Shown: in pieces, positions 1-62,372 of the stretch
Layout: every line of letters starts with the position of its first letter
How positions within the stretch are numbered: position 1 is the stretch's first letter
From: Dysgonamonadaceae bacterium
GTDB taxonomy: Bacteria > Bacteroidota > Bacteroidia > Bacteroidales > Azobacteroidaceae
Assembly (NCBI GenBank): GCA_031272085.1
Contig: JAISUN010000073.1
Span: forward strand, 1 to 62,372
Length of the DNA stretch: 62,372 nucleotides
Reading direction: 5' to 3'
Notes under the pieces: generated by a model
What the model was told of the DNA's origin: nothing
What the model saw: only the letters and a program-made list of their open reading frames with translations
The model's database searches: none
Made by a program: the position numbers and the translations under genes

Positions 1-728
1 TTTGCGATGCTGTCAGCCGTTGCCGTCGGGTTTACCGCCAATTTGTAGGGGTCGGCGTCTTTTCCGCTGCCCGAGCGGGTAAGCGTCGCGTTGGCAGCGT
101 CGGTTACTTCGTTGCCCACAATGGTGTCTTTCTTGACTGCGCTGAACAGGTCGGCGCTTAAATCTGCCGACGTTATTGTGCCGTCCAAAATTTTTGCAGA
201 AGTTACCGCATTGTCGGCAATTTTAACGGTTGTAACTCCGCCGTCGGCTATGCCGATGGTTTGCGTCATCCCCGACACCGATTTTTGCAGCCCTTCGTTG
301 GCTACGGTTGCCGTGTCGAGTGCGTGAATGGCGGAGCCGAGTATCGAGATGTTAGTGCCGGCTGAATAAGTCGTTCCTCCTCCGCCGCCGTCGGTGCCTT
401 TCAGCGATTGCCAAACCGAACCGTCGAAGTAGTAATAGCCTGCCGCTGTTACGTTGGCAGTTTTTGTCGTCGTCGGACTTGCCGCCGCCGTTACATAGAC
501 AATCGCGCCTGTCTGGTCTGTGCCGTACTTGCTGTCGTTGCCTTTGAGTTCATTGCCCGTCAGGACGGGCGCAATGATGCCGTCGGCTTTCGTGCCGCCC
601 TTGCGGACGTCGAGAGTCGCTTTCGGCTCGTCCATCGAACCGATTGTTACCTGCGCTTTCGCGCCTGTGGCTGCGCCCAAAACTGCGAGCGCGATTATTA
701 ATGTTGCCAAAAATATTGTTCTTTTCAT
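1..728 (-). CDS. Secreted tail-fibre-like repeat protein (3' end outside window)
   Basis: The reading frame is open from ATG at 728 to the window edge (242 complete codons), so the C-terminus is missing. Residues 1-26 form a signal peptide (MKRTIFLATLIIALAVLGAA, then TGAKAQ). The mature protein starts VTIGSMDEPKATLDV, the opening typical of Bacteroidota surface proteins with tail-fibre-like architecture. A glycine run follows near residue 110. Residues about 150-190 contain repeats of the type VTTVKIADNAVTSAKILDGT, seen in phage tail fibres and trimeric surface stalks. I infer an extracellular, possibly adhesive protein. It is the last gene in the window of the leftward set that faces the invertible segment. 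The family assignment is by pattern only. Confidence 0.72.
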   Translation of the reverse strand, partial: MKRTIFLATLIIALAVLGAATGAKAQVTIGSMDEPKATLDVRKGGTKADGIIAPVLTGNELKGNDSKYGTDQTGAIVYVTAAASPTTTKTANVTAAGYYYFDGSVWQSLKGTDGGGGGTTYSAGTNISILGSAIHALDTATVANEGLQKSVSGMTQTIGIADGGVTTVKIADNAVTSAKILDGTITSADLSADLFSAVKKDTIVGNEVTDAANATLTRSGSGKDADPYKLAVNPTATADSIA

Positions 729-793
729 TTTATTGTTGTTTTTAAAAAATTTAGTTGTTGTATAAATTGTTAAAATTGTTTTGCCGGCGCTTT

Positions 794-901
794 TCAGGCA
801 TTCTTATATAATATAAAGAATACAAAATAAATAACCGCCGTAATCAAAACTGTTACCAAAAACTTGATTTTAGAGTAAAAATGTAATAAACGATGTTTCA
901 T
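794..901 (-). CDS. Possible 35-residue single-pass membrane peptide
   Basis: This small frame starts at ATG 901 and stops at 794. It begins MKHRLLHFYSKIKFL and is followed by a hydrophobic stretch (VTVLITAVIYFVFFILY) long enough to span a membrane, with basic residues on the N-terminal side. A purine-rich AAGGAAGG lies 7 nt upstream of the ATG, which is unusual because most genes in this window lack a Shine-Dalgarno sequence. It sits between two secreted-protein genes on the same strand. A tandem copy of its start region (948-1011) has ATT in place of ATG and no long frame. I do not recognise a family, and the ORF may be chance. Confidence 0.35.
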   Translation of the reverse strand: MKHRLLHFYSKIKFLVTVLITAVIYFVFFILYKNA

Positions 902-1011
902 TTTTTGTCCTTCCTTTTTCTTAAAACCTTAAAGTCTTACAGAAACTTAATAAACGATATTTAATTTTTTGTACCTCCTTTTTCTTAAAGCCTCACAGCC
1001 TTAAAGTCTTT
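884..1011. repeat. 64-bp imperfect tandem duplication
   Basis: Copy A (884-947) and copy B (948-1011) share a period of 64 bp. Both contain TAATAAACGATRTTT, then a T-rich run, the complement of AAGGAGG or AAGGAAGG, and CTTAAA. Both end in the 8-nt repeat units described separately (920-942 and 984-1010). Copy A covers the start of the 35-residue ORF. Copy B overlaps the tail of the upstream gene. The duplication appears to have copied a translation start together with the short repeats. Confidence 0.75.
920..1010. repeat. Degenerate 8-nt repeat, two noncoding clusters
   Basis: Read on the minus strand, 984-1010 is AAGACTTT, AAGGCTGT, GAGGCTTT, AAG. Positions 920-942 read CTGT, AAGACTTT, AAGGTTTT, AAG. 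The period is 8 nt and the unit approximates AAGRCTKT. Related units occur at 1310-1336 and, with a 9-nt period, inside the recombinase gene at 3445-3498. Confidence 0.7.
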
Positions 1012-1552
1012 CCTCTCTCACTACGGTAGGTTCCCGCCCAAGGTGCCGCCCCCGGCAGCAAAACCGGACAGAAAAGGAATAAGTTATTTTCTCTACACTC
1101 CGTGCAAGCGCCAAAGAATAATGGTTTTGCTGCCAGTCTGCGGCTGCGTAAAATTTACGGATATGATGACAGGTACAGGCCTTCTCGTGGCTACGAAGCC
1201 ATGAATCGCGATTCCCGGCTCCCGAAGCCGGTTTCACTGATAACAGGCAGCCGGCCGGCAACTCGTTTCCGGAAAATGCTTTCACAATCCGCACTTTCCT
1301 GTCCCCGCTCTTAAAGCCTTTAAGCCTTACAGTCTTATTTTCGCTTTCGCCACCGCCGCCGCCCCACACAAGGCTTTCACCGTCCACGTTCATCCGAGTC
1401 CCGCTTTCGATAAAAACCCCGGCCCCATCAGACACGAAAAACCGGCCGGCAAAGGCCTCCTGATGCATCGTTGCTGCCGCAGAAGGAATCGCCGCCCATA
1501 TTGTTAAGAGCGCTATTATCCGCAAATTAACCATTAGTTTCCCGTATTTCAT
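1001..1552 (-). CDS. Small secreted protein, C-terminal half doubtful
   Basis: Starting at ATG 1552 the frame encodes 183 residues. Residues 1-27 are a signal peptide (hydrophobic LRIIALLTIWAAIPSAAA). Residues 28-65 (FFVSDGAGVFIESGTRMNVD and a five-glycine run) look like a beta-rich surface domain. From about residue 72 the 8-nt repeat at 1310-1336 is read as KTVRLKGFKSG. The remainder is rich in Cys, His and Arg and unlike a folded secreted domain, so the gene may be frameshifted or truncated by repeat insertion. It is the first leftward gene after the left inverted repeat, 19 bp away, and its promoter in this orientation is not evident. I do not recognise a family. Confidence 0.45.
   Translation of the reverse strand: MKYGKLMVNLRIIALLTIWAAIPSAAATMHQEAFAGRFFVSDGAGVFIESGTRMNVDGESLVWGGGGGESENKTVRLKGFKSGDRKVRIVKAFSGNELPAGCLLSVKPASGAGNRDSWLRSHEKACTCHHIRKFYAAADWQQNHYSLALARSVEKITYSFSVRFCCRGRHLGREPTVVREERL
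1310..1336. repeat. Degenerate 8-nt repeat inside a coding region
   Basis: On the minus strand it reads AAGACTGT, AAGGCTTA, AAGGCTTT, AAG: three units with an 8-nt period plus a partial unit. It lies in the 1001-1552 frame, where it is translated as KTVRLKGFK. The encoded protein loses its secreted-domain character just downstream. Confidence 0.7.
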
Positions 1553-1571
1553 ACACTTTCTTTTTGCTGTC

Positions 1572-1603
1572 TGTCACTATATAAGTGACAAAACAGAGGA
1601 TAA
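1572..1603 (+). repeat. Left 32-bp inverted repeat (IR-L)
   Basis: These 32 bases are the exact reverse complement of 2747-2778. The match stops at both ends (1571 and 1604 do not pair with 2779 and 2746). The outer 19 bp (1572-1590) form a core of 7-bp arms, TGTCACT and AGTGACA, around the 5-bp spacer ATATA. This is the layout of a tyrosine-recombinase crossover site. The arm lies 19 bp upstream of the ATG of the leftward secreted-protein gene. Confidence 0.93.
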
Positions 1604-1662
1604 TTTTTGTTTTTTACACTGTAATAAGACTTGTGTGTATAGGGCATTTTTGCCGCTGAAAA

Positions 1663-1678
1663 GTTATTTTTCAATCAC
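1663..1678 (-). repeat. Left copy of a 16-bp inverted element inside the segment
   Basis: On the minus strand this reads GTGATTGAAAAATAAC. It matches GTGATTGAAAAGTAAC on the plus strand at 2721-2736 in 15 of 16 positions. The copies face each other within the invertible segment, 59 bp and 10 bp from their nearest arms. It could be a second protein-binding site or a relic of an older rearrangement. Confidence 0.6.
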
Positions 1679-1749
1679 TCAAAACCTTTCGAATCTTAAA
1701 TCAGGATTTGAAAGGGAAGATTTTTTATTAATTTTTTAAAATAACTGCG

Positions 1750-2631
1750 ATGACGATGAAACGATATTCTTTATGCAATGAATGTTTCTCGACCTGTTCA
1801 AACTGTTTGGATACGCCGGAGGATTATTTTGAGTTTGTTGAAACCCGCCGAAACAGCCATACAAGGCTGCATCCGAAAGGCGTTGCTCTCGCCTGCCTGA
1901 TAAAAGGCGAGATTGATATTTCTTTCGAGGACAGCGGAATACGAAGAATTACGGCAAACAGCCTTTTCGTAATTCATCACGGCAATTTTTCTTACCGCTC
2001 AATCGAGGACAGCGGCCTGCTGTGTTTTTACCTGAAAAAAGAAATGGAATTCTGCGGTGAGATGCGAAAAAAAATCATCGAAAAACCGCAAAAAATTGAC
2101 AGAAACGAAACTGTCGTGCTTGAAATGAACGGTTTAGTCCGCGATGCAATATCAAGGTTTTTAACAGCAACCGCCGAAGGTATTCGATGCAAAATTTACG
2201 TCAATGCCTTTGTTACTCAACTGATTACATCGTTGCCAATGTTTGTTGCAAGCGAACAGTTGCAACTGTTTTACGCCCATCTCTGCTGCTCCGATTCTGC
2301 TCGAATAATTTTTGACAGCAATTTCCGCGCAAAAGTCCTCGAATTCCGCAATAAAGTATTTACAATAAAAGAATTTGCCGGCCTTATGAATATGAACAGG
2401 GAAACTTTCCGCAGCAATTTTGTCCGAATATTCGGCATCTCGCCAAAAACTTGGATTCTTTACGAACGGAAACGCCTTATTTACCGCGAATTGACGGAAG
2501 GAAACAAAAATGTCCTCGAAATCGCCGAACTTGCAGGTTTTGCCTCGGAAAAGCAGGTGTTCAAGTTCTCTAAAAATATTTTTGGGGAAACTGCATTTAA
2601 AATCAGATTTGGCAAAAAAGACGGAAAATAA
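1750..2631 (+). CDS. AraC-family transcriptional regulator in the invertible segment
   Basis: The 293-residue protein has an unconserved N-terminal region (1-190) with a cupin-like beta stretch (GVALACLIKGEIDISFED) and several cysteines near the start (CNECFSTCSNC). The C-terminal 95 residues are a two-helix-turn-helix AraC domain: FTIKEFAGLMNMNRETFRSN, then RIFGISPKTWI and ITAEL-like NVLEIAELAGFASEKQVFKF. ATG 1750 opens the frame; an internal ATG two codons later is equally possible. No clear promoter is visible upstream. The gene lies wholly between the inverted repeats, so it flips with its segment. I infer that it activates the promoter at 2709 through the direct repeats at 2651-2687. Confidence 0.88.
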   Translation: MTMKRYSLCNECFSTCSNCLDTPEDYFEFVETRRNSHTRLHPKGVALACLIKGEIDISFEDSGIRRITANSLFVIHHGNFSYRSIEDSGLLCFYLKKEMEFCGEMRKKIIEKPQKIDRNETVVLEMNGLVRDAISRFLTATAEGIRCKIYVNAFVTQLITSLPMFVASEQLQLFYAHLCCSDSARIIFDSNFRAKVLEFRNKVFTIKEFAGLMNMNRETFRSNFVRIFGISPKTWILYERKRLIYRELTEGNKNVLEIAELAGFASEKQVFKFSKNIFGETAFKIRFGKKDGK

Positions 2632-2650
2632 ACCGCCGGAATCATATTTA

Positions 2651-2687
2651 TTTGCAAATTGACACTTTATTTTTGCATTTTGACACT
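2651..2687 (+). promoter_or_regulatory. Candidate AraC operator: 16-bp direct repeats, 21-bp period
   Basis: TTTGCAAATTGACACT (2651-2666) and TTTGCATTTTGACACT (2672-2687) match in 14 of 16 positions and start 21 bp apart, two helical turns. AraC-type activators classically bind such direct repeats just upstream of, or overlapping, the promoter. The downstream copy overlaps the -33 region of the promoter whose -7 element is at 2709-2716. The neighbouring AraC gene ends 20 bp upstream, which makes it the obvious binder. Confidence 0.6.
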
Positions 2688-2708
2688 GACAGAGCGATAA
2701 TTCTCATT

Positions 2709-2716
2709 TACCTTTG
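2709..2716 (+). promoter_or_regulatory. Outward-facing promoter near the right arm (-7 TACCTTTG)
   Basis: TACCTTTG matches the Bacteroidota -7 consensus TAnnTTTG exactly and is followed by TGCCG. There is no TTTG at the usual 19-21 bp upstream; the nearest (2679-2682) is 26 bp away and lies in the putative operator, as expected for an activator-dependent promoter. It currently points to the right arm and the 3' end of the recombinase gene. After inversion it would drive the leftward surface genes. Confidence 0.6.
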
Positions 2717-2720
2717 TGCC

Positions 2721-2736
2721 GTGATTGAAAAGTAAC
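2721..2736 (+). repeat. Right copy of the 16-bp inverted element
   Basis: GTGATTGAAAAGTAAC is the partner of the minus-strand element at 1663-1678. It overlaps the expected transcription start of the promoter at 2709-2716. Confidence 0.6.
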
Positions 2737-2746
2737 AATTGTGGTT

Positions 2747-2778
2747 TTATCCTCTGTTTTGTCACTTATATAGTGACA
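2747..2778 (-). repeat. Right 32-bp inverted repeat (IR-R)
   Basis: This is the exact reverse complement of 1572-1603 over all 32 bases. Its palindromic core is at 2760-2778. It lies 60 bp from the stop codon of the recombinase gene and 30 bp past the -7 element at 2709-2716. Confidence 0.93.
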
Positions 2779-2838
2779 AACGTTTTGTGCAAAGATACAG
2801 TTATTTTTTAAAATACGCAATATTTGACAAATATTTTA

Positions 2839-3876
2839 TCATTTTTTCAATTTTTCATTGTAAAATATATTGGAAATTGCGTAATTTGCCTGCGCTACTG
2901 CTCCCGAATTCATCATATCAAGGTAAATCTGCGTGGTTTTTTCGCTGCAATGGCCGAGCGATGCCGATATCGTGCTTACGGGAATATTATTATTGTAAGC
3001 CGCAGAAGCCCAGGAGTGCCGCGCAACGTGCGTCGATACCGGCTTTTCCAGTCCTGCCGTCCGGCAAACTGCCTTCAACCTACGGTTCTGGTTAGTAAGC
3101 GCAACAGTATATTTGCGGTACTCGTCCCTGCCATCCTTTACGTCCTTCACAAAAGGAAAAACGTAAGGCGAGTCGTGCGTTTCAGCGGCGAAACAGTCCA
3201 TAATCCGGCGCATCGGCTCGGTCAGGAAGACAATGACCTCTTTCCCTGTCTTCCGCCGTCGGTAAACGAGGGCGGCATCGCCGACGACTGCCGTCTTTTT
3301 CAGCAAAACCGCGTCGGCAAAGGGCATCCCCTGGGCAAAAAAGCAGAAAAGGAACAGCAGCAGGGCGTTTTTTTCTTCGCGGTTTTCAAAACCGGTTTTA
3401 CTTTTTTTCTTGTCTTTGCAGTTCCTATTATCATTAACGACCTTCTTGTCCTTACAGTCCTTACAAACTTTCCCGTTTTTAAAGTCTTTAAGTTCTTCCC
3501 CAACAGCCTCCACCATCTTATGGATTTCCACCTCTTCCAAAGCCCGCTTGGCTGTCTTGGCAACGCCGGTGAAAACCCCGCTGAAAGGGTTTACAGTGCT
3601 GTCGGCAACAAAAACGCCGGCTTTCGCGCCCTTGTTGTAGATTGCGCGGATATTGCGCACATAAAACGAGGTTGTGTTTAGCGCAAGGCAGCCCGCCTGC
3701 ATCCAGAGTTCAAAGCCTTTCATCGCATCGTAGCAGATGTCGCCGAAATCGGCTTCGCGGCCAAGGAATGTGCTTAATTTGTTGAATGCCGACTGGTAGG
3801 CGCGGGCTGTCCGGTAGCGGCCTGCGGCGGTCAGTTCTTGAATTTGGGTTTCCGTAAATGTTTTTAAGTTTTCCAT
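2839..3876 (-). CDS. Tyrosine site-specific recombinase (putative invertase)
   Basis: The 345-residue protein has a SAM-like core-binding domain (5-100, with TARAYQSAFNKLSTF) and a catalytic domain (110-330). Visible catalytic residues are K209 (RRRKTGKE), H283-x-x-R286 (THVARHSW), H309 (SLGHCSEKTTQ) and Y318 (QIYL). At the usual first arginine the sequence is FFAQGMPF, giving Q182. Residues about 130-165 are a Lys/Asp-rich low-complexity insert encoded by 9-nt repeats. The family includes Bacteroides invertases that flip promoters. Its position beside perfect inverted repeats makes it the likely enzyme for that segment. A -7-like TAAATTTG (3917-3924, minus) lies 41 bp upstream. Confidence 0.87.
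   Translation of the reverse strand: MENLKTFTETQIQELTAAGRYRTARAYQSAFNKLSTFLGREADFGDICYDAMKGFELWMQAGCLALNTTSFYVRNIRAIYNKGAKAGVFVADSTVNPFSGVFTGVAKTAKRALEEVEIHKMVEAVGEELKDFKNGKVCKDCKDKKVVNDNRNCKDKKKSKTGFENREEKNALLLFLFCFFAQGMPFADAVLLKKTAVVGDAALVYRRRKTGKEVIVFLTEPMRRIMDCFAAETHDSPYVFPFVKDVKDGRDEYRKYTVALTNQNRRLKAVCRTAGLEKPVSTHVARHSWASAAYNNNIPVSTISASLGHCSEKTTQIYLDMMNSGAVAQANYAISNIFYNEKLKK
3445..3498. repeat. 9-nt repeat cluster inside the recombinase gene
   Basis: Plus-strand units CTTGTCCTT, ACAGTCCTT, ACAAACTTT (3445-3471) and AAAGTCTTT, AAGTTCTTC (3481-3498) are variants of the 8-nt unit found at 920-1336, here with a 9-nt period that keeps the reading frame. They encode the repeated KDC/KDK and KDF residues of the Lys/Asp-rich insert between the two recombinase domains. 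Confidence 0.65.
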
Positions 3877-4003
3877 TTCTGTAAATTTTAAGATTAGACA
3901 TTATTATAATTTATAACAAATTTACAGAGAAAAAAGTTTATTTTTCTGCTAAAAAAATGGGAAAATTGTTGCAGATTTAAAATTTCATTTTTTGACCTGA
4001 AAT

Positions 4004-4037
4004 TTTGCGAAAAAAAGGAAAATATTTCGTACCTTTG
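4004..4037 (+). promoter_or_regulatory. Promoter of nhaD
   Basis: TTTG (4004-4007), 22 bp, then TACCTTTG (4030-4037), ending 45 bp before the nhaD ATG. Confidence 0.65.
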
Positions 4038-4082
4038 CGCCCGTTTTTATAACATAATGCTAATAATTTAACATATTTTGAC

Positions 4083-5438
4083 ATGTTTACTTTGATGATT
4101 GTAGTCTTCGTTATAGGCTACGCATTTATTGCCTTGGAGCATCCGCTGCATATCAACAAATCGGCAACGGCTCTGCTGCTCGGAACAATTATGTGGTTGC
4201 TCTTTTCGCTGGGCGACCCCGCTTCGTTTCCTGCATTTGCCGATTACCAGGCCTATTTGCAGCAGCATCCCGAAGCGACGTTTATGGAATGGATGACTCA
4301 TGTCCCTCTGATTGAGCATCTTGGCGAAGTCGCCGAAATTCTTTTCTTCCTGATGGGAGCAATGACAATCGTTGAAATTGTCGATAGCCACGGAGGTTTC
4401 AGAATCATCACAGACCGCATCAAAACAACGAAAAAATCAAACCTGCTGTGGATAATCAGCATTATTACGTTTTTTATGTCGTCGGTACTGGACAATCTCA
4501 CAACCTCTATCGTAATGATAGCCCTGTTGCGGAAACTGATTGGCGTGAAAAAAGACCGCTGGTTCTTTGCAGGTATGGTCATTTTGGCCGCCAATGCGGG
4601 CGGAGCGTGGTCGCCGATTGGGGACGTAACAACCATTATGCTCTGGATTGCGGGAAAAGTTTCGTCGTTCCACATTATCGAAACAACTTTCCTTGCGAGC
4701 GTCGTTTCGATGATTGTTCCGCTGTTAATCCTGTCGTTCACGATGAAAGGCGAAATCGAGCGTCCAAAGGCTGCCGAAGCGGAAGCCGCATCAGCCGACG
4801 TTAATCGCAATCAACGCCTGCTCGTTTTCCTGCTCGGCGTGGGAGCGCTGATTTTCGTGCCGATTTTCAAGACAATAACTCACTTGCCACCTTACCTTGG
4901 AATGTTGGGCGGGCTGGGCGTCCTTTGGGTTGTTACCGGATTTATGCACAAACGCCTTCCCGAAAAACAGGCCAGCCGCCTGTCGGTCAGCCATATATTG
5001 AGCAAAATCGACGTTTCGAGCATCCTGTTTTTCCTCGGAATATTGATGGCCGTAAATGCGCTGCAAACCTGCGGGCAACTCGGAATGTTGTCCCAATCGC
5101 TCGACAAAATACCGCTTGGCGAGCCGAGCAAATATTATATGATAACATCCATCATCGGCGTCCTGTCGTCGGTCGTCGATAACGTGCCTCTCGTGGCCGG
5201 AGCGATGGGAATGTACAGTTTCCCGATTGACCATTATTTCTGGGCTTTCCTCGCTTATGCGGCCGGAACAGGCGGAAGCATCCTGATAATAGGCTCCGCA
5301 GCCGGAGTTGCCGTTATGGGAATGGAAAAAATCGATTTCATCTGGTATCTGAAAAAGATTTCGTGGCTTGCTTTAATCGGCTATTTAGCCGGCTGCGCAA
5401 CCTACATCGTTCAGGAATTTGTGATGGCGGCTATTTGA
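4083..5438 (+). CDS. nhaD: Na+/H+ antiporter, NhaD type
   Basis: The 451-residue polytopic membrane protein matches the NhaD family of sodium/proton antiporters in the ion-transporter superfamily. It has about 12 hydrophobic segments and the two paired family motifs DNLTTSIVMIAL (about 137-148) and DNVPLVAGAMGMY (about 366-378), plus NAGGAWSPIGDVTT in the middle. It would exchange internal Na+ (or Li+) for protons at the inner membrane and support pH and sodium balance. It has its own promoter and is convergent with the next gene, one base apart, with no visible terminator. Confidence 0.9.
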   Translation: MFTLMIVVFVIGYAFIALEHPLHINKSATALLLGTIMWLLFSLGDPASFPAFADYQAYLQQHPEATFMEWMTHVPLIEHLGEVAEILFFLMGAMTIVEIVDSHGGFRIITDRIKTTKKSNLLWIISIITFFMSSVLDNLTTSIVMIALLRKLIGVKKDRWFFAGMVILAANAGGAWSPIGDVTTIMLWIAGKVSSFHIIETTFLASVVSMIVPLLILSFTMKGEIERPKAAEAEAASADVNRNQRLLVFLLGVGALIFVPIFKTITHLPPYLGMLGGLGVLWVVTGFMHKRLPEKQASRLSVSHILSKIDVSSILFFLGILMAVNALQTCGQLGMLSQSLDKIPLGEPSKYYMITSIIGVLSSVVDNVPLVAGAMGMYSFPIDHYFWAFLAYAAGTGGSILIIGSAAGVAVMGMEKIDFIWYLKKISWLALIGYLAGCATYIVQEFVMAAI

Positions 5439-5439
5439 T

Positions 5440-6963
5440 TTACCGCACTATCACAGGTTTTTTGAACTTTTTCACAATACCTTTCATATCATATACTTCA
5501 AGGTAAATGATATAAACGCCCGAAGGGAGGCTCCTGCTGGAACCTCCCTTTCCGTTCCAGCGCAGGTCGCCTTCGGCGCCGAGCAGTTCGTTATTGGCGA
5601 CTATGCTTACGGCGCGTCCCTGCATATTGTAAATCATTGCACGGCAGCGGTATCCGGGCTGGTCGAGCCGGTAATGAATCAGGTATTCGCCCGCCGTAAA
5701 TTCGGGATAAATAATTTCGATGTCGTTGATTCCGCTGCCGTCGGACTGCTGCGAATTTTTGTAACCCGGAGTGCCGAACCCGCTGCCCGACGAGGCTGAA
5801 CGCCAGTTTGAAGGTTCGCTTGCCGGAACGTTGAAATCAACTCTTTCGAGCGAAATGCCTTTTTTGTTGCTGACGCCCTCGCTGTGCATATTTTCGTTGT
5901 AGGCAAACTCGTCGAGAATTTCGCCCGACTTGTTGTTAGCCAGCACGATACAGCCCGATTCGTTGTTCAAAGCCGGCACAACCGGAAGTTCGAGAAACAG
6001 CGCATCGTCTATGCAGTTGAAAAACGAGCAAACCAAATCGCGATGTTCGGTAACGACGGCATATTGCTCCGGTTCAAGCAGTTGCTCGCTCTCGGACAGG
6101 ACGTAAAGTTTGTTCAGGCTGCCGTCGGAGGCTTTCCGCGTGGCAATGCTGATGCTGCGTAAGTCGATGGTTTTCTGCGAGTTGTTGTAAATCTCGACAT
6201 ATTCGTCGCCGCCGGTCGGAGGGTTGAACATCACTTCGTTGATGATTACGTCGCCCGCTTCCGCGCCTTCGATAATGGGATTTCCGCTCTGCTCGTCGTC
6301 GCGCAGTTCACGAACGGTAATGTCGTCGAAATAGAAAAGCGTGCTGCGGGTAGTCGTGAATACGCAAGCCAGTCCAAATGCCTTTGCCTGAAAGGTTTCC
6401 GCGATTTGGCAGGAGCCTTCTTCCGTATAATCGCTTTCACCGTCGAGGCGCGAGTAAAGGGTGCATTTGCCGGAACGGTCGAGAGTGAGTTTGACTTGCA
6501 CCGCAACTGTCGATAAATCAAGGCGTTTGGTAGTTCCTTCAATCAGCACTTTGTTTGTGCTGCCCGCTTTTTGCTGCACAAGACTGACGTTTTTGTTTGT
6601 GTAACCGACGCGGATAAAGAGGCCGTTAAGGTCGCCCGCAAGGTCGTCTTCATCGCTGATAATGAAGATTTTAGCATAGTTTTGGTTTGTGGGGTTAAAT
6701 CCCATTTTGAGCCAAAACTCCCAGTAGCCGTTTGCCGAAATGCTCGACGCAGTGCGGAGTTGAGCAGGCGACGCCAAACCCGATGCGTTCAGTTGAAGTT
6801 GCAAATCGGAATTTACGATGAACTTTTCGACGTCGCCCGCCCACTCAACTTGTCGTGGAGCAGAGGCCGTTCCGCAGAACTTTCCGTCGCTAAAATTTTC
6901 CGAAATCTGTGAAAAAGCGCAGATATTCGAGAAAAAAAACAGGCCAAAAATAATATTTTTCAT
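5440..6963 (-). CDS. Secreted lamin-tail-domain protein with T9SS C-terminal signal
   Basis: The 507-residue protein starts with a signal peptide (MKNIIFGLFFFSNICAFSQ). Residues 20-220 resemble a jelly-roll module (NGYWEFWLKMGFNPTNQNYA, FYFDDITVRE). Residues 236-355 are a lamin-tail domain (GDVIINEVMFNPPTGGDEYV, EIYNNSQKTIDL). Residues 420-507 look like the type IX secretion sorting domain (YNMQGRAVSI, GVYIIYLEVYD, KKFKKPVIVR). I infer export across the outer membrane by T9SS and surface attachment or release. Substrate unknown; lamin-tail domains often accompany nucleases or adhesins, but no catalytic module is seen here. Confidence 0.82.
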   Translation of the reverse strand: MKNIIFGLFFFSNICAFSQISENFSDGKFCGTASAPRQVEWAGDVEKFIVNSDLQLQLNASGLASPAQLRTASSISANGYWEFWLKMGFNPTNQNYAKIFIISDEDDLAGDLNGLFIRVGYTNKNVSLVQQKAGSTNKVLIEGTTKRLDLSTVAVQVKLTLDRSGKCTLYSRLDGESDYTEEGSCQIAETFQAKAFGLACVFTTTRSTLFYFDDITVRELRDDEQSGNPIIEGAEAGDVIINEVMFNPPTGGDEYVEIYNNSQKTIDLRSISIATRKASDGSLNKLYVLSESEQLLEPEQYAVVTEHRDLVCSFFNCIDDALFLELPVVPALNNESGCIVLANNKSGEILDEFAYNENMHSEGVSNKKGISLERVDFNVPASEPSNWRSASSGSGFGTPGYKNSQQSDGSGINDIEIIYPEFTAGEYLIHYRLDQPGYRCRAMIYNMQGRAVSIVANNELLGAEGDLRWNGKGGSSRSLPSGVYIIYLEVYDMKGIVKKFKKPVIVR

Positions 6964-6994
6964 ACAAAAAAGTAATAGGTCTCAAAAATTTAGT

Positions 6995-7002
6995 TAATTT
7001 TG
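6995..7002 (+). promoter_or_regulatory. Probable promoter of asd (-7 TAATTTTG)
   Basis: TAATTTTG followed by CACGCCCG resembles other start regions in the window (for example at nhaD). It leaves a leader of about 95 nt before asd. No good -33 element is seen. Confidence 0.45.
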
Positions 7003-7041
7003 CACGCCCGAAATGCGATTTTTTCGGATGCATATCAACTG

Positions 7042-7072
7042 CAAATGTAAGTTATTTTTCGGGAAAAACAAA
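7042..7072 (-). promoter_or_regulatory. Promoter of the lamin-tail/T9SS gene
   Basis: On the minus strand TTTG (7072-7069), 19 bp, then TACATTTG (7049-7042). The leader to ATG 6963 would be about 70 nt. It is divergent from, and interleaved with, the asd leader. Confidence 0.65.
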
Positions 7073-7103
7073 AATTTGTTATATTTTTTTATAATTATAT
7101 AAA

Positions 7104-8111
7104 ATGAAGACAGCAATTGTCGGCGTAAGCGGTGCAGTAGGTCAGGAATTTCTGCGAGTTTTGGAACAGCGCAATTTTCCTGCGGACGAACTTGTTTTAT
7201 TCGGTTCTTCGCGCAGCGCCGGAAAGGAATACACATTTAAGGGTAAACGATACATAGTTAAGGAGTTACAGAAGAACGACGATTTCAAGGGAGTGAAAAT
7301 AGCCTTTGTGTCGGCAGGAGCGGGAACTTCAAAAGAATTTGCCGAAACCATAACCAAATACGGCGCGATAATGATTGACAATTCGAGCGCATTCCGGATG
7401 GACGAAAACGTACCGTTGGTAGTGCCGGAAGTGAATCCGACGGACGCAAAAATCTGTCCGCGGGGGATAATTGCAAATCCCAACTGCTCGACAATCCAGA
7501 TGGTAGTTGCTTTGAAACCTCTGAACGATATTTCGCCAATCACGCGGATTCACGTGGCTACTTACCAGTCGGCTTCGGGAGCGGGAGCGGCGGCAATGAC
7601 CGAATTGCAGGAGCAGCACCGCCAAATTATCCAAGGCGAAGACCCCAAAGTGGAAAAATTCGCTTATCAACTCGCTTTCAATGTGATACCGCATATCGAC
7701 GTATTTCTCGAAAACGGCTATACAAAAGAGGAAATGAAGATGCACAACGAAACGCGCAAGATTCTTCACTCGCCGGTGGAGGTCAGCGCTACCTGCGTGC
7801 GTGTTCCGGCTCTGCGTGCTCATTCCGAGGCTGTTTGGATTGAAACAGCCCGCCCGATTTCGGTAAAAGAGGCCGTAGCCGCCCTCGAAAAGGCTGACGG
7901 AGTGGTAGTTATCGACAATCCGGCCGAGAAAAAATATCCGATGCCGCTCTTTGCCGCCTCGACCGACCCTGTTTATGTAGGCCGCATCCGTCAGGATATT
8001 GCCAATCCTAACGGCCTGTCGTTCTGGTGCGTAGGCGACCAAATAAGAAAAGGAGCCGCCCTGAACGCCGTTCAGATAGCGGAATATCTGATTAAGGAAC
8101 AGGCTCTGTAA
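7104..8111 (+). CDS. asd: Aspartate-semialdehyde dehydrogenase
   Basis: The enzyme reduces aspartyl phosphate to aspartate semialdehyde with NADPH, the branch point for lysine/diaminopimelate, methionine and threonine synthesis. At 335 residues the length is normal. The N-terminal nucleotide loop is [11 protein letters not shown] (7-17). The catalytic cysteine is C128 in [21 protein letters not shown] and the substrate-binding region [16 protein letters not shown] follow. It appears monocistronic, with an overlapping divergent promoter region upstream, and ends 3 bp from the stop of the convergent PL11 gene. Confidence 0.96.
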
Positions 8112-8114
8112 TAA

Positions 8115-9893
8115 TTATTTACCTATATACCGCCCCAAGTGCGGAGGTTGATTGTAAGCCACGTTTTGAACTGCTATTCCAAGGCGGTAAATGTGGTCGC
8201 TCATCAGCGTAACCATACGGATTTCGGAGGGGATGACGGTCGTAAAAATCATCAGTTCGTCGGGATTTTCGCGGTTGTAATAAATCGCTTCTTCGCGCCA
8301 GTCGCCAAACAGGTCGGCGCTCAAACAGGGATTGTTTTTCGTGCCGTTGATTGCCGATGCTCCGAAATCCCGGAAATCGACCAACAAATCGGTCCCGTCG
8401 CCGTTCCATTTTGTTATTTTTGTGCCGTCCAAAAGTTCATCCTGAACATCGCCGTCCCAATAAATCCTGAAATTTGTGGAAGGTTTTCGGGTAGAAATCA
8501 CTTCGCCGCGGATGTTGTAAACGCTGTCGGAAGCCGCGCTCCAAAACTCGAAACCGCGGTGGCGCGGATCAATGTCGGCGGCAAGACCGCGGCCTACGTC
8601 GATAGTCGTAGGCCGGCCGAAAAGCAGTTGGCCGGTGCGGGCGTCGCGAAGTTCCACTCCCGCCGGACTTGGGCGGTTCTCGTGAACGTCAAAAAATTCC
8701 AATCCCGGACGGTCGGGGTCGAGGTCGGAAAGATGATGTGCGTCGCCGTGTCCAAGCCCTGTTGAATACAGCAAACGGCCGTTGTCGTCGATAGCCGCTC
8801 CGCCGTAAATTATCTCGTCGCGTCCGTCGCCATCCACGTCGGCTGCCGCGATGCTGTGATTTCCCTGTCCGTAAGCGGTTTTCAGTTTATCGCGGCTGTC
8901 GCCTGTGTCGTAAACCCAGCGTTTTTTCAGTTTTCCTTTTTTGAAGTCCCAGGCAGCAATGACGGCGCGGGTGTAGTATCCGCGGCACATCACGAGCGAG
9001 GGATGTTTGCCGTCGAGATAGGCGATGCAGGCAAGGTATCGCTCCGAGCGGTTGCCTCTGTCGTCGCCCCAGACGGTTTTCGGATTTTCGCCCCGCGGAG
9101 GTTCGTATGGAACGGTTGAGATTTCCGCGCCGGTCAATCCGTTGAAAACTGTCAGATATTCAGGGCCTTGCAGGATATGGCCGTTTTCGTCGCGGTAATC
9201 GGCCTTGGGGTCGTCGTTTCCGAGAATTACCGCTTTGCCCTGTCCGTCGATGGTTCCGGGAGCGGTTTTGCAGGCAATTTCTGCCCGTCCGTCGCCGTCG
9301 AGGTCGTAAACCATAAACTGCGTGTAATGCGCTCCGGCACGGATATTGCAGCCGAGGTCGATTCGCCAGAGGCGGGTTCCGTCAAGTTTATATGCGTCGA
9401 GGAAAACATTGTCGGTCAATCCGTTATGCGAATTATCGCGGGCGCGGGCATTCCACTTCACGACAATTTCGTATTCGCCGTCGCCATCCAAATCGCCGAC
9501 GCTGCAATCGTTAGGCAGATATTGAAACATTCCCTGCGCTTCGGGACGCTGCATTTTTATCGTCAAATACGGCTTAATCCATGGTTTTACGGGCTTTGAA
9601 GCCGTCTTATCCGCTTTCGAAGCGGTTTTTACCAAATAAGTATCTTCTGCCGAAGCGAGGCTGTCGAGGAAGCATGTTGCGCCTGTAAGCGGATGATTAT
9701 TAAGCAATACGCCGTTTTTAAAGATATTGAAAGCCAAATCAGGCGCTTCGTTGCCGAGAAGCCGCCATGACAGGAAAACTCCGTTTTCGGTATTGACTGC
9801 GACAAGGCCGCGGTCAAGTTTTTCGGCTTGTGTTGCCGAATTTAATAAAACGCTGTGTGTAAGCGCAATAAGAAGCAAGAATATGTTTTTCAT
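8115..9893 (-). CDS. Rhamnogalacturonan lyase, PL11 family
   Basis: The 592-residue protein has a signal peptide (MKNIFLLLIALTHSVLLNSA), then an N-terminal beta module (AEKLDRGLVAVNTENGVFLS) and the PL11 eight-bladed propeller. The family's calcium-binding acidic loops are clear: DLDGDGEYEIVVKWN, DLDGDGRAEIACKTAPGTID, DVDGDGRDEIIYGG and GHGDAHHLSDLDPDRPGLEF. Family members cleave the rhamnose-galacturonate backbone of rhamnogalacturonan I by beta-elimination. The signal peptide places it in the periplasm or outside. It is not beside the SusC/SusD locus, but fits with kduI in this window as part of pectin use. Confidence 0.9.
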   Translation of the reverse strand: MKNIFLLLIALTHSVLLNSATQAEKLDRGLVAVNTENGVFLSWRLLGNEAPDLAFNIFKNGVLLNNHPLTGATCFLDSLASAEDTYLVKTASKADKTASKPVKPWIKPYLTIKMQRPEAQGMFQYLPNDCSVGDLDGDGEYEIVVKWNARARDNSHNGLTDNVFLDAYKLDGTRLWRIDLGCNIRAGAHYTQFMVYDLDGDGRAEIACKTAPGTIDGQGKAVILGNDDPKADYRDENGHILQGPEYLTVFNGLTGAEISTVPYEPPRGENPKTVWGDDRGNRSERYLACIAYLDGKHPSLVMCRGYYTRAVIAAWDFKKGKLKKRWVYDTGDSRDKLKTAYGQGNHSIAAADVDGDGRDEIIYGGAAIDDNGRLLYSTGLGHGDAHHLSDLDPDRPGLEFFDVHENRPSPAGVELRDARTGQLLFGRPTTIDVGRGLAADIDPRHRGFEFWSAASDSVYNIRGEVISTRKPSTNFRIYWDGDVQDELLDGTKITKWNGDGTDLLVDFRDFGASAINGTKNNPCLSADLFGDWREEAIYYNRENPDELMIFTTVIPSEIRMVTLMSDHIYRLGIAVQNVAYNQPPHLGRYIGK

Positions 9894-9915
9894 CGTTCAA
9901 TTATTTTAGGATTTG

Positions 9916-9923
9916 CAAAAGTA
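9916..9923 (-). promoter_or_regulatory. Promoter of the PL11 gene (-7 TACTTTTG)
   Basis: The minus strand carries TACTTTTG 22 bp upstream of ATG 9893, in the short gap after the methyltransferase gene. No clear -33 element is seen. Confidence 0.5.
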
Positions 9924-9935
9924 GTAAAAATTCTT

Positions 9936-10826
9936 TTAATTTCCGCCCCGTCCAAAAACGCTCAAAGGCAGCCGTTTCCCGGAACGGTCGGCCAGAAACA
10001 GTTCGCCGTAATCAATATTTTTCAATTTCGGAAAATAATCGCGAAGCAGGTTCTCGGCTATCAGCGAAGAAAATCCCATGGAATATAGATTCAGAACGCA
10101 GAAAAACCGCTGTTCGTCGGCTATTTGGGCGCAGGCATCCATCAACTCGGCAATTCGCTCTTCCAGCACCCATTTTTCGCCTTCCGGCCCGCGTCCGTAA
10201 GCCGGAGGGTCGAGGATTATGCCGTTGTAGCGGTTGCCGCGCCGCGCTTCGCGTTTCACAAATTTCAGTGCGTCTTCGCACATCCATCGGACGTCGGCTA
10301 ATCCGGAGGCTTCCATATTTTCGCGCGACCAGGTCAGCACCTGTTTTACCGAATCGACGTGAGTAACGTCCGCCCCGGCAGCCCGCGCCGCAAGGGAAGC
10401 CCCGCCGGTGTAAGCAAAAAGATTTAATATTTTCGGAAAATTTACGCCGAGAGAAAGAACAGAATCGTAGATAAAATCCCAATTCGAAGCCTGTTCAGGA
10501 AATATTCCGACATGCTTAAAAGCCGTCAGCCCAAGGCGGAAACGCAGGCGCATATCTTTGTAAACGTAAGAAACGAACCACTGTTGCGGCATTTTTGGCT
10601 TCAAAATCCACTCGCCGCGTTCGTTGCCTTCGGTTCCGAATTTGCCTTTTTCTTTTTTGAACCAAGCGTCGGCATTATTCCAATCCCGCTCCGTAAGCGA
10701 CTTTTGCCAGACAGATTGAGGTTCGGGACGGCGCAAAACATATCGCCCGAAGCGTTCAAGTTTTTCATAGCCTCCGGTATCAATCAACTCATAATCAGGC
10801 CAAGATGAAGGACTTAACAAATTCAT
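9936..10826 (-). CDS. Class I SAM-dependent methyltransferase, RlmI/RlmK-like
   Basis: The 296-residue protein has a SAM-binding loop at LNLFAYTGGASLAARAAGA (about 134-152), an acidic turn DVTHVDSVKQ and the catalytic motif DPPAYGRGPEG (about 206-216). This DPPxY pattern and the preceding beta-rich region (RFGRYVLRRPEPQ) match the 23S rRNA cytosine/guanine methyltransferase group. rRNA modification is therefore the likely role; the exact base cannot be told from sequence. Its ATG overlaps the stop of the upstream permease gene by 4 bp (ATGA), so the two are cotranscribed and probably translationally coupled. Confidence 0.85.
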   Translation of the reverse strand: MNLLSPSSWPDYELIDTGGYEKLERFGRYVLRRPEPQSVWQKSLTERDWNNADAWFKKEKGKFGTEGNERGEWILKPKMPQQWFVSYVYKDMRLRFRLGLTAFKHVGIFPEQASNWDFIYDSVLSLGVNFPKILNLFAYTGGASLAARAAGADVTHVDSVKQVLTWSRENMEASGLADVRWMCEDALKFVKREARRGNRYNGIILDPPAYGRGPEGEKWVLEERIAELMDACAQIADEQRFFCVLNLYSMGFSSLIAENLLRDYFPKLKNIDYGELFLADRSGKRLPLSVFGRGGN

Positions 10827-12451
10827 ATTTTTTTCGGCAAACGGGTTAAATACAGTATGAAATGAACAGCAGCGAACGCAATCAGAAACAAGGTAAACAG
10901 GTAAGGTTTGTCCCAGCCGATATTAGTTTGATGCAGAACGGCAAAGACGGCAAGGAACAGCGCAACGCCCATTCCGATGAACGACAGCGGTTTATTCTCG
11001 TTTTTCGCGCCAAGTTTGCTGTGTTTAGAGCCGTAGAAGAAATAAATATCGTGTCCAATTAACATCCACAAAATCAGGCGAACCCAAGTGTCGAATGGCA
11101 GGAAAACCATCATGAACAGACAGATTGCGATACCGAGAATGGGGACGACAGGCACCCATGGAGTTTTGAAGGCTCTCGGTGCATCGGGCATCTTTTTCCG
11201 CATCACCCAAACGCCGGTACAGACGATGATAAAGGCAAAAAGAGTGCCGATACTCGTCAATTCGCCCGCAACCCGCGCCGGAACAAACATTGCCAAAACG
11301 CTGACAACTACAAGGAACAGAATATTGCACTTGTAAGGCGTCCTGAATCGGGGATGTACCTGCGAAAAAAGTTTCGGCAACAGTCCGTCGCGGCTCATCG
11401 AGTAAAAAACCCGACTCTGGCCGAGCAGCATAACTAAAATTACCGACGAATATCCGGCCAAAATTGCTAACACTATCGCCTTGTTCAGCAGGGGATAAGC
11501 CGGTTTTACCACTCCATCGACGACCGGCCCCATATTATCAATCGCAATGGCGACGGGCGCAATGCCTGTGCTGCCCTGAAAATCGCGGTAGTTGGCAACT
11601 CCGGTCAGCACGTGTGAAAACAGTATGTAAAGAATGGTGCAGATAAAAAGCGAGCCGAGAATGCCAATCGGCATATTGCGTTTCGGATTTTTGGCTTCCT
11701 GTGCAGCCGTGCTGACCGCGTCGAATCCGATAAAAGCGAAAAATACTATTGCCGCCGCACGCATTATCCCGCTGAATCCGAAATATCCCCATTCTCCCTG
11801 ATTCTCAGGAATATAGGGGACATAATTTTCTGATTTAATAAATTGCCAGCCAATCGAGATAAAAACTATTACTACTGCGACTTTCAGCAGCACCATAGCG
11901 GTATTGAAGCGCGAACTGCCTTCGGTGCCGCTTATCAGCAGCGAACTCAATAAAACTACGACCAAAGCCGCCGGCAAATTGACCAATCCGCCGTCGGCAG
12001 GACAGGCCGTAAGCGCCGTCGGCAGAACAATATTGAAATCATGCAGAAATTTTACAACATATCCACTGAAACTGATGCTCACCGTAAGCGCTCCAACCGC
12101 ATATTCAAGCACCAAATCCCAACCGATGACCCACGCGATGAACTCGCCCAGAGTGGCATAAGAATAGGTGTAGGCGCTGCCCGCAATAGGGAGCATCGAC
12201 GCAAACTCGGCATAACAGAGGCCTGCAAAACCGCATCCGGCAGCCGCAATCAGGAACGAAATAGTAATCGAAGGCCCGGCGTAAGTTCCGGCGGCAATCC
12301 CCGTGATGGAAAACAGACCGGCGCCGATGATAGCGCCCAGTCCGAGCGCAATAAGTTTGTAGGCGCCCAGAGTTTTTTTCAAGGTATGCGTCCCTTCTTC
12401 TTTCGATTCGGACAAAAGAATATCCAGGGGTTTTCTTTGAAAAATCTTCAT
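10823..12451 (-). CDS. Amino-acid permease, APC superfamily
   Basis: The 542-residue inner-membrane protein has about 14 predicted helices. The first helix carries the APC signature LGAIIGAGLFSITGIAAG (about 38-55), and further family motifs are GCGFAGLCYAEFASMLPIAG and FFAFIGFDAVSTAAQEAKNP. The C-terminal extension to 14 helices is like the cationic amino-acid transporter (YfnA/CAT) subgroup. It probably imports amino acids with protons or by exchange; the substrate is not determined by sequence. A methyltransferase gene follows with a 4-bp overlap. Confidence 0.88.
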   Translation of the reverse strand: MKIFQRKPLDILLSESKEEGTHTLKKTLGAYKLIALGLGAIIGAGLFSITGIAAGTYAGPSITISFLIAAAGCGFAGLCYAEFASMLPIAGSAYTYSYATLGEFIAWVIGWDLVLEYAVGALTVSISFSGYVVKFLHDFNIVLPTALTACPADGGLVNLPAALVVVLLSSLLISGTEGSSRFNTAMVLLKVAVVIVFISIGWQFIKSENYVPYIPENQGEWGYFGFSGIMRAAAIVFFAFIGFDAVSTAAQEAKNPKRNMPIGILGSLFICTILYILFSHVLTGVANYRDFQGSTGIAPVAIAIDNMGPVVDGVVKPAYPLLNKAIVLAILAGYSSVILVMLLGQSRVFYSMSRDGLLPKLFSQVHPRFRTPYKCNILFLVVVSVLAMFVPARVAGELTSIGTLFAFIIVCTGVWVMRKKMPDAPRAFKTPWVPVVPILGIAICLFMMVFLPFDTWVRLILWMLIGHDIYFFYGSKHSKLGAKNENKPLSFIGMGVALFLAVFAVLHQTNIGWDKPYLFTLFLIAFAAVHFILYLTRLPKKI

Positions 12452-12480
12452 TTGCTTGCAATTTATTAGAATATTGCCGA

Positions 12481-12511
12481 CAAAGATAATAAATGTTTAT
12501 TTTATAAACAA
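12481..12511 (-). promoter_or_regulatory. Promoter of the permease gene
   Basis: The minus strand has TTG (12511-12509), 20 bp, then TATCTTTG (12488-12481), 29 bp before ATG 12451. Confidence 0.65.
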
Positions 12512-12519
12512 TTTTTTCT

Positions 12520-12527
12520 TAACTTTG
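12520..12527 (+). promoter_or_regulatory. Promoter of the radical SAM gene (-7 TAACTTTG)
   Basis: TAACTTTG lies 18 bp before ATG 12546 and is back to back with the permease promoter. A clear -33 element is missing. Confidence 0.6.
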
Positions 12528-12545
12528 TAGCGCAAAATATGTAAT

Positions 12546-13535
12546 ATGAATACTTACTCGCTACTAAAATTAAACCGTTTTATAAAAAGTCCTATGCTTA
12601 AAGGCATCGGCGTTTGGGGATTATATATCCTTAAAAAGCCCTGCCTTGCAGTTTTTCTCGACCCTGTTTTGGGCTGCAATTTGCGATGCCAAATGTGCTA
12701 TTTCAGTAATGAAGAAGTGCGGAAAAGCCGTCGCGGAAGGCTTTCCGAAGAAGATTTGCCACTGATAGCCAAGGCGTTTTTCCCCGATGCGCTGAAACTG
12801 CAAATCGGTTGCGGAGCCGAACCCAGCCTGTTTCGCCACAATGTCGAAATAATCCTCCTCGCCAAGCAGTACAAAGTTCCTTACATTTCTTTTACGACAA
12901 ATGGCAATTTGCTTGATTCAGAAGATATTAGAGCCTTGCTCGAAGCCGGTTTGGACGAGTTCACAATCAGCCTTCACGGAGTGAACCGCAGTAATTACGA
13001 ATACCTGATGACAGGTGCATCTTACGACAAATTTATAAGCGTTCTCGAAATTTTGGCCGACCTGAAACAGGATTTTCCAAATTACAAACTCCGCCTGAAT
13101 TTTACCGTTAATGATTTGAATATCTTCGAATTGGAAAAGTTTTTCGACGTTTTCGGACGTTTTCCAATCGACATCCTGCAAATGCGCCCGGTTCAGGATA
13201 TTGGCGGCAAAGTCGGGGAAATCGCTTGCATAGAAACGTTTAACGCCACATTTAACCGTTTGAGCATTATGTTTAAAGAAGAATGTTCCATGCGCGGGAT
13301 TTTGTACATTGCCCCCGGATATTTAAGCAGCGTAAAGAAACTTAACAAGAACAGCAGCATACTCGAATCGACATACTGCTACCTCTCGCCAAAACATACT
13401 TGGGAAGACATGGATTGGCGTAAAGAAACATTCCGGCAGTTCAGCAAGCGCACGAACTACGGATGGCGGCTGTTCAGGGGCATTTTCAGCAAAAAGACCT
13501 TTACAGGCGACAAATTGAATTACGAACTAACCTAA
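12546..13535 (+). CDS. Radical SAM protein of unknown substrate
   Basis: The 329-residue protein has the 4Fe-4S motif C44-NLR-C48-QM-C51, followed by YFSNEEVRKS. Further SAM-barrel features are KLQIGCGAEPSLF (the GGE-like strand, here GCGAEP), YISFTTNGNLL and FTISLHGVNRSNYEYLMTG. This is the pattern of the MoaA/SPASM-type group. The C-terminal region has one further cysteine near STYCYLSP but not a full multi-cysteine SPASM domain. It stands alone, divergent from the permease and convergent with the coiled-coil lipoprotein gene. No peptide-modification partner is nearby, so the substrate remains unknown. Confidence 0.85.
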   Translation: MNTYSLLKLNRFIKSPMLKGIGVWGLYILKKPCLAVFLDPVLGCNLRCQMCYFSNEEVRKSRRGRLSEEDLPLIAKAFFPDALKLQIGCGAEPSLFRHNVEIILLAKQYKVPYISFTTNGNLLDSEDIRALLEAGLDEFTISLHGVNRSNYEYLMTGASYDKFISVLEILADLKQDFPNYKLRLNFTVNDLNIFELEKFFDVFGRFPIDILQMRPVQDIGGKVGEIACIETFNATFNRLSIMFKEECSMRGILYIAPGYLSSVKKLNKNSSILESTYCYLSPKHTWEDMDWRKETFRQFSKRTNYGWRLFRGIFSKKTFTGDKLNYELT

Positions 13536-13546
13536 ACGCTTGACGC

Positions 13547-14407
13547 TTACACGTTTACCTGTACGACAAGATATTTTGTCAAACTCCAAAACAGCGTCGG
13601 GTTCGTGATTGTCAGTTGAACCTGTCCGGTCGGGTCTTGCGTAAATTCGTAGGAGCCGTCGGGATGAGCCGAAATGAGTTTTCCTTTCTTGGCGTAAAGC
13701 CGTATGTTCTGCAACTTGTTGAAATCGCGGACTTTAATGAAATAATTTTTGTTGAAGTTCGGGCCTAATTTGCCGTCAACCAAAATATTCTGGTCTTTCA
13801 ACTCTTTTGAGGTTCCGAAGCAGTAAAAGACGGTGTTGATTTCGGTTTGCTGCTGCTGGATTGTTTCCTGCTGGCTGGCCGACTGGGTTTTCAGCGATTG
13901 AACGTCGTTCGAGAGATTTACCACATTTTGGTTTAACTCGCTGATTTGCTGGTCTTTTTTCTTCAATTCCTCGTTCAGGGTAACGAGCGCCATAGTCTTC
14001 TGGTCGAGTTCTTGACGCATATTGTTTACCATCTGTTGGAGTTTGTCCGACTTGATAGCCGACGATTTCAGCCGCGATTCGAGGTCGGCGATTTTTTCCT
14101 TGTTTTTGTTCAGCGTTTCAGTAACGAACTGCATATCGGCGCGGACTTTTTCCTTTGTCGAAGGCGTCATTTCGCCCGTGGAGCCGGATTGAACGGCAAG
14201 GTAGTTTTCAGCCGATTTGATGCTGTTGAAATTTTCCTCTACCTCGTTCAGGATAGAGAGGATTTCGTCGAGGTCGCCTTGATTTTTAGCGTTAGCAATC
14301 GCAAGGGAATCGTTTCGCGCCAGAAGGGCTTTGTATTCCGACGAATTTTTAACGCAGGACGTTAAACAAAGCGTAACAAAAATACCGAATAATAATACCT
14401 TTTTCAT
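13547..14407 (-). CDS. Coiled-coil lipoprotein, Cbp1-like
   Basis: The 286-residue protein has a lipoprotein signal (FVTLCLTSC, lipidated cysteine 18). Residues about 25-195 form a long coiled coil with heptads (DLESRLKSSAIKSDKLQQMV, NEELKKKDQQISELNQNVVN, SQQETIQQQQTEI). A beta-rich C-terminal domain of about 90 residues follows (NTVFYCFGTSKELKDQNILV, SYEFTQDPTGQVQLTITNP). This architecture is widespread in Bacteroidales. One member was described in Bacteroides fragilis as the collagen-binding protein Cbp1, but the general role is unproven, so I do not assign adhesion. It is probably anchored in the outer membrane. Confidence 0.78.
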   Translation of the reverse strand: MKKVLLFGIFVTLCLTSCVKNSSEYKALLARNDSLAIANAKNQGDLDEILSILNEVEENFNSIKSAENYLAVQSGSTGEMTPSTKEKVRADMQFVTETLNKNKEKIADLESRLKSSAIKSDKLQQMVNNMRQELDQKTMALVTLNEELKKKDQQISELNQNVVNLSNDVQSLKTQSASQQETIQQQQTEINTVFYCFGTSKELKDQNILVDGKLGPNFNKNYFIKVRDFNKLQNIRLYAKKGKLISAHPDGSYEFTQDPTGQVQLTITNPTLFWSLTKYLVVQVNV

Positions 14408-14441
14408 TTTTTTTAAATATTAATTAATAAATTGTTGATAT

Positions 14442-15116
14442 TCAATCTTTTCCTGATACAACGACTACAAATTCGCCCCGCGGGGCGTTTTGCGTAAAAT
14501 GTTCTATCAGTTCTTTCAAACTGCCCCTGACCGTCTGTTCGTGGAGTTTTGAAATTTCCCGCGAAACGGAGGCTTTCCTGTCATCCCCCAAAAACTGTGC
14601 CAACTGCGTCAGCAATTTCAGGATTTTGAAGGGCGATTCGTAAAAAACCATTGTCCGCCGCTCTTCGACAAGTTCTTGAAACCGGCTTTGCCGCCCCTTT
14701 TTCGGAGGCAAAAAGCCTTCAAAAACGAAACGGTCGGTCGGCAATCCCGAATCGACAAGCGCGGGAACGAAAGCCGTCGCGCCCGGAAGGCACTCAACCT
14801 CAACGCCTTTGGCCACACATTCGCGGACAAGCAGAAATCCGGGGTCGGAAATACCCGGAGTGCCGGCGTCGGATACGAGGGCTGCGCTTTCGCCGCTGCT
14901 GATGCGCTCTGCAATGCGTTCGACAGTCTGGTGTTCGTTGAATTTGTGGTGCGAAATCATCTTGTTTTTTATGTCGAAATGTTTCAGCAAAACGCCCGTA
15001 GTGCGCGTGTCTTCGGCCAACAGAAAGTCCACTTCGCGGATTATCCTGACGGCGCGGTAGGTCATATCTTCCAGATTGCCGACCGGAGTTGGAACTAAAT
15101 AAAGTTTGTTTTCCAC
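14442..15116 (-). CDS. rsmI: 16S rRNA (cytidine-2'-O)-methyltransferase RsmI
   Basis: RsmI methylates the ribose of C1402 in 16S rRNA, using SAM, in the decoding centre. The family motifs are LYLVPTPVGNLEDMTYRAV at the N-terminus, LLAEDTRTTGVLLKH, ALVSDAGTPGISDPG and FEGFLPPKKGRQ. I start it at GTG 15116 (VENKLYLVPTP, 224 residues). The frame is open further to ATG 15185, but the extra 23 residues are unlike the family and overlap the upstream gene, whose stop at 15128 lies 11 bp before this GTG. It is therefore part of a leftward operon with the hypothetical gene and probably the helicase gene. Confidence 0.92.
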   Translation of the reverse strand: MENKLYLVPTPVGNLEDMTYRAVRIIREVDFLLAEDTRTTGVLLKHFDIKNKMISHHKFNEHQTVERIAERISSGESAALVSDAGTPGISDPGFLLVRECVAKGVEVECLPGATAFVPALVDSGLPTDRFVFEGFLPPKKGRQSRFQELVEERRTMVFYESPFKILKLLTQLAQFLGDDRKASVSREISKLHEQTVRGSLKELIEHFTQNAPRGEFVVVVSGKD

Positions 15117-15127
15117 GCTTGCAGTTT

Positions 15128-15577
15128 TTAAGTGAACCGTTGGTTCAGGAGTTCCATAAAAGCCCGGCCTGCTTCGCTTTCCCATGAAATGGGAAATTGG
15201 CTGTCGAGGTAATCCAGAGTTTCCTTGACGGAATTAAAATCGTTGATTTTCTGCACTGCTCCGTCCATAGCGCGGGCGTCGCCGCCGAAAATGTCGCGCA
15301 GAAACATAAAACGATGATTCAGAGTGATAGACTGCCCGAAATCGGAGTAGATTTTCCGCACTATTTTGTCGCCGAAAAATGCGGGTTGAGTTGCGGGCAG
15401 GCTTTTGGCCTGTTCGGTTTTCAGGCGGTTCAATCCTGATTTCAGGCGGTTCAGAATTTCTTCCGAATCGCTGAAAAAAGTTGCGGGAATTGTTTCCGAA
15501 TCCCCTGCTTGCCGGAATTTATCGTTCAAAACGCGAATCTGTTCCAGACAATCTTCTATTTCCTGTCGAAAATTCAT
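15128..15577 (-). CDS. Conserved hypothetical protein upstream of rsmI
   Basis: The 149-residue soluble protein is mainly helical (RQEIEDCLEQIRVLNDKF, SEEILNRLKSGLNRLKTEQ), with a C-terminal segment ending WESEAGRAFMELLNQRF. It has no signal peptide, transmembrane segment or recognisable catalytic motif. It lies 11 bp upstream of the rsmI start and 45 bp downstream of the helicase gene, so the genes are likely cotranscribed. I do not recognise a family. Confidence 0.75.
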   Translation of the reverse strand: MNFRQEIEDCLEQIRVLNDKFRQAGDSETIPATFFSDSEEILNRLKSGLNRLKTEQAKSLPATQPAFFGDKIVRKIYSDFGQSITLNHRFMFLRDIFGGDARAMDGAVQKINDFNSVKETLDYLDSQFPISWESEAGRAFMELLNQRFT

Positions 15578-15622
15578 TTTCCGTAACCGAATTTCGGTAC
15601 AAATGTAAGCAAAAAATTGAAA

Positions 15623-17041
15623 TTATGTAGTTTCCAACAAATCTTTTGCAGGATTTACTAAAAAAATTCTTTCCGTAGCGCGTGTAAATGCCGTATAAAG
15701 CCAGCGGTAGAAGTCGATTCCGAGATATTCCTGCGGCACGTATGAAATGTCAAGGAACACGTTTTTCCACTGTCCGCCCTGCGCTTTGTGGCAGGTTACG
15801 GCGTAGGCGTATTTTACTTGAAGCGCGTTGAAATGCGGATTTTCTTTTATCTGTTTCATCTTTTCGCGGCGTTGCGGAACGTCTTCGTAATCTTCCAAAA
15901 CGCTGTAAAACAGTTTGTCGCTCATTTCTTTGGGCAGGGCCGGGGAATCGCTTTGCAGGGTTTCCATCAGGATTTTCACTTCCAATTCAGCGTCGTAGTC
16001 GGGGAAACGCGCCAGAACGTCGCAAAAACGGAAGCCGTAAAGTTCCTGTTCGCGGCGGACGCGGACGACTTCCATAAGTTCGCCGTTAGCGATGAATCCC
16101 AATTTTTCCTCGTTTTTAGCCCAGAAATAATTGTTTTTGGCAATCATCAGCAGGTCGCCTGTCGAGAGTTCTTCTTCCCGCATCAGCACGCGGTTTCGGA
16201 TGCCGTTGTTGTAGATTCCGGCGCGTTTGTTGGAGCGGGTAATCACGGTCGTTTCTTCCATCCCGTCGCGACTGTAAGCCGATGCAATGGCCTCAATCAG
16301 TTCGTCGCCGCCGATTTTTATCACGTCGGGAAAGCCTGCTATCCGGATTTTCGGGAAGAGGCCGGTCTTGTTTTCGTTCATAGCCTGCCGCAGAAGCGTG
16401 GCGTTCATCAAAATTCCCGATTCTTCGGCCTGCCGGACTACCTGCGTGAGGGTGATTTCACGGACTTCGAGGCCGTAGCCTTTCAGCGTTTCAGCGTCCA
16501 ATGCCGGGCTTTCGGCCTGCGAAACCGGGGGCAACTGCGCCGAATCGCCGAGCAAAATCAGGCGGCAGCCGTCGCCGCTGTAAACGTAGTGAATCAGGTC
16601 GTCGAGCAGGCGGCCGGAGCCGAAAGCGGAATCAAGGCCGTCGTTTGAAATCATCGAGGCCTCATCGACAATGAAAAGCGTGTGTTTATGCAGGTTGTCG
16701 GCCTGCACATATCCGCCCGGCTCGTTGGAAAAAATCTTTTGACGGTATATTTTTTTATGAATTGTAAAGGCATTTTGGCCGGCGTAGGAAGCAAATACTT
16801 TGGCTGCCCGGCCGGTGGGAGCCAGAAGTATTGCTTTCTGTTTCAGTTCGTTAATGGTTTTGACCAAGGCTCCGGCGAGCGAAGATTTTCCGGTTCCGGC
16901 GTAACCTTTCAGCAGGAAAAGGGCGTCGTTGTTGCGGCTGAACAGGAAATCGCTCAATTTTTCCAAAGCCTGCAACTGTTCGCCGGTCGGCTCGTAAGGA
17001 AAATTTTGTTTTATCCGCTCCGAGAAAAAGGAATTATTCAT
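15623..17041 (-). CDS. RecD-like superfamily 1 DNA helicase
   Basis: The 472-residue protein has Walker A GYAGTGKSS (46-54), Walker B FIVDEASMIS (123-132), GDSAQLPPVSQAESPALD (motif III), and the C-terminal motifs YAVTCHKAQGGQWKNVFLD and RWLYTAFTRATERIFLV. This is the RecD/Pif1-type SF1B helicase core with a UvrD_C_2 tail. At 472 residues it lacks the long N-terminal part of RecD2 and there are no recB/recC neighbours, so an independent 5'-3' helicase in repair or replication is likely. It follows the DUF4861 gene by 13 bp on the same strand. Confidence 0.87.
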   Translation of the reverse strand: MNNSFFSERIKQNFPYEPTGEQLQALEKLSDFLFSRNNDALFLLKGYAGTGKSSLAGALVKTINELKQKAILLAPTGRAAKVFASYAGQNAFTIHKKIYRQKIFSNEPGGYVQADNLHKHTLFIVDEASMISNDGLDSAFGSGRLLDDLIHYVYSGDGCRLILLGDSAQLPPVSQAESPALDAETLKGYGLEVREITLTQVVRQAEESGILMNATLLRQAMNENKTGLFPKIRIAGFPDVIKIGGDELIEAIASAYSRDGMEETTVITRSNKRAGIYNNGIRNRVLMREEELSTGDLLMIAKNNYFWAKNEEKLGFIANGELMEVVRVRREQELYGFRFCDVLARFPDYDAELEVKILMETLQSDSPALPKEMSDKLFYSVLEDYEDVPQRREKMKQIKENPHFNALQVKYAYAVTCHKAQGGQWKNVFLDISYVPQEYLGIDFYRWLYTAFTRATERIFLVNPAKDLLETT

Positions 17042-17054
17042 AAAAAAACTTCGT

Positions 17055-18206
17055 TCAAAAACTGACCGCCAGCGGCGTTTTCAGGCTTTCGGCGAAGCGC
17101 GTCATATAAATATCGAAACTCATCAGGTCGGAAAAACCGTATTGCGACCAGCCGAAACCGGTGTAATAAACCATCGGCTTGCCCGGCTCGTACTTTGTTA
17201 CAGCCAGATTGTGGGCGTGAGTTTCGGGCTTTTTCGTTATCGGATTTATGACCGTATAACGGTTTTCGACAGTGCGGTCAATTCCGCTCGGAATAAGGAC
17301 TCCCATAAAAACGGCTCCCGCGTTCGGCGAATCTTCCTGATACAGCAAATAATTATTGTCGGCCGAAAAGACGTTAACATTTCCGCCCTCGCGCAAGGCA
17401 ATTCCTGCTGCAACGGGAATCTCGCTGCCTGTGCCGTATTCCTGAACAACCTTGGTCAGTTGCGAACCTGCGTCGAGCGAAAATGTGCGGCTTTCGGAAA
17501 ATGTTTGTCCGTCAACCGTTATGTCATTGTAAATCAGGCGAAAAGTGAGGCGAAGAGGCCCGTTTTCAAGCACTTCCTGCGAAACAAAATTTTCGTTCAG
17601 CCAGAGCGTGTCTTTCACAAAAGGAGCCATCGCGCCAGCGCCCAGCGAGCGGCCTACTTTGTAGTCGTCGAGGCCTTCGCCGTGGTCTTCGTGATAAGAC
17701 TGTTCGCCGGCCAAATCTTTCTTGTACCACTCGTCGATAACGAGTTTCGGAGTTTTCTTGTACCATGCGTCAATCCCGTTGCTCGGCCCGTCGATTGGAA
17801 CGAGGGCGTGGCCGTAGATGCGGAAAGCGACGCGGTCGTTTTCCCACGCGAAATCGTCGTAACGTTCCTTGATGAAACGTCCGTAAACCTGCGGTTTAAA
17901 TTCCAGAGGTTCGCCTTTCACGATGGAATAGACGGCTGTTCCGTGCGCTTTCAGTCCGGACTGGAAAATCAGTTTGCCGTCGAAAGTCGTTTGAGCCGGA
18001 ACTGCTTCGGCAGCGGAATTTTTAACTATATAAGTTTCGCCGTCGGACAGGGGCAGTTTTGCCGAAATGTCGGCAGTCGGAATTTCGACCATTTCCGAAA
18101 TACGGTCAAAATCGCTCGGATTCGTTATTTTAACCCTTATCTGCGCGGGTTTGGAGCAGGACGCCAAAAATCCTGCGATACAGAACAACAAAAAGCATTT
18201 TTTCAT
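17055..18206 (-). CDS. DUF4861 lipoprotein, pectin-associated
   Basis: The 383-residue protein has a lipoprotein signal peptide (FCIAGFLASC, cysteine 17), so it is exported and lipidated. The body matches DUF4861: ITNPSDFDRISEMVEIP, RYDDFAWENDRVAFRIYGHAL, GEGLDDYKVGRSLGAG and YYTGFGWSQYGF. The family is common in Bacteroidota and Gammaproteobacteria and often lies with kduI/kduD and pectate lyases. Here it follows kduI by 8 bp and must be cotranscribed. A role with unsaturated or oxidised uronic acids is inferred from context; no enzyme activity is visible from motifs. Confidence 0.83.
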   Translation of the reverse strand: MKKCFLLFCIAGFLASCSKPAQIRVKITNPSDFDRISEMVEIPTADISAKLPLSDGETYIVKNSAAEAVPAQTTFDGKLIFQSGLKAHGTAVYSIVKGEPLEFKPQVYGRFIKERYDDFAWENDRVAFRIYGHALVPIDGPSNGIDAWYKKTPKLVIDEWYKKDLAGEQSYHEDHGEGLDDYKVGRSLGAGAMAPFVKDTLWLNENFVSQEVLENGPLRLTFRLIYNDITVDGQTFSESRTFSLDAGSQLTKVVQEYGTGSEIPVAAGIALREGGNVNVFSADNNYLLYQEDSPNAGAVFMGVLIPSGIDRTVENRYTVINPITKKPETHAHNLAVTKYEPGKPMVYYTGFGWSQYGFSDLMSFDIYMTRFAESLKTPLAVSF

Positions 18207-18214
18207 CTTATTAT

Positions 18215-19057
18215 TTATTTAAGTTTATCAGCCGTGAAAGTATCCATATCGTCGTAGTCGAGATTTTCGCCGCACATTGCCCAGATGAAAGTATAATTGC
18301 TGGTTCCGGCGGCCGAATGTATTGACCACGAGGGAGATATGACAGCCTGCTCGTTGCCCATAAAAATATGGCGGGTTTCCTGCGGCTGTCCCATAAAGTG
18401 GCAAACTGCCTGTTTTTCAGGCACTTTGAAATAGAAATAGGCTTCCATCCGCCGCGAGTGGGTGTGAGGCGGCATGGTGTTCCAGACGCTGCCCGTTTTC
18501 AGTTCGGTAAGCCCCATCTGTAATTGGCAGCAGGGAACTATTTCATTAAGAATCAACTGATTAAGCAAGCGTGCGTTACAGGTTTCCTGCGAGCCGAGGT
18601 CGCGCGTCCGCCGCATATTTGCAGTGATTTGCGCAGTCGGATAAGCCGTATGCGCTGGCGAAGATGCGAAATAAAATTTTGCCGGTTTTTCGGCGTTTTT
18701 GCTCTTGAAAATCACTTCGCGTGAGCCGCGGCCTACGTAAACCGCATCTTTGTAGCCCATTTCGTAATCTTTGCCGTCAACTGTCAGTACGCCTTCGCCT
18801 TCGATGCAGATGACGCCGACTTCGCGGCGTTCGCAGAAATATTCCGAGCGAATCAGGTCAACGGTTTCCAATTTCAGGTTTTCCCGCACCGGCAGCGCTC
18901 CGCCGATAATCAGGCGGTCGTTGTGGGTGTAGGTCATCAAAACCGCGTCGGGTTCAAATACTTTTTCAACCAGAAACTCTTTGCGGAGTTGCGTGGTGTC
19001 GTAGTTCTTAACGTCGTTGGGGTGAGTTCCCCATCTTTCTTCGATTTTTGTTTTCAT
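18215..19057 (-). CDS. kduI: 5-keto-4-deoxyuronate isomerase KduI
   Basis: KduI converts 4-deoxy-L-threo-5-hexosulose uronate to 3-deoxy-D-glycero-2,5-hexodiulosonate in the pectin/uronate catabolic route. The protein has 280 residues and a cupin fold, which is normal. Family features include the opening GTHPNDVKNYDTTQLRKEFL, the histidine-rich metal segment FNTMPPHTHSRRMEAYFYF (here WNTMPPHTHSRRMEAYF) and the C-terminal SWSIHSAAGTSNYTFIWAM. No kduD is adjacent. It lies between a putative regulator gene (23 bp upstream) and a DUF4861 gene (8 bp downstream). Confidence 0.95.
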   Translation of the reverse strand: MKTKIEERWGTHPNDVKNYDTTQLRKEFLVEKVFEPDAVLMTYTHNDRLIIGGALPVRENLKLETVDLIRSEYFCERREVGVICIEGEGVLTVDGKDYEMGYKDAVYVGRGSREVIFKSKNAEKPAKFYFASSPAHTAYPTAQITANMRRTRDLGSQETCNARLLNQLILNEIVPCCQLQMGLTELKTGSVWNTMPPHTHSRRMEAYFYFKVPEKQAVCHFMGQPQETRHIFMGNEQAVISPSWSIHSAAGTSNYTFIWAMCGENLDYDDMDTFTADKLK

Positions 19058-19080
19058 TTTTGTATTTGTTTTTTATTATT

Positions 19081-20037
19081 TTACAATTTGTTTACAATTT
19101 GTCGTTGTTTATCGAAATACAGGATTCTTTGCCTTTCATTTGTCTGGCTAATTTGCGTCGAAAGTTTGATTAGCGAATGAATCCAGTTTTTTGTTGTCGC
19201 GAAAATTTCGGGGTCTTCCGAGGTTGCCGAAGTCAGCAGGAAAGCCTTAATCATACTGATTTTTAAATTGTCGATTTCAAAGTAACTGTAATTTGTTGTG
19301 AGTTCAATGTCGGAAATGTAGATGTAAACAGAATTTCCCGTTTCATCAAATTTTCCTTTGACGGCAAGGTTTTCGATGTAGTCGATTATCTCAAACAACT
19401 CTTCTTTAATGCTTTCGACTTCGTAAGGGTTCAGGAGGCGTATGTCCCTGAAATACTTTATGTTGTTCACAAAATGCTGGAACACGTAATTGTCGAAAAC
19501 GTAGTGCGAATTTTTGAAATTCTTTGTTTGTTGAAACCGGATGTCGAAGGACTCCGAGGCAAAGTCGGACACTTTAAAGTCGTTGAAATTCAAGGCTTTA
19601 TTTTTGAAATAAAATGCCCAGTTGAATACGTAGAATTTACGTATTATTGGAAAACCGGAAAAAAACGGCTGCGGAATCTCGTTTGATACCACTCCGGTTT
19701 CAGAATGTCGAGATTCCTGCGTCAATCGCAGCATTTCGAGAAATCCCCTGACCATTATTTCGCTGTCTTGGCCAAAGTCAAGGAAATCGGGCAGTTTCAT
19801 CTGGAAAGGCCTGCTTCTGTTGATTTCAGTCCCGATAATGGTGTCGAGCGAAATGCTGAGTTTTCTTGAAATAATGACAACTTCGTTAAACGTGAACGGC
19901 ACTTCCTGCCTCAAACGCCGATATACAGCCTCTTTTTCGATGCGGAGGATATCGACAAGGGTCTTTACCATTTGCGAGTTTTGAGGAATCTTTTTGCGGA
20001 TTTCCTCCATTAATGCGTTGTAAATTTTATCGTCCAT
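19081..20037 (-). CDS. Putative HTH regulator of a Bacteroidales-type family
   Basis: The 318-residue protein has an N-terminal XRE/BetR-like helix-turn-helix (residues 15-65; TLVDILRIEKEAVYRRLRQE and FTFNEVVIISRKLSISLDTI). The long C-terminal part (80-318) is rich in Phe and Tyr (IRKFYVFNWAFYFKN, SHYVFDNYVFQHFVNNIKYF) and has no known enzymatic motif; it may be a sensing or oligomerisation domain. It starts 15 bp downstream of nspC and ends 23 bp before kduI on the same strand. I infer a regulator, with the ligand unknown. Regulation of kduI or nspC is possible but unproven. Confidence 0.65.
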   Translation of the reverse strand: MDDKIYNALMEEIRKKIPQNSQMVKTLVDILRIEKEAVYRRLRQEVPFTFNEVVIISRKLSISLDTIIGTEINRSRPFQMKLPDFLDFGQDSEIMVRGFLEMLRLTQESRHSETGVVSNEIPQPFFSGFPIIRKFYVFNWAFYFKNKALNFNDFKVSDFASESFDIRFQQTKNFKNSHYVFDNYVFQHFVNNIKYFRDIRLLNPYEVESIKEELFEIIDYIENLAVKGKFDETGNSVYIYISDIELTTNYSYFEIDNLKISMIKAFLLTSATSEDPEIFATTKNWIHSLIKLSTQISQTNERQRILYFDKQRQIVNKL

Positions 20038-20051
20038 AGTAGTCTGTTTTT

Positions 20052-21200
20052 TTAACTCATTCTTTGTTTGTAGTCTTCGTATCCGAATCGGCGGTAAGTT
20101 TCCAAAGTTCCGTCTTCGTGCAGCAAACAGAGGTCGGGATGCGGGATTCCGTTAAACATTGTCGTTTTTACCGTCGTGTAATGAATCATATCTTCAAAAA
20201 TAATGCGGTCGCCAGCCGCCAGAGGCTTGTCGAAAGTCCAGAATCCGACGTAATCGCCGCTCAAACAGGAGTTTCCGCCAAGTCGATAGACGTTTTTCCC
20301 CGAATCGTATTTTTCGCAAATTTCCGCTCCGCGCACAACGGGCTGATACGGCATTTCGAGGCAATCGGGCATGTGGCAGGAAAATGAAACGTCGAGAACG
20401 GCCGTTTTTATGCCGCCGCTTTCCACAACGTCAATCACCGTAGAAACTAAAACGCCTGTCTGCCAGACAAAAGCCGCTCCGGGTTCGAGGATTATCTTTA
20501 ATTTAGGGTATTTTGCTTTAAAATTCTTCAAAAGCGCGATTAAATGCTCAACGTCGTAATCCTTGCGCGTCATCAGGTGTCCGCCGCCCATGTTCAGCCA
20601 CTTGATTTTCGGGAGCAGGCTGCCGAACTTGGCTTCGACCTGTTCCAAAGTGTGTTCCAGAGCGAAAGACGAGGATTCGCAAAGCGTGTGGAAATGCAGG
20701 CCTTCAACGCCTTCCGGCAAATCGCCTCCGAGCGCTTCGCAGGTAAGTCCCAGTCGGGAGCCGGGAGTTGCCGGATTGTAGAGGTCGGTTTCGACTTCCG
20801 AATATTCGGGATTAATGCGTAAACCGCAGGAAATAGGGCTTTTATTACATAAAACTTTCGGATAAAAACGCTCGAACTGCGCAAGCGAATTGAACGTGAT
20901 ATGCGAACTGCAATCGAGAATAGTCTGAAAATCCCGCTCGGTATAGGCGGGCGAATATGTGTGGGCTTTCGACCCCATTTCTTCGACAGCCAAACGCGCT
21001 TCCCAAGGCGAACTTGCGGTAGAGCAGCCGATATATTCGCGGATAATCGGAAAAGCCTTCCACATCGCAAAAGCCTTGAAAGCGAGGATAATATCAACCC
21101 CGGCCCTGTCTTTTACAGAGCGGATAAGGGCAAGATTGCGCCGCAAGAGCGATTCCTCGATTACGTAAGCGGGCGAAGTTATTTCAGAAAAAACTAACAT
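20052..21200 (-). CDS. nspC: Carboxynorspermidine/carboxyspermidine decarboxylase
   Basis: NspC is a PLP enzyme that decarboxylates carboxynorspermidine or carboxyspermidine, the last step of the alternative spermidine pathway common in Bacteroidota. At 382 residues it has the normal length. The PLP lysine is K42 in ILAFKAFAMW. Other family signs are NMGGGHLMTRKDYDVEHL, ILEPGAAFVWQTG and the C-terminal GGNSCLSGDYVGFW with its catalytic cysteine. The partner carboxynorspermidine dehydrogenase is not nearby. A TACCTTTG promoter lies 27 bp upstream. It heads a leftward run of genes that continues to kduI and beyond. Confidence 0.94.
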   Translation of the reverse strand: MLVFSEITSPAYVIEESLLRRNLALIRSVKDRAGVDIILAFKAFAMWKAFPIIREYIGCSTASSPWEARLAVEEMGSKAHTYSPAYTERDFQTILDCSSHITFNSLAQFERFYPKVLCNKSPISCGLRINPEYSEVETDLYNPATPGSRLGLTCEALGGDLPEGVEGLHFHTLCESSSFALEHTLEQVEAKFGSLLPKIKWLNMGGGHLMTRKDYDVEHLIALLKNFKAKYPKLKIILEPGAAFVWQTGVLVSTVIDVVESGGIKTAVLDVSFSCHMPDCLEMPYQPVVRGAEICEKYDSGKNVYRLGGNSCLSGDYVGFWTFDKPLAAGDRIIFEDMIHYTTVKTTMFNGIPHPDLCLLHEDGTLETYRRFGYEDYKQRMS

Positions 21201-21227
21201 TGTTGTACACGGAACCTATTAAAGAGG

Positions 21228-21235
21228 CAAAGGTA
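21228..21235 (-). promoter_or_regulatory. Promoter of nspC (-7 TACCTTTG)
   Basis: The minus strand has a perfect TACCTTTG, 27 bp before the nspC ATG. No clear -33 element is seen; the region upstream is A/T-rich and shared with the rpmH promoter. Confidence 0.6.
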
Positions 21236-21273
21236 ATAATTTTTGCCGGATAAAATAATTTTTTTCGGAATAT

Positions 21274-21304
21274 TTTGTTTTTTCCAAAAAAAGAAGTATC
21301 TTTG
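21274..21304 (+). promoter_or_regulatory. Promoter of rpmH
   Basis: TTTG (21274-21277), exactly 19 bp, then TATCTTTG (21297-21304): one of the best consensus promoters in the window, 42 bp before ATG. Confidence 0.78.
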
Positions 21305-21346
21305 CAGCCCGTTTTGGAAATAAAAAAATAAAACAAATATAAAGTT

Positions 21347-21499
21347 ATGAAACGTACATTTCAGCCTCACAACAGGAAAAGAAAGAACAAACACGGATTC
21401 CGCAGCAGAATGGAAACCGCTAACGGACGCAGAGTTTTAGCAGCACGCCGCGCAAAAGGCCGTGCAAAATTGACCGTTTCCGACGAATATCACGGATAA
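21347..21499 (+). CDS. rpmH: 50S ribosomal protein L34
   Basis: The 50-residue protein [18 protein letters not shown]... has the invariant L34 pattern: [18 protein letters not shown], then [20 protein letters not shown]. It ends [10 protein letters not shown], longer at the C-terminus than in E. coli. It is basic and binds 23S rRNA in the large subunit. It has its own strong promoter and a downstream terminator, so it is probably monocistronic; no rnpA or dnaA is adjacent. Confidence 0.97.
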
Positions 21500-21519
21500 A
21501 AACGTATTATTTTCCGATA

Positions 21520-21567
21520 TAAAGGGGATAAATCAAAAGTTTATTCCCTTTATTGCGTTTTTTTAAC
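21520..21567 (+). terminator. Rho-independent terminator of rpmH
   Basis: Stem AAAGGGGATAAA with TTTATTCCCTTT (12 bp, one G-T pair) around loop TCAAAAG, then GCG and a run of T (21558-21564). Confidence 0.75.
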
Positions 21568-21614
21568 GGCTTTTTCGTAATTTTGTCAAAAAAATATTTT
21601 AAGACACAAAAAAT

Positions 21615-22214
21615 ATGAATCGAAATTTAAAATTAGGCATCTTCAATCTGCTCGGTTTCGGGTTGGCCATCATCGCGCTGGTTATTGGCGCATACGTTTT
21701 CACGAATGTTTACACTCAACACGGCGACGAAGTGGAAATACCTGACGTTAAAGGACTTACAGTATCCAGAGCCGAACCTCTGTTTGCCGCAAAAGGACTG
21801 GAATGTGTCGTTACCGATTCTATTTTTTCAAAAACCGACAAGCCCGGCACAATCCTCGAAACCGTCCCTCCGCAAGGCTCGAAAGTGAAAAAGGGCAGGA
21901 CGGTGCAACTGAAAATCACGTCGTTTACCGCCCGAATGATTGAAGTGCCGGAAATTCACGACACATCCGAACGGCACGCAATGGCTACGCTCCGCTCCTA
22001 CGGATTTGAGCAGATTAGCGTTAAATCAGTTCCGGGCGTTTACCGCGACCTCGTTATAGGCCTCGAATGTAAGGGAAAACCGGTTGTTGCGGGCGAAAAA
22101 CTCCCCTCCAATGCGCCGCTCTCGATTTTGGTAAGTTCCGGCGACGGAATGACTTTTTCCGACGATTCGGCTTCGGTCGTACCCTTGGACAGCCCTGAAG
22201 AAAACTGGTTCTGA
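21615..22214 (+). CDS. PASTA-domain membrane protein
   Basis: The 199-residue protein has a single transmembrane helix (residues 10-30, LGFGLAIIALVIGAYVF). Three PASTA-like repeats follow (VEIPDVKGLTVSRAEPLFAA, MIEVPEIHDTSERHAMATLR, and a degenerate third with VVAGEKLPSNAPLSILVS). PASTA modules usually bind muropeptides, often in serine/threonine kinases or PBPs. Here there is neither, so it is a stand-alone periplasmic PASTA protein, probably linked to the cell wall. It starts a rightward operon with rluD, the acyltransferase gene, the NigD-like gene and nadE (spacings of a few bases or overlaps). Confidence 0.85.
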   Translation: MNRNLKLGIFNLLGFGLAIIALVIGAYVFTNVYTQHGDEVEIPDVKGLTVSRAEPLFAAKGLECVVTDSIFSKTDKPGTILETVPPQGSKVKKGRTVQLKITSFTARMIEVPEIHDTSERHAMATLRSYGFEQISVKSVPGVYRDLVIGLECKGKPVVAGEKLPSNAPLSILVSSGDGMTFSDDSASVVPLDSPEENWF

Positions 22215-22221
22215 CAACACG

Positions 22222-23277
22222 ATGGACGAATATTCGGAAATATCGCCCGAATTGCCTGAAAACAAGGTATTTACGGAAGAAACGGAAGACGAATTTTTCG
22301 AGCATTACCGCGTTGTGGCCGACAAGGGACAAACCCCCTTGCGCGTAGATAAATTCCTCGCCGCAAAAATCGAACATTCGTCTCGAAGCCGCATACAACA
22401 GGCTGCCGAAGCGGACTACGTGCTGGCTAACGGCCAGCCGGTAAAATCGAATTACAAAGTAAAACCCTGCGACATAATCACTGTCGTGATGGACCGTCCC
22501 CGCCGCGGAGTGGAAATCCTGCCCGAAAATATCCCGCTCGACATTGTTTACGAAGACGACGATATAATGGTCATCAACAAGCCCGCCGGAATGGTCGTCC
22601 ATCCCGGACACGGCAATTATTCCGGCACTCTGGTCAATGCCATTGCGTGGCACCTGAAAGACCAGCCCGATTTCGACGCCAAAGACCCGCGAATGGGGCT
22701 TGTACACCGGATTGACAAAGATACTTCCGGCCTGCTCGTGGCCGCAAAAAATTACATCTCGAAAAGCCGTCTGGGAATGCAGTTTTACCTGAAAACCACA
22801 AAACGGCTCTACAATGCCCTCGTCTGGGGCGTACTCAAAAACGACGAGGGGCGAATTGAAGGAAATATCGGCCGCGACCCGCGCAACAAACTGATTATGA
22901 CCGTTTTCCCCGAAGGCGACGCCGGCAAAACCGCCGTAACCCACTATCGAATCTTGGAAAGGCTGACTTACACGAGCCTTGTCGAGTGCCGCCTCGAAAC
23001 CGGAAGGACGCACCAAATCAGGGTTCACATGAAACATATCGGCCATCCGCTGTTCAACGACGAACGCTACGGAGGCCACGAAATACTGAAAGGAAATCAT
23101 ACCGCAAAATATAAACAGTTCATACAGAACTGCTTCGATATATGTCCGCGTCAGGCTCTGCACGCCAAAACGCTTGGCTTTGTGCATCCGACAACGGGTA
23201 AAGAGATGTTTTGGGACAGTCCGTTGCCCGAAGATATGCAAAAGTTAATAGAAAAATGGGAAAATTATGGAAAGTAG
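22222..23277 (+). CDS. rluD: 23S rRNA pseudouridine synthase RluD-type
   Basis: The 351-residue protein has an S4 RNA-binding domain (residues about 38-90, LRVDKFLAAKIEHSSRSRIQ) and a RluA-type catalytic domain with D165 in the invariant HRIDKDTSGLLV. Other motifs are VINKPAGMVVHPG and GRTHQIRVHMKHIGHPLFND. RluD makes the pseudouridines of helix 69 of 23S rRNA; RluC or RluA type specificity is less likely given the S4 domain and length. It follows the PASTA gene by 7 bp and overlaps the acyltransferase start by 11 bp. Confidence 0.93.
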   Translation: MDEYSEISPELPENKVFTEETEDEFFEHYRVVADKGQTPLRVDKFLAAKIEHSSRSRIQQAAEADYVLANGQPVKSNYKVKPCDIITVVMDRPRRGVEILPENIPLDIVYEDDDIMVINKPAGMVVHPGHGNYSGTLVNAIAWHLKDQPDFDAKDPRMGLVHRIDKDTSGLLVAAKNYISKSRLGMQFYLKTTKRLYNALVWGVLKNDEGRIEGNIGRDPRNKLIMTVFPEGDAGKTAVTHYRILERLTYTSLVECRLETGRTHQIRVHMKHIGHPLFNDERYGGHEILKGNHTAKYKQFIQNCFDICPRQALHAKTLGFVHPTTGKEMFWDSPLPEDMQKLIEKWENYGK

Positions 23278-24430
23278 CATAAACACCGAATTTGACGATA
23301 TTCGCCCGTTTCGCGACGAAGAACTTCCGGCCGTTATCGCCCGCCTGCTCGACAATCCGCAGTTCCGCGCCGTTCTCGGATATGTTTTCAAAGGCGGAAA
23401 TATGCAGGAACTCGAATCTAAAATCCGCAGTTTCAAGACAATACGCGATTTTCAGCACGAATTTGTCAAGCGGAAAGTATTCAGCATCGCAAAGCAGACT
23501 TCCGACGGAATAGAATGGGGGGGCGTGGCAAAACCCTCTGCTGACGAGGCTTATACCTATATTTCCAATCATCGCGACATCGTTCTCGACGCTTCGCTGC
23601 TCAACGCTTTGCTCGTTGATTTGGGTTGCGAAACCACCGAAATTGCCATTGGCGACAACCTGCTGCTTTTCGACTGGATTGAAGATTTGGTGCGGCTTAA
23701 CCGCAGTTTTATCGTCCGCCGCGGAGTATCGATTCGCCAGATGCTCGAAGTTTCAAACCATCTTTCGCGGTATATTCATTATGTGGTTGAAAATCAGAAA
23801 CATTCGGTATGGATTGCCCAACGCGAGGGTCGGGCGAAAAATTCGGACGACCGCACGCAGGAAAGCCTCCTGAAAATGCTGGCTATGGGCGGAAAAGCGA
23901 AGGATTTTACGACAAATTTGCAAAGCCTCAACATATTGCCGCTTGCTTTTTCCTACGAATACGACCCCTGCGATTACCTGAAAGCCAGAGAGTTGCAGAT
24001 GCGGCGCGATAATCCCGATTTCAAAAAAGCGGAAGGCGAAGATTTGCTGAATATGCAAACAGGAATATTCGGGAAAAAAGGCCGGATTTTCGTTCAATTC
24101 GGAAAGCCGATAAACAGCGAACTTGCGAAAATTGACCATTCGCTGCCCAAGGGCGAACAGGCCAAACAGGCGGCAGAAATCATCGACCGCGAAATTTTCC
24201 TGAATTATCATTTTTACCCCGGCAATTACATTGCTTACGACCGGCTTTGGGGCAATGGCCGTTGCAGCGGCGAATACACCAATGCCGACGTTAAGGTTTT
24301 CGACGATTATATCAACCGGCAACTCGGCAAAATTGTTTTGGAAAACCGCGACGAAGAATTTTTGCGCCTGCGGATTCTCGAAATGTACGGCTATCCGGTT
24401 AAAAATCAATTATTTGCAAAAGGATTATGA
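23267..24430 (+). CDS. 1-acyl-glycerol-3-phosphate acyltransferase (PlsC/GPAT-like)
   Basis: The 387-residue protein has an acyltransferase core with the first motif NHRDIVLDASLLN (about residues 103-115), a second motif around FDWIEDLVRLNRSFIVRRG and a third around WIAQREGRAKNSDDRTQE. This corresponds to motifs I, II and III of the GPAT/AGPAT family. The spacing of histidine to the second aspartate is one residue longer than the usual HX4D. No transmembrane helix is obvious. Enzyme specificity is uncertain. ATG 23267 overlaps the rluD gene by 11 bp, and its stop overlaps the next start (ATGA), so it is translated in an operon. Confidence 0.8.
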   Translation: MESSINTEFDDIRPFRDEELPAVIARLLDNPQFRAVLGYVFKGGNMQELESKIRSFKTIRDFQHEFVKRKVFSIAKQTSDGIEWGGVAKPSADEAYTYISNHRDIVLDASLLNALLVDLGCETTEIAIGDNLLLFDWIEDLVRLNRSFIVRRGVSIRQMLEVSNHLSRYIHYVVENQKHSVWIAQREGRAKNSDDRTQESLLKMLAMGGKAKDFTTNLQSLNILPLAFSYEYDPCDYLKARELQMRRDNPDFKKAEGEDLLNMQTGIFGKKGRIFVQFGKPINSELAKIDHSLPKGEQAKQAAEIIDREIFLNYHFYPGNYIAYDRLWGNGRCSGEYTNADVKVFDDYINRQLGKIVLENRDEEFLRLRILEMYGYPVKNQLFAKGL

Positions 24431-25065
24431 AATCAAGATTTGCCATATTATCACTATTAGCCCTGCTTTTTTCCTGCGAAAACAAGGATTTTGATTACGG
24501 TTACGGCGAATATCGCGAAGATTTGGCGGTGGTTTTAGATGAAAACCGCTTCCTGACCGACGACGGCATAACATTGACCCACAGCGGTGGCGCGATAGAC
24601 AAAGACTACAAAGCGGGCGACCGCGTTTATCTGCACTATTCGCTGCTCAACGGCGAAACAGGCTCCGATTGGACAGTCAGGGTAAACGGACTTTCAAAAA
24701 TCCCGCTTGGAACGCTGAAACCCGCACAGCCCGAAACGCTCGAAAACCTGCCTGCCGACCCGATTACCCTCGAAAGCGTCTGGATTGGCAGCCGCTACCT
24801 TAATATGCAGTTTTATCTTGAATATCATTCTGTTACGCACGAAATTGGCCTGCTTGCCGATTCTGTTTCACTGCAAAACGGCGACAGCGAAATTTATGCT
24901 TATTTTAAGCATGACAAACGGGACGACCCCGCCGGCTATCCGACGCGCTCAATCATCAGTTTCGACTTGGAAAAGGCGCTTGGGCAGCCGACCTCAAATA
25001 AAAAACTGTTTGTTGTGATAAATACCGATAATTACGGTCGAAAAACTTACGAATTAAATTACTGA
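24427..25065 (+). CDS. NigD-like lipoprotein
   Basis: The 212-residue protein starts with a lipoprotein signal (SLLALLFSC, cysteine 17). It then matches the NigD-like family: GDRVYLHYSLLNGETGSDWT, SVWIGSRYLNMQFYLEYH and GDSEIYAYFKHDKRDDPAGY. NigD was named as the immunity-like neighbour of the Prevotella nigrescin locus; family members are common in Bacteroidales and have no established function. It shares a 4-bp ATGA overlap with the acyltransferase gene and is 4 bp before nadE, so it belongs to this operon. Confidence 0.82.
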   Translation: MKSRFAILSLLALLFSCENKDFDYGYGEYREDLAVVLDENRFLTDDGITLTHSGGAIDKDYKAGDRVYLHYSLLNGETGSDWTVRVNGLSKIPLGTLKPAQPETLENLPADPITLESVWIGSRYLNMQFYLEYHSVTHEIGLLADSVSLQNGDSEIYAYFKHDKRDDPAGYPTRSIISFDLEKALGQPTSNKKLFVVINTDNYGRKTYELNY

Positions 25066-25069
25066 CAAT

Positions 25070-27016
25070 ATGGATAATTACGGATTTTTCAAGGTTGCGG
25101 CGGCGATTCCCGAAGTTAAGGTCGCCGATTGCGAATTTAACGGGGAGCAAATCCGGAGACTGCTCCACAAGGCCGAAATGGCCGGAGTTCAACTCGTTTG
25201 CTTCCCCGAACTGTCGATTACCTCTTACACTTGCGCCGACCTGTTTTTCAGCGAAACGCTTTTGCAGGAGGCGGAAAAGGCGGTTGCAAAACTGCTTCGC
25301 GAAACGGCCGCTTACCGCGCCGCTTTTGTCGTGGGCGCTCCGGTTATGCTTAATTCCAAACTCTACAACTGCGCCGTAATCTGTGCCAGAGGCCGGATTG
25401 CGGGGATAGTTCCCAAATCTTTCCTGCCCAATTACAACGAATTTTACGAAAAACGCTGGTTCGAGCCTTGGAAGCGGGAATACAGCATTGTAGAAACAGA
25501 ATATGCCAATCAGGATACTTTTATCGGCACAACGATGATTTTTCAGGCCGGAAACGCCCGAATTGCCCTTGAAATCTGCGAAGACGTGTGGTCGGTCGTT
25601 CCGCCGAGTTCCATTCACGCACAATCCGGCGCAAATATTATCCTGAACCTTTCGGCCAGCGACGAACTGATTGGCAAACAGCGGTATGTGAAATCGCTGC
25701 TCGGCCAGCAATCGGCACGCTGTTTGGCGGGCTACGTTTATGCGGCGGCCGGTTTCGGCGAATCGTCCACCGACTTGGTTTATTCGGGCAATGCTTACGT
25801 TTACGAAAATGGGAAACTGCTTGCCGAAGCCGAGCGTTTCAGTTTCGGCGAACAGTTGATTATCAGCGATATAGACCTCGATTTGCTGGATTCGGAACGC
25901 AAAAAAAATACAACATTCATCGGCTTACCCGATTCGCTCGGCTGCGATTATATTTTCCCGAATTTGCCTTACGAAGAAAAGAAATCCAAGTCGGAAAACT
26001 GCGTCTTGCAGCGGACGTTCAATCCTGCTCCGTTTGTCCCGTCAGCAGAGGCTTACGACGAAAGTTGCCGCGAAATTTTCTCGATTCAGGTTGGCGGATT
26101 GGCTAAACGTCTTGTCCATACCGGAGCAAAATCGCTTGTGGTCGGCGTTTCGGGCGGATTGGATTCCACGCTTGCCCTCTTGGTATGCGCAAAAACGGCG
26201 GATAAACTCGGCTTGCCGCGCACTGTGATTGAGGGAGTTACAATGCCGGGTTACGGCACCAGCGGACGGACTTACAACAATGCCGTCGGCCTGATAAAGT
26301 CGATTGGCGCAAATTTCCGCGAAATAAGCATTGTTCCCGCCTGCAATCAGCATTTCAGCGATATTGGCCACGACCCCGAAATTCACGATGTGGTTTACGA
26401 AAATACGCAGGCCCGCGAACGCACCCAGATTCTGATGGATTTGGCCAACAAAACAAACGGACTTGTCATTGGCACCGGCGACCTGTCGGAACTTGCGCTC
26501 GGCTGGGCGACCTACAACGGCGACCACATCTCGATGTACGCCGTCAATACGGGGATTCCGAAAACTCTGGTGCGCCACCTGATAAAATGGGTTGCCGAAA
26601 CGCAGGTCAGCGACAACGAACGCCGTATTTTGGCCGATATTATCGACACTCCGGTAAGTCCCGAACTGCTTCCGACCGACGAGAAAGGCCAAATCGCCCA
26701 ACTGACCGAAGACGTGGTCGGACCATACGAACTGCACGACTTTTTCCTGTTTTATACCCTGCGCTACGGATTTTCGCCAACAAAGATATATTTCCTTGCA
26801 AAACAGGCTTTTAACGGCAAATACGACAACGAAACAATCCTGAAATGGATGAAAACTTTTTTCAGGCGCTTTTTCAGCCAGCAGTTCAAGCGCAGTTGCA
26901 TCCCCGACGGGCCGAAAGTCGGCTCGGTCAATCTTTCGCCCCGCGGCGACTGGCGGATGCCCAGCGATGCGAGCGCAAACATCTGGCTTCGGGAAATTGA
27001 AAGCCTGAAACCTTAA
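25070..27016 (+). CDS. nadE: Glutamine-dependent NAD+ synthetase
   Basis: The 648-residue enzyme makes NAD+ from nicotinate adenine dinucleotide with ATP and ammonia from glutamine. The N-terminal nitrilase-type glutaminase domain has the catalytic triad E47 (FPELS), K116 (PKSFLPNYNEF) and C170 (ALEICEDVW). The C-terminal synthetase domain carries the ATP pyrophosphatase loop SGGLDSTLAL (361-370), then GTGDLSELALGWATYNGDH. The length is typical of the two-domain form. It is the last gene of the PASTA-rluD operon, with no visible terminator in the 90-bp gap that follows. Confidence 0.96.
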   Translation: MDNYGFFKVAAAIPEVKVADCEFNGEQIRRLLHKAEMAGVQLVCFPELSITSYTCADLFFSETLLQEAEKAVAKLLRETAAYRAAFVVGAPVMLNSKLYNCAVICARGRIAGIVPKSFLPNYNEFYEKRWFEPWKREYSIVETEYANQDTFIGTTMIFQAGNARIALEICEDVWSVVPPSSIHAQSGANIILNLSASDELIGKQRYVKSLLGQQSARCLAGYVYAAAGFGESSTDLVYSGNAYVYENGKLLAEAERFSFGEQLIISDIDLDLLDSERKKNTTFIGLPDSLGCDYIFPNLPYEEKKSKSENCVLQRTFNPAPFVPSAEAYDESCREIFSIQVGGLAKRLVHTGAKSLVVGVSGGLDSTLALLVCAKTADKLGLPRTVIEGVTMPGYGTSGRTYNNAVGLIKSIGANFREISIVPACNQHFSDIGHDPEIHDVVYENTQARERTQILMDLANKTNGLVIGTGDLSELALGWATYNGDHISMYAVNTGIPKTLVRHLIKWVAETQVSDNERRILADIIDTPVSPELLPTDEKGQIAQLTEDVVGPYELHDFFLFYTLRYGFSPTKIYFLAKQAFNGKYDNETILKWMKTFFRRFFSQQFKRSCIPDGPKVGSVNLSPRGDWRMPSDASANIWLREIESLKP

Positions 27017-27051
27017 AATTTTCTAAAAATGCAGTTTTACCCGCCTGCGAT

Positions 27052-27082
27052 ATTGCAATTTCCCATTAAAATTGTAATTTTG
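27052..27082 (+). promoter_or_regulatory. Promoter of the coiled-coil protein gene
   Basis: ATTG (27052-27055), 19 bp, then TAATTTTG (27075-27082), 25 bp before ATG 27108. Confidence 0.62.
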
Positions 27083-27107
27083 CAGGCTGTTACAGAAAAT
27101 AAAAATT

Positions 27108-27986
27108 ATGACTAATAAACAAGGTTTATGGGTTGGCCTGATTGCCGTTGTGTGCCTCGCTATCGCGGCGCTCGTCTTCGTTTTGCTGCAACAGCGCAGC
27201 CAACTGAACGAGATGCAGCAACTGTCGGAACAAAACAAGGAAGAACTTGCCGAAGAATATAACGAACTGTCAATTCAGTACGAAGGCTACAAAAAAACCA
27301 TAAAAAACGATTCCCTGATTGCCAAACTCGAAGCCGAACAACTGAAAGTCCAGCAACTCGAAGCCGAACTGAAAAAAACAAAATCGACCGACGCAAAACG
27401 CATCGGCGAACTGAAAAAGGAACTTGATACGCTCCGGAAAATACTTCGCGAATACGTTCAGCAAATTGATTCATTAAACCGCGTAAATCAACAACTTACG
27501 GCGGAAAATCAGCAAATCCGCGGACGCTATCAGGAAGCCTCGCAAACGGTTTCGCAACTGACCGAGGAAAAGGAAAAACTGACCGAAACAGTGCAGTTGG
27601 CCTCTAAACTCGATGCGGGAAACATTGTCGTAACCGGACTTACAAATAAGAACAAGGCGACCGACAAAATCAAAAAAATGGTGCAAATCCGCGTCAGTTT
27701 TGTGATAAACAAGAATATTACCGCCGTTCCGGGCGAAAAAACGATTTACATCCGCATACAAAAGCCTGACGATGAAGTGCTTACAAAAAGCCGCAGCAAC
27801 ACTTTCGTCTTCGAGGACAAGGAAATCAACTACTCCTCGAAACGCACCATAGAATACGGCGGCGAAGAATTTCCGATGGAAATTTACTGGCCAATAGAGG
27901 AATATCTTGCTCCCGGAACATACCGCGTCGATATTTTTGCCGACGGAAACGTTATCGGCCGTAAATCGTTCAAGTTGGAAAATTGA
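27108..27986 (+). CDS. Membrane-anchored coiled-coil protein
   Basis: The 292-residue protein has an N-terminal transmembrane helix (WVGLIAVVCLAIAALVFVLL, residues 7-26). A long coiled coil follows (about 30-165: NKEELAEEYNELSIQYEGYK, KLEAEQLKVQQLEAELKKT, SQLTEEKEKLTETVQLA). The C-terminal domain (about 170-292) is beta-rich (VQIRVSFVINKNITAVPG, YRVDIFADGNVIGRKSFKL). The architecture is known from many Bacteroidetes proteins without assigned function. I infer a periplasmic scaffold on the inner membrane. It is convergent with hemW; a perfect 8-bp stem (TGATGAGG/CCTCATCA) lies between the two stops but lacks a T run. Confidence 0.7.
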   Translation: MTNKQGLWVGLIAVVCLAIAALVFVLLQQRSQLNEMQQLSEQNKEELAEEYNELSIQYEGYKKTIKNDSLIAKLEAEQLKVQQLEAELKKTKSTDAKRIGELKKELDTLRKILREYVQQIDSLNRVNQQLTAENQQIRGRYQEASQTVSQLTEEKEKLTETVQLASKLDAGNIVVTGLTNKNKATDKIKKMVQIRVSFVINKNITAVPGEKTIYIRIQKPDDEVLTKSRSNTFVFEDKEINYSSKRTIEYGGEEFPMEIYWPIEEYLAPGTYRVDIFADGNVIGRKSFKLEN

Positions 27987-28003
27987 TTGATGAGGCCTGA
28001 AAT

Positions 28004-29134
28004 TTACCTCATCAGTTCGCAAATAATCCCGTCTGAAAGGAAAATGCCTTTTTTTGTGAGGCGCAAATGCCCGTCTGTCATTGTCAGCAGGCCGCGGGTG
28101 ATGAATTTACCGGCTTTCGACAGGCAATAATCGGCGGCTGGTTTTCCAAAGAGGGATTCCGCCCCTTCGGGGCTTATGCCTTCGGCCGTTCGCAACCGCG
28201 TCATCACAAAATCGTTGTAAGCCGTTTTTTCGTCTATAAGCTCGTAATCTTCGCATCGGCAGCCGGAATTGACTGCATCGACGTATTTGGCGAGCGAAGA
28301 GGCGTTCCACTGCCTGCGCCGGCCGTTGTAAGAATGGGCGGAAGCCCCCAATCCTATATAATGAGCGCCGTTCCAGTACGAAGAATTGTGGCGGGAACGG
28401 AATCCGGGAAGCGCAAAATTGGAAATTTCGTAATGCTCAAAACCCGCTGCCGAAAGGCTGTCAATCAACATTTCAAACATTGCGAGGCTTGTTTCCTCGT
28501 CCGCCGGGCTGATTTTTCCCGCTTGCAGCAACCGGTAAAGCGGAGTTCCCTGCTCGTAAGTCAAATGATATGCCGAAATATGCTGAACGCCGGTATTTAC
28601 CGCCTGTTCCAGAGATTTTTGCCAAGATTGCAGGCTTTGTCCGGGCAGTCCGTACATCAGGTCGATGCTGATGTTGTCAAAACCTTCTGATTTAAGCAGT
28701 CCTATTGCTTCAAGAGCCGATTTTGCATTGTGCCGGCGGTTTAAAAAAGTAAGTTCGAGGTCGTCAAAACTTTGAACGCCAAGGCTGATTCGGTTGAATG
28801 GGAATTGCTTTAAAACGCTGATATAAAACGAATTAACATCATCGGGATTTGCTTCGAGAGTAATTTCCTGATTTTTAGGAAAACGAGAGCCGAAAACCCT
28901 TTGCAGAGCATCGAAAATCTGTTCAAAATCAGAAAGTTCGAGTTGCGAAGGCGTGCCTCCGCCAAAATAAACTGTTTCAATGCTTTGACCTTCGAGTTCG
29001 TCTGCCCGCAGAGCGGTTTCACGGCATAAAGCGTTTACATACAGCGGCTTACTGCCTGAATCGGTAGAAGAAAAAAAGTCGCAATACGAGCAACGCTTTT
29101 TACAAAACGGGATATGAATGTAGATTCCAGCCAT
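28004..29134 (-). CDS. hemW: Radical SAM heme chaperone HemW
   Basis: The 376-residue protein has the radical SAM motif C11-KKR-C15-SY-C18-DFF at the very N-terminus, then YFGGGTPSQLE, EANPDD and GVQSFDD, with SIDLMYGLPGQ. These match HemW, long annotated as oxygen-independent coproporphyrinogen III oxidase (HemN-like), but the CxxxCxxCDF form without the HemN fourth cysteine suggests a heme chaperone instead. The C-terminal domain carries SSYWNGAHYIGLGASAHSY. A TAACTTTG promoter lies 9 bp upstream of the ATG. Confidence 0.9.
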   Translation of the reverse strand: MAGIYIHIPFCKKRCSYCDFFSSTDSGSKPLYVNALCRETALRADELEGQSIETVYFGGGTPSQLELSDFEQIFDALQRVFGSRFPKNQEITLEANPDDVNSFYISVLKQFPFNRISLGVQSFDDLELTFLNRRHNAKSALEAIGLLKSEGFDNISIDLMYGLPGQSLQSWQKSLEQAVNTGVQHISAYHLTYEQGTPLYRLLQAGKISPADEETSLAMFEMLIDSLSAAGFEHYEISNFALPGFRSRHNSSYWNGAHYIGLGASAHSYNGRRRQWNASSLAKYVDAVNSGCRCEDYELIDEKTAYNDFVMTRLRTAEGISPEGAESLFGKPAADYCLSKAGKFITRGLLTMTDGHLRLTKKGIFLSDGIICELMR

Positions 29135-29142
29135 ATTTTTTG

Positions 29143-29150
29143 CAAAGTTA
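29143..29150 (-). promoter_or_regulatory. Promoter of hemW (-7 TAACTTTG)
   Basis: The minus strand carries TAACTTTG 8 bp before the hemW ATG, which implies a very short leader. It may be leaderless or use an internal start. Confidence 0.5.
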
Positions 29151-29193
29151 AATGATTTTTGCTTGCGATACGCAGTATTTCAAAAATTATTTC

Positions 29194-29201
29194 TATTTTT
29201 G
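29194..29201 (+). promoter_or_regulatory. Promoter of the DUF2752 gene (-7 TATTTTTG)
   Basis: TATTTTTG lies 18 bp before ATG 29220 and is divergent from the hemW promoter. No good -33 element is present. Confidence 0.5.
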
Positions 29202-29219
29202 TGCTGAAATCAAAAGAAA

Positions 29220-29528
29220 ATGGAAGGCGTCATTGAATGGATAAGCCGGCATTTATTAACCTGTCCGAGCCGGTATTTTCTGCACCTCGATTGTCCGGGA
29301 TGCGGCTTGCAGCGCAGTATTCTTGCGCTTTTGCAGGGCGATGTTGAGGGCAGTTTCAGGCTGTATCCGGCTACTTTGCCGATGATTTTCACGTTCATTT
29401 TCACGGCTTTGCATTTGAAATACGATTTCAAGAACGGCGCATTGATTATCAAATGTTCTTATATACTAACAGTTGCGGTTATCATTACATTTTACATTTA
29501 TAAAATATTAAATCATAAAATTTTTTGA
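29220..29528 (+). CDS. DUF2752 membrane protein
   Basis: The 102-residue protein has the DUF2752 signature LDCPGCGLQRSILALLQGD (23-41, CPxCGxxRS form) between two or three hydrophobic segments (LPMIFTFIFTALHL, CSYILTVAVIITFYIYKI). Function is unknown; the cysteine pair could bind metal or be redox active. It ends one base before the start of the CCC-motif gene and is probably cotranscribed with it. Confidence 0.85.
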   Translation: MEGVIEWISRHLLTCPSRYFLHLDCPGCGLQRSILALLQGDVEGSFRLYPATLPMIFTFIFTALHLKYDFKNGALIIKCSYILTVAVIITFYIYKILNHKIF

Positions 29529-29529
29529 T

Positions 29530-29931
29530 ATGGAAGAAAATTATTTGAACGAAAAACCGTTAGAAGACAGCGTTTACAGCGAGCCGCAGAGGCAGACGGC
29601 AGTTCCAAATGCGGTGTTAGTCCTGATTTTGGGCATATTGTCAATACCGACCTGTTGCTGCTATGGCGCGGGATTGATATTTGCAATCATCGCTCTGGTT
29701 TTGGCGTCTTCCGGCCTGAAAGCGTACAGGGCTGCTCCGGAAAAATACACTCCGGGTTCTTACAGCAATTTGAGCGCAGGCAAGATTTGCGCCTGGATTG
29801 GAATTGTACTTTCCGTAGTTTATATCGGCTATATAGTATGGTTGGGCTTTTATATCGGCTGGGAAAATTTCGGAAATCCGGAAGTTATTCTTGACCGTCT
29901 TGGCGTTGACCCTTCAAAGTACGGCTATTGA
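29530..29931 (+). CDS. CCC-motif membrane protein (DUF4190-like)
   Basis: The 133-residue protein has two membrane segments (VLILGILSIPTCCCYGAGLI at 31-50, with three adjacent cysteines, and IGIVLSVVYIGYIVWLGFYI at 90-109). Between them lies a soluble loop (SSGLKAYRAAPEKYTPGSYS). This is the pattern of Bacteroidota 'CCC motif membrane proteins'. Function is unknown. It overlaps nothing but starts one base after the DUF2752 stop. Two hairpins follow (29944-29973 and 29983-30012). Confidence 0.8.
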   Translation: MEENYLNEKPLEDSVYSEPQRQTAVPNAVLVLILGILSIPTCCCYGAGLIFAIIALVLASSGLKAYRAAPEKYTPGSYSNLSAGKICAWIGIVLSVVYIGYIVWLGFYIGWENFGNPEVILDRLGVDPSKYGY

Positions 29932-29943
29932 TTTAGCGGAAAA

Positions 29944-29973
29944 GCGCCGCCGGCAACATTGCCGGCAGCGCTC
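29944..29973. terminator. Hairpin after the CCC-motif gene
   Basis: Arms AGCGCCGCCGGC and GCCGGCAGCGCT pair over 12 positions with one mismatch around loop AACATT. It stands just after the plus-strand gene; on the minus strand it follows the eno terminator and is trailed by a short T run. Confidence 0.55.
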
Positions 29974-29975
29974 GT

Positions 29976-30013
29976 AAAAAAAGTGAAAGCCCTGCAACGC
30001 AAGGCTTTCACTC
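29976..30013 (-). terminator. Rho-independent terminator of eno
   Basis: On the minus strand a perfect 10-bp stem (AGTGAAAGCC/GGCTTTCACT) ends in seven Ts (29982-29976). It lies 18 bp after the eno stop codon. Confidence 0.8.
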
Positions 30014-30031
30014 ACAAAAAAGATGAAAAAG

Positions 30032-31333
<1,302 letters not shown>

Positions 31334-31363
31334 TTATTATATTTTGAGTTCTCAATTAGGGCG

Positions 31364-31394
31364 CAAAGATAGCAAAAAAATTACAAATATCCAA
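31364..31394 (-). promoter_or_regulatory. Promoter of eno
   Basis: The minus strand has TTGG (31394-31391), 19 bp, then TATCTTTG (31371-31364). The leader to ATG 31324 is about 35 nt. Confidence 0.72.
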
Positions 31395-31636
31395 TGACTT
31401 TGCATTTTTTGCTTTCAGAAGTTTAAATTTAATAAAAATTTTTTGTTGCAGCCGAAACCGAATCTTCGTTTTTGCCCATTTTCCTGCTCATTTTTTAATT
31501 TATTTTTGCCGAAAACTTGTCCGAAACGGATAAAAAGCAGAATAAAATATAAATTGTAATTTGCTGACAATAAACAAAATAAGAAAATCAGTAAAATAAA
31601 AAAATAAAACAGTAACACGCTTAAAACACTAAAATC
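31395..31636. other. Intergenic region between eno and susC
   Basis: This A/T-rich stretch of about 240 bp has no gene or RNA that I can support. Its right end leads into the susC promoter (31637-31644). Confidence 0.6.
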
Positions 31637-31644
31637 TAAATTTG
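31637..31644 (+). promoter_or_regulatory. Promoter of susC (-7 TAAATTTG)
   Basis: TAAATTTG lies 36 bp before ATG 31681 and is followed by CGTTATG. No TTTG at the right distance is visible upstream, as expected for a promoter that depends on an activator such as the hybrid two-component regulator downstream. Confidence 0.55.
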
Positions 31645-31680
31645 CGTTATGTAACATTTTTTAACAATAATTAATGGCGT

Positions 31681-34600
31681 ATGAAACATTCAAGAAAAAT
31701 CTATTTGACAAAGTTGTTCCCGCTGCTGGCGGGACTGTTCTTTGTAACGGCAATTCAGGCTCAAAATGTGAGCGGATTTGTTGCCGACGAGCAAAATGAA
31801 CCCCTGATTGGCGTTAGCGTAGCGGTAAAAGGCTCCAATACGGGAACGACAACCGACCTTGAAGGCAAGTATTCGGTTCCTGTTTCCGGAACAGGGTCGG
31901 TATTGGTTTTTTCCTATATCGGCTACAAAACGCAGGAAATTGCAGTTGCCGACAAAAGGGAAATTAACGTAATCCTTATCGAAGATAATCGGACGCTCGA
32001 CGAGGTTGTTGTGGTGGGTTACGGAGTTCAGAAGAAAGTAAACCTGACCGGTGCGGTAAGCGCCGTCGGTTCCGAAGCCTTCGAGAATCGTCCGGTGGCC
32101 AACATCGGACAGGCTATTGCAGGCGTCGTACCGAATCTGAATGTTACTATCGGCACAGGTTCGCCTGACGCTGTTCCGACCTTTAACATTCGCGGCGGTA
32201 CATCTATGTCGTTGAGCAACGGCGCCTATGTTGTTACGAATGCCGAACCTCTGATTCTTATCGACGGCGTGGAAACGACAGGAGCCTTGCTCAATCAGTT
32301 GAATCCCGAAAACATCGCGTCAATGAGCGTTGTGAAAGATGCTTCGGCTGCGGCCATTTACGGTACGAAAGCGGCCTTCGGCGTGATTTTGATTACAACC
32401 AAAAACGGCAAATTCAACCAGAAAGGCAAGATTTCTTACAGTTTCGACATGGCTTGGGATACTCCTTCGGCATTGCCCAACGTGATGAATACCTATCAGA
32501 TTCAACGGGCGGCAATGGAAAAGAAGGAATGGATAAGCGGCAACTACACGCCTGACAACTGGTCGAGCGTTACCGACAAAGAAGTGCTGGATGCGGCGGC
32601 AAAGTATTTAGCCGACCCCCGACCCGAAAACGCATACATCCGTTACCCGGGCGGAACCCGGACTTGGGTGGCTTCGATGAATCCTTTTGAAGATGTAGTG
32701 CGCGACTGGACGCCCGTACAAAAACACAACCTCAACATTTCCGGCGGCGGCGATAAAGTATCGTACTACATTTCACTCGGTTATATGGGTCAGGAAGGTA
32801 TGTACAAGGTAAATACCGACCAGTACAACCGCTACAATGCAATGTTTACCACAACGGCGCAGGTAACCGACTGGTTTAAAGCGACAGCGCGTTTGAGTTA
32901 CAACCGCACGACTTACAAAGCGCCTTTTGTTCCATCTTCGATGCTGGCCGGCACCGATTTGAGTCGGGAAATTTGGGCGTTTATGGCGACCAACGACAAT
33001 GCCCGCCTCTCAATTCCTGTGCGTCTTGCAGCCGATGACCCCGACTACCCTAATATGCCCACTCAAAACATCGTCGCCTGGCTCGCTAACGGCGCTAACA
33101 GCACAACAACCGCCAGTTCGTCGATGATGACCCTCTCTCCGGAATTTACTCTTGTGAAAAATGTTCTGCGCTTGAAAGCGGATATGACCTATTATCCACA
33201 GTCGAGCAACTACGAGCGTTATGCCCCGCAGTACACCTATATTGATTATGGCGGCGCACAGGTTACTCAACACGCAGCAAGCAATATGGGACAACTCAAC
33301 AAGGGAAATACCGATAACTACACAATAAATACCTACCTCGATTTCAACAAGACGTTTGCAAAAGTTCACGATGTATCGGCAGTAGTCGGATACAATCAGG
33401 AAAAGACCTCTTACAGTTATATCGCCGTAGATATGGAAAAACTGTTTTCGCCCAACATCCTCAATCCGGTCGTTTCGGAAGATATTACGCTGCAACGGCC
33501 TTCAACCAACGCTTGGACGCGCACCGGACGGGCAGTATTCGGCAGAGTGAATTACATTTTTGCCGACCGCTATCTCTTTGAATTTAACGGCCGATACGAT
33601 GGTTCTTCGCGCTTCACGCCCGACGAACGATTCCTGTTCTTCCCTTCCTTTTCGCTTGGATGGCGCGTTTCGGAAGAATCATTTATGGCTCAAACAAAAT
33701 CGTGGCTTAACAATCTGAAATTGCGCGGTTCTTATGGTACGCTCGGCAGCCAGCCCTCGTCCAACTATCCGTATCAGGCGCAAATGACTTCATCAGTGGC
33801 CGGTACCCTTATCGACGGACAGTTTGTCAGCACAGTAGGCTCGCCAAATTTGGTTTCGCCGACGCTGACATGGGAAAAAGCAACCACCATCGACCTCGGT
33901 ATTGACCTGATGATTCTGAACCGCCTCGACGCATCATTCGACTGGTATCAGCGCACTACGACGGACATTTTGACCGACGGAAGCGTGGCTTATCCCGCTG
34001 TACTTGGCGCAACGGCTCCCACCGAAAACTCCGGCGAATTGCAGGCGCGGGGCTGGGAACTCGCTGTGAAATGGAACGACCGGCTGCTCAACAACCAAAT
34101 TCGTTACGATGTAGGATTAGTCCTTTCCGACGCAAGAACAAAAGTTTTACATTACGCGGCGAATCCCGAAAAATTTATCAGCAAACTATACGACGGCCAA
34201 TATGTCGGCGAAATCTGGGGTTATGAAACAGGCGGCATTGTGCAGGAATCCGACGGCGAATGGTATATGGACGGCACAGCAAGGAAATGGCGGCTCACAA
34301 ATACCGGCATCATTCCTTTTAACGGAACTGAAACGCTGTATCCGGGCTACGTTTGGCGCAAAGACATAAACGGGGACGACAAACTCAACGACGGCAACCA
34401 GAAAGTCGGCGATTCGGGCGATATGAAAATTATCGGCGACAATACGCCACGCTATCGTTTCGGACTGACGACCAACTGGTATTATAAAGGAATAGATTTC
34501 AACCTCTTTCTGCAAGGCGTCGGCAAGCGCGATGTGTGGATTAGTTCCGCAAGTTATTGGGGAGGTTCGGGCGTCGGCAACCTCTGGATGTACGAAAACG

Positions 34601-34893
34601 CATGGCGTCCCGACAGAACGGATGCCAAATATCCAATGTACAGCGTAGTTCCGACCACTCAAAGCGCCTACCTTTTCAACGGCGCCTACCTGCGCTGCAA
34701 ACAGATGTCGCTGGGATATACCCTCCCGCACTCGCTCACAAAGAAAGCAGGCGCAGAAAAAGCGCGGATTTATCTTTCGGGCTACAACCTGTTTGAGATA
34801 ACAAGTATCCCCGACGTGTTCGACCCCGACCAGATTTCTACGGCCTATCCGGCTAAACGGACTGTCGCTTTCGGTATTCAACTCGGATTTTAA
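31681..34893 (+). CDS. SusC/RagA TonB-dependent outer-membrane transporter
   Basis: The 1070-residue protein has a signal peptide (LLAGLFFVTAIQAQ), a carboxypeptidase-regulatory-like N-terminal domain (NVSGFVADEQNEPLIGVSVA), the TonB-box region (RTLDEVVVVGYGVQKKVN) and a plug domain (ENRPVANIGQAIAGVVPNLN, LILIDGVE). A 22-strand barrel follows and ends KRTVAFGIQLGF. It forms with SusD the outer-membrane complex that imports oligosaccharides using TonB energy. It lacks an N-terminal FecR-type signalling extension, so regulation is by the hybrid two-component sensor rather than by sigma/anti-sigma. Confidence 0.97.
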   Translation: MKHSRKIYLTKLFPLLAGLFFVTAIQAQNVSGFVADEQNEPLIGVSVAVKGSNTGTTTDLEGKYSVPVSGTGSVLVFSYIGYKTQEIAVADKREINVILIEDNRTLDEVVVVGYGVQKKVNLTGAVSAVGSEAFENRPVANIGQAIAGVVPNLNVTIGTGSPDAVPTFNIRGGTSMSLSNGAYVVTNAEPLILIDGVETTGALLNQLNPENIASMSVVKDASAAAIYGTKAAFGVILITTKNGKFNQKGKISYSFDMAWDTPSALPNVMNTYQIQRAAMEKKEWISGNYTPDNWSSVTDKEVLDAAAKYLADPRPENAYIRYPGGTRTWVASMNPFEDVVRDWTPVQKHNLNISGGGDKVSYYISLGYMGQEGMYKVNTDQYNRYNAMFTTTAQVTDWFKATARLSYNRTTYKAPFVPSSMLAGTDLSREIWAFMATNDNARLSIPVRLAADDPDYPNMPTQNIVAWLANGANSTTTASSSMMTLSPEFTLVKNVLRLKADMTYYPQSSNYERYAPQYTYIDYGGAQVTQHAASNMGQLNKGNTDNYTINTYLDFNKTFAKVHDVSAVVGYNQEKTSYSYIAVDMEKLFSPNILNPVVSEDITLQRPSTNAWTRTGRAVFGRVNYIFADRYLFEFNGRYDGSSRFTPDERFLFFPSFSLGWRVSEESFMAQTKSWLNNLKLRGSYGTLGSQPSSNYPYQAQMTSSVAGTLIDGQFVSTVGSPNLVSPTLTWEKATTIDLGIDLMILNRLDASFDWYQRTTTDILTDGSVAYPAVLGATAPTENSGELQARGWELAVKWNDRLLNNQIRYDVGLVLSDARTKVLHYAANPEKFISKLYDGQYVGEIWGYETGGIVQESDGEWYMDGTARKWRLTNTGIIPFNGTETLYPGYVWRKDINGDDKLNDGNQKVGDSGDMKIIGDNTPRYRFGLTTNWYYKGIDFNLFLQGVGKRDVWISSASYWGGSGVGNLWMYENAWRPDRTDAKYPMYSVVPTTQSAYLFNGAYLRCKQMSLGYTLPHSLTKKAGAEKARIYLSGYNLFEITSIPDVFDPDQISTAYPAKRTVAFGIQLGF

Positions 34894-34915
34894 TTAAACT
34901 CTAAATTTCAAAAGA

Positions 34916-36937
34916 ATGAAACAGATAAATTTTATAATAGCAGCAACTGTTGCGGCGGCAACGATGTGCTTTACCGCCTGCAACGACTCGTTTTTGCAGC
35001 AAGACCCCACGCAGCAGATGGCGGAAGGTTCGTTTCTGGTAAACGAAAGCGACCTGCCGCTCTACCTCAATCAGTTTTATGCAAGTTGCTACGACGACGG
35101 CAACAAGATAGGCTACATCGAAGGAATGGGCGCCTCTTACGCCGAAACTTCCACGATTACTAATGCGCCTTTTGGCGATGCGCTCCGCGGCCCGCGCCTG
35201 ATTATGTGGGATAAAATGACCGACAACGCCCTGATGAACGGCACCAACCGCAGCGCCAACAATACCGGCGTGGCCGACCCTATTCTGAACGAAACATTTG
35301 TCATTCCGCAGAGCGGAACTATTACCGGCTGGGATTGGAAAGGAATGCGCTCGCTCAACTATTTCCTCCGCAACTACACGCAGGCTGCGAAAGACGGCGA
35401 TATTTCATCCCTCGACCGATGGAAAGCCGAAGCATTGTTCTTCAAGGCATGGGATTATTTCAATAAAGTGCTGATTTTCGGCGAAGTTCCCTGGTATGAA
35501 ACCGACCTCAACGTCAATTCAGAAGAACTCTACGCTCCGCGGACGCCCCGCGTGCAACTGATGGACAGCGTACTTTCAATCATCAACTTTGCCGTTGCGC
35601 ACCTGCCGGACAACAATACGCCCGACGGACGCATCAACAAAGATATGGCAAACTTCCTGAAAATGCGCATCTGTCTGTTTGAAGGCACATTCCGCAAATA
35701 CCACGCCGAATTGTCGCTGCCCGACGCCAACAAATTCCTTACCGAGTGTGTAAACGCTGCCGAAGCAATTATCGCAAGCGGACATTATTCCCTCTACAAG
35801 AGCGACGCCGACAAGGATGTGAACGGAAACAACAATTCCTATTGGAAGATGTTTACTTTCAGACGGACTCCGAAAACCGACGGCAACACGGAAGCCATCC
35901 TTGCCAGAACTTACGACGGAGCCAATGTCGGAAACGCCACTTTCCGCTATTTCGACCAGAATCAGCCCAAAAAATACGGCTGTTTCGGAGCATCGAAAGG
36001 CTTCCTCGACGAATATCTTTGCATCGACGGCAAGTCCATCAGCGAAAGCCCGCTTTTTGAAGGCTACGACGGATGGTGGTCGGAACTCGAAAACCGCGAC
36101 CCGCGCCTGACGCAAACCGTTTGCCGCCCGGGCGAATATTGGACTATCTGGCGCAGCAGCGGAGGTACGAAAGGCATTATCGACCGCAGCATACACGGCA
36201 TTACCTATCCCGTTATAGGCAGCACCGTTAATGCTTCTACCGTAGGCGGCTATCGGGTTATCAAGCACTGGGTCGGCGATATTACCGAATACGAGGCATC
36301 ATGGATGGGTACGCAAACCGGAGTAGAATTTCGATACGCCGAAGTCCTTGTTTCGCTCGCCGAAGCAAAAGCCGAACTCGGAACAATCTCGCAGAGCGAC
36401 CTCGACCGGACAATCAACACGCTTCGCGAACGCGCCGGTTTCAATTTTGCCACCTATCCCAACAGCAAACTCGCGCTCGGCAACGAACCTTCCGACCCAC
36501 GCCTCGACGCAATCTATTCGCAATATGTAGGCTATGTTCCGTCGGCTATCATCCGCGAAATCCGCCGAGAACGCCGCGTGGAAATGGCTTGGGAAGGACT
36601 GCGCTACGCCGACCTCATCCGCTGGAAGGCAGGCAAACTGATGACCGTCCCGCTCCGCGGAATGAAGATGACCCCCGAAAAACAGGCTATGTATGCTACC
36701 AAGCACGATTTAGACCCCTCGCATACCGACCACAGCAACGATACGGTAATAAGCACCGCCGTAGTAATAAACAGCGATTATTACCTCGATTCGGAAGGCT
36801 TCATTATCTGCTATCCCCGCGACCCCAAAGTTTCGTCGGGAGCCTTGCCGTGGAGCGACAAACGCTACTATTGGCCTATTCCCAAACAGGAAATTGAACT
36901 CAATAAAAACCTGACACAAAGCCCCGGATGGGAATAA
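34916..36937 (+). CDS. SusD/RagB outer-membrane glycan-binding lipoprotein
   Basis: The 673-residue lipoprotein (cysteine 22 in FTACNDSF) belongs to the SusD family, with TPR-like helical repeats (DLPLYLNQFYAS, FLRNYTQAAKDGDISSLDRW, EALFFKAWDYFNKVL) and the family C-terminal features (RRERRVEMAWEGLRYADLIR and DKRYYWPIPKQEIELN). At 673 residues it is toward the long end of the family. It would hold glycan on the surface over the SusC lid. It lies 22 bp after susC and is followed by a strong terminator. Confidence 0.96.
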   Translation: MKQINFIIAATVAAATMCFTACNDSFLQQDPTQQMAEGSFLVNESDLPLYLNQFYASCYDDGNKIGYIEGMGASYAETSTITNAPFGDALRGPRLIMWDKMTDNALMNGTNRSANNTGVADPILNETFVIPQSGTITGWDWKGMRSLNYFLRNYTQAAKDGDISSLDRWKAEALFFKAWDYFNKVLIFGEVPWYETDLNVNSEELYAPRTPRVQLMDSVLSIINFAVAHLPDNNTPDGRINKDMANFLKMRICLFEGTFRKYHAELSLPDANKFLTECVNAAEAIIASGHYSLYKSDADKDVNGNNNSYWKMFTFRRTPKTDGNTEAILARTYDGANVGNATFRYFDQNQPKKYGCFGASKGFLDEYLCIDGKSISESPLFEGYDGWWSELENRDPRLTQTVCRPGEYWTIWRSSGGTKGIIDRSIHGITYPVIGSTVNASTVGGYRVIKHWVGDITEYEASWMGTQTGVEFRYAEVLVSLAEAKAELGTISQSDLDRTINTLRERAGFNFATYPNSKLALGNEPSDPRLDAIYSQYVGYVPSAIIREIRRERRVEMAWEGLRYADLIRWKAGKLMTVPLRGMKMTPEKQAMYATKHDLDPSHTDHSNDTVISTAVVINSDYYLDSEGFIICYPRDPKVSSGALPWSDKRYYWPIPKQEIELNKNLTQSPGWE

Positions 36938-36947
36938 CACTCGCCTT

Positions 36948-36992
36948 TGCACCCTCTTTTGCATTTACACACTGAAAGGGGGTGCATTTTTT
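36948..36992 (+). terminator. Terminator after susD
   Basis: TGCACCCTCTTT (36948-36959) pairs with AAAGGGGGTGCA (36975-36986) over 12 bp with one G-T pair, followed by six Ts. It separates susCD from the regulator/enzyme operon. Confidence 0.8.
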
Positions 36993-36998
36993 CAGGTA

Positions 36999-37029
36999 TT
37001 GTATAAATGGTAAAAAAATGGTAAATTTG
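36999..37029 (+). promoter_or_regulatory. Promoter of the hybrid two-component gene
   Basis: TTG (36999-37001), 20 bp, then TAAATTTG (37022-37029), 27 bp before ATG 37057. The consensus match suggests constitutive low expression of the sensor. Confidence 0.65.
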
Positions 37030-37056
37030 CTACTTTAAATTTAAAGTGGACGAAGA

Positions 37057-40000
37057 ATGAAAAACAAACATAAAAATCTGATATTAAAGCATTTACATTT
37101 TATTATTTTTCGCAAAATAATATTTGTGGCCTCTTTTATGTTTCTGTTTTTTTCCCATTTTGCAAATGCAGCCGACAACTACCGTTTCCACACTATGTCG
37201 CCCGAAGGCGGATTTTATTTCGACGGAATAATCGCCATTCAGCAGGATAACGAGGGCTTTATCTGGGTTTTGCTCGAAAACAGCCTGTACCGCTTCGACG
37301 GATATGAGTACAAGTCGTATTCCAAAACAATTACAAACCTGAAACCCTCAAAAGAATGGCAGTTCAAAAATATACAGACAAATTCCAAAGGTACGATTAT
37401 CATCGGGACAAACAACGGATTGTATATTTACGACAAACCTTCCGATGCGTTTAACCTTGTCTGCGACACGCCTTTCGATAATTTTGCCGTCTATTCCGAC
37501 AGCCTTATTTTCCTGCGCAATGGCGGAACATGGAAAATATTTAATCCCCAAAACAAAAAACTTTTTACGCCAATTTATGGGGGTAAGGACGCTCCGATTG
37601 CTGTAAGTACGGTTAATTGCCTGAAAGAAAATGATTTTTATGTTTTTAGCAATTATCGGAATATCTATCGTTACAACCGCTCGAAAAAAGAGTTTGCCTT
37701 ATGTTTGAGCCTGCCCGAAAATTACGGCCGTATCCGAAAAGCGGGAATCGGACAGGGAAAACTCTATCTGCTCGCGCAAAACTGCGGGCTTGTGAAAATA
37801 AACCTGTCGAATTTTGAAGTTGAAGACGTATATAAAATCAGCGAAAATATCGATGACCGCCACGTAAGAACAATGTTTATCGATAAAAACGGCAAAATCT
37901 GGCTGGGTACAATCGCCGGAATTTATGTTTTCAATCCCGACGATAGAGAGTTTGCAAAATACGAACATTCTGATTCTCAACCGTTTAGCCTTCCAAATAA
38001 TTCGGTTTGGACTATCAACGAAGACCGTCAAAAAAATATATGGATTGGCTTGTATTCGGGCAATATTTGCTACGTAAATCTTGACGAATCGCAGCCTTTC
38101 ACCACTTTTACCCCTTCTGCCCGCGGATTAAGCCAGGGGCCTGTCAGCGCCTTTGCCGAAGACCGGCGCTATATCTGGATAGGAACCGAGGGCGGCGGAC
38201 TTAACAGAATGGATAAAGAAACCGGAAAATTCGATTATTTTACCCATTCCGAACAGCATAACAGCATATCTTTCAACAACATAAAGTCGATAGTTTCAGG
38301 CGCCGGCAATAACCTTTGGATTGCAACTTATTCGGGCGGACTTAACTGCTTCAATTCCAAAACCGGCAAATTTTCCCATTTTTCGGCCAAAAATAACGAA
38401 AATTCGCTGTTGAACAACAGCATCCGAAAAATCATCCCCGAAAAAGACGCCGGACTGTGGATAGCATATCAAATGCCAAAACTGACTTTATCGTATTATT
38501 CCTTTGAAACAAAGCAATTTACGCATTACGATTTCCCCGACGAACATTATATTTTGGATATGGTAAGAACGGGCGAAAAATACATTTACATACTATGTGC
38601 CGACAAAATACATACATTTGACATACAAAAGCATACAATAGAAAAAACTATCGGCGGCAAAGAACGTATCCTGAATTTTTCCTCGTTCTGTTCCGATTTT
38701 TCGGGGAATCTCTGGATAGGCACCAACGGGAACGGGCTGGTAAAATACAGTCCCGACGACGATAAACTCTCGCTCTACGACGGACTTTTCAAACTCGGCG
38801 CAACGGCGATAAACAGCCTCTGCCTCGACGATGAAGGAAATATCTGGCTCGGCTCCGACAACGGGCTGCTGCGCTACAAAATTGCCGAAAACGTTTTTTC
38901 CCGATTTACCAAAAGCGACGGCATTCAGGGCAACGTCTATTATCCCTTGGCAACGCTGAAAAGCGCTGACGGAAACCTGTATTTCGGCGGTACAAACGGC
39001 TTTACGATAGTCAATCCCGCAAAAATCCGCCTCAACCAGTATAAGCCGAAAATTATTATTTCGGATTTCCTGATTGACAACCGCTCGTCGGCAAATTTGC
39101 TGCCATCGGAACAGGGCAAAGAAATTGTTCTCTCGCACAGTCAGGCCAATTTCAGTTTCGTTTTTTCGTCCGATAATTACCTTATTCCCGACAAAACCCG
39201 CTTCAAATACCGGTTGCGCGGTTACGACGATAAATGGACTGAAACCGACGCTGCAAGCCGCATTGCTTCGTATGCCAAGGTTCCGCCCGGAACTTACCGC
39301 TTTGAAGTTGCGGCAAGCAACAACGACGGTCTGGAAAGCGGACTGATTACAACATTAAAAATCCGCTGCAAACCCGCTTTTTGGGCAGGCGTTCCTGCTT
39401 ATTTGCTTTATTTACTGACAGTTATATTTGTTGCTTTCGTTATTTTCCGCTATTTCGACGAGAAAAAGAAATTGAAAATGCAACGCTATCTCGAAAATGT
39501 CGAGAAAAACAAGAAAGAAGAGATACATAACGCTCAATTACAGTTCTATACCGATATTTCCCACGATTTCAAAACCCCGCTTTCCCTGATTCTCACTTCG
39601 CTTTACAACATGAAGAAAGAGGGCTTGAACAGCGAGTATTACAACATTATAGACAGCAATTCAAAGCGCCTGCTGAAACTTGTAAACGAACTGATGGACT
39701 TTAAAACCCTCGAAAACGGAAAAATGAAACTCAAACTGCAAACTCTGGAAATCAACGATTTTATCGGAAAAATCGCCTCCGATTTCAATGATTTTGCGCA
39801 AAGCAAAAATATCGACTTTGCGGTAAACGTTTCTGAAAACCCGCTGTACGTCTGCATCGACGTAATCGTTGCCGAAAAAATCATCATCAATTTGCTCAAC
39901 AATGCCCTGAAATATACTCTCGAAAACGGCTCCGTAAGCGTCGAAATTATTCCCGACGATACGCCGGTTCAGTCGGATTTTTCCGGTTTTTATGAAATAA

Positions 40001-41100
40001 AATCCGAGGAATTTATTCAGGAAAACACTTTTGCAATCGCCGTTCGCGACACTGGGAAAGGAATCCGCAAAGACCTGATAGAATCAGTGTTTGAACAATA
40101 TTTCAAAGTCGATTCCGACGAAACGGAAATCAATAACGGAACAGGTATCGGATTGGCCTTGGTAAAGCGGCTTATCCTGCTGCACAAAGGCAAATTGACG
40201 GTTTACAGCGAACCGGACAGAGGTTCGTATTTTGAAATACGCTTCAATAAAGACGAAACGGTTTACGAACCAACAGATTTTGTGCAGGATGAATATCCGA
40301 ATTTTGCCGCCGAAAAAATCCTGAAAAACGAACACAAACGCATACTACTCGTCGAAGACCATCACGATTTGCGTAAACTCATTGCCGAAGCGCTTTCGGA
40401 AGAATATGAGATTGTTCAGGCGGAAAACGGCGAAATTGCGGGAAAAATCCTCGAAAAACGCATCATCGACCTGATAATCAGCGATATATTGATGCCGGTA
40501 AAAAACGGAATAGAATTTTGCAAAGAAACAAAAAGCAATATCGAAACTTCGCATATTCCATTTATTTTGCTTACCGCAAAGTCCGACCGCGACAGCAAAC
40601 TCGAAGGAGCCGATTCGGGCGCGGATATCTACCTCGAAAAACCTGTCGATATCGAACTGTTGAAACTCAATATCCAAAATATTTTCAAACGGCAGTTGCA
40701 GTTAAGGGAATTTTATTCCAAAAATTTCTTTACCGACAGCCCCGAACTGTCTGCAAATGAACAGGATAACCGTTTTATGAAAACATTTGCGAAAATTATC
40801 GAAGAAAACCTGAATAAACCGTATCTCGATGTGGGTTTCGTAGCCTCGCAACTCTCGATGAGCCGCAGTAAACTTTACAATAAAATCAAGCAAATGACCG
40901 GAAAATCAGTTATCGAATTTATCCTCAATCGCCGCCTGCAACGGGCTGCCCGCCTCATTATCGAAGATAATATGAGCCTGCGGCAGATTATGGACGAAAT
41001 CGGAATCGAAAGCCAGCCATATTTTACAAATGTTTTCAAACGGGAATTTGGCGACACTCCAAGCGTATTTGCCGCAAAACACAAAACAAAAAAAGAATGA
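37057..41100 (+). CDS. Hybrid two-component system sensor/regulator (HTCS)
   Basis: This 1347-residue protein joins sensor and regulator in one chain. It has a signal-anchor (residues 12-34), a periplasmic two-propeller sensor of Reg_prop repeats (for example GFIWVLLENSLYRFDGYEY and NIWLGSDNGLLRY) and a Y_Y_Y domain (about 690-770). A transmembrane helix (778-798) leads to a HisKA with the phosphorylated histidine at about 836 (DISHDFKTPLSL), an ATPase (NLLNNALKYT, DTGKGIRK, GTGIGLALV), a receiver with D1146 (LIISDILMPVKNG) and an AraC HTH (1250-1345). It would bind a periplasmic oligosaccharide and activate susC. Its stop overlaps the GH2 start by 4 bp. Confidence 0.96.
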   Translation: MKNKHKNLILKHLHFIIFRKIIFVASFMFLFFSHFANAADNYRFHTMSPEGGFYFDGIIAIQQDNEGFIWVLLENSLYRFDGYEYKSYSKTITNLKPSKEWQFKNIQTNSKGTIIIGTNNGLYIYDKPSDAFNLVCDTPFDNFAVYSDSLIFLRNGGTWKIFNPQNKKLFTPIYGGKDAPIAVSTVNCLKENDFYVFSNYRNIYRYNRSKKEFALCLSLPENYGRIRKAGIGQGKLYLLAQNCGLVKINLSNFEVEDVYKISENIDDRHVRTMFIDKNGKIWLGTIAGIYVFNPDDREFAKYEHSDSQPFSLPNNSVWTINEDRQKNIWIGLYSGNICYVNLDESQPFTTFTPSARGLSQGPVSAFAEDRRYIWIGTEGGGLNRMDKETGKFDYFTHSEQHNSISFNNIKSIVSGAGNNLWIATYSGGLNCFNSKTGKFSHFSAKNNENSLLNNSIRKIIPEKDAGLWIAYQMPKLTLSYYSFETKQFTHYDFPDEHYILDMVRTGEKYIYILCADKIHTFDIQKHTIEKTIGGKERILNFSSFCSDFSGNLWIGTNGNGLVKYSPDDDKLSLYDGLFKLGATAINSLCLDDEGNIWLGSDNGLLRYKIAENVFSRFTKSDGIQGNVYYPLATLKSADGNLYFGGTNGFTIVNPAKIRLNQYKPKIIISDFLIDNRSSANLLPSEQGKEIVLSHSQANFSFVFSSDNYLIPDKTRFKYRLRGYDDKWTETDAASRIASYAKVPPGTYRFEVAASNNDGLESGLITTLKIRCKPAFWAGVPAYLLYLLTVIFVAFVIFRYFDEKKKLKMQRYLENVEKNKKEEIHNAQLQFYTDISHDFKTPLSLILTSLYNMKKEGLNSEYYNIIDSNSKRLLKLVNELMDFKTLENGKMKLKLQTLEINDFIGKIASDFNDFAQSKNIDFAVNVSENPLYVCIDVIVAEKIIINLLNNALKYTLENGSVSVEIIPDDTPVQSDFSGFYEIKSEEFIQENTFAIAVRDTGKGIRKDLIESVFEQYFKVDSDETEINNGTGIGLALVKRLILLHKGKLTVYSEPDRGSYFEIRFNKDETVYEPTDFVQDEYPNFAAEKILKNEHKRILLVEDHHDLRKLIAEALSEEYEIVQAENGEIAGKILEKRIIDLIISDILMPVKNGIEFCKETKSNIETSHIPFILLTAKSDRDSKLEGADSGADIYLEKPVDIELLKLNIQNIFKRQLQLREFYSKNFFTDSPELSANEQDNRFMKTFAKIIEENLNKPYLDVGFVASQLSMSRSKLYNKIKQMTGKSVIEFILNRRLQRAARLIIEDNMSLRQIMDEIGIESQPYFTNVFKREFGDTPSVFAAKHKTKKE

Positions 41101-43217
41101 AAACAAACAAACTGATAATTATTTACAGGCCGCTACTGACGCTGATTGTAGCGCTATTGCCGCTCTGCGTGGCCGGAGCGCGGACAGTTGCCCCGTTCAA
41201 CGAGGGCTGGTTTTTCAAAAAAGCCGAAAATTTGCCTGCAAACCTTGGCGAAAACTGGCTGCCGGTCAATATTCCACACACTTGGAACACCGACGATATG
41301 CAGTTGCAGAAAAACGCATTTTATGCCGGCGAAGCGTGGTACAAAAAGACTTACACGCCCGGCAGCGGCTTGGCCGATAAACGCATTTTCCTGCGTTTTC
41401 AGGGAGTTGCTTCCGTCGCGGAAGTGTTTGTAAATGGCGAACTTGCGGGAAACCACAAAGGCGCTTTTTCGGCTTTTGCAATAGAAATCAGCCATTTGCT
41501 GAAATTCGGCGAAGCGAACGAGATTTTAGTGAAGGCCGATAATTCCCCGCGCCCCGATGTTATCCCCATAAATCAAACATTATTCGGCGTTTATGGAGGT
41601 ATGTACCGTCCTGTGGAACTGATAGTTACCGACAAAATAAATATCGCAGTTACCGATTACGCATCCCCCGGAATCTATATTTCTCAAAAAAATGTATCGC
41701 AAAAATCGGCCGATGTAAGCATAAAAATAAAGGTTGAAAATAAAAACCACAAACAGGCTGATATAAAGATAATTACAAGCATTTATGAATCCGGCGGCAA
41801 ACTGAAAACCCGTTCTGAATCTGAGGTTGCGGTACTGCCGCAAGGCAGGCAAACGTTTATTCAGCCGCTTGTCGTCAAAAAACCGCATCTGTGGCAGGGT
41901 TTAAGCGACCCGTATCTGTACCGCACAGTCGTGCAACTTGTTTCCGAAGGAAAAATCATTGACGAAGTCGTTCAGCCGCTCGGTTTGCGGCATTTTGAAC
42001 TGAAAGCAGGCGGCGGGATGTACCTCAACGGCAAAAAAATCCCGATGTACGGAGTTTGCCGGCATCAAGACCGCCTTGGCTACGGCTCTGCTTTAAGCGA
42101 CGCTCAACACGACGAAGATTTGGCGATAATACGCGAAGTTGGGGCTACAACCATCCGTTTTGCCCACTATCAGCAGGCTGAACGCATTTATGCGAAATGC
42201 GACAGCATAGGTTTTGTTGTTTGGGCTGAAATCCCCTTTGTAAACCGCGTTTCGGGACAGGAAAGCGAAAACGCAAAACAGCAACTTACGGAACTTATCC
42301 GCCAAAACTACAACCATCCCTCAATCTATGTCTGGGGACTGCATAACGAGGTGTATTCGCCTTATAATTACACAGTTGCATTGACAACCGACCTCAACGA
42401 CCTCGCCAAATCGGAAGACCCTGACCGATATACCGCTTCGGTAAACGGATATTCTGCCGTTGACCAGAAAGCCAATCTGAATGCCGATATTCAGGGAATT
42501 AACCGCTATTTCGGCTGGTACGAGGGAAAAACGGGCGATTTGGAACAGTGGATAAGCGGCATGGAGCGCGATTTTCAGGATTATAAAGTAATGCTCGCCG
42601 AATACGGCGCAGAGGCAAATATTGAGCAGCAAACCGAAACGACGGGCGACAGAGGAAACTATTTTTCGCAGTTTTATCCCGAAACTTTCGCTACCAAATT
42701 CCACGAAATCCAGTGGGGAATTATTGCCAAACATCCTTGGCTTACAGCATCTTACGTATGGAATACTTTCGACTTTGCAACACCCGTCAATACGCAGGGC
42801 GGCGTCGAAGCCCGCAACCTGAAAGGCCTTGTTACTTTCGACCGGAAAACGAAAAAAGACGCTTTTTACTGGTATAAAGCGAATTGGAGTAGCGAACCCA
42901 CGCTCTATCTCACTCAACGGCGCAATATTATCCGCGAAAACGAAATAACCGACGTTACGGTTTATTCCAACTGCGGAACGCCGAAATTATTTGTTAATGG
43001 GCTGGAAATAAAGGAGTTTAAACAGGGAACAACTTCAGTTCACTTCATTTTCCCAAATGTAAAATTAAAAATTGGCGAAAACAGAATTGAAGCGAAAGTC
43101 GAAAATAAGAATAAAATACTGTCTGACAGCATTTTATGGCTTTACAACCCCGATAATAAAAAAGAAAAAGAAAATCCCGTTCAAACGTCTGAAAATAAGG
43201 AACATTCGGGATTATAA
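41097..43217 (+). CDS. Glycoside hydrolase family 2 enzyme (beta-galactosidase-like)
   Basis: The 706-residue protein has a signal peptide (LIVALLPLCVAGA), an N-terminal sugar-binding domain (FNEGWFFKKAENLPANLGEN), an immunoglobulin-like domain and a TIM barrel. The acid/base is E418 in WGLHNEVYSP and the nucleophile is E502 in MLAEYGAE. The family covers beta-galactosidases, glucuronidases and mannosidases; the sequence does not settle which, although beta-galactosidase fits a fucosylated galactoside. It overlaps the HTCS stop by 4 bp (ATGA), so it is coexpressed with its regulator. GH29 follows by 17 bp. Confidence 0.9.
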   Translation: MKTNKLIIIYRPLLTLIVALLPLCVAGARTVAPFNEGWFFKKAENLPANLGENWLPVNIPHTWNTDDMQLQKNAFYAGEAWYKKTYTPGSGLADKRIFLRFQGVASVAEVFVNGELAGNHKGAFSAFAIEISHLLKFGEANEILVKADNSPRPDVIPINQTLFGVYGGMYRPVELIVTDKINIAVTDYASPGIYISQKNVSQKSADVSIKIKVENKNHKQADIKIITSIYESGGKLKTRSESEVAVLPQGRQTFIQPLVVKKPHLWQGLSDPYLYRTVVQLVSEGKIIDEVVQPLGLRHFELKAGGGMYLNGKKIPMYGVCRHQDRLGYGSALSDAQHDEDLAIIREVGATTIRFAHYQQAERIYAKCDSIGFVVWAEIPFVNRVSGQESENAKQQLTELIRQNYNHPSIYVWGLHNEVYSPYNYTVALTTDLNDLAKSEDPDRYTASVNGYSAVDQKANLNADIQGINRYFGWYEGKTGDLEQWISGMERDFQDYKVMLAEYGAEANIEQQTETTGDRGNYFSQFYPETFATKFHEIQWGIIAKHPWLTASYVWNTFDFATPVNTQGGVEARNLKGLVTFDRKTKKDAFYWYKANWSSEPTLYLTQRRNIIRENEITDVTVYSNCGTPKLFVNGLEIKEFKQGTTSVHFIFPNVKLKIGENRIEAKVENKNKILSDSILWLYNPDNKKEKENPVQTSENKEHSGL

Positions 43218-43234
43218 CAATAGATGATTAATAA

Positions 43235-44656
43235 ATGAAAAAGATTGGTTTATTTTTGATTTTGATATTTTCCGTTTCGGTTTTATCTGCTCAAAAGCGC
43301 ACCGATGCAGATATGCAGCGCTGGCGGGATTACGGACTTGGGCAGTTTATCCACTGGGGAGTTTACGCTATCCCCGGCGGGCAGTGGAACGGCAAATCGT
43401 ATCACGGAGCGGCCGAATGGATTCGCTCGTGGAACGAGATGCCCGTAAATGAGTACGACAGCCTCTACCGGCAATTCAACCCTGCAAAATTCGATGCTGA
43501 AAAATGGGCTGAAATGGCAAAAAATATGGGCGCAAAATATATGATTTTTACCACAAAACATCACGACGGTTTTTGTATGTGGCCAAGCAAATATACCGCT
43601 TATACCATCGCAAACACGCCCTACAAGCGGGACATAGTCGGGCCGTTGGTCGAGGCTTACTCTGCGGCCGGCATCGATGTTTACCTCTATTTTTCGATTA
43701 TCGACTGGAATCACAAAGGCTACCGCTCGACGCTGAAAACCGACGCCGACCGGCAAGAGTACGAAACGTTCAAGCAATTTACGCGCAACCAGTTGCTCGA
43801 ATTGTTGGATAATTACCCGAAAATAAAAGGATTATGGTTCGACGGAACTTGGGACAGGGCTTGGATTGAACAGGCGGCATGGGCTGATTCGCTCGGCCGC
43901 GAATTGCGTGCAAAAATTCCCGGATTAATCATCGGAAGCCGTTTTCGCGCCGATTTAAAAGGATTTCGCCACCAAGATGCTAACGGACAAATTATCGACG
44001 ATTACGACCAGCGTTTTGAGCGCAATTTGCCTTCCACCCTCGAAGAAACCAAAGGATTTGACTGGGATTGCGTGATGACAATTCCTGAAAATCAATGGGG
44101 ATACCACCGCGACTGGTTGTGGACTTACGTAAAAACTCCTTACGAATTAATCGAGATGGCCGTTAAAGCCAATTCGTTGGACGGAAATTTGGTAATAAAC
44201 TTCGGCCCCGACGGGAACGGCGGTTTTCGTAAAGAGGAAACAGACATAGCCAAAGAAATAGGGAAATGGATGTCGGCAAACGGCGAAGCAGTCTATGCAG
44301 CGCATCATTCCGTCCTTGAAAAGCAGGATTGGGGTTATTCCACCCAAAAAGGCGACAGCATTTATCTTGTCATTTTCAATAAACCGCTGAATAATAAAGT
44401 GCGGGTTAAAGTTCCAAAACCGGCGACAAAAGGGATGGTTAATGTCATCGTTAAAGCCGAGTTTCCGGTAATCAGAAAACCTGCATCAATCGAAGGCACC
44501 GGCGCCGACGGAACGTTTTACCGCGACAAAAACGGCTTTTCATATTATAATATCCTGATTCCAAAAGAATTACAAAAAACAGAAATGCCTTTTGTAATTC
44601 GTATCCGCTTAAAAGAAGTGGATGAAAAAGAGGCCTATCAGCAGGCAAAAATGTAA
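43235..44656 (+). CDS. Alpha-L-fucosidase, GH29
   Basis: The 473-residue enzyme has a signal peptide (LFLILIFSVSVLSAQ). GH29 motifs are MRWRDYGLGQFIHWGVYA-like RWRDYGLGQFIHWGVYAIPG at the start, FTTKHHDGFCMWPSKYT, and the catalytic nucleophile D203 in KGLWFDGTWDRAW. The general acid cannot be placed with certainty. It removes terminal fucose by a retaining mechanism in the periplasm. Clustered with SusC/D, HTCS and GH2, it suggests a fucosylated galactan or xyloglucan-type side chain, or a host glycan, as substrate. Confidence 0.93.
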   Translation: MKKIGLFLILIFSVSVLSAQKRTDADMQRWRDYGLGQFIHWGVYAIPGGQWNGKSYHGAAEWIRSWNEMPVNEYDSLYRQFNPAKFDAEKWAEMAKNMGAKYMIFTTKHHDGFCMWPSKYTAYTIANTPYKRDIVGPLVEAYSAAGIDVYLYFSIIDWNHKGYRSTLKTDADRQEYETFKQFTRNQLLELLDNYPKIKGLWFDGTWDRAWIEQAAWADSLGRELRAKIPGLIIGSRFRADLKGFRHQDANGQIIDDYDQRFERNLPSTLEETKGFDWDCVMTIPENQWGYHRDWLWTYVKTPYELIEMAVKANSLDGNLVINFGPDGNGGFRKEETDIAKEIGKWMSANGEAVYAAHHSVLEKQDWGYSTQKGDSIYLVIFNKPLNNKVRVKVPKPATKGMVNVIVKAEFPVIRKPASIEGTGADGTFYRDKNGFSYYNILIPKELQKTEMPFVIRIRLKEVDEKEAYQQAKM

Positions 44657-44678
44657 TTATTTCTTCTTCATAAAAACG

Positions 44679-44713
44679 AAAAAGCGCACGGACGAAAGTC
44701 TGTGCGCTTTTTC
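44679..44713. terminator. Bidirectional terminator between GH29 and rplQ
   Basis: Arms AAAAAGCGCACGGAC and GTCTGTGCGCTTTTT pair around loop GAAA with one G-T pair. The T run serves the plus strand and its A run gives a T run on the minus strand, so it ends both convergent transcripts. Confidence 0.8.
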
Positions 44714-44733
44714 GCAAATATTGCAGCAGAATT

Positions 44734-45354
44734 TTATTCTGCTTTTGGAGTTTCCTCTTCCGCTGTTGCGTCTGCTGCTTTTTCTGCTGCGGCTTCAACC
44801 GGTTTAGTGGCTTCTTCCACTGCTGCTGCAACTTCGGCTTTTGCCACTTCTTTGGCGGGTTTTTCCGCTTTCGGAGCGCTTTCTTTTGCCGGAGCCTCGG
44901 CAGTTGCAGTTGCTGCTGCCGCGCCGCCTGATTTTTTGCCTCGCGAACGGCGGGTTTTGCCTTTTGCAGGAGCCTTTTTCTCTTTGAGCATCAATTCGTT
45001 GTAATCAACGAGTTCGATAAAGCAGGTTTCTGCGTTGTCGCCAAGACGGTTTCCCGTTTTGATGATGCGGGTGTATCCGCCCGGACGGTCGCCAATTTTC
45101 TGTGAAACTTCCTGAAAAAGTTCGGTAACAGCGTATTTGTCGCGCAGATTGCTGAAAACGACGCGGCGCGAGTGCGTGCTGTCGTCCTTGCATTTTGTAA
45201 TGAGCGGCTCCACGTACCGGCGCAGTTCTTTTGCCTTGGCCAGCGTAGTGAAAATACGTTTGTGCTTAATCAGCGAAACCGCCATGTTCGACAGCATTGC
45301 TTCGCGATGCGAGTGAGTACGGCCTAAATGATTGATTTTATTGTTATGTCTCAT
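44734..45354 (-). CDS. rplQ: 50S ribosomal protein L17, with long C-terminal tail
   Basis: Residues 1-125 match L17 ([20 protein letters not shown], then [20 protein letters not shown] and [16 protein letters not shown]). Residues about 126-206 form a low-complexity tail rich in Lys, Ala and Glu ([34 protein letters not shown]). Such tails occur in Bacteroidota L17; at 206 residues this one is long. It binds 23S rRNA at the exit-tunnel side. It is the last gene of the alpha operon, 2 bp after rpoA. Confidence 0.95.
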
Positions 45355-45356
45355 CG

Positions 45357-46352
45357 TTAATTATCTTTATCTAATTTATACTTTGCAATATCCATTCCAA
45401 ACGTAAGTTTCAGATTATCGAGCAGTTCGTCGAGTTCCGTGAGCGATTTCTTGCCGAAATTGCGGAATTTGAGAAGGTCGTTTTTCTGATATTTAACAAG
45501 TTCGCCAAGAGTTTCGACGTCGGCGGCTTTCAGGCAGTTCAGTGCGCGAACCGAAAGGTTCATATCGGCTAATTTCGATTTGAGCAGTTGCCGCATGTGC
45601 AAAGCGTCTTCGTCAAATTCTTCGTTGATTTCCGCTGTCGAAGTTTCGAGATGAATCTTTTCGTCGGAAAACAGCATAAAATGATAAATCAGAATCCTTG
45701 CGGCTTCTTTCAGCGCTTCTTTCGGATGAATAGAACCGTCGGTAGTGATTTCGAGAATGAGTTTCTCGTAGTCGGTTTTCTGTTCTACCCTGAAATTGTC
45801 GGTTGTGTATTTTACGTTCCTGATAGGAGTGTAAATCGAATCGATAGCAATCTGGTTTACGAGGTCGTTTTCCGTGCGGTTTTCGTCTGCCGGAACATAT
45901 CCGCGTCCCTTATTGATAGTCAGTTCGATAGAGAATCCTGCCGATTTATCGAGGTTGCAGATAATCAGGTCGGGATTTAGAACGTCGAAATTGATGAGTT
46001 GTTTGCCAATATCGCCGGCCTTGAATTTTTCGGAGCCGGTAATATGAAGTGTAACTTTCTCGGTGTCAACGCCTTTAACGGTTTGTTTGAACCGGACTTT
46101 TTTCAGGTTCAGGATAATGTTTGTAACGTCTTCTATCACGCCGGGGATGGTCGAGAACTCGTGTTCTACGCCGTCGATGCGGATGGACGTTATTGCAAAA
46201 CCCTCCAAAGACGACAAAAGGATACGGCGAAGAGAATTACCGATAGTAATTCCGTAACCGGGTTCCAACGGACGGAATTCAAATTTTCCGTAAGTGTCGC
46301 TTGCTTCCAGCATTAATACTTTATCGGGCTTTTGAAACGCTAATATCGCCAT
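45357..46352 (-). CDS. rpoA: RNA polymerase alpha subunit
   Basis: The 331-residue subunit has the N-terminal dimerisation domain ([20 protein letters not shown], with [19 protein letters not shown]) and the C-terminal DNA/UP-element domain ([36 protein letters not shown]). It assembles core RNA polymerase. It lies between rpsD (9 bp upstream) and rplQ (2 bp downstream), the usual alpha-operon order. Confidence 0.98.
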
Positions 46353-46361
46353 TATACTTTA

Positions 46362-46967
46362 TTATTTGGAATACAATTCTACAATCAGTTGTTCTTTTAT
46401 ATTTTCGGGAATGTCAGCACGTTCGGGGATATGGAGGTACTTTGCGCTCATCGAGGGCTGGTCGTACTCTATCCACGGGTATTTGCTGTGATTGATTCCT
46501 GAAACGCTGTCAAGTATCACTTCCAGTGATTTGTCCTTTTCTCTTACGCCGATTACCTGTCCGGGTTTAACGCTGTAAGACGGTATGTTTACCACTTTGC
46601 CATCAACGATGATATGACGGTGCGAGACCAACTGGCGGGCACCGGCCCGCGTTTTGGCCAATCCCATGCGATAAACGATGTTATCGAGGCGGGATTCCAG
46701 CAACTGGAGCAGCACTTCGCCGGTAATGCCTTTGGAGCGCGACGCCTTGTCGAACAGGTTACGGAATTGCTTTTCCAGCACGCCGTAAGTGTATTTTGCC
46801 TTTTGTTTCTCGCGCAATTGGATTCCGTATTCGGAAGTCTTTTTCTTCCGGCCGTTGCCGTGCTGTCCGGGAGGATAGTTCTTTTTGCTCAAAACCTTAT
46901 CCGGCCCGAAAATTGGTTCGCCGAATTTGCGCGCAATTTTTGTTTTTGGTCCAGTATATCTTGCCAT
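46362..46967 (-). CDS. rpsD: 30S ribosomal protein S4
   Basis: The 201-residue protein matches S4: [20 protein letters not shown], the S4 RNA-binding domain ([40 protein letters not shown]) and the ending [11 protein letters not shown]4 nucleates small-subunit assembly on 16S rRNA and in other bacteria represses its own operon. The 86-bp gap to rpsK is the largest in the ribosomal run and could hold a regulatory element; none is obvious. Confidence 0.98.
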
Positions 46968-47053
46968 TTTTTAAAATTGTTAATAGTTCCGTGGGACAGG
47001 AATGTCGTGCAGCCGCTCACTTGATTCTTATCCTTTACAGGAAATTTGGATTG

Positions 47054-47443
47054 TTAAACTCTTCTTCTTTTTGGAGGACGGCATCCGTTGTGCGGCAGCG
47101 GCGTAACGTCGATTATCTCGGTTACTTCGATGCCCGCTCCGTGTACTGTCCTGATTGCTGATTCACGACCGTTGCCCGGTCCTTTTACATAAGCCTTTAC
47201 TCTTCTCAACCCAAGGTCGTATGCTATTTTAGCGCAGTCTTGCGCGGCCATTTGCGCGGCGTAGGGCGTGTTCTTCTTCGAGGAACGGAAGCCCATTTTG
47301 CCGGCCGACGACCAGGAAATTACCTGACCTTCGCTGTTAGCAATGGTAACGATGATGTTGTTGAAAGAAGAGTGTACGTGCAGTTGGCCGTTTGCGTCAA
47401 CTTTCACTACTCTTTTTTTTGCTGCAACTGTTTTCTTTGCCAT
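47054..47443 (-). CDS. rpsK: 30S ribosomal protein S11
   Basis: The 129-residue basic protein matches S11 throughout: [60 protein letters not shown] and the invariant ending [18 protein letters not shown]. It lies on the 30S platform beside the mRNA exit. It follows rpsM by 15 bp. Confidence 0.98.
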
Positions 47444-47458
47444 ATTGTTGTTTATTTT

Positions 47459-47842
47459 TTATCCTTTTGTAGCCTTTTTCTTGTTGGCAACTGTTTTTTT
47501 CTTCCCTTTGCGCGTGCGGGCGTTGTTTTTCGTGCTTTGTCCTCTTACGGGCAAGCCGATACGGTGCCGCACTCCGCGATAGGAGCCTATGTCCATCAGT
47601 CGTTTGATGTTCAACTGTACTTCCGACCGGAGGTCGCCTTCGACCTTGAAACTGCTTCCGATGATTTCGCGGATTGATGCAGCCTGTTCGTCTGTCCAGT
47701 CTTTTACTTTGATGTCTCTGTCCACTCCTGCTTTCGACAGGATTTTGTTGGCCGAACTGCGACCTATTCCGAAGATATAGGTCAGCGCAATTTCGCCTCT
47801 TTTGTTCTGGGGCAAGTCAACCCCTACTATTCTTATCGCCAT
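47459..47842 (-). CDS. rpsM: 30S ribosomal protein S13
   Basis: The 127-residue protein matches S13: [60 protein letters not shown] and the basic tail [20 protein letters not shown]. It contacts the P-site tRNA and the 50S bridge. It lies 28 bp after rpmJ. Confidence 0.98.
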
Positions 47843-47870
47843 TGTTTAATAAAATTTAGCAAAATTAAAC

Positions 47871-47987
47871 TTATCCCTGACGTTGTTTAAACTTGGGGTT
47901 CTTCTTGTTGATGACGTACAAACGTCCTTTCCGGCGCACGATTTTTGAGTCTGCTCCGCGTTTCTTGATTGATGCTCTTACTTTCAT
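47871..47987 (-). CDS. rpmJ: 50S ribosomal protein L36
   Basis: The 38-residue protein [20 protein letters not shown], then [18 protein letters not shown], matches L36. The zinc-binding cysteines of the classical C+ form are absent (here K/S replace them), so this is a C-minus version. It lies between infA and rpsM as usual in Bacteroidota. It is too short for most ORF thresholds but unmistakable. Confidence 0.95.
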
Positions 47988-48009
47988 CTTTTATCTTTTT
48001 TATTTATTT

Positions 48010-48228
48010 TCATTTGTATCGAAATGAAATCCTACCTTTCGACAAGTCGTAGGGCGACATTTCCACTTTTACCTTATCCCCGGGGAGGATTTTGATATAG
48101 TGCATCCGCATTTTGCCGGAAATGTGGGCGGTTATTTCATGCCCGTTTTCCAGTTCTACGCGGAACATCGCATTCGACAGCGCCTCGATGATAGTTCCAT
48201 CCTGTTCAATTGCTGACTGTTTAGCCAT
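48010..48228 (-). CDS. infA: Translation initiation factor IF-1
   Basis: The 72-residue S1-fold protein starts [20 protein letters not shown] and has [20 protein letters not shown] and [20 protein letters not shown]. It blocks the A site during initiation. It follows map by 6 bp. Confidence 0.97.
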
Positions 48229-48234
48229 TCTGTT

Positions 48235-49017
48235 TCAATTTAATCCGTTTTCTATAAACTCGAACGTTGATAAAATATCGGCTTTTCCGGGGCGGATTGC
48301 TACTGTATGCTCGAAGTGAGCCGAGGGTTTGCGGTCGCGGGTGTGAACCGTCCAGCCGTCTTTCTCGAATTTCACGTTCTTCGTTCCCATGTTAATCATG
48401 GGTTCGATAGCAATGCACATCCCATTTTTCAGCAGGGCGCCGTAACCGCGTTTGCCGTAATTCGGCACTTCGGGCGATTCGTGCATTTCCCGGCCGATGC
48501 CGTGTCCAACCAGTTCTCTTACCACGCTGTAACCTCTGCTTTCGCAATAGGCCTGAATGGTATGAGAGATATCGCCAATCCGTTTGCCCTCGACCGCCTG
48601 TGCAATCCCTTCGTACAGGGATTCTTTGGTGGTTTTGAGCAGTCGTTTTATTTCGGGGGCGACTTCGCCTACTTCAAACGTGTAGGCTGAATCGCCGCAA
48701 TACCCTTTCAGTTTTGCTCCGCAATCGACGGAAACTATATCGCCGTCGCGAAGTTGATAGTTTCCCGGAATGCCGTGGACTACGTTTTCGTTTACCGAAA
48801 TACAAACGGAGGCCGGAAATCCGTCATACCCCTTGAAAAGCGGTATTGCCCCGTTGTCGCGGATAAACTCTTCTGCTATTTTATCCAACCGAATTGTTGT
48901 TACTCCGGGGGCGATTTCCTTGCCTACTTCGGCAAGTGTCCGGCCTACCAGCCGGTTCGCCGCCCGCATCAACTCGATTTCTTCGTCAGTTTTCAGATAA
49001 ATAGGACTGTTTCCCAT
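48235..49017 (-). CDS. map: Methionine aminopeptidase type I
   Basis: The 260-residue enzyme removes the initiator methionine. Metal ligands are seen in the motifs DGDIVSVDCGAKLKGYCGDS (two Asp), GHGIGREMHESPEVPNYG (His), CIAIEPMINMG (Glu) and the last Glu in SAHFEHTVAI. It lies 4 bp after secY, as in many spc operons. Confidence 0.97.
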   Translation of the reverse strand: MGNSPIYLKTDEEIELMRAANRLVGRTLAEVGKEIAPGVTTIRLDKIAEEFIRDNGAIPLFKGYDGFPASVCISVNENVVHGIPGNYQLRDGDIVSVDCGAKLKGYCGDSAYTFEVGEVAPEIKRLLKTTKESLYEGIAQAVEGKRIGDISHTIQAYCESRGYSVVRELVGHGIGREMHESPEVPNYGKRGYGALLKNGMCIAIEPMINMGTKNVKFEKDGWTVHTRDRKPSAHFEHTVAIRPGKADILSTFEFIENGLN

Positions 49018-49021
49018 TTCG

Positions 49022-50371
49022 TTAATACATTTGACCGCTTCTTCCCTTAATCCTGCCCGATTTGAGCAGTCCGTCGTAATGGCGCATCAGCAAGTGGCTC
49101 TCCACCTGTTGCAGCGTGTCAAGCACTACGCCTACCAAAATCAGCAGCGAGGTGCCTCCAAAGAATTGAGCAAATTCCATTTTTATGCCGAATTTCTCGG
49201 CAAAAGCTGGCAAAATTGCTACAACCACGAGGAAGATTGAACCCGGAAATGTTATTCTCGACATTATTTCGTCGAGGTACTCCGCCGTCTTCTTTCCGGG
49301 TTTGATTCCGGGAATGAAGCCGTTATTGCGTTTCAGGTCTTCGGCCATCTGCTTCGGATTGATGGTTATAGCGGTGTAAAACCACGTAAAGGCTATAATC
49401 AGCAGCGAAAGTATCAGCAAATACCAGAAACTGCGGTGGTCGGTCAGCGGCGCCAGAAGTTTTACATACCATTTATCGGCGGCCTGCGAGCCGAATCCGA
49501 TTAATCCTATGGGGATGAACATTATAGCCTGTGCAAAAATGATAGGCATAACGTTTGCCGCATTTACTTTCAGTGGTATGTATTGACGCGCTCCGCCGTA
49601 CTGTTTGTTGCCAATCATCTGTTTGGCGTACTGAACCGGCACGCGGCGGGTTCCCTGTACGAGCAGGATTGCGCCTGCTATAACCAACAGAAGGAAAATA
49701 ATTTCAATCAGGAAGGCAATCAAACCTCCGGTCGATTCTGCTACTCTCGATATAAATTCCTGTGCCAGAGCATTTGGGAGACGGGCGATGATGCCAATCA
49801 TAATGATGAATGATATGCCGTTGCCTATGCCTTTATCCGTAATTCTCTCGCCGAGCCACAGGACAAACATTGAACCTGCGGTCAGGATGATGGTCGAACT
49901 TAATGCAAACCAGAATCCGTCGGGAATTACAACGCTGACGGCCGACTGACGCATCTGAACGTTGAGGTTCAGAAGGTATGCCGGCGACTGAACCAAAAGA
50001 ATCAGCACCGTCAGATAACGGGTGTACTGGTTCATTTTGCGCCGTCCGCTTTCGCCTTCTTTTTGAAGTTTCTGGAAGTAGGGGAAAGCGATTCCGAGCA
50101 ACTGGATTACGATTGAGGCCGAGATGTAGGGCATAATTCCGAGCGCAACTATTGATGCGTGCGAAAATGCGCCGCCCGAAAACATATCGAGCAGGGACAT
50201 CAAGCCTCCTGCGGTTTGAGTCTGCAATGCGGTTAGTGACGAAGGGTCAATTCCGGGAAGCGTGATGACCGACAGGAAACGGTAAACGAGTATCAGCAAA
50301 AGCGTAACTCCGATACGGTTCCGAAGGTCTTCTATCTTCCAAATATTCTTTAAGGTCTGAATCAGTCTCAT
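49022..50371 (-). CDS. secY: Protein translocase subunit SecY
   Basis: The 449-residue channel protein has ten membrane helices and the family motifs TLPGIDPSSLTALQ, GIMPYISASIVIQLLGIAFP, GIGNGISFIIMIGIIARLP and the cytosolic loop GIKPGKKTAEYLDEIMSRIT. It forms the Sec channel for export, including of the many secreted proteins in this window. It lies 6 bp after rplO. Confidence 0.98.
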   Translation of the reverse strand: MRLIQTLKNIWKIEDLRNRIGVTLLLILVYRFLSVITLPGIDPSSLTALQTQTAGGLMSLLDMFSGGAFSHASIVALGIMPYISASIVIQLLGIAFPYFQKLQKEGESGRRKMNQYTRYLTVLILLVQSPAYLLNLNVQMRQSAVSVVIPDGFWFALSSTIILTAGSMFVLWLGERITDKGIGNGISFIIMIGIIARLPNALAQEFISRVAESTGGLIAFLIEIIFLLLVIAGAILLVQGTRRVPVQYAKQMIGNKQYGGARQYIPLKVNAANVMPIIFAQAIMFIPIGLIGFGSQAADKWYVKLLAPLTDHRSFWYLLILSLLIIAFTWFYTAITINPKQMAEDLKRNNGFIPGIKPGKKTAEYLDEIMSRITFPGSIFLVVVAILPAFAEKFGIKMEFAQFFGGTSLLILVGVVLDTLQQVESHLLMRHYDGLLKSGRIKGRSGQMY

Positions 50372-50377
50372 CTTGCA

Positions 50378-50824
50378 TCAGAGTTTTACTGTTGTTCCTC
50401 CCGCTTTGGCGATTGCTTCTTCGGCGGCTTTGGAAAAGGCGTGAGCCGTAACTTCCAATGCTGTCTTGATTTCGCCCTTGGCAAGGATTTTCACTAAATG
50501 CTTTGCTGAAATGAAGCCGGCTGCGATGAGTTCCTCTACGCCTATTTTAGTCAACTGGCGTGCGTCGGCGAGCGACTGCAACGTAGAGAGGTTGATTGCT
50601 TTGTACTCGACTCTGTTGATGTTCTTGAATCCGTACTTCGGCAAACGACGCTGAATAGGCATCTGACCGCCTTCAAAACCTATCTTGCGGGAATATCCCG
50701 AACGGGATTTTGCTCCCTTATGGCCGCGTGTTGAGGTGCCGCCCAGTCCCGAACCCGGTCCGCGACCGATTCTTTTGCGGGTTTTAATGGCTCCCTTTGC
50801 GGGTTTTAATGTTGATAAATTCAT
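50378..50824 (-). CDS. rplO: 50S ribosomal protein L15
   Basis: The 148-residue protein matches L15: KPAKGAIKTRKRIGRGPGSG, then GGTSTRGHKGAKSRSGYSRK, FEGGQMPIQRRLPKYGF and the conserved VTAHAFSKAAEEAIAKAGG. Its ATG overlaps the rpmD stop by 4 bp (ATGA). Confidence 0.98.
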   Translation of the reverse strand: MNLSTLKPAKGAIKTRKRIGRGPGSGLGGTSTRGHKGAKSRSGYSRKIGFEGGQMPIQRRLPKYGFKNINRVEYKAINLSTLQSLADARQLTKIGVEELIAAGFISAKHLVKILAKGEIKTALEVTAHAFSKAAEEAIAKAGGTTVKL

Positions 50825-51015
50825 TCTTCGATTTTTACTAAATGTTTAACCTTTGCTACCATTCCCAGAATTGCGGGATTGGCTTTGTGTTCTACCGTGC
50901 GACCGGTTTTCCTCAATCCCAGAGCGTCCAAAGTTTGTTTTTGAACTTTCGGGCAACCGATGCGGCTTCTAACTTGTTTGATACGAATTGTTTCCGTTTT
51001 TTCTTTCTTTGCCAT
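50821..51015 (-). CDS. rpmD: 50S ribosomal protein L30
   Basis: The 64-residue protein matches bacterial L30: IRIKQVRSRIGCPKVQKQTL, DALGLRKTGRTVEHKANPAI and GMVAKVKHLVKIE. It overlaps rplO by 4 bp and follows rpsE by 24 bp. Confidence 0.97.
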   Translation of the reverse strand: MAKKEKTETIRIKQVRSRIGCPKVQKQTLDALGLRKTGRTVEHKANPAILGMVAKVKHLVKIEE

Positions 51016-51039
51016 TTCGTTTTTCCTCCTGTTCTTTAT

Positions 51040-51555
51040 TTAACCTTTGAATACTTTTTCTACCGATATTCCGCGATTGCGGGCTACCATTGCCGGGTCG
51101 CGCAATTCGGCGAGGGCGGCTATGGTTGCTTTAACCAGGTTGTGGGGGTTCGACGAGCCTTTTGATTTTGCCAGCACGTCGGTTATGCCCACCGATTCGA
51201 GTACTGCGCGCATAGCGCCTCCGGCTTTTACGCCCGTACCGTGGGTAGCGGGTTTCAAGAATACCTGCGCTCCGCCGAACTTTGCTACTTGTTCGTGGGG
51301 GATTGTTCCTTTATAAACGGGAACTTTGATGAGGTTTTTCTTTGCCGATTCTACTCCTTTGGCAATGGCGGCCGTTACTTCGCCCGCTTTACCCAGTCCG
51401 TAGCCGATGATGCCGTCTTCGTTGCCTACTACGACTATTGCTGCGAAACTGAAAGTGCGGCCTCCCTTTGTAACTTTCGTTACGCGGTTGATTGCGACCA
51501 GACGGTCTTTCAATTCGAGGTCGTTTGTCGATGTTACTTTATTATTTATTGCCAT
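51040..51555 (-). CDS. rpsE: 30S ribosomal protein S5
   Basis: The 171-residue protein has the S5 double-stranded RNA-binding domain ([40 protein letters not shown]) and the C-terminal fold ([20 protein letters not shown]). I start at ATG 51555 (MAINNKVTS) rather than the upstream ATG 51579, because the latter would overlap rplR and adds eight residues not typical of the family. The chosen start lies 7 bp after the rplR stop. Confidence 0.95.
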
Positions 51556-51562
51556 TTTCTTG

Positions 51563-51907
51563 TTAAAATTTAAGTCCACCTTTGCGGGCAGCGTCTGCCA
51601 ATTCTTTTACTCTTCCGTGGTAAAGGTAGCCGTTACGGTCAAATACTACGGTTTCGACGCCTGCTTCTTTCGATTTCTGCGCAATTATTTCGCCTACTTT
51701 GGAAGCGATTTCCTTTTTAGGCGCCTTTTCTGTTATTCCGAGCGACGAAGCGGAGGCCAGCGTGCGGCCTGTCAGGTCGTCGATGACCTGAGCATAAATC
51801 TGCTTGTTGCTTCTGAACACTGTTAAACGCGGACGTGCGGCAGTCCCTGAAATGTTTTTGCGCACCCGCTGTTTTATTTTTATTCTTCTTAATTCTTTTG
51901 TTGTCAT
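51563..51907 (-). CDS. rplR: 50S ribosomal protein L18
   Basis: The 114-residue protein matches L18, which binds 5S r[43 protein letters not shown] and [20 protein letters not shown]. It lies between rplF (21 bp) and rpsE. Confidence 0.97.
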
Positions 51908-51928
51908 AATCGTTATCCGGTTTTAGAG

Positions 51929-52480
51929 TTATTTACTTGCCGATTTTCCGGATTTGCGGCGCACTTCTTCTCCAACAAAACGGACGCCTTTTCCCTTATA
52001 CGGCTCTACCTTGCGGAACGAGCGAATCTTTGCGCAAACCTGTCCGAGCAATTGCTTGTCGGCCGATTCGAGTATCACGAGCGGGTTTTTGTTACGTTCG
52101 CTCTTGGTTTCCACTTTTATTTCCTGCGGCAGTTGCAAGAATATCTGGTGGGTATAGCCCAGCGAAAATTCAAGCACATTGCCCTGATTCGTTACGCGGT
52201 ATCCCACGCCTACCAGTTCGAGTTCCTTCTTGTATCCTTCCGAAACTCCAACAACCATATTATGCAACAATGCGCGGTATAAACCGTGCAGCGCCCTGTT
52301 CTGACGTTCGTCGTCGGGACGGGCTACCGTGAGCGTACCGTCTTTCACTTCGACGGTAATGGCAGGATTGACTTCCTGTTTCAATTCGCCTTTCGGGCCT
52401 TTCACCGTAACGACGCCGTCTTTTTGTTCAACCGTTACTTTGGCCGGAAGCGAGATTGGTAATTTTCCTATTCTTGACAT
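51929..52480 (-). CDS. rplF: 50S ribosomal protein L6
   Basis: The 183-residue protein matches L6: MSRIGKLPISLPAKVTVEQK, RALLHNMVVGVSEGYKKELE, GVGYRVTNQGNVLEFSLGYT and RSFRKVEPYKGKGVRFVGEE. It lies near the GTPase centre of the large subunit. It follows rpsH by 17 bp. Confidence 0.97.
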   Translation of the reverse strand: MSRIGKLPISLPAKVTVEQKDGVVTVKGPKGELKQEVNPAITVEVKDGTLTVARPDDERQNRALHGLYRALLHNMVVGVSEGYKKELELVGVGYRVTNQGNVLEFSLGYTHQIFLQLPQEIKVETKSERNKNPLVILESADKQLLGQVCAKIRSFRKVEPYKGKGVRFVGEEVRRKSGKSASK

Positions 52481-52497
52481 ACTTTCTTACCTCCCTT

Positions 52498-52893
52498 TTA
52501 ATAAATGAAACATAAAACTTCGCCGCCGATTTTCTGGTCGCGGGCTTCCTTGTCTGTCATCACTCCCTTGGAGGTAGATAGTACTGCAATCCCCAGTCCG
52601 TTCAACACGCGGGGCATTTCCTTATAACCTGTATAGCGACGAAGGCCGGGCGTAGAAACGCGTTTCAGGCACTTTATCGCATTTACTTTGTTCACAGGGT
52701 CGTACTTCAAGGCTATTTTTATCGAGCCTTGAGGACCCTCGTCTACAAACTTGTAATTCAAGATGTAGCCTTTGTCGAAGAGGATTTTTGTTATCTCCTT
52801 CTTCAAGTTGGATGCCGGAACTTCCACCACGCGATGTTTCGCTTTAATGGCGTTCCGCAACCTTGTCAGATAATCTGCAATTGGGTCTGTCAT
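52498..52893 (-). CDS. rpsH: 30S ribosomal protein S8; first gene of the cluster
   Basis: The 131-residue protein matches S8: MTDPIADYLTRLRNAIKAKH, then VPASNLKKEITKILFDKGYI, and VLNGLGIAVLSTSKGVMTDK near the C-terminus. S8 binds the 16S central domain and in E. coli represses the spc operon. The usual upstream neighbours (rplN, rplX, rplE, rpsN) are absent: the gene begins the cluster with its own promoter, a structured leader of about 145 nt and divergent glmS. The rest of the operon follows in canonical order. Confidence 0.98.
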   Translation of the reverse strand: MTDPIADYLTRLRNAIKAKHRVVEVPASNLKKEITKILFDKGYILNYKFVDEGPQGSIKIALKYDPVNKVNAIKCLKRVSTPGLRRYTGYKEMPRVLNGLGIAVLSTSKGVMTDKEARDQKIGGEVLCFIY

Positions 52894-53040
52894 TGTAAAA
52901 ATTAAAAATTAAATTGATTCCGACGGGTCGGAACAATATTTAACACTCTCTACCGATTTTTGGTTGGATAAAACGCAATTTATCCCCTGAAAATCAGCCC
53001 GTTTCATCTCTTTTTCTCAAATAAAAGGACACAAAACGGG
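52894..53040 (-). promoter_or_regulatory. Structured 5' leader of rpsH, three stem-loops
   Basis: On the minus-strand transcript the leader can form three stems in order: CCCGTTT/AAACGGG (53040-53034 with 53004-52998), GGATAAA/TTTATCC (52985-52979 with 52972-52966, loop of six) and TTCCGA/TCGGAA (52933-52928 with 52923-52918, loop CCCG). Such folding is typical of ribosomal-protein autoregulatory leaders; S8 is the obvious candidate ligand because it heads the operon. The stems are visible in sequence; the regulatory role is inferred. Confidence 0.5.
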
Positions 53041-53043
53041 TTG

Positions 53044-53074
53044 CAAAGATAGGTATAATTTTTGGATTAACAAA
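53044..53074 (-). promoter_or_regulatory. Promoter of the rpsH-rplQ cluster
   Basis: The minus strand has TTTG (53074-53071), exactly 19 bp, then TATCTTTG (53051-53044). The consensus match is excellent and the transcript would begin around 53037. Confidence 0.78.
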
Positions 53075-53118
53075 AAATTAATGCGGTTTTTTTATTTTTT
53101 TCTTCTAATTTTTTTATT

Positions 53119-53126
53119 TACCTTTG
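53119..53126 (+). promoter_or_regulatory. Promoter of glmS (-7 TACCTTTG)
   Basis: TACCTTTG lies 30 bp before ATG 53156. It lies inside the longer open frame from 53081, which supports starting glmS downstream at 53156. Confidence 0.65.
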
Positions 53127-53155
53127 CCCCGATTTTTAACAAACCATATTTTTTT

Positions 53156-55000
53156 ATGTGCGGAATAGTAGGCTATATAGGGGAGCAGGATGCTTATCCT
53201 ATATTAATCAAAGGATTACACCGATTAGAATACCGCGGCTACGACAGCGCCGGTATCGCTGTCGCAAACAGCGGCGATGAACTGAAAATTTATAAGGCAA
53301 AAGGGCGGGTTGACGACCTCGAAGAGTTTTGCAGGAGCAAAGATATTTCGGGAAATATCGGAATAGCGCACACCCGCTGGGCTACGCACGGCGAGCCGAG
53401 CAACGCTAACGCCCATCCTCATTATTCGGAATCGGAAAATCTGGCCCTTATCCACAACGGCATTATCGAGAACTATGCCGTTCTGAAACAGCAACTTATC
53501 AACAAGGGATTCCATTTCAGGAGCAACACCGATACCGAAGTTTTGGTACAACTTATCGAATATATAAAAGACCTGAACAAGGTGGATTTGTGTACCGCTA
53601 TCCAACTGGCTTTGAGCGAGATAGTCGGCGCTTACGCCATAGCCGTACTCGAAAAAGGCGTTACCGACCGGATAATTGTTGCCCGAAAAAGCAGCCCGTT
53701 AGTGCTTGGAATCGGCGATAACGAGTATTTTATCGCATCCGACGCTTCGCCGATAGTGGAATACACCAACAAGGTAATTTATCTCGAAGACGAAGAAATA
53801 GCCATTGTTTCGCGCAACGAGCCGCCCCGAATCCTGACGATAAAAAATGTCGAAAAATCGCACGAAATAATTGAACTTGAAATGAATATCAGCCAACTCG
53901 AAAAAGGCGGATATCCTCATTTTATGCTGAAAGAGATTTTTGAGCAGCCTCAAACCTTGCGCGACTGTATGCGGGGACGCATCGACATTTCGTGCCAACA
54001 CGTCGTCCTGTCGGGAATTATCGACCACAAAGAGCGTTTCCTGGATGCGCGGCGGATAATAATCCTCGCCTGCGGCACCTCGTGGCATGCCGGACTTGTG
54101 GGAAAATACCTGTTTGAATCGTTTTGCCGGATACCGGTCGAAGTTGAGTACTCATCGGAGTTCCGCTACCGCAATCCGGTTATTTATCCCGACGATATTA
54201 TAATCGCAATTTCGCAGTCGGGCGAAACGGCCGACACGCTGGCTGCCGTGGAATTAGCACGGAAATCGGGCGCATTCGTTTACGGGATTTGCAACGTGGT
54301 AGGCTCGTCGATAGCGCGGAACACCGATTCCGGCTCCTACACGCACGTCGGCCCCGAAATCGGCGTCGCTTCGACCAAGGCTTTTACCGCTCAATTAGTA
54401 GTGCTTTCGATGATGGCGCTTTGCATCGCGAGGGAAAAGAAGACTATCCCGGACGAACGCATAAAGGCGCTGCTGAAAGAGTTGAACCGGATTCCCGACA
54501 AGATAGAAAAAATATTGCAAAGCAATGAATTAATCAGCGATTTGTCGAAAATTTTCACTTACGCCCACAATTTTATTTACCTCGGACGCGGATTCAATTA
54601 CCCGATTGCGCTGGAAGGCGCTCTCAAATTGAAAGAAATTTCTTATATCCATGCCGAAGGCTATCCGGCCGCCGAAATGAAGCACGGCCCTATCGCGCTG
54701 ATTGATACCGAAATGCCGGTCGTGGCCATTGCTACCGACAACGGGATGTACGAAAAAGTCATCAGCAATATCCAGGAAATTAAGGCGAGGAATGGGCGCG
54801 TGATTGCCGTTGTCAGCGAAAACGATACGGTTGTAAAATCGATTGCCGATTACGTGATAGAAATTCCGGCGACCGAAGACTGTTTCGACCCGCTGCTGAC
54901 CACTATTCCGCTGCAACTGCTTTCGTACCACATTGCAGTAAATAAACGCCGCGACGTGGATATGCCCCGCAATTTGGCGAAATCCGTTACCGTCGAGTAA
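53156..55000 (+). CDS. glmS: Glutamine-fructose-6-phosphate aminotransferase
   Basis: GlmS makes glucosamine-6-phosphate from fructose-6-phosphate and glutamine, the first step to UDP-GlcNAc for cell wall and LPS. I start at ATG 53156 because the mature enzyme needs Cys2 as catalytic nucleophile (MCGIVGYIGEQD) and the promoter lies inside the longer frame. The 614 residues hold the glutaminase (HNGIIENY, HTRWATHGEPSNANAHPH) and two SIS isomerase domains (ACGTSWHAGLVGKY, SQSGETADTL, ASTKAFTAQ), ending DMPRNLAKSVTVE. Its last 14 bp overlap the convergent DUF4954 gene. Confidence 0.97.
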   Translation: MCGIVGYIGEQDAYPILIKGLHRLEYRGYDSAGIAVANSGDELKIYKAKGRVDDLEEFCRSKDISGNIGIAHTRWATHGEPSNANAHPHYSESENLALIHNGIIENYAVLKQQLINKGFHFRSNTDTEVLVQLIEYIKDLNKVDLCTAIQLALSEIVGAYAIAVLEKGVTDRIIVARKSSPLVLGIGDNEYFIASDASPIVEYTNKVIYLEDEEIAIVSRNEPPRILTIKNVEKSHEIIELEMNISQLEKGGYPHFMLKEIFEQPQTLRDCMRGRIDISCQHVVLSGIIDHKERFLDARRIIILACGTSWHAGLVGKYLFESFCRIPVEVEYSSEFRYRNPVIYPDDIIIAISQSGETADTLAAVELARKSGAFVYGICNVVGSSIARNTDSGSYTHVGPEIGVASTKAFTAQLVVLSMMALCIAREKKTIPDERIKALLKELNRIPDKIEKILQSNELISDLSKIFTYAHNFIYLGRGFNYPIALEGALKLKEISYIHAEGYPAAEMKHGPIALIDTEMPVVAIATDNGMYEKVISNIQEIKARNGRVIAVVSENDTVVKSIADYVIEIPATEDCFDPLLTTIPLQLLSYHIAVNKRRDVDMPRNLAKSVTVE

Positions 55001-56966
55001 TCCGCTCAATCAGTTCGTTGCCCAGAGCGGTTTTCCGGCGGATATGGTCAACTATTTCCCGGACGAAAGAGTTTTTCTCAAAATCGCCGCGAACCTGCTC
55101 GAAGTCGAGGTTCCGGTCGTTTTCTTCGCCATCTACTCCAAAACCGATGCGCGAACTTAATGCAAATTCTTTTTTTGCGTCGGCATAAAGCAGGTTGTCG
55201 AGCGAAACAACGCTGTCTTTCCACGTTTCCACGATTCCAACCACGTCGGCGAAAGTAAATTGGTCGGCGCTGATTCCGTACAGCGTCTGAATCCGGTCGA
55301 TAGCCCAAGTCCATTCGTAGGAATAATAATTTTGGTGCATTTCGGAAAACCGGCCGGCAATGCTTTCGAGCGTGGAAAGCGAACCGGTTTCCACGTCGTT
55401 GAGCAGCCTTTCGACCTCGCTTTTCGGCGCAATCAGTCCGGCAATGTCGAGCCATTCGCCCGTTCCGGTTGCAGTATCGGGTTGCAAGCGTTTCCGGAGG
55501 GCTTTTTCGTCTTCAAAATGCAGATTTTCGAGCCTCTTAATCAGCGAGTTGCCCAAAAACTTATGGATGGCCATATTGTAATATTTCAGGCCGTTTTCGA
55601 GGGCGCGGGGCTGGATTTTTGCGCTCTGATAAGAATAAAAATCGGATGTATCGCCCGAAATTTTTTTCAGGGTTTTCAGGATTTCCACCGCCTTGAACAT
55701 CCGGCTTATCGTGAACGGACTCAACAAGTTGAAGTTGATGAAATCCAATTTGTCGGGGTCGGTTCGGAGGTCGCGTTCCGGCCATTTTTGCGCGTCGCGG
55801 ATAGTGCCAACGCTCCGCAGGTTCACTCCCGGCACCAGCACGCTGTCGTCGCCGCTTTCAATAAGGTATGAAAACGGGATGTCCGAAGTGTCGGAGTGTT
55901 TGTAGTGCCGCCCCATAACCAGCGTGAAAGGGCCTATTTTAGCCGGCCAAAGCAGGTAGGAATCGCTGGTAGTTTTTGAGCCGCGCTCGACAATTCCCTG
56001 ATGAATCGGCCCAAGTTTGTACATGTGGTTGCTCTGGTTTGAGCCGCTTCCGGCGTTCAGAAACGAGAAATAACCGGCAATCAGCAAAGTCGATTTGTGA
56101 TGGGTAACGGTGTAGGGGCCGGCGAAAATTGCGCAGGCTTCGCCGTGAAGTCCCTGACAGTTAGCGAAAAACAGCGAGTGTTCGGCAGAATATTGTTTTC
56201 CGAGAATGCAGCCCTGTCCGACAAAAGAGTTGAAAATTTCCGCGCCCTGCGAGATTTGCGCTCCGCTGCACGAAATGAAAGTGTCGGCAATCACGCCCGG
56301 ACCGAAATAGGCCGGAGCCTCGCGGTTGCTGTTGATGCTGCCGTTAGTCAGGCGGTAAACCCCGTCGAGGCGGGCATATTCGCCTACCCGCAAATTGCGG
56401 AGCGTGCGGCAGTTGGTCAGGCGGGCAAAGCGGCCAATCACGCCGAGTTCGGACGAAACCGAGCGGGCATATTCCTGAATCATCGCCGTAATCTTCTCAA
56501 TAACAGCCGATTTGTGCCGGTATAAGGCTAAAATATAGGCCAAATGCGCCGAAAGCCGGTCGTAAACCGGGACTTCGCGCCCTCCTTTTTCGTTCAAAAC
56601 GCTTACGAGGCTGCCGTTGCCGAAACTGCTTACGCCTTCTACGGCCAGCATATCGACATTTTCTATAACTGCCTGTTCTTCAACAATATAATTGGCAACG
56701 TAATTTCTTACCTGTCCGATATAAACGTTGTCGCCAAGCCGGCAGTTGTGGATTGTGGCGTTGAAAAGGCCGGTGTGCTTCTTCACTCCGCCGAAAAAAG
56801 TAACGTAATCGTCGAAACGCCCGATTTTCACTTCGCCCGAAAAATTTACGTTTCTAACGTATTCGGGATTAAAACTTTCAGCCACGTCAATCAGGCTCCA
56901 ATCCTCGCAGCGGCAAGCCTGCGCCTGCAAAACTGCTATTTCATTTTTGGTTAGTTTCCGGTACAT
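54987..56966 (-). CDS. DUF4954 protein with hexapeptide-repeat fold
   Basis: The 659-residue protein has left-handed beta-helix-like hexad repeats in its middle (NCRLGDNVYIGQVRNYVANY, GVIADTFISCSGAQISQGAE, FNSFVGQGCILGKQYSAEHS) with a helical C-terminal part (residues 420-659, with MYNMAIHKFLGNSLIKRLE-like helices). It is DUF4954, a Bacteroidota family of unknown role. I start at ATG 56966 (MYRKLTKNEIAV); the upstream codon at 56981 is TTG. Such folds usually serve sugar-nucleotide acyl- or nucleotidyltransferases, so a link to glucosamine metabolism with neighbouring glmS is suggestive. It overlaps glmS tail to tail by 14 bp. Confidence 0.83.
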   Translation of the reverse strand: MYRKLTKNEIAVLQAQACRCEDWSLIDVAESFNPEYVRNVNFSGEVKIGRFDDYVTFFGGVKKHTGLFNATIHNCRLGDNVYIGQVRNYVANYIVEEQAVIENVDMLAVEGVSSFGNGSLVSVLNEKGGREVPVYDRLSAHLAYILALYRHKSAVIEKITAMIQEYARSVSSELGVIGRFARLTNCRTLRNLRVGEYARLDGVYRLTNGSINSNREAPAYFGPGVIADTFISCSGAQISQGAEIFNSFVGQGCILGKQYSAEHSLFFANCQGLHGEACAIFAGPYTVTHHKSTLLIAGYFSFLNAGSGSNQSNHMYKLGPIHQGIVERGSKTTSDSYLLWPAKIGPFTLVMGRHYKHSDTSDIPFSYLIESGDDSVLVPGVNLRSVGTIRDAQKWPERDLRTDPDKLDFINFNLLSPFTISRMFKAVEILKTLKKISGDTSDFYSYQSAKIQPRALENGLKYYNMAIHKFLGNSLIKRLENLHFEDEKALRKRLQPDTATGTGEWLDIAGLIAPKSEVERLLNDVETGSLSTLESIAGRFSEMHQNYYSYEWTWAIDRIQTLYGISADQFTFADVVGIVETWKDSVVSLDNLLYADAKKEFALSSRIGFGVDGEENDRNLDFEQVRGDFEKNSFVREIVDHIRRKTALGNELIERITRR

Positions 56967-56977
56967 ATTTTTTGTTT

Positions 56978-57613
56978 TCAAATTTGTTCAAATCTTGCAG
57001 TATTCCACTGAAATACAATCGGTTCCGTTTTCAGGTAGGGTTCGGCTTTCCGGCGGTCGCCGTCGCTCAAATATTTTGGAGTATTATAATATTGCAGCAA
57101 CTGTCCCGATTCGGGATTATATGAAAATTGCATCAGCGGTATATCCAAGGGAATCAAGGCATTATGAGCCTTTGAATCGTCAGGAGGAATTTCTGTTTTC
57201 AGGAAACTTTTTTCGTCGGCCGGAATGAAAAACAGTTCGTTTTTCAACTTTTTCCATGTAATGGAATAAAACTCGATGTAACTGTCGCAAACAGGAGCGC
57301 AATCGGTTGAAATCAAGCAAATTATCTTTGAATCGTTGGCCATTGTCAGCACTAACAGTTCCAGAATCCCTTTTCCATTGCGGATTTTCAGATAATCGCC
57401 TGTCAGGTTCAGCACGGCGCAGGAATCGCCAAAACTGTTTTCAACCTCGCTGTTCAAACCTGATTTGAATAATTCTGCCATTTCTGCACGTTTTTCTTCC
57501 GTTATTGATGGTAAAAGCGGCTCCGGAAGCGACAAAAATACCGCTTCGGCCGTCTGTCCGAACGCCGGAACCGACAAGGCCATAAAAGCAAATGCGAGGC
57601 CTATCTTACTCAT
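56978..57613 (-). CDS. DUF3256 exported protein
   Basis: The 211-residue protein has a signal peptide (MSKIGLAFAFMALSVPAFGQ). The mature part matches DUF3256: EPLLPSITEEKRAEMAELFK, NLTGDYLKIRNGKGILEL, ANDSKIICLISTDCAPVCDS and YIEFYSITWKKLKNELFF. Function is unknown. The frame is open to 57688, but the promoter at 57666-57673 and the signal peptide favour ATG 57613. It is followed 11 bp later by the DUF4954 gene, so the two are likely cotranscribed. Confidence 0.8.
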   Translation of the reverse strand: MSKIGLAFAFMALSVPAFGQTAEAVFLSLPEPLLPSITEEKRAEMAELFKSGLNSEVENSFGDSCAVLNLTGDYLKIRNGKGILELLVLTMANDSKIICLISTDCAPVCDSYIEFYSITWKKLKNELFFIPADEKSFLKTEIPPDDSKAHNALIPLDIPLMQFSYNPESGQLLQYYNTPKYLSDGDRRKAEPYLKTEPIVFQWNTARFEQI

Positions 57614-57665
57614 AATCAGCAATATAATTTTATATAAACTCATAAAATTACTCATTTTAACGCCC

Positions 57666-57673
57666 CAAAGATA
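57666..57673 (-). promoter_or_regulatory. Promoter of DUF3256/DUF4954 (-7 TATCTTTG)
   Basis: The minus strand has TATCTTTG, then GGGGCGTTA; transcription would begin near 57659 and give a leader of about 45 nt to ATG 57613. It is face to face with the plus-strand promoter at 57691-57723. Confidence 0.6.
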
Positions 57674-57690
57674 AAGTTTATTTGGCAAAT

Positions 57691-57723
57691 TTTGAATTTT
57701 ATAAGTAAAAAATATTACCTTTG
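57691..57723 (+). promoter_or_regulatory. Promoter of the glycosyltransferase gene
   Basis: TTTG (57691-57694), 21 bp, then TACCTTTG (57716-57723), 19 bp before ATG 57743. Confidence 0.68.
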
Positions 57724-57742
57724 AGCGTAAAATTAAAATTGT

Positions 57743-59074
57743 ATGAAAGAATTAATTACAACTTTGGTCAACGGGAAACTGAATTTGCAAAGTTCCGCCG
57801 TTTTGAAAAAGGCGATAGCTGCGGTAAAAACGCCTTACACAATGATTTACCTCAATTCAAATCCTGTTGAGTGGGCGCCGTATTCCCAAGAAAGGATGCT
57901 GAAAATCGCAAAGGATACCGGCGCGGCATTGACTTATTCCGACCGGCTGAAATCCATTAATGGCGAGATAAAGCCCTGGCCTGTAACAGATTATCAATTC
58001 GGCAGCGTTCGCGAGGATTTCGATTTCGGAGCAGTCTGGCTTTGCAGTACCGAAATTATCCGGGAAATCGTTTCGGACGAAGATGAAGACGATTTGAAAT
58101 ACGCCGCTCTTTATGATTTAAGGTTGAGAATATCAGAGTTTCATATAATTACCCACGTAAAGGAATTTTTATATACCGAACTCGACGCGGACAGCCGCAA
58201 GTCGGGCGAAAAACTTTTCGATTACGTGAATCCGAAAAACCGCGAAGTTCAAGCCGAAATGGAAGCCTGTTTCCTTGAACATTTGAGGAAAGACGGCGCT
58301 TTGCTGGAACCGGTTTTCAAAGCGGTTGATTTTGAATCGGAAAAATTTCCGCTTGAAGCCAGCGTCATAATTCCCGTCAAAAATCGCGAAAAAACGATTG
58401 AAGAGGCCGTCAAGTCGGCGCTTGGCCAGAAAACGGACTTTGCGTTCAACGTGATTGTGGTGGATAATCATTCGTCCGACAATACGACAAAAATTCTGTC
58501 TCGTTTGGCCGAGGAAAACCGGAATCTTGTCCATATCATCCCAGATTACAGGCATTTAGAGATTGGCGGCTGCTGGAACGAGGCCATTATGGACGCTCGT
58601 TGCGGCCGTTTTGCCGTCCAACTCGACAGCGATGATTTGTACATCGACGACCGGACGCTCCAAAAGATTATAAACGCTTTCTACGAGCAGAAAACGGCAA
58701 TGATTATCGGCTCATATAAATTGGTGGATTTCAACCTCAAAGAAATCCCGCCCGGAATTATCGACCACCGCGAATGGACGCCTGAAAACGGACGGAATAA
58801 TGCGTTGAGAATCAACGGGCTTGGCGCTCCGAGGGCTTTTTATACCCCGATTATCAGGGAAATAAAATTTCCGAACGTGAGTTACGGCGAGGATTATGCC
58901 GTTTGTTTGGCTGTTTCGCGGAATTACCAAATCGGGCGCATTTACGAGCCGCTGTATCTTTGCCGCCGCTGGGACGGAAATTCCGACAGTAATCCCGACG
59001 TCGCGCTACTGAACGCCCGCAATGCCTACAAAGACAGTTTGCGCTGCATGGAAATTGATGCGCGGATAGTGTGA
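57743..59074 (+). CDS. Family 2 glycosyltransferase with extra N-terminal domain
   Basis: The 443-residue protein has a GT2 domain from about residue 206 (EASVIIPVKNREKTIEEAVK), with VIVVDNHSSDNTTKIL and the metal/sugar-nucleotide motif QLDSDDLYID (DSDD), then SYGEDYAVCLAVSRNYQIGR and RRWDGNSDSN. Residues 1-200 resemble the second half of a GT-A fold (VKTPYTMIYLNSNPVEWAPY, AALTYSDRLKSINGEIKPWP) without the start of one, so they may be a degenerate or fused transferase half. It lacks membrane helices. Acceptor and sugar are unknown; a surface glycan is plausible. Confidence 0.85.
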   Translation: MKELITTLVNGKLNLQSSAVLKKAIAAVKTPYTMIYLNSNPVEWAPYSQERMLKIAKDTGAALTYSDRLKSINGEIKPWPVTDYQFGSVREDFDFGAVWLCSTEIIREIVSDEDEDDLKYAALYDLRLRISEFHIITHVKEFLYTELDADSRKSGEKLFDYVNPKNREVQAEMEACFLEHLRKDGALLEPVFKAVDFESEKFPLEASVIIPVKNREKTIEEAVKSALGQKTDFAFNVIVVDNHSSDNTTKILSRLAEENRNLVHIIPDYRHLEIGGCWNEAIMDARCGRFAVQLDSDDLYIDDRTLQKIINAFYEQKTAMIIGSYKLVDFNLKEIPPGIIDHREWTPENGRNNALRINGLGAPRAFYTPIIREIKFPNVSYGEDYAVCLAVSRNYQIGRIYEPLYLCRRWDGNSDSNPDVALLNARNAYKDSLRCMEIDARIV

Positions 59075-59360
59075 TGCAAGATTAAAATCAGTCAAAATAT
59101 GCGGATAAGATTTGCGCCGATTTTCATTCTTTTTCAACCATTTTTAAAACACTAAAAAATATGCAAAATCCACATTTTTTAATATTTTAGACAAAAACTT
59201 GCCGTTTTTGGCGGTTTTTAAAGGAAAAATATCTTTTTTCGCCAAAAAAATTTTAAAGTTGTGTCTTAATGTGGTAATATTTTTTATGATTTTCAGTGCG
59301 TATAATGAAATTTTTTCGGAAATTTGCAGTGCGTATAAATTTCATAAGTCTGATGAGGGT
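59075..59360. other. Noncoding region before the 118-residue gene
   Basis: This stretch is A/T-rich and has no gene I can support. It holds the direct repeat CAGTGCGTATAA at 59294-59305 and 59327-59338 (33 bp apart), just upstream of a strong hairpin (59361-59388) and the promoter at 59391-59420. Possible explanations are a regulator-binding pair or a small RNA that ends at the hairpin. Confidence 0.5.
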
Positions 59361-59398
59361 GGAGCTTCCCCGAGAGCGGGGAGGCTCCGCTTGTTTTT
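59361..59398 (+). terminator. Strong hairpin with T run
   Basis: GGAGCTTCCCCG and CGGGGAGGCTCC form a 12-bp stem (one G-T pair) around loop AGAG, then GCTTG and TTTTT. It lies 287 bp beyond the glycosyltransferase stop, so it may end that long 3' region or a short transcript starting within it. Its T run overlaps the next promoter's -33 element. Confidence 0.7.
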
Positions 59399-59420
59399 AA
59401 ATTATTTTTGATTATCTTTG
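59391..59420 (+). promoter_or_regulatory. Promoter of the 118-residue gene
   Basis: TTG (59391-59393), 19 bp, then TATCTTTG (59413-59420), 22 bp before ATG 59443. Confidence 0.65.
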
Positions 59421-59442
59421 CCAATATTTTTTCATTTTTATT

Positions 59443-59799
59443 ATGAAACCGAATAAGGAAATTATTTTTCTGACGCCCAACACGAGCGAATTTTACAGAG
59501 AATGTCTGGCAGAGGCAGTTTCGTTCCGCTTCGACCGTATGCCTGACAATTCGTGGCGCAGATTTGTTTCGGATATTACGCCGGAAGAGGCTTTTGCGCG
59601 GCTCGACCAAATAACTTCGCATACTTTGCGCGTCTGCGAACATTCTTTCGATGAGGAAAACGAGCGTTGGGGCGCACAGCGGCATTTGGAAATGAGTTTT
59701 GAACTGCGCGAAGGCGATTCAACCTATATCTTTTCGGCAGAAATAAATATCCGCCGTCTGGATTGCCTGACGGCGAAATATTTGCTAAAACCGCTGTAA
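59443..59799 (+). CDS. Small conserved-looking hypothetical protein
   Basis: The 118-residue soluble protein starts MKPNKEIIFLTPNTSEFYRE and is acidic with the central segment WRRFVSDITPEEAFARLDQI. There is no signal peptide or membrane segment. A clear promoter precedes it, and codon use looks like its neighbours, so it is probably a real gene. The stop codon is 42 bp from the convergent mlaF-type gene. I do not recognise a family. Confidence 0.7.
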   Translation: MKPNKEIIFLTPNTSEFYRECLAEAVSFRFDRMPDNSWRRFVSDITPEEAFARLDQITSHTLRVCEHSFDEENERWGAQRHLEMSFELREGDSTYIFSAEINIRRLDCLTAKYLLKPL

Positions 59800-59841
59800 A
59801 TTAGTTATTTAAATGCCAAATTGCGTCATTGACAAAACATT

Positions 59842-60615
59842 TTACCCTTCCTCATTAACCCAATTTTCCACTTCTTTGACTTTTTTAAATAAATCGGAGG
59901 CAAAGACAAAATCGTTGAGGCGGGTGTTGTTTGAACTCATTATCTCGTCTTTGTTGCCTTCCCAGGCCTTCTCGCCGTCGGCAATAAAGATAATTTGCTC
60001 GCCGATGTTCATCACCGAGTTCATATCGTGGGTATTGATGACGGTCGTAATGTTGTATTCTTTTGTGATGTCGTGAATCAAATCGTCGATGAGCAGCGAT
60101 GTTTTGGGGTCGAGGCCGGAATTTGGCTCGTCGCAAAACAGGTATTTCGGATTCAGGGCAATAGCCCGCGCAATGGCCACGCGCTTCATCATTCCGCCGC
60201 TTATTTCGCCCGGATATAGCGATTCGGCGCCGGTCAGGTTTACGCGTTCGAGGCAGAATTGCCCGCGTTTTTCCCTTTCCTTGCGGCTGTCGCGGGTAAA
60301 CATCAGCAGCGGGAAAGTTACGTTTTCCATAACTGTCATCGAATCAAACAGCGCCGAACCCTGAAACAGCATCCCCATCTCGCGACGCAGGAGTTTCAGT
60401 TCTTTCAGTTTCATCCGCGTCAGGTCGCGCCTGTCGTAGAGAATCTGGCCTGAATCGGGGCGCAAAAGGCCAACTAATGTCTTAATAAACACAGTTTTAC
60501 CCGAACCGCTCTGCCCGATAATCAGGTTTGTTTTGCCTTTCTCGAAAGTGGCCGAAATATTTTTCAGGACTTCCTTGTCCTCAAAGGATTTGCAGATATC
60601 TTTAACTTCAATCAT
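59842..60615 (-). CDS. Lipid-transport ABC ATPase, MlaF-type
   Basis: The 257-residue ATPase has Walker A IGQSGSGKTVFIK, Q-loop MLFQGSALFDSM, signature ISGGMMKRVAIARAIAL, Walker B YLFCDEPNSGLD and the switch histidine INTHDMNS. The GQSGSGKTV start and SALFDSM Q-loop are typical of MlaF, the ATPase of MCE-type phospholipid transporters. I start at ATG 60615 (MIEVKDICKSF); extra upstream codons would overlap mlaE deeply. It overlaps the mlaE-type gene by 4 bp. It would power lipid movement across the periplasm. Confidence 0.9.
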   Translation of the reverse strand: MIEVKDICKSFEDKEVLKNISATFEKGKTNLIIGQSGSGKTVFIKTLVGLLRPDSGQILYDRRDLTRMKLKELKLLRREMGMLFQGSALFDSMTVMENVTFPLLMFTRDSRKEREKRGQFCLERVNLTGAESLYPGEISGGMMKRVAIARAIALNPKYLFCDEPNSGLDPKTSLLIDDLIHDITKEYNITTVINTHDMNSVMNIGEQIIFIADGEKAWEGNKDEIMSSNNTRLNDFVFASDLFKKVKEVENWVNEEG

Positions 60616-61358
60616 TTTGCCAGCATTAAATGTGTAATTACAAGGTCGAAAACGAGAATCAGCACGCTGCACATCACAACCGAATCGGTGCTGGCTTTGC
60701 CAACTTGAAGCGCCCCGCCTTTCACGTAATATCCATAAAACGAAGAAACAGAGGCTATTATAAATGCAAACGACATTGATTTTACAATGGAATATCCTAT
60801 ATAATAGGGCTGAAACCAGTACTGGATGCCGTATTCGTACTTGGCAACCGTAATCATATCCGTCGCAAATGCAATAAGATAGCCGCCGCAGACGCCGAAA
60901 AACATACTGAAAATCACCAAAACGGGAATGAAAACGACAAACGCCGCTATCTTTGGCAATATCAGATAGTTAGCCGAATTGACGCCCATTATTTCCAGAG
61001 CGTCAATCTGTTCTGTAACCCTCATCGTTCCAAGTTCGGACGCGATATTCGAGCCGACTTTTCCTGCTAAAATCAGGCTCATAATTGTCGATGAAAATTC
61101 GAGCAGGATTGTTTCACGGGTGATGTACCCGACAGTAAAACTCGGAATCATAGGCGATTGTATATTCAGCGAAACCTGAATCGTAAGTACCGCCCCGATG
61201 AAAACGGATATGAAAATAACTATCCACAGCGAATCGACGCCAAGTTTGTAGATTTCGGTCAGCGTTTGGCGGAAAAAAACGCTCCAACGCTCAGGAACAG
61301 TGAGCGTTCGCAGCATCAATATAATGTATCGGCCAAATTTTCGTAATGCTTCAATCAT
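60612..61358 (-). CDS. Lipid-transport ABC permease, MlaE-type
   Basis: The 248-residue permease has about six helices and the MlaE family motifs LIWIVIFISVFIGAVLTIQ-like DSLWIVIFISVFIGAVLTIQ, AGKVGSNIASELGTMRVTEQ and IDALEIMGVNSANYLILPKI. It is the membrane partner of the overlapping ATPase. The expected MCE-domain partner (MlaD) is not in the window on either side. Its promoter (61394-61401) overlaps that of lptB, divergent. Confidence 0.9.
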   Translation of the reverse strand: MIEALRKFGRYIILMLRTLTVPERWSVFFRQTLTEIYKLGVDSLWIVIFISVFIGAVLTIQVSLNIQSPMIPSFTVGYITRETILLEFSSTIMSLILAGKVGSNIASELGTMRVTEQIDALEIMGVNSANYLILPKIAAFVVFIPVLVIFSMFFGVCGGYLIAFATDMITVAKYEYGIQYWFQPYYIGYSIVKSMSFAFIIASVSSFYGYYVKGGALQVGKASTDSVVMCSVLILVFDLVITHLMLAK

Positions 61359-61393
61359 TTTAAGGAAAATTCTTTTTGTCTTGAAATAATCTG

Positions 61394-61401
61394 CAAATGT
61401 A
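61394..61401 (-). promoter_or_regulatory. Promoter of the mlaE/mlaF pair (-7 TACATTTG)
   Basis: The minus strand has TACATTTG 36 bp before ATG 61358. It is divergent and close to the lptB promoter at 61414-61421. Confidence 0.55.
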
Positions 61402-61413
61402 ATGAATTTTTAC

Positions 61414-61421
61414 TACTTTTG
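61414..61421 (+). promoter_or_regulatory. Promoter of lptB (-7 TACTTTTG)
   Basis: TACTTTTG lies 23 bp before ATG 61444 and inside the longer open frame from 61402, which supports the shorter start. Confidence 0.58.
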
Positions 61422-61443
61422 CCAAAAATTTGAATTGTTTTTT

Positions 61444-62187
61444 ATGGAACAGACTATTCTTCGCACCGAAGACCTTGTAAAACGGTATCGAAACCGCACC
61501 GTAGTGAACCACGTTTCGATTGACGTCCGCCAGGGCGAAATTGTCGGGCTTTTGGGGCCTAACGGAGCCGGGAAAACCACCACTTTTTATATGGCGGTAG
61601 GGCTGGTAACGCCCAATAAGGGGCGGATTTTCCTCGACGAGGAAGATATTACCAAATATCCGGTTTACCGCCGCGCCCAGATTGGAATCGGCTATCTGGC
61701 GCAGGAAGCCTCGGTTTTCCGCAAACTGACCGTAGAAGACAATATCCGCGCAGTGCTGGAAATGACCGGCCAAAAGCCCGAAGAACAGCACGAAAAAATG
61801 GAAAGCCTGATAGCCGAATTCGGCCTTCAAAAAGTGCGCAAAAACCTTGGCGACCGCCTGTCGGGCGGCGAAAGGCGAAGGGTGGAAATAGCCCGCTGTT
61901 TAGCCATAAATCCGAAGTTTATAATGCTCGACGAACCTTTTGCCGGCGTTGACCCGATAGCGGTACAGGATATTCAGCAGATTGTCGGGCGGCTGAAACA
62001 CAAGAACATAGGCATCCTGATTACCGACCACAACGTTCACGAAACATTGAGCATTACCGACCGCGCCTACCTGCTTTTCGAGGGCAAAGTGCTGTTTCAG
62101 GGCGTAGCCGAAGAACTTGCCGAAAACCCGATTGTCAGGGAAAAATATCTTGGCCGCGATTTCGAGTTGCGGCGGAAAAATCTTTGA
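61444..62187 (+). CDS. lptB: LPS export ABC ATPase LptB
   Basis: The 247-residue ATPase matches LptB, which drives LPS extraction with LptF/G: Walker [38 protein letters not shown]-loop [20 protein letters not shown], signature [17 protein letters not shown], Walker [21 protein letters not shown] and the switch histidine [13 protein letters not shown] start at ATG 61444 ([15 protein letters not shown]) because the promoter lies in the longer frame from 61402. Partner lptA/C/F/G genes are not in the window. Confidence 0.94.
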
Positions 62188-62207
62188 CAGGCGTTTTGCG
62201 TAATTTT

Positions 62208-62372
62208 TTATTTTTCAGCCACATCGCCCGCCATTTCTCCGATAATATAAAGTGGTTTGCCGTTTTTTGTAGATTTATGGAAATCACTTTTAAATCCAAT
62301 GTGAGGTGAGTATTTTACCAGATTTTCGACTGTTATTGGTTGGGATGATTGCTTTTTGAGACTCTCATATCC
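62208..62372 (-). CDS. C-terminal 54 residues of an unidentified protein (5' end outside window)
   Basis: The minus-strand frame is open from the window edge to TAA at 62210-62208. It begins GYESLKKQSSQPITVENLVK and ends NGKPLYIIGEMAGDVAEK. It is basic and soluble-looking, without a membrane segment. The stop lies 20 bp beyond the convergent lptB stop. No family can be assigned from this fragment. Confidence 0.6.
   Translation of the reverse strand, partial: GYESLKKQSSQPITVENLVKYSPHIGFKSDFHKSTKNGKPLYIIGEMAGDVAEK

Follow-up and report, generated by a model that had tools for sequence, protein, structure and literature searches.

Invertible promoters are usually regarded as coin flips with a single layer of control. 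In the Hin flagellar switch the invertible segment carries a complete gene together with an outward-facing promoter, the gene being that of the serine recombinase itself, while in the fim switch of E. coli a tyrosine recombinase inverts the promoter of a surface structure on a segment that holds no gene. The regulator genes of the CmrRST system of Clostridioides difficile lie downstream of their switch and not on the inverted segment, and in araI direct repeats are found 21 bp apart. Hin of Salmonella, fim and the phase variation of the CmrRST regulators are all mentioned in the accessible parts of the literature (PMC11868660, PMC6765310 and PMC8844915, respectively). The closest described systems are the invertible promoters of Bacteroides fragilis, which are flipped by a neighbouring tyrosine recombinase, Tsr19/BF2766 (PMC4747536, PMC12632263).

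As the accessible parts of these two papers present them, the B. fragilis promoters share with the window (the whole stretch of 62,372 nucleotides analysed here, from a Dysgonamonadaceae bacterium) a recombinase beside a segment bracketed by inverted repeats, a -7 box of the form TAnnTTTG and targets that are surface products, and we count as a further likeness that the B. fragilis recombinase also acts on a distant segment (PMC4747536, PMC12632263). However, the B. fragilis segments are described as promoters and those parts of the papers name no activator gene, whereas the window segment of 1.2 kb carries a whole activator gene with a putative operator and is accompanied by a second promoter-like sequence that lies outside it. 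Its features are as follows.

1..728, minus strand: beginning of a gene for a surface protein of the MKRTIFL..QVTIG type, truncated by the contig end (judged by eye)
1001..1552, minus strand: target-side open reading frame, 183 aa, with a signal-peptide-like start (judged by eye)
1572..1603, plus strand: left inverted repeat, target side; core at 1572-1590, TGTCACT-ATATA-AGTGACA
1604..2746, no strand: segment that probably inverts; the assembled orientation is taken as OFF
1685..1715, plus strand: hairpin in the araC leader with a T-rich tract 3' of it, terminator- or attenuator-like
1750..2631, plus strand: gene for an AraC-family regulator of 293 aa, with an N-terminal beta barrel and HTH_18
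2651..2685, plus strand: putative AraC operator, a 14-nt unit in two direct copies at a 21-bp spacing (2651-2664 and 2672-2685)
2709..2716, plus strand: putative promoter P2, -7 box TACCTTTG without a TTG at the -33 spacing; as assembled, directed away from the target
2747..2778, minus strand: right inverted repeat, recombinase side; core at 2760-2778
2790..2820, minus strand: putative promoter P1, promoter-like TTG-N20-TATCTTTG, outside the inverted repeat and directed into the segment
2839..3876, minus strand: tyrosine recombinase gene, 345 aa

Like the Hin segment, this one bears a complete gene and an outward promoter, but the gene is that of an AraC activator and the recombinase lies outside. 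Inversion by a tyrosine recombinase is shared with fim, whose segment has no gene where this one has araC, and phase-variable regulators are shared with CmrRST, in which they lie downstream of the switch and not, as here, on the inverted segment. The regulator pairs a beta barrel with helix-turn-helix units as AraC-family activators do, but its gene lies between inverted repeats, and the direct repeats beside P2 have the 21-bp spacing of araI.

The initial annotation had described exact 32-bp reverse-complement repeats, each with a recombinase-like core, framing a complete AraC-family gene next to a tyrosine recombinase gene that ends 60 bp past the right repeat, with neither a transposase inside nor a duplication outside, and every element of this description was borne out. 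The arms at 1569-1603 and 2747-2781 are 35 nt long and 97% complementary, and are perfect over the 32 bp at 1572-1603 and 2747-2778; the next longest exact-match inverted pair that the window contains, at a separation of 60-4000 bp, has arms of 14 bp. Both arms contain the core TGTCACT-N5-AGTGACA, with 7-bp arms and a 5-bp spacer, which matches the window exactly at two places only and, at up to three mismatches, at five, against 0.94 expected and with none of 100 shuffles reaching five. The terminal repeats and the recombinase of the right class 60 bp away are those of an inverton; no transposase is visible inside the segment, as a transposon or insertion sequence would have, and no target-site duplication is visible by eye outside it. 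The 21-bp-spaced repeats, the promoter-like sequence outside the right repeat and seven more elements in the genome go beyond that earlier description.

We propose that 1604-2746 is an invertible activator cassette acting as a double-lock switch for a surface gene, and consider this likely. The neighbouring recombinase probably flips the segment, and the AraC protein probably activates P2 on the same 1.2-kb segment. Promoter function, AraC binding and activation, and the identity of the ON orientation are all predicted from sequence. According to the model, the adjoining tyrosine recombinase would invert 1604-2746 by strand exchange within the 5-bp spacers of the two inverted repeats. The ON state would be the reverse of the assembled one, so that recombinase, P1, inverted repeat, araC, P2, inverted repeat and target follow one another in a single reading direction; araC would then be transcribed from the fixed P1 outside the repeat, and its product, bound to the 21-bp-spaced direct repeats beside P2, would cause P2 to drive the surface gene past the other repeat. 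In the OFF state, as assembled, araC would be severed from P1 and P2 would be aimed away from the target. As OFF both separates araC from P1 and reverses P2, the switch would be locked twice. It should be noted, as a point against this circuit, that P1 would in the OFF state read antisense across the cassette to the target, and no terminator that would stop it was identified there.

The araC product matches HTH_18 with 39.5 bits (cut-off 33.6) and HTH_AraC with 23.7 bits, which is under the cut-off of 26.6. A structure model built from 12 sequences (mean pLDDT 81.7, pTM 0.59) has an N-terminal beta barrel plus the helices of two helix-turn-helix units, and the C-terminal helix-turn-helix pair that defines the AraC/XylS family is present by the HTH_18 match above cut-off and by the model. 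The solved folds ranked highest for it are ToxT, CsvR and Rns, with rmsd 17-19 across both domains and 11-14% identity to those chains, while the N-terminal domain alone resembles ExsA (TM-score by target 0.70). The recombinase matches Phage_integrase with 50.9 bits and SAM_5 with 48.5, and shows the motifs RRRKTGK at 206, HVARHSW at 283, LGH at 307 and IYL at 317. Box II H-x-x-R, the next H and the nucleophile Y, which we take to be the catalytic residues, are invariant among the five aligned recombinases of this genome (5/5). The box I region reads FAQGMPFADA, without the canonical arginine; in IntDOT-type enzymes of Bacteroides this arginine is likewise replaced.

Further features of the window were noted in passing. 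The last third of the 183-aa product of 1001-1552, which looks secreted and has no Pfam match, looks unlike a normal protein, and similar reading frames adjoin the C30 and C27 cassettes described below. Dispersed imperfect repeats of the type CTTAAAGTCTTACAG lie at 879-1344 and about 3380-3490, between target genes, and the recombinases of the window element and of C30 contain a lysine- and cysteine-rich insert whose coding sequence resembles these repeats by eye. Positions 8115-9893 hold a gene for a rhamnogalacturonan lyase of family 11 (RGL11_C, 692.6 bits).

The genome from which the window comes (139 contigs, 2.6 Mb, 82% complete) contains the core, at no more than one mismatch, at 15 places: seven inverted pairs and a lone site at the start of C40. 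An eighth pair, C27, has a spacer of 6 nt and inverted repeats of 23 bp. Five of the eight elements, each about 1.2 kb, carry araC (the window element C57, and C30, C27, C33 and C119), and three are short, at 258-311 bp (C80, C81 and C48). A recombinase of the same family adjoins four of the five araC elements, C33 being the exception, and besides that of the window, open genes of this family lie at C30, C119, C48 and C27; C80 and C81 have none alongside. As assembled, the araC gene of C33 carries a frameshift (L047, 4541-5480). Over 181 bp C80 is 86% identical, and over 199 bp C81 is 76% identical, to the 3' end of the C33 cassette, the shared stretch covering the P2 region as well as the final portion of araC, whereas shuffled C80 yielded one 22-bp match at E 0.012; judged from these alignments, C80 and C81 are deletion derivatives of a C33-like araC cassette. 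C48 has no significant sequence in common with the araC cassettes. The genes on the far side of these elements have signal-peptide-like N-terminal starts (by eye), those at C33 and C80 giving weak Fib_succ_major/FISUMP matches under curated cut-offs, while C48 sits in front of a recombinase gene and not a surface gene. The C48 locus (L050, G000:C48, 3435-4947) is a short two-site element whose promoter box is aimed at that gene, so the recombinase may itself be phase-variable.

The first 119 bases of C119 (L048, 1-119) and of C40 (L049, 1-119) are identical, and the two contigs diverge at the inner edge of the inverted repeat. The length equals the k in the contig names of a related MAG (k119_), and the pair therefore looks like an assembly-graph fork at a recombination site or a duplicated target locus. 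A reading of this fork as the two orientations of one cassette was rejected: C40 runs to the end of a catalase-like gene (by eye) and not into a reversed cassette, which points to a duplicated locus or another rearrangement, and it is therefore not counted as evidence of inversion. The contigs C80 and C154 of a relative, G018, were also considered as a fork and rejected, their sequences being merely similar.

Cassettes of this kind were also found in other Bacteroidales. When named genomes were scanned using the recombinase alignment, 37 loci were obtained, three of them from G008, which is assigned to the genus of the window's genome. At 11 of the 37, a single reading frame of 276-300 aa next to the recombinase is bracketed by exact inverted repeats of 15-39 bp (exact repeats of at least 14 bp were searched, what lies between them was examined for the two longest pairs at each locus, and the 11 counted have at least 15 bp). 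All ten of the bracketed frames scanned against Pfam were AraC (10/10), and the eleventh, at L148, has AraC-type NCBIfam matches under curated cut-offs and is a near-identical partner of L147. Isolates among the carriers are Bacteroides xylanisolvens XB1A and three Dysgonomonas. Genes adjoining the cassettes include DUF3575 (L119, L136, L142, L147), Mfa2 (L145) and FISUMP-like genes, and no Pfam family was assigned to the neighbours tested at L133 (Dysgonomonas capnocytophagoides DSM 22835) and L139. Past the araC cassettes of L135 and L137, the first large gene resembles ribosomal protein L20 by eye and not a surface gene.

Searching from the AraC side in 295 genomes of the order, with at most 8 candidates per genome scored, we found inverted repeats (at least 12 bp, within 700 bp) around three of 29 matches examined (L173, L174 and C119 of the window's genome), these being 29 of the 39 matches listed, with the window's own excluded. 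In the genus of L148, with at most 16 candidates scored in each of 149 genomes, homologues of the L148 AraC reaching E 1e-60 or better are encoded at five or more places in at least four genomes, G054 itself among them; at four of five such places, L164 being the exception, the gene is bracketed by inverted repeats and adjoined by a recombinase. No relative was confirmed when genome contigs were scanned using the AraC alignment A1. The bracketed layout is thus found in a minority of this AraC group and recurs across several taxa, which by record titles comprise Dysgonomonas, Dysgonamonadaceae, Parabacteroides, Tannerellaceae, Alistipes, Proteiniphilum and Bacteroides. The initial annotation had called a segment with a whole AraC regulator plus operator and promoter uncommon. 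A segment with a whole araC gene is not unique in the order, where 22 were seen, five of them in this one genome. In the literature searched, no AraC gene on an invertible segment is described in the accessible parts of the papers (PMC11892184, PMC13114119, PMC12632263, PMC9409006, PMC4747536, PMC8375218, PMC5903667, PMC10939037, PMC10994844, PMC11868660, PMC11852207, PMC11300592 and PMC6765310), and an earlier description may exist.

The placing of promoter-like boxes was compared in 20 araC cassettes oriented alike: the five of the window's genome, one of G046, 11 of named genomes and three from two genomes of the genus of L148. The set contains the near-duplicates L147/L148 and L165/L166, of which L148 was dropped from the direct-repeat test, while L173 and L174 are outside both the box and the repeat counts. 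Within 100 bp outside the recombinase-side repeat, a TAnnTTTG box is directed into the cassette in 12/20 and lies on the reverse strand in 2/20; outside the target-side repeat, boxes are directed inward in 1/20 and outward in 3/20. Between the araC stop codon and the nearer repeat, a box lies in the sense of araC in 15/20 and antisense in 2/20. From these positions, a cassette whose araC points away from the recombinase would have P1, araC, P2 and target in one direction. At all five araC cassettes of the window's genome the P1 box stands 20-23 bp before the core. The strict consensus nevertheless counts against the circuit where it fails to find P1 (8/20) or P2 (5/20). A TTG 18-22 nt upstream of the box accompanies none of 15 P2 boxes and four of 12 P1 boxes.

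Near P2, a direct repeat with a period of 21 bp scores highest in seven of 19 cassettes, against a chance of 1/36 each, and six of the seven beat their shuffles at p <=0.033, L142 being the one that does not; in the other 12 cassettes the top period is a different one, which again counts against the circuit. The repeated unit differs among C57/C33, C30, C27, L119 and L125. The doubled operator of the window, TTTGCAAATTGACA-N7-TTTGCAAATTGACA, occurs at no more than three mismatches at four places in its genome, which are the P2 regions of C57, C33, C80 and C81, and the reversed control of this doubled operator gave no match there. In the araC leader, hairpins fold in all five cassettes of this genome, those of C57 and C119 being the most stable and having a T tract; a conserved terminator in the leader was considered and rejected, nothing of comparable strength being present in the other 15 cassettes, which also counts against the circuit.

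Related genes in fixed positions suggest that the collinear order is also the working order. Where a DUF3575 gene was found within reach of a non-bracketed araC, araC lies upstream of it and collinear with it (3/3), and fixed araC genes at C12 of the window's genome and at G008 C11 are placed in the same way before a surface gene. At the bracketed L173 and L174 of the AraC-side set, which do have a target-type match, araC and target are divergent. Against the circuit stand 23 of the 26 non-bracketed loci of that set, at which no target-type match was found, the count of three bracketed loci in the 29 examined there, and the closest fixed relative, at G008 C115, whose araC is not beside such a surface gene.

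These observations bear on a simpler reading, that P2 is an ordinary invertible promoter and araC a passenger, expressed regardless of orientation and regulating other genes. Short elements that lack araC do exist in this genome (C80, C81 and C48) and in relatives, so inversion of P2 alone may suffice at some loci. However, a TAnnTTTG box is found in the araC leader in 5/20 cassettes and, within the window's genome, in C33 but in none of the other four; the P1 box, constant at the araC cassettes of this genome, is missing at two of the three short ones, being present at C80 and absent at C81 and C48; and the doubled operator was found, at no more than three mismatches, in invertible elements of the genome only. 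The P1 box at C80, where araC is lacking, and its absence at C81 and C48 also count against the circuit. We therefore regard the passenger reading as unlikely and retain the activator cassette.

The orientation of the elements could instead mean that they flipped in the past and are now fixed in this lineage. The seven elements with a surface gene in front of them all point the same way, OFF by our assignment, C48 being the eighth. Of 22 araC cassettes, with L173 and L174 added to the 20 compared, 18 would be OFF and four ON (L133, L137, L145 and L147) by the same predicted labels, that of L173 being taken from its neighbouring target-type gene as its recombinase lay outside the flank covered. 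Such a bias leaves room for fixation, which is also favoured by the frameshifted araC of C33 and by C80 and C81, from which most of araC is gone and which lack an adjoining recombinase. A switch kept mostly OFF nevertheless has a precedent in IVp-I of B. fragilis, by the accessible parts of that paper (PMC4747536). Moreover, the repeats of C57 are perfect over 32 bp with its araC and recombinase genes both open, and the family recombinases at C30, C119, C48 and C27 are open too, and we judge a fossil state to be quite improbable.

Strand exchange requires matching spacers. With the spacer left free (N5) in the search pattern, the 5-nt spacer is the same within each of the seven two-site elements of the window's genome, with six values in total, one being common to C30 and C81 (permutation p 0.0004 for matching within pairs); outside the spacer, the first base of the left C48 core is A instead of G, and A replaces T immediately beside one C119 site. 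In the relatives G001, G006, G008 and G018 the spacers are likewise identical within seven of seven two-site elements. The core, at no more than one mismatch, matches in eight of 39 genomes, the window's own included, but single sites are not counted, as one or two matches to the reversed control pattern were obtained in 11 of these 39. Against inversion in this genome, which we predict, the window's own assembly shows a single orientation and no alternative junction of the C57 sites.

In relatives, inversion can be seen directly from alignments. The initial annotation had pointed to related genomes as the place to look for the opposite orientation, and homologous cassettes show it there: between L147 (Bacteroidales MAG SUG2176) and L148 (Bacteroides xylanisolvens XB1A) the 3.07 kb of left flank align collinearly as far as the inverted repeat at 98.7% identity, the cassette is 97.7% identical but inverted (alignment score 1079.5 reversed against 11 forward), and the right flank is 82% identical over 137 bp, with breakpoints at the 27-28 bp inverted repeats. 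The two loci do not align farther out, and L148 is masked from 6817 on. In a second pair, L135 and L137 from Alistipes MAGs, the flanks are collinear and the araC genes, 45% identical, stand in opposite orientations. For these relatives, the alignments indicate that homologous Bacteroidales cassettes invert. With matched spacers in all seven pairs of the window's genome and both orientations among homologous cassettes, the phase-variable switch that the initial annotation proposed remains the best reading.

Two other layouts were seen in G006, of the same genus. It has 21 core matches, many paired about 288 bp apart, and in the loci read (L100, L101, L103) a promoter-like box lies outside, with surface genes farther out. 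At L098 (G006:C9, 1663-6387), an araC gene and a recombinase gene are flanked by a pair of long, diverged inverted stretches, some 4 kb apart, which extend to two surface genes pointing away from each other.

The spacers and the L147/L148 inversion speak against the idea that the cores are operators for a regulator and not recombination sites. Each core is indeed a near-palindrome of 7-bp half sites, but an operator has no need of spacers that are the same at both sites of an element and mostly change from one element to the next, and together with the L147/L148 breakpoints at the inverted repeats this leads us to reject operators alone as highly improbable. That the inverted repeats are the ends of an insertion sequence or integrated cassette, as their terminal position, the adjoining recombinase and the multiple copies per genome might suggest, is rejected as almost certainly wrong, since there is no transposase inside and no visible target duplication, the recombinase lies outside, the order of recombinase, cassette and target recurs where cassettes have little sequence in common, and L147 and L148 are inverted in place.

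The restriction of the doubled operator to four invertible elements has a further consequence for the activator cassette, suggesting, by sequence resemblance, control in trans of elements that lack a working araC. Of the four bearers, C57 alone has an intact araC, so its regulator may act on C33, C80 and C81; at C119, C30 and C27, where araC is intact, the repeats are of other kinds or more diverged than the C57 type. That invertible activator cassettes form a switch class of their own in the Bacteroidales, networked in this genome through a trans-acting window AraC, we consider as likely as not. If the class is real, one flip would both link an activator gene to a fixed promoter and turn the promoter that it serves towards a surface gene, and the self-carried activator would add to the coin flip a second layer, which could be gated by whatever AraC senses. 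The double lock could make the switch all-or-none, and a cassette could couple several surface genes. If the network is true, the surface genes at C33, C80 and C81 would each need two elements ON, their own and, as the window AraC would act on them in trans, another cassette as well.
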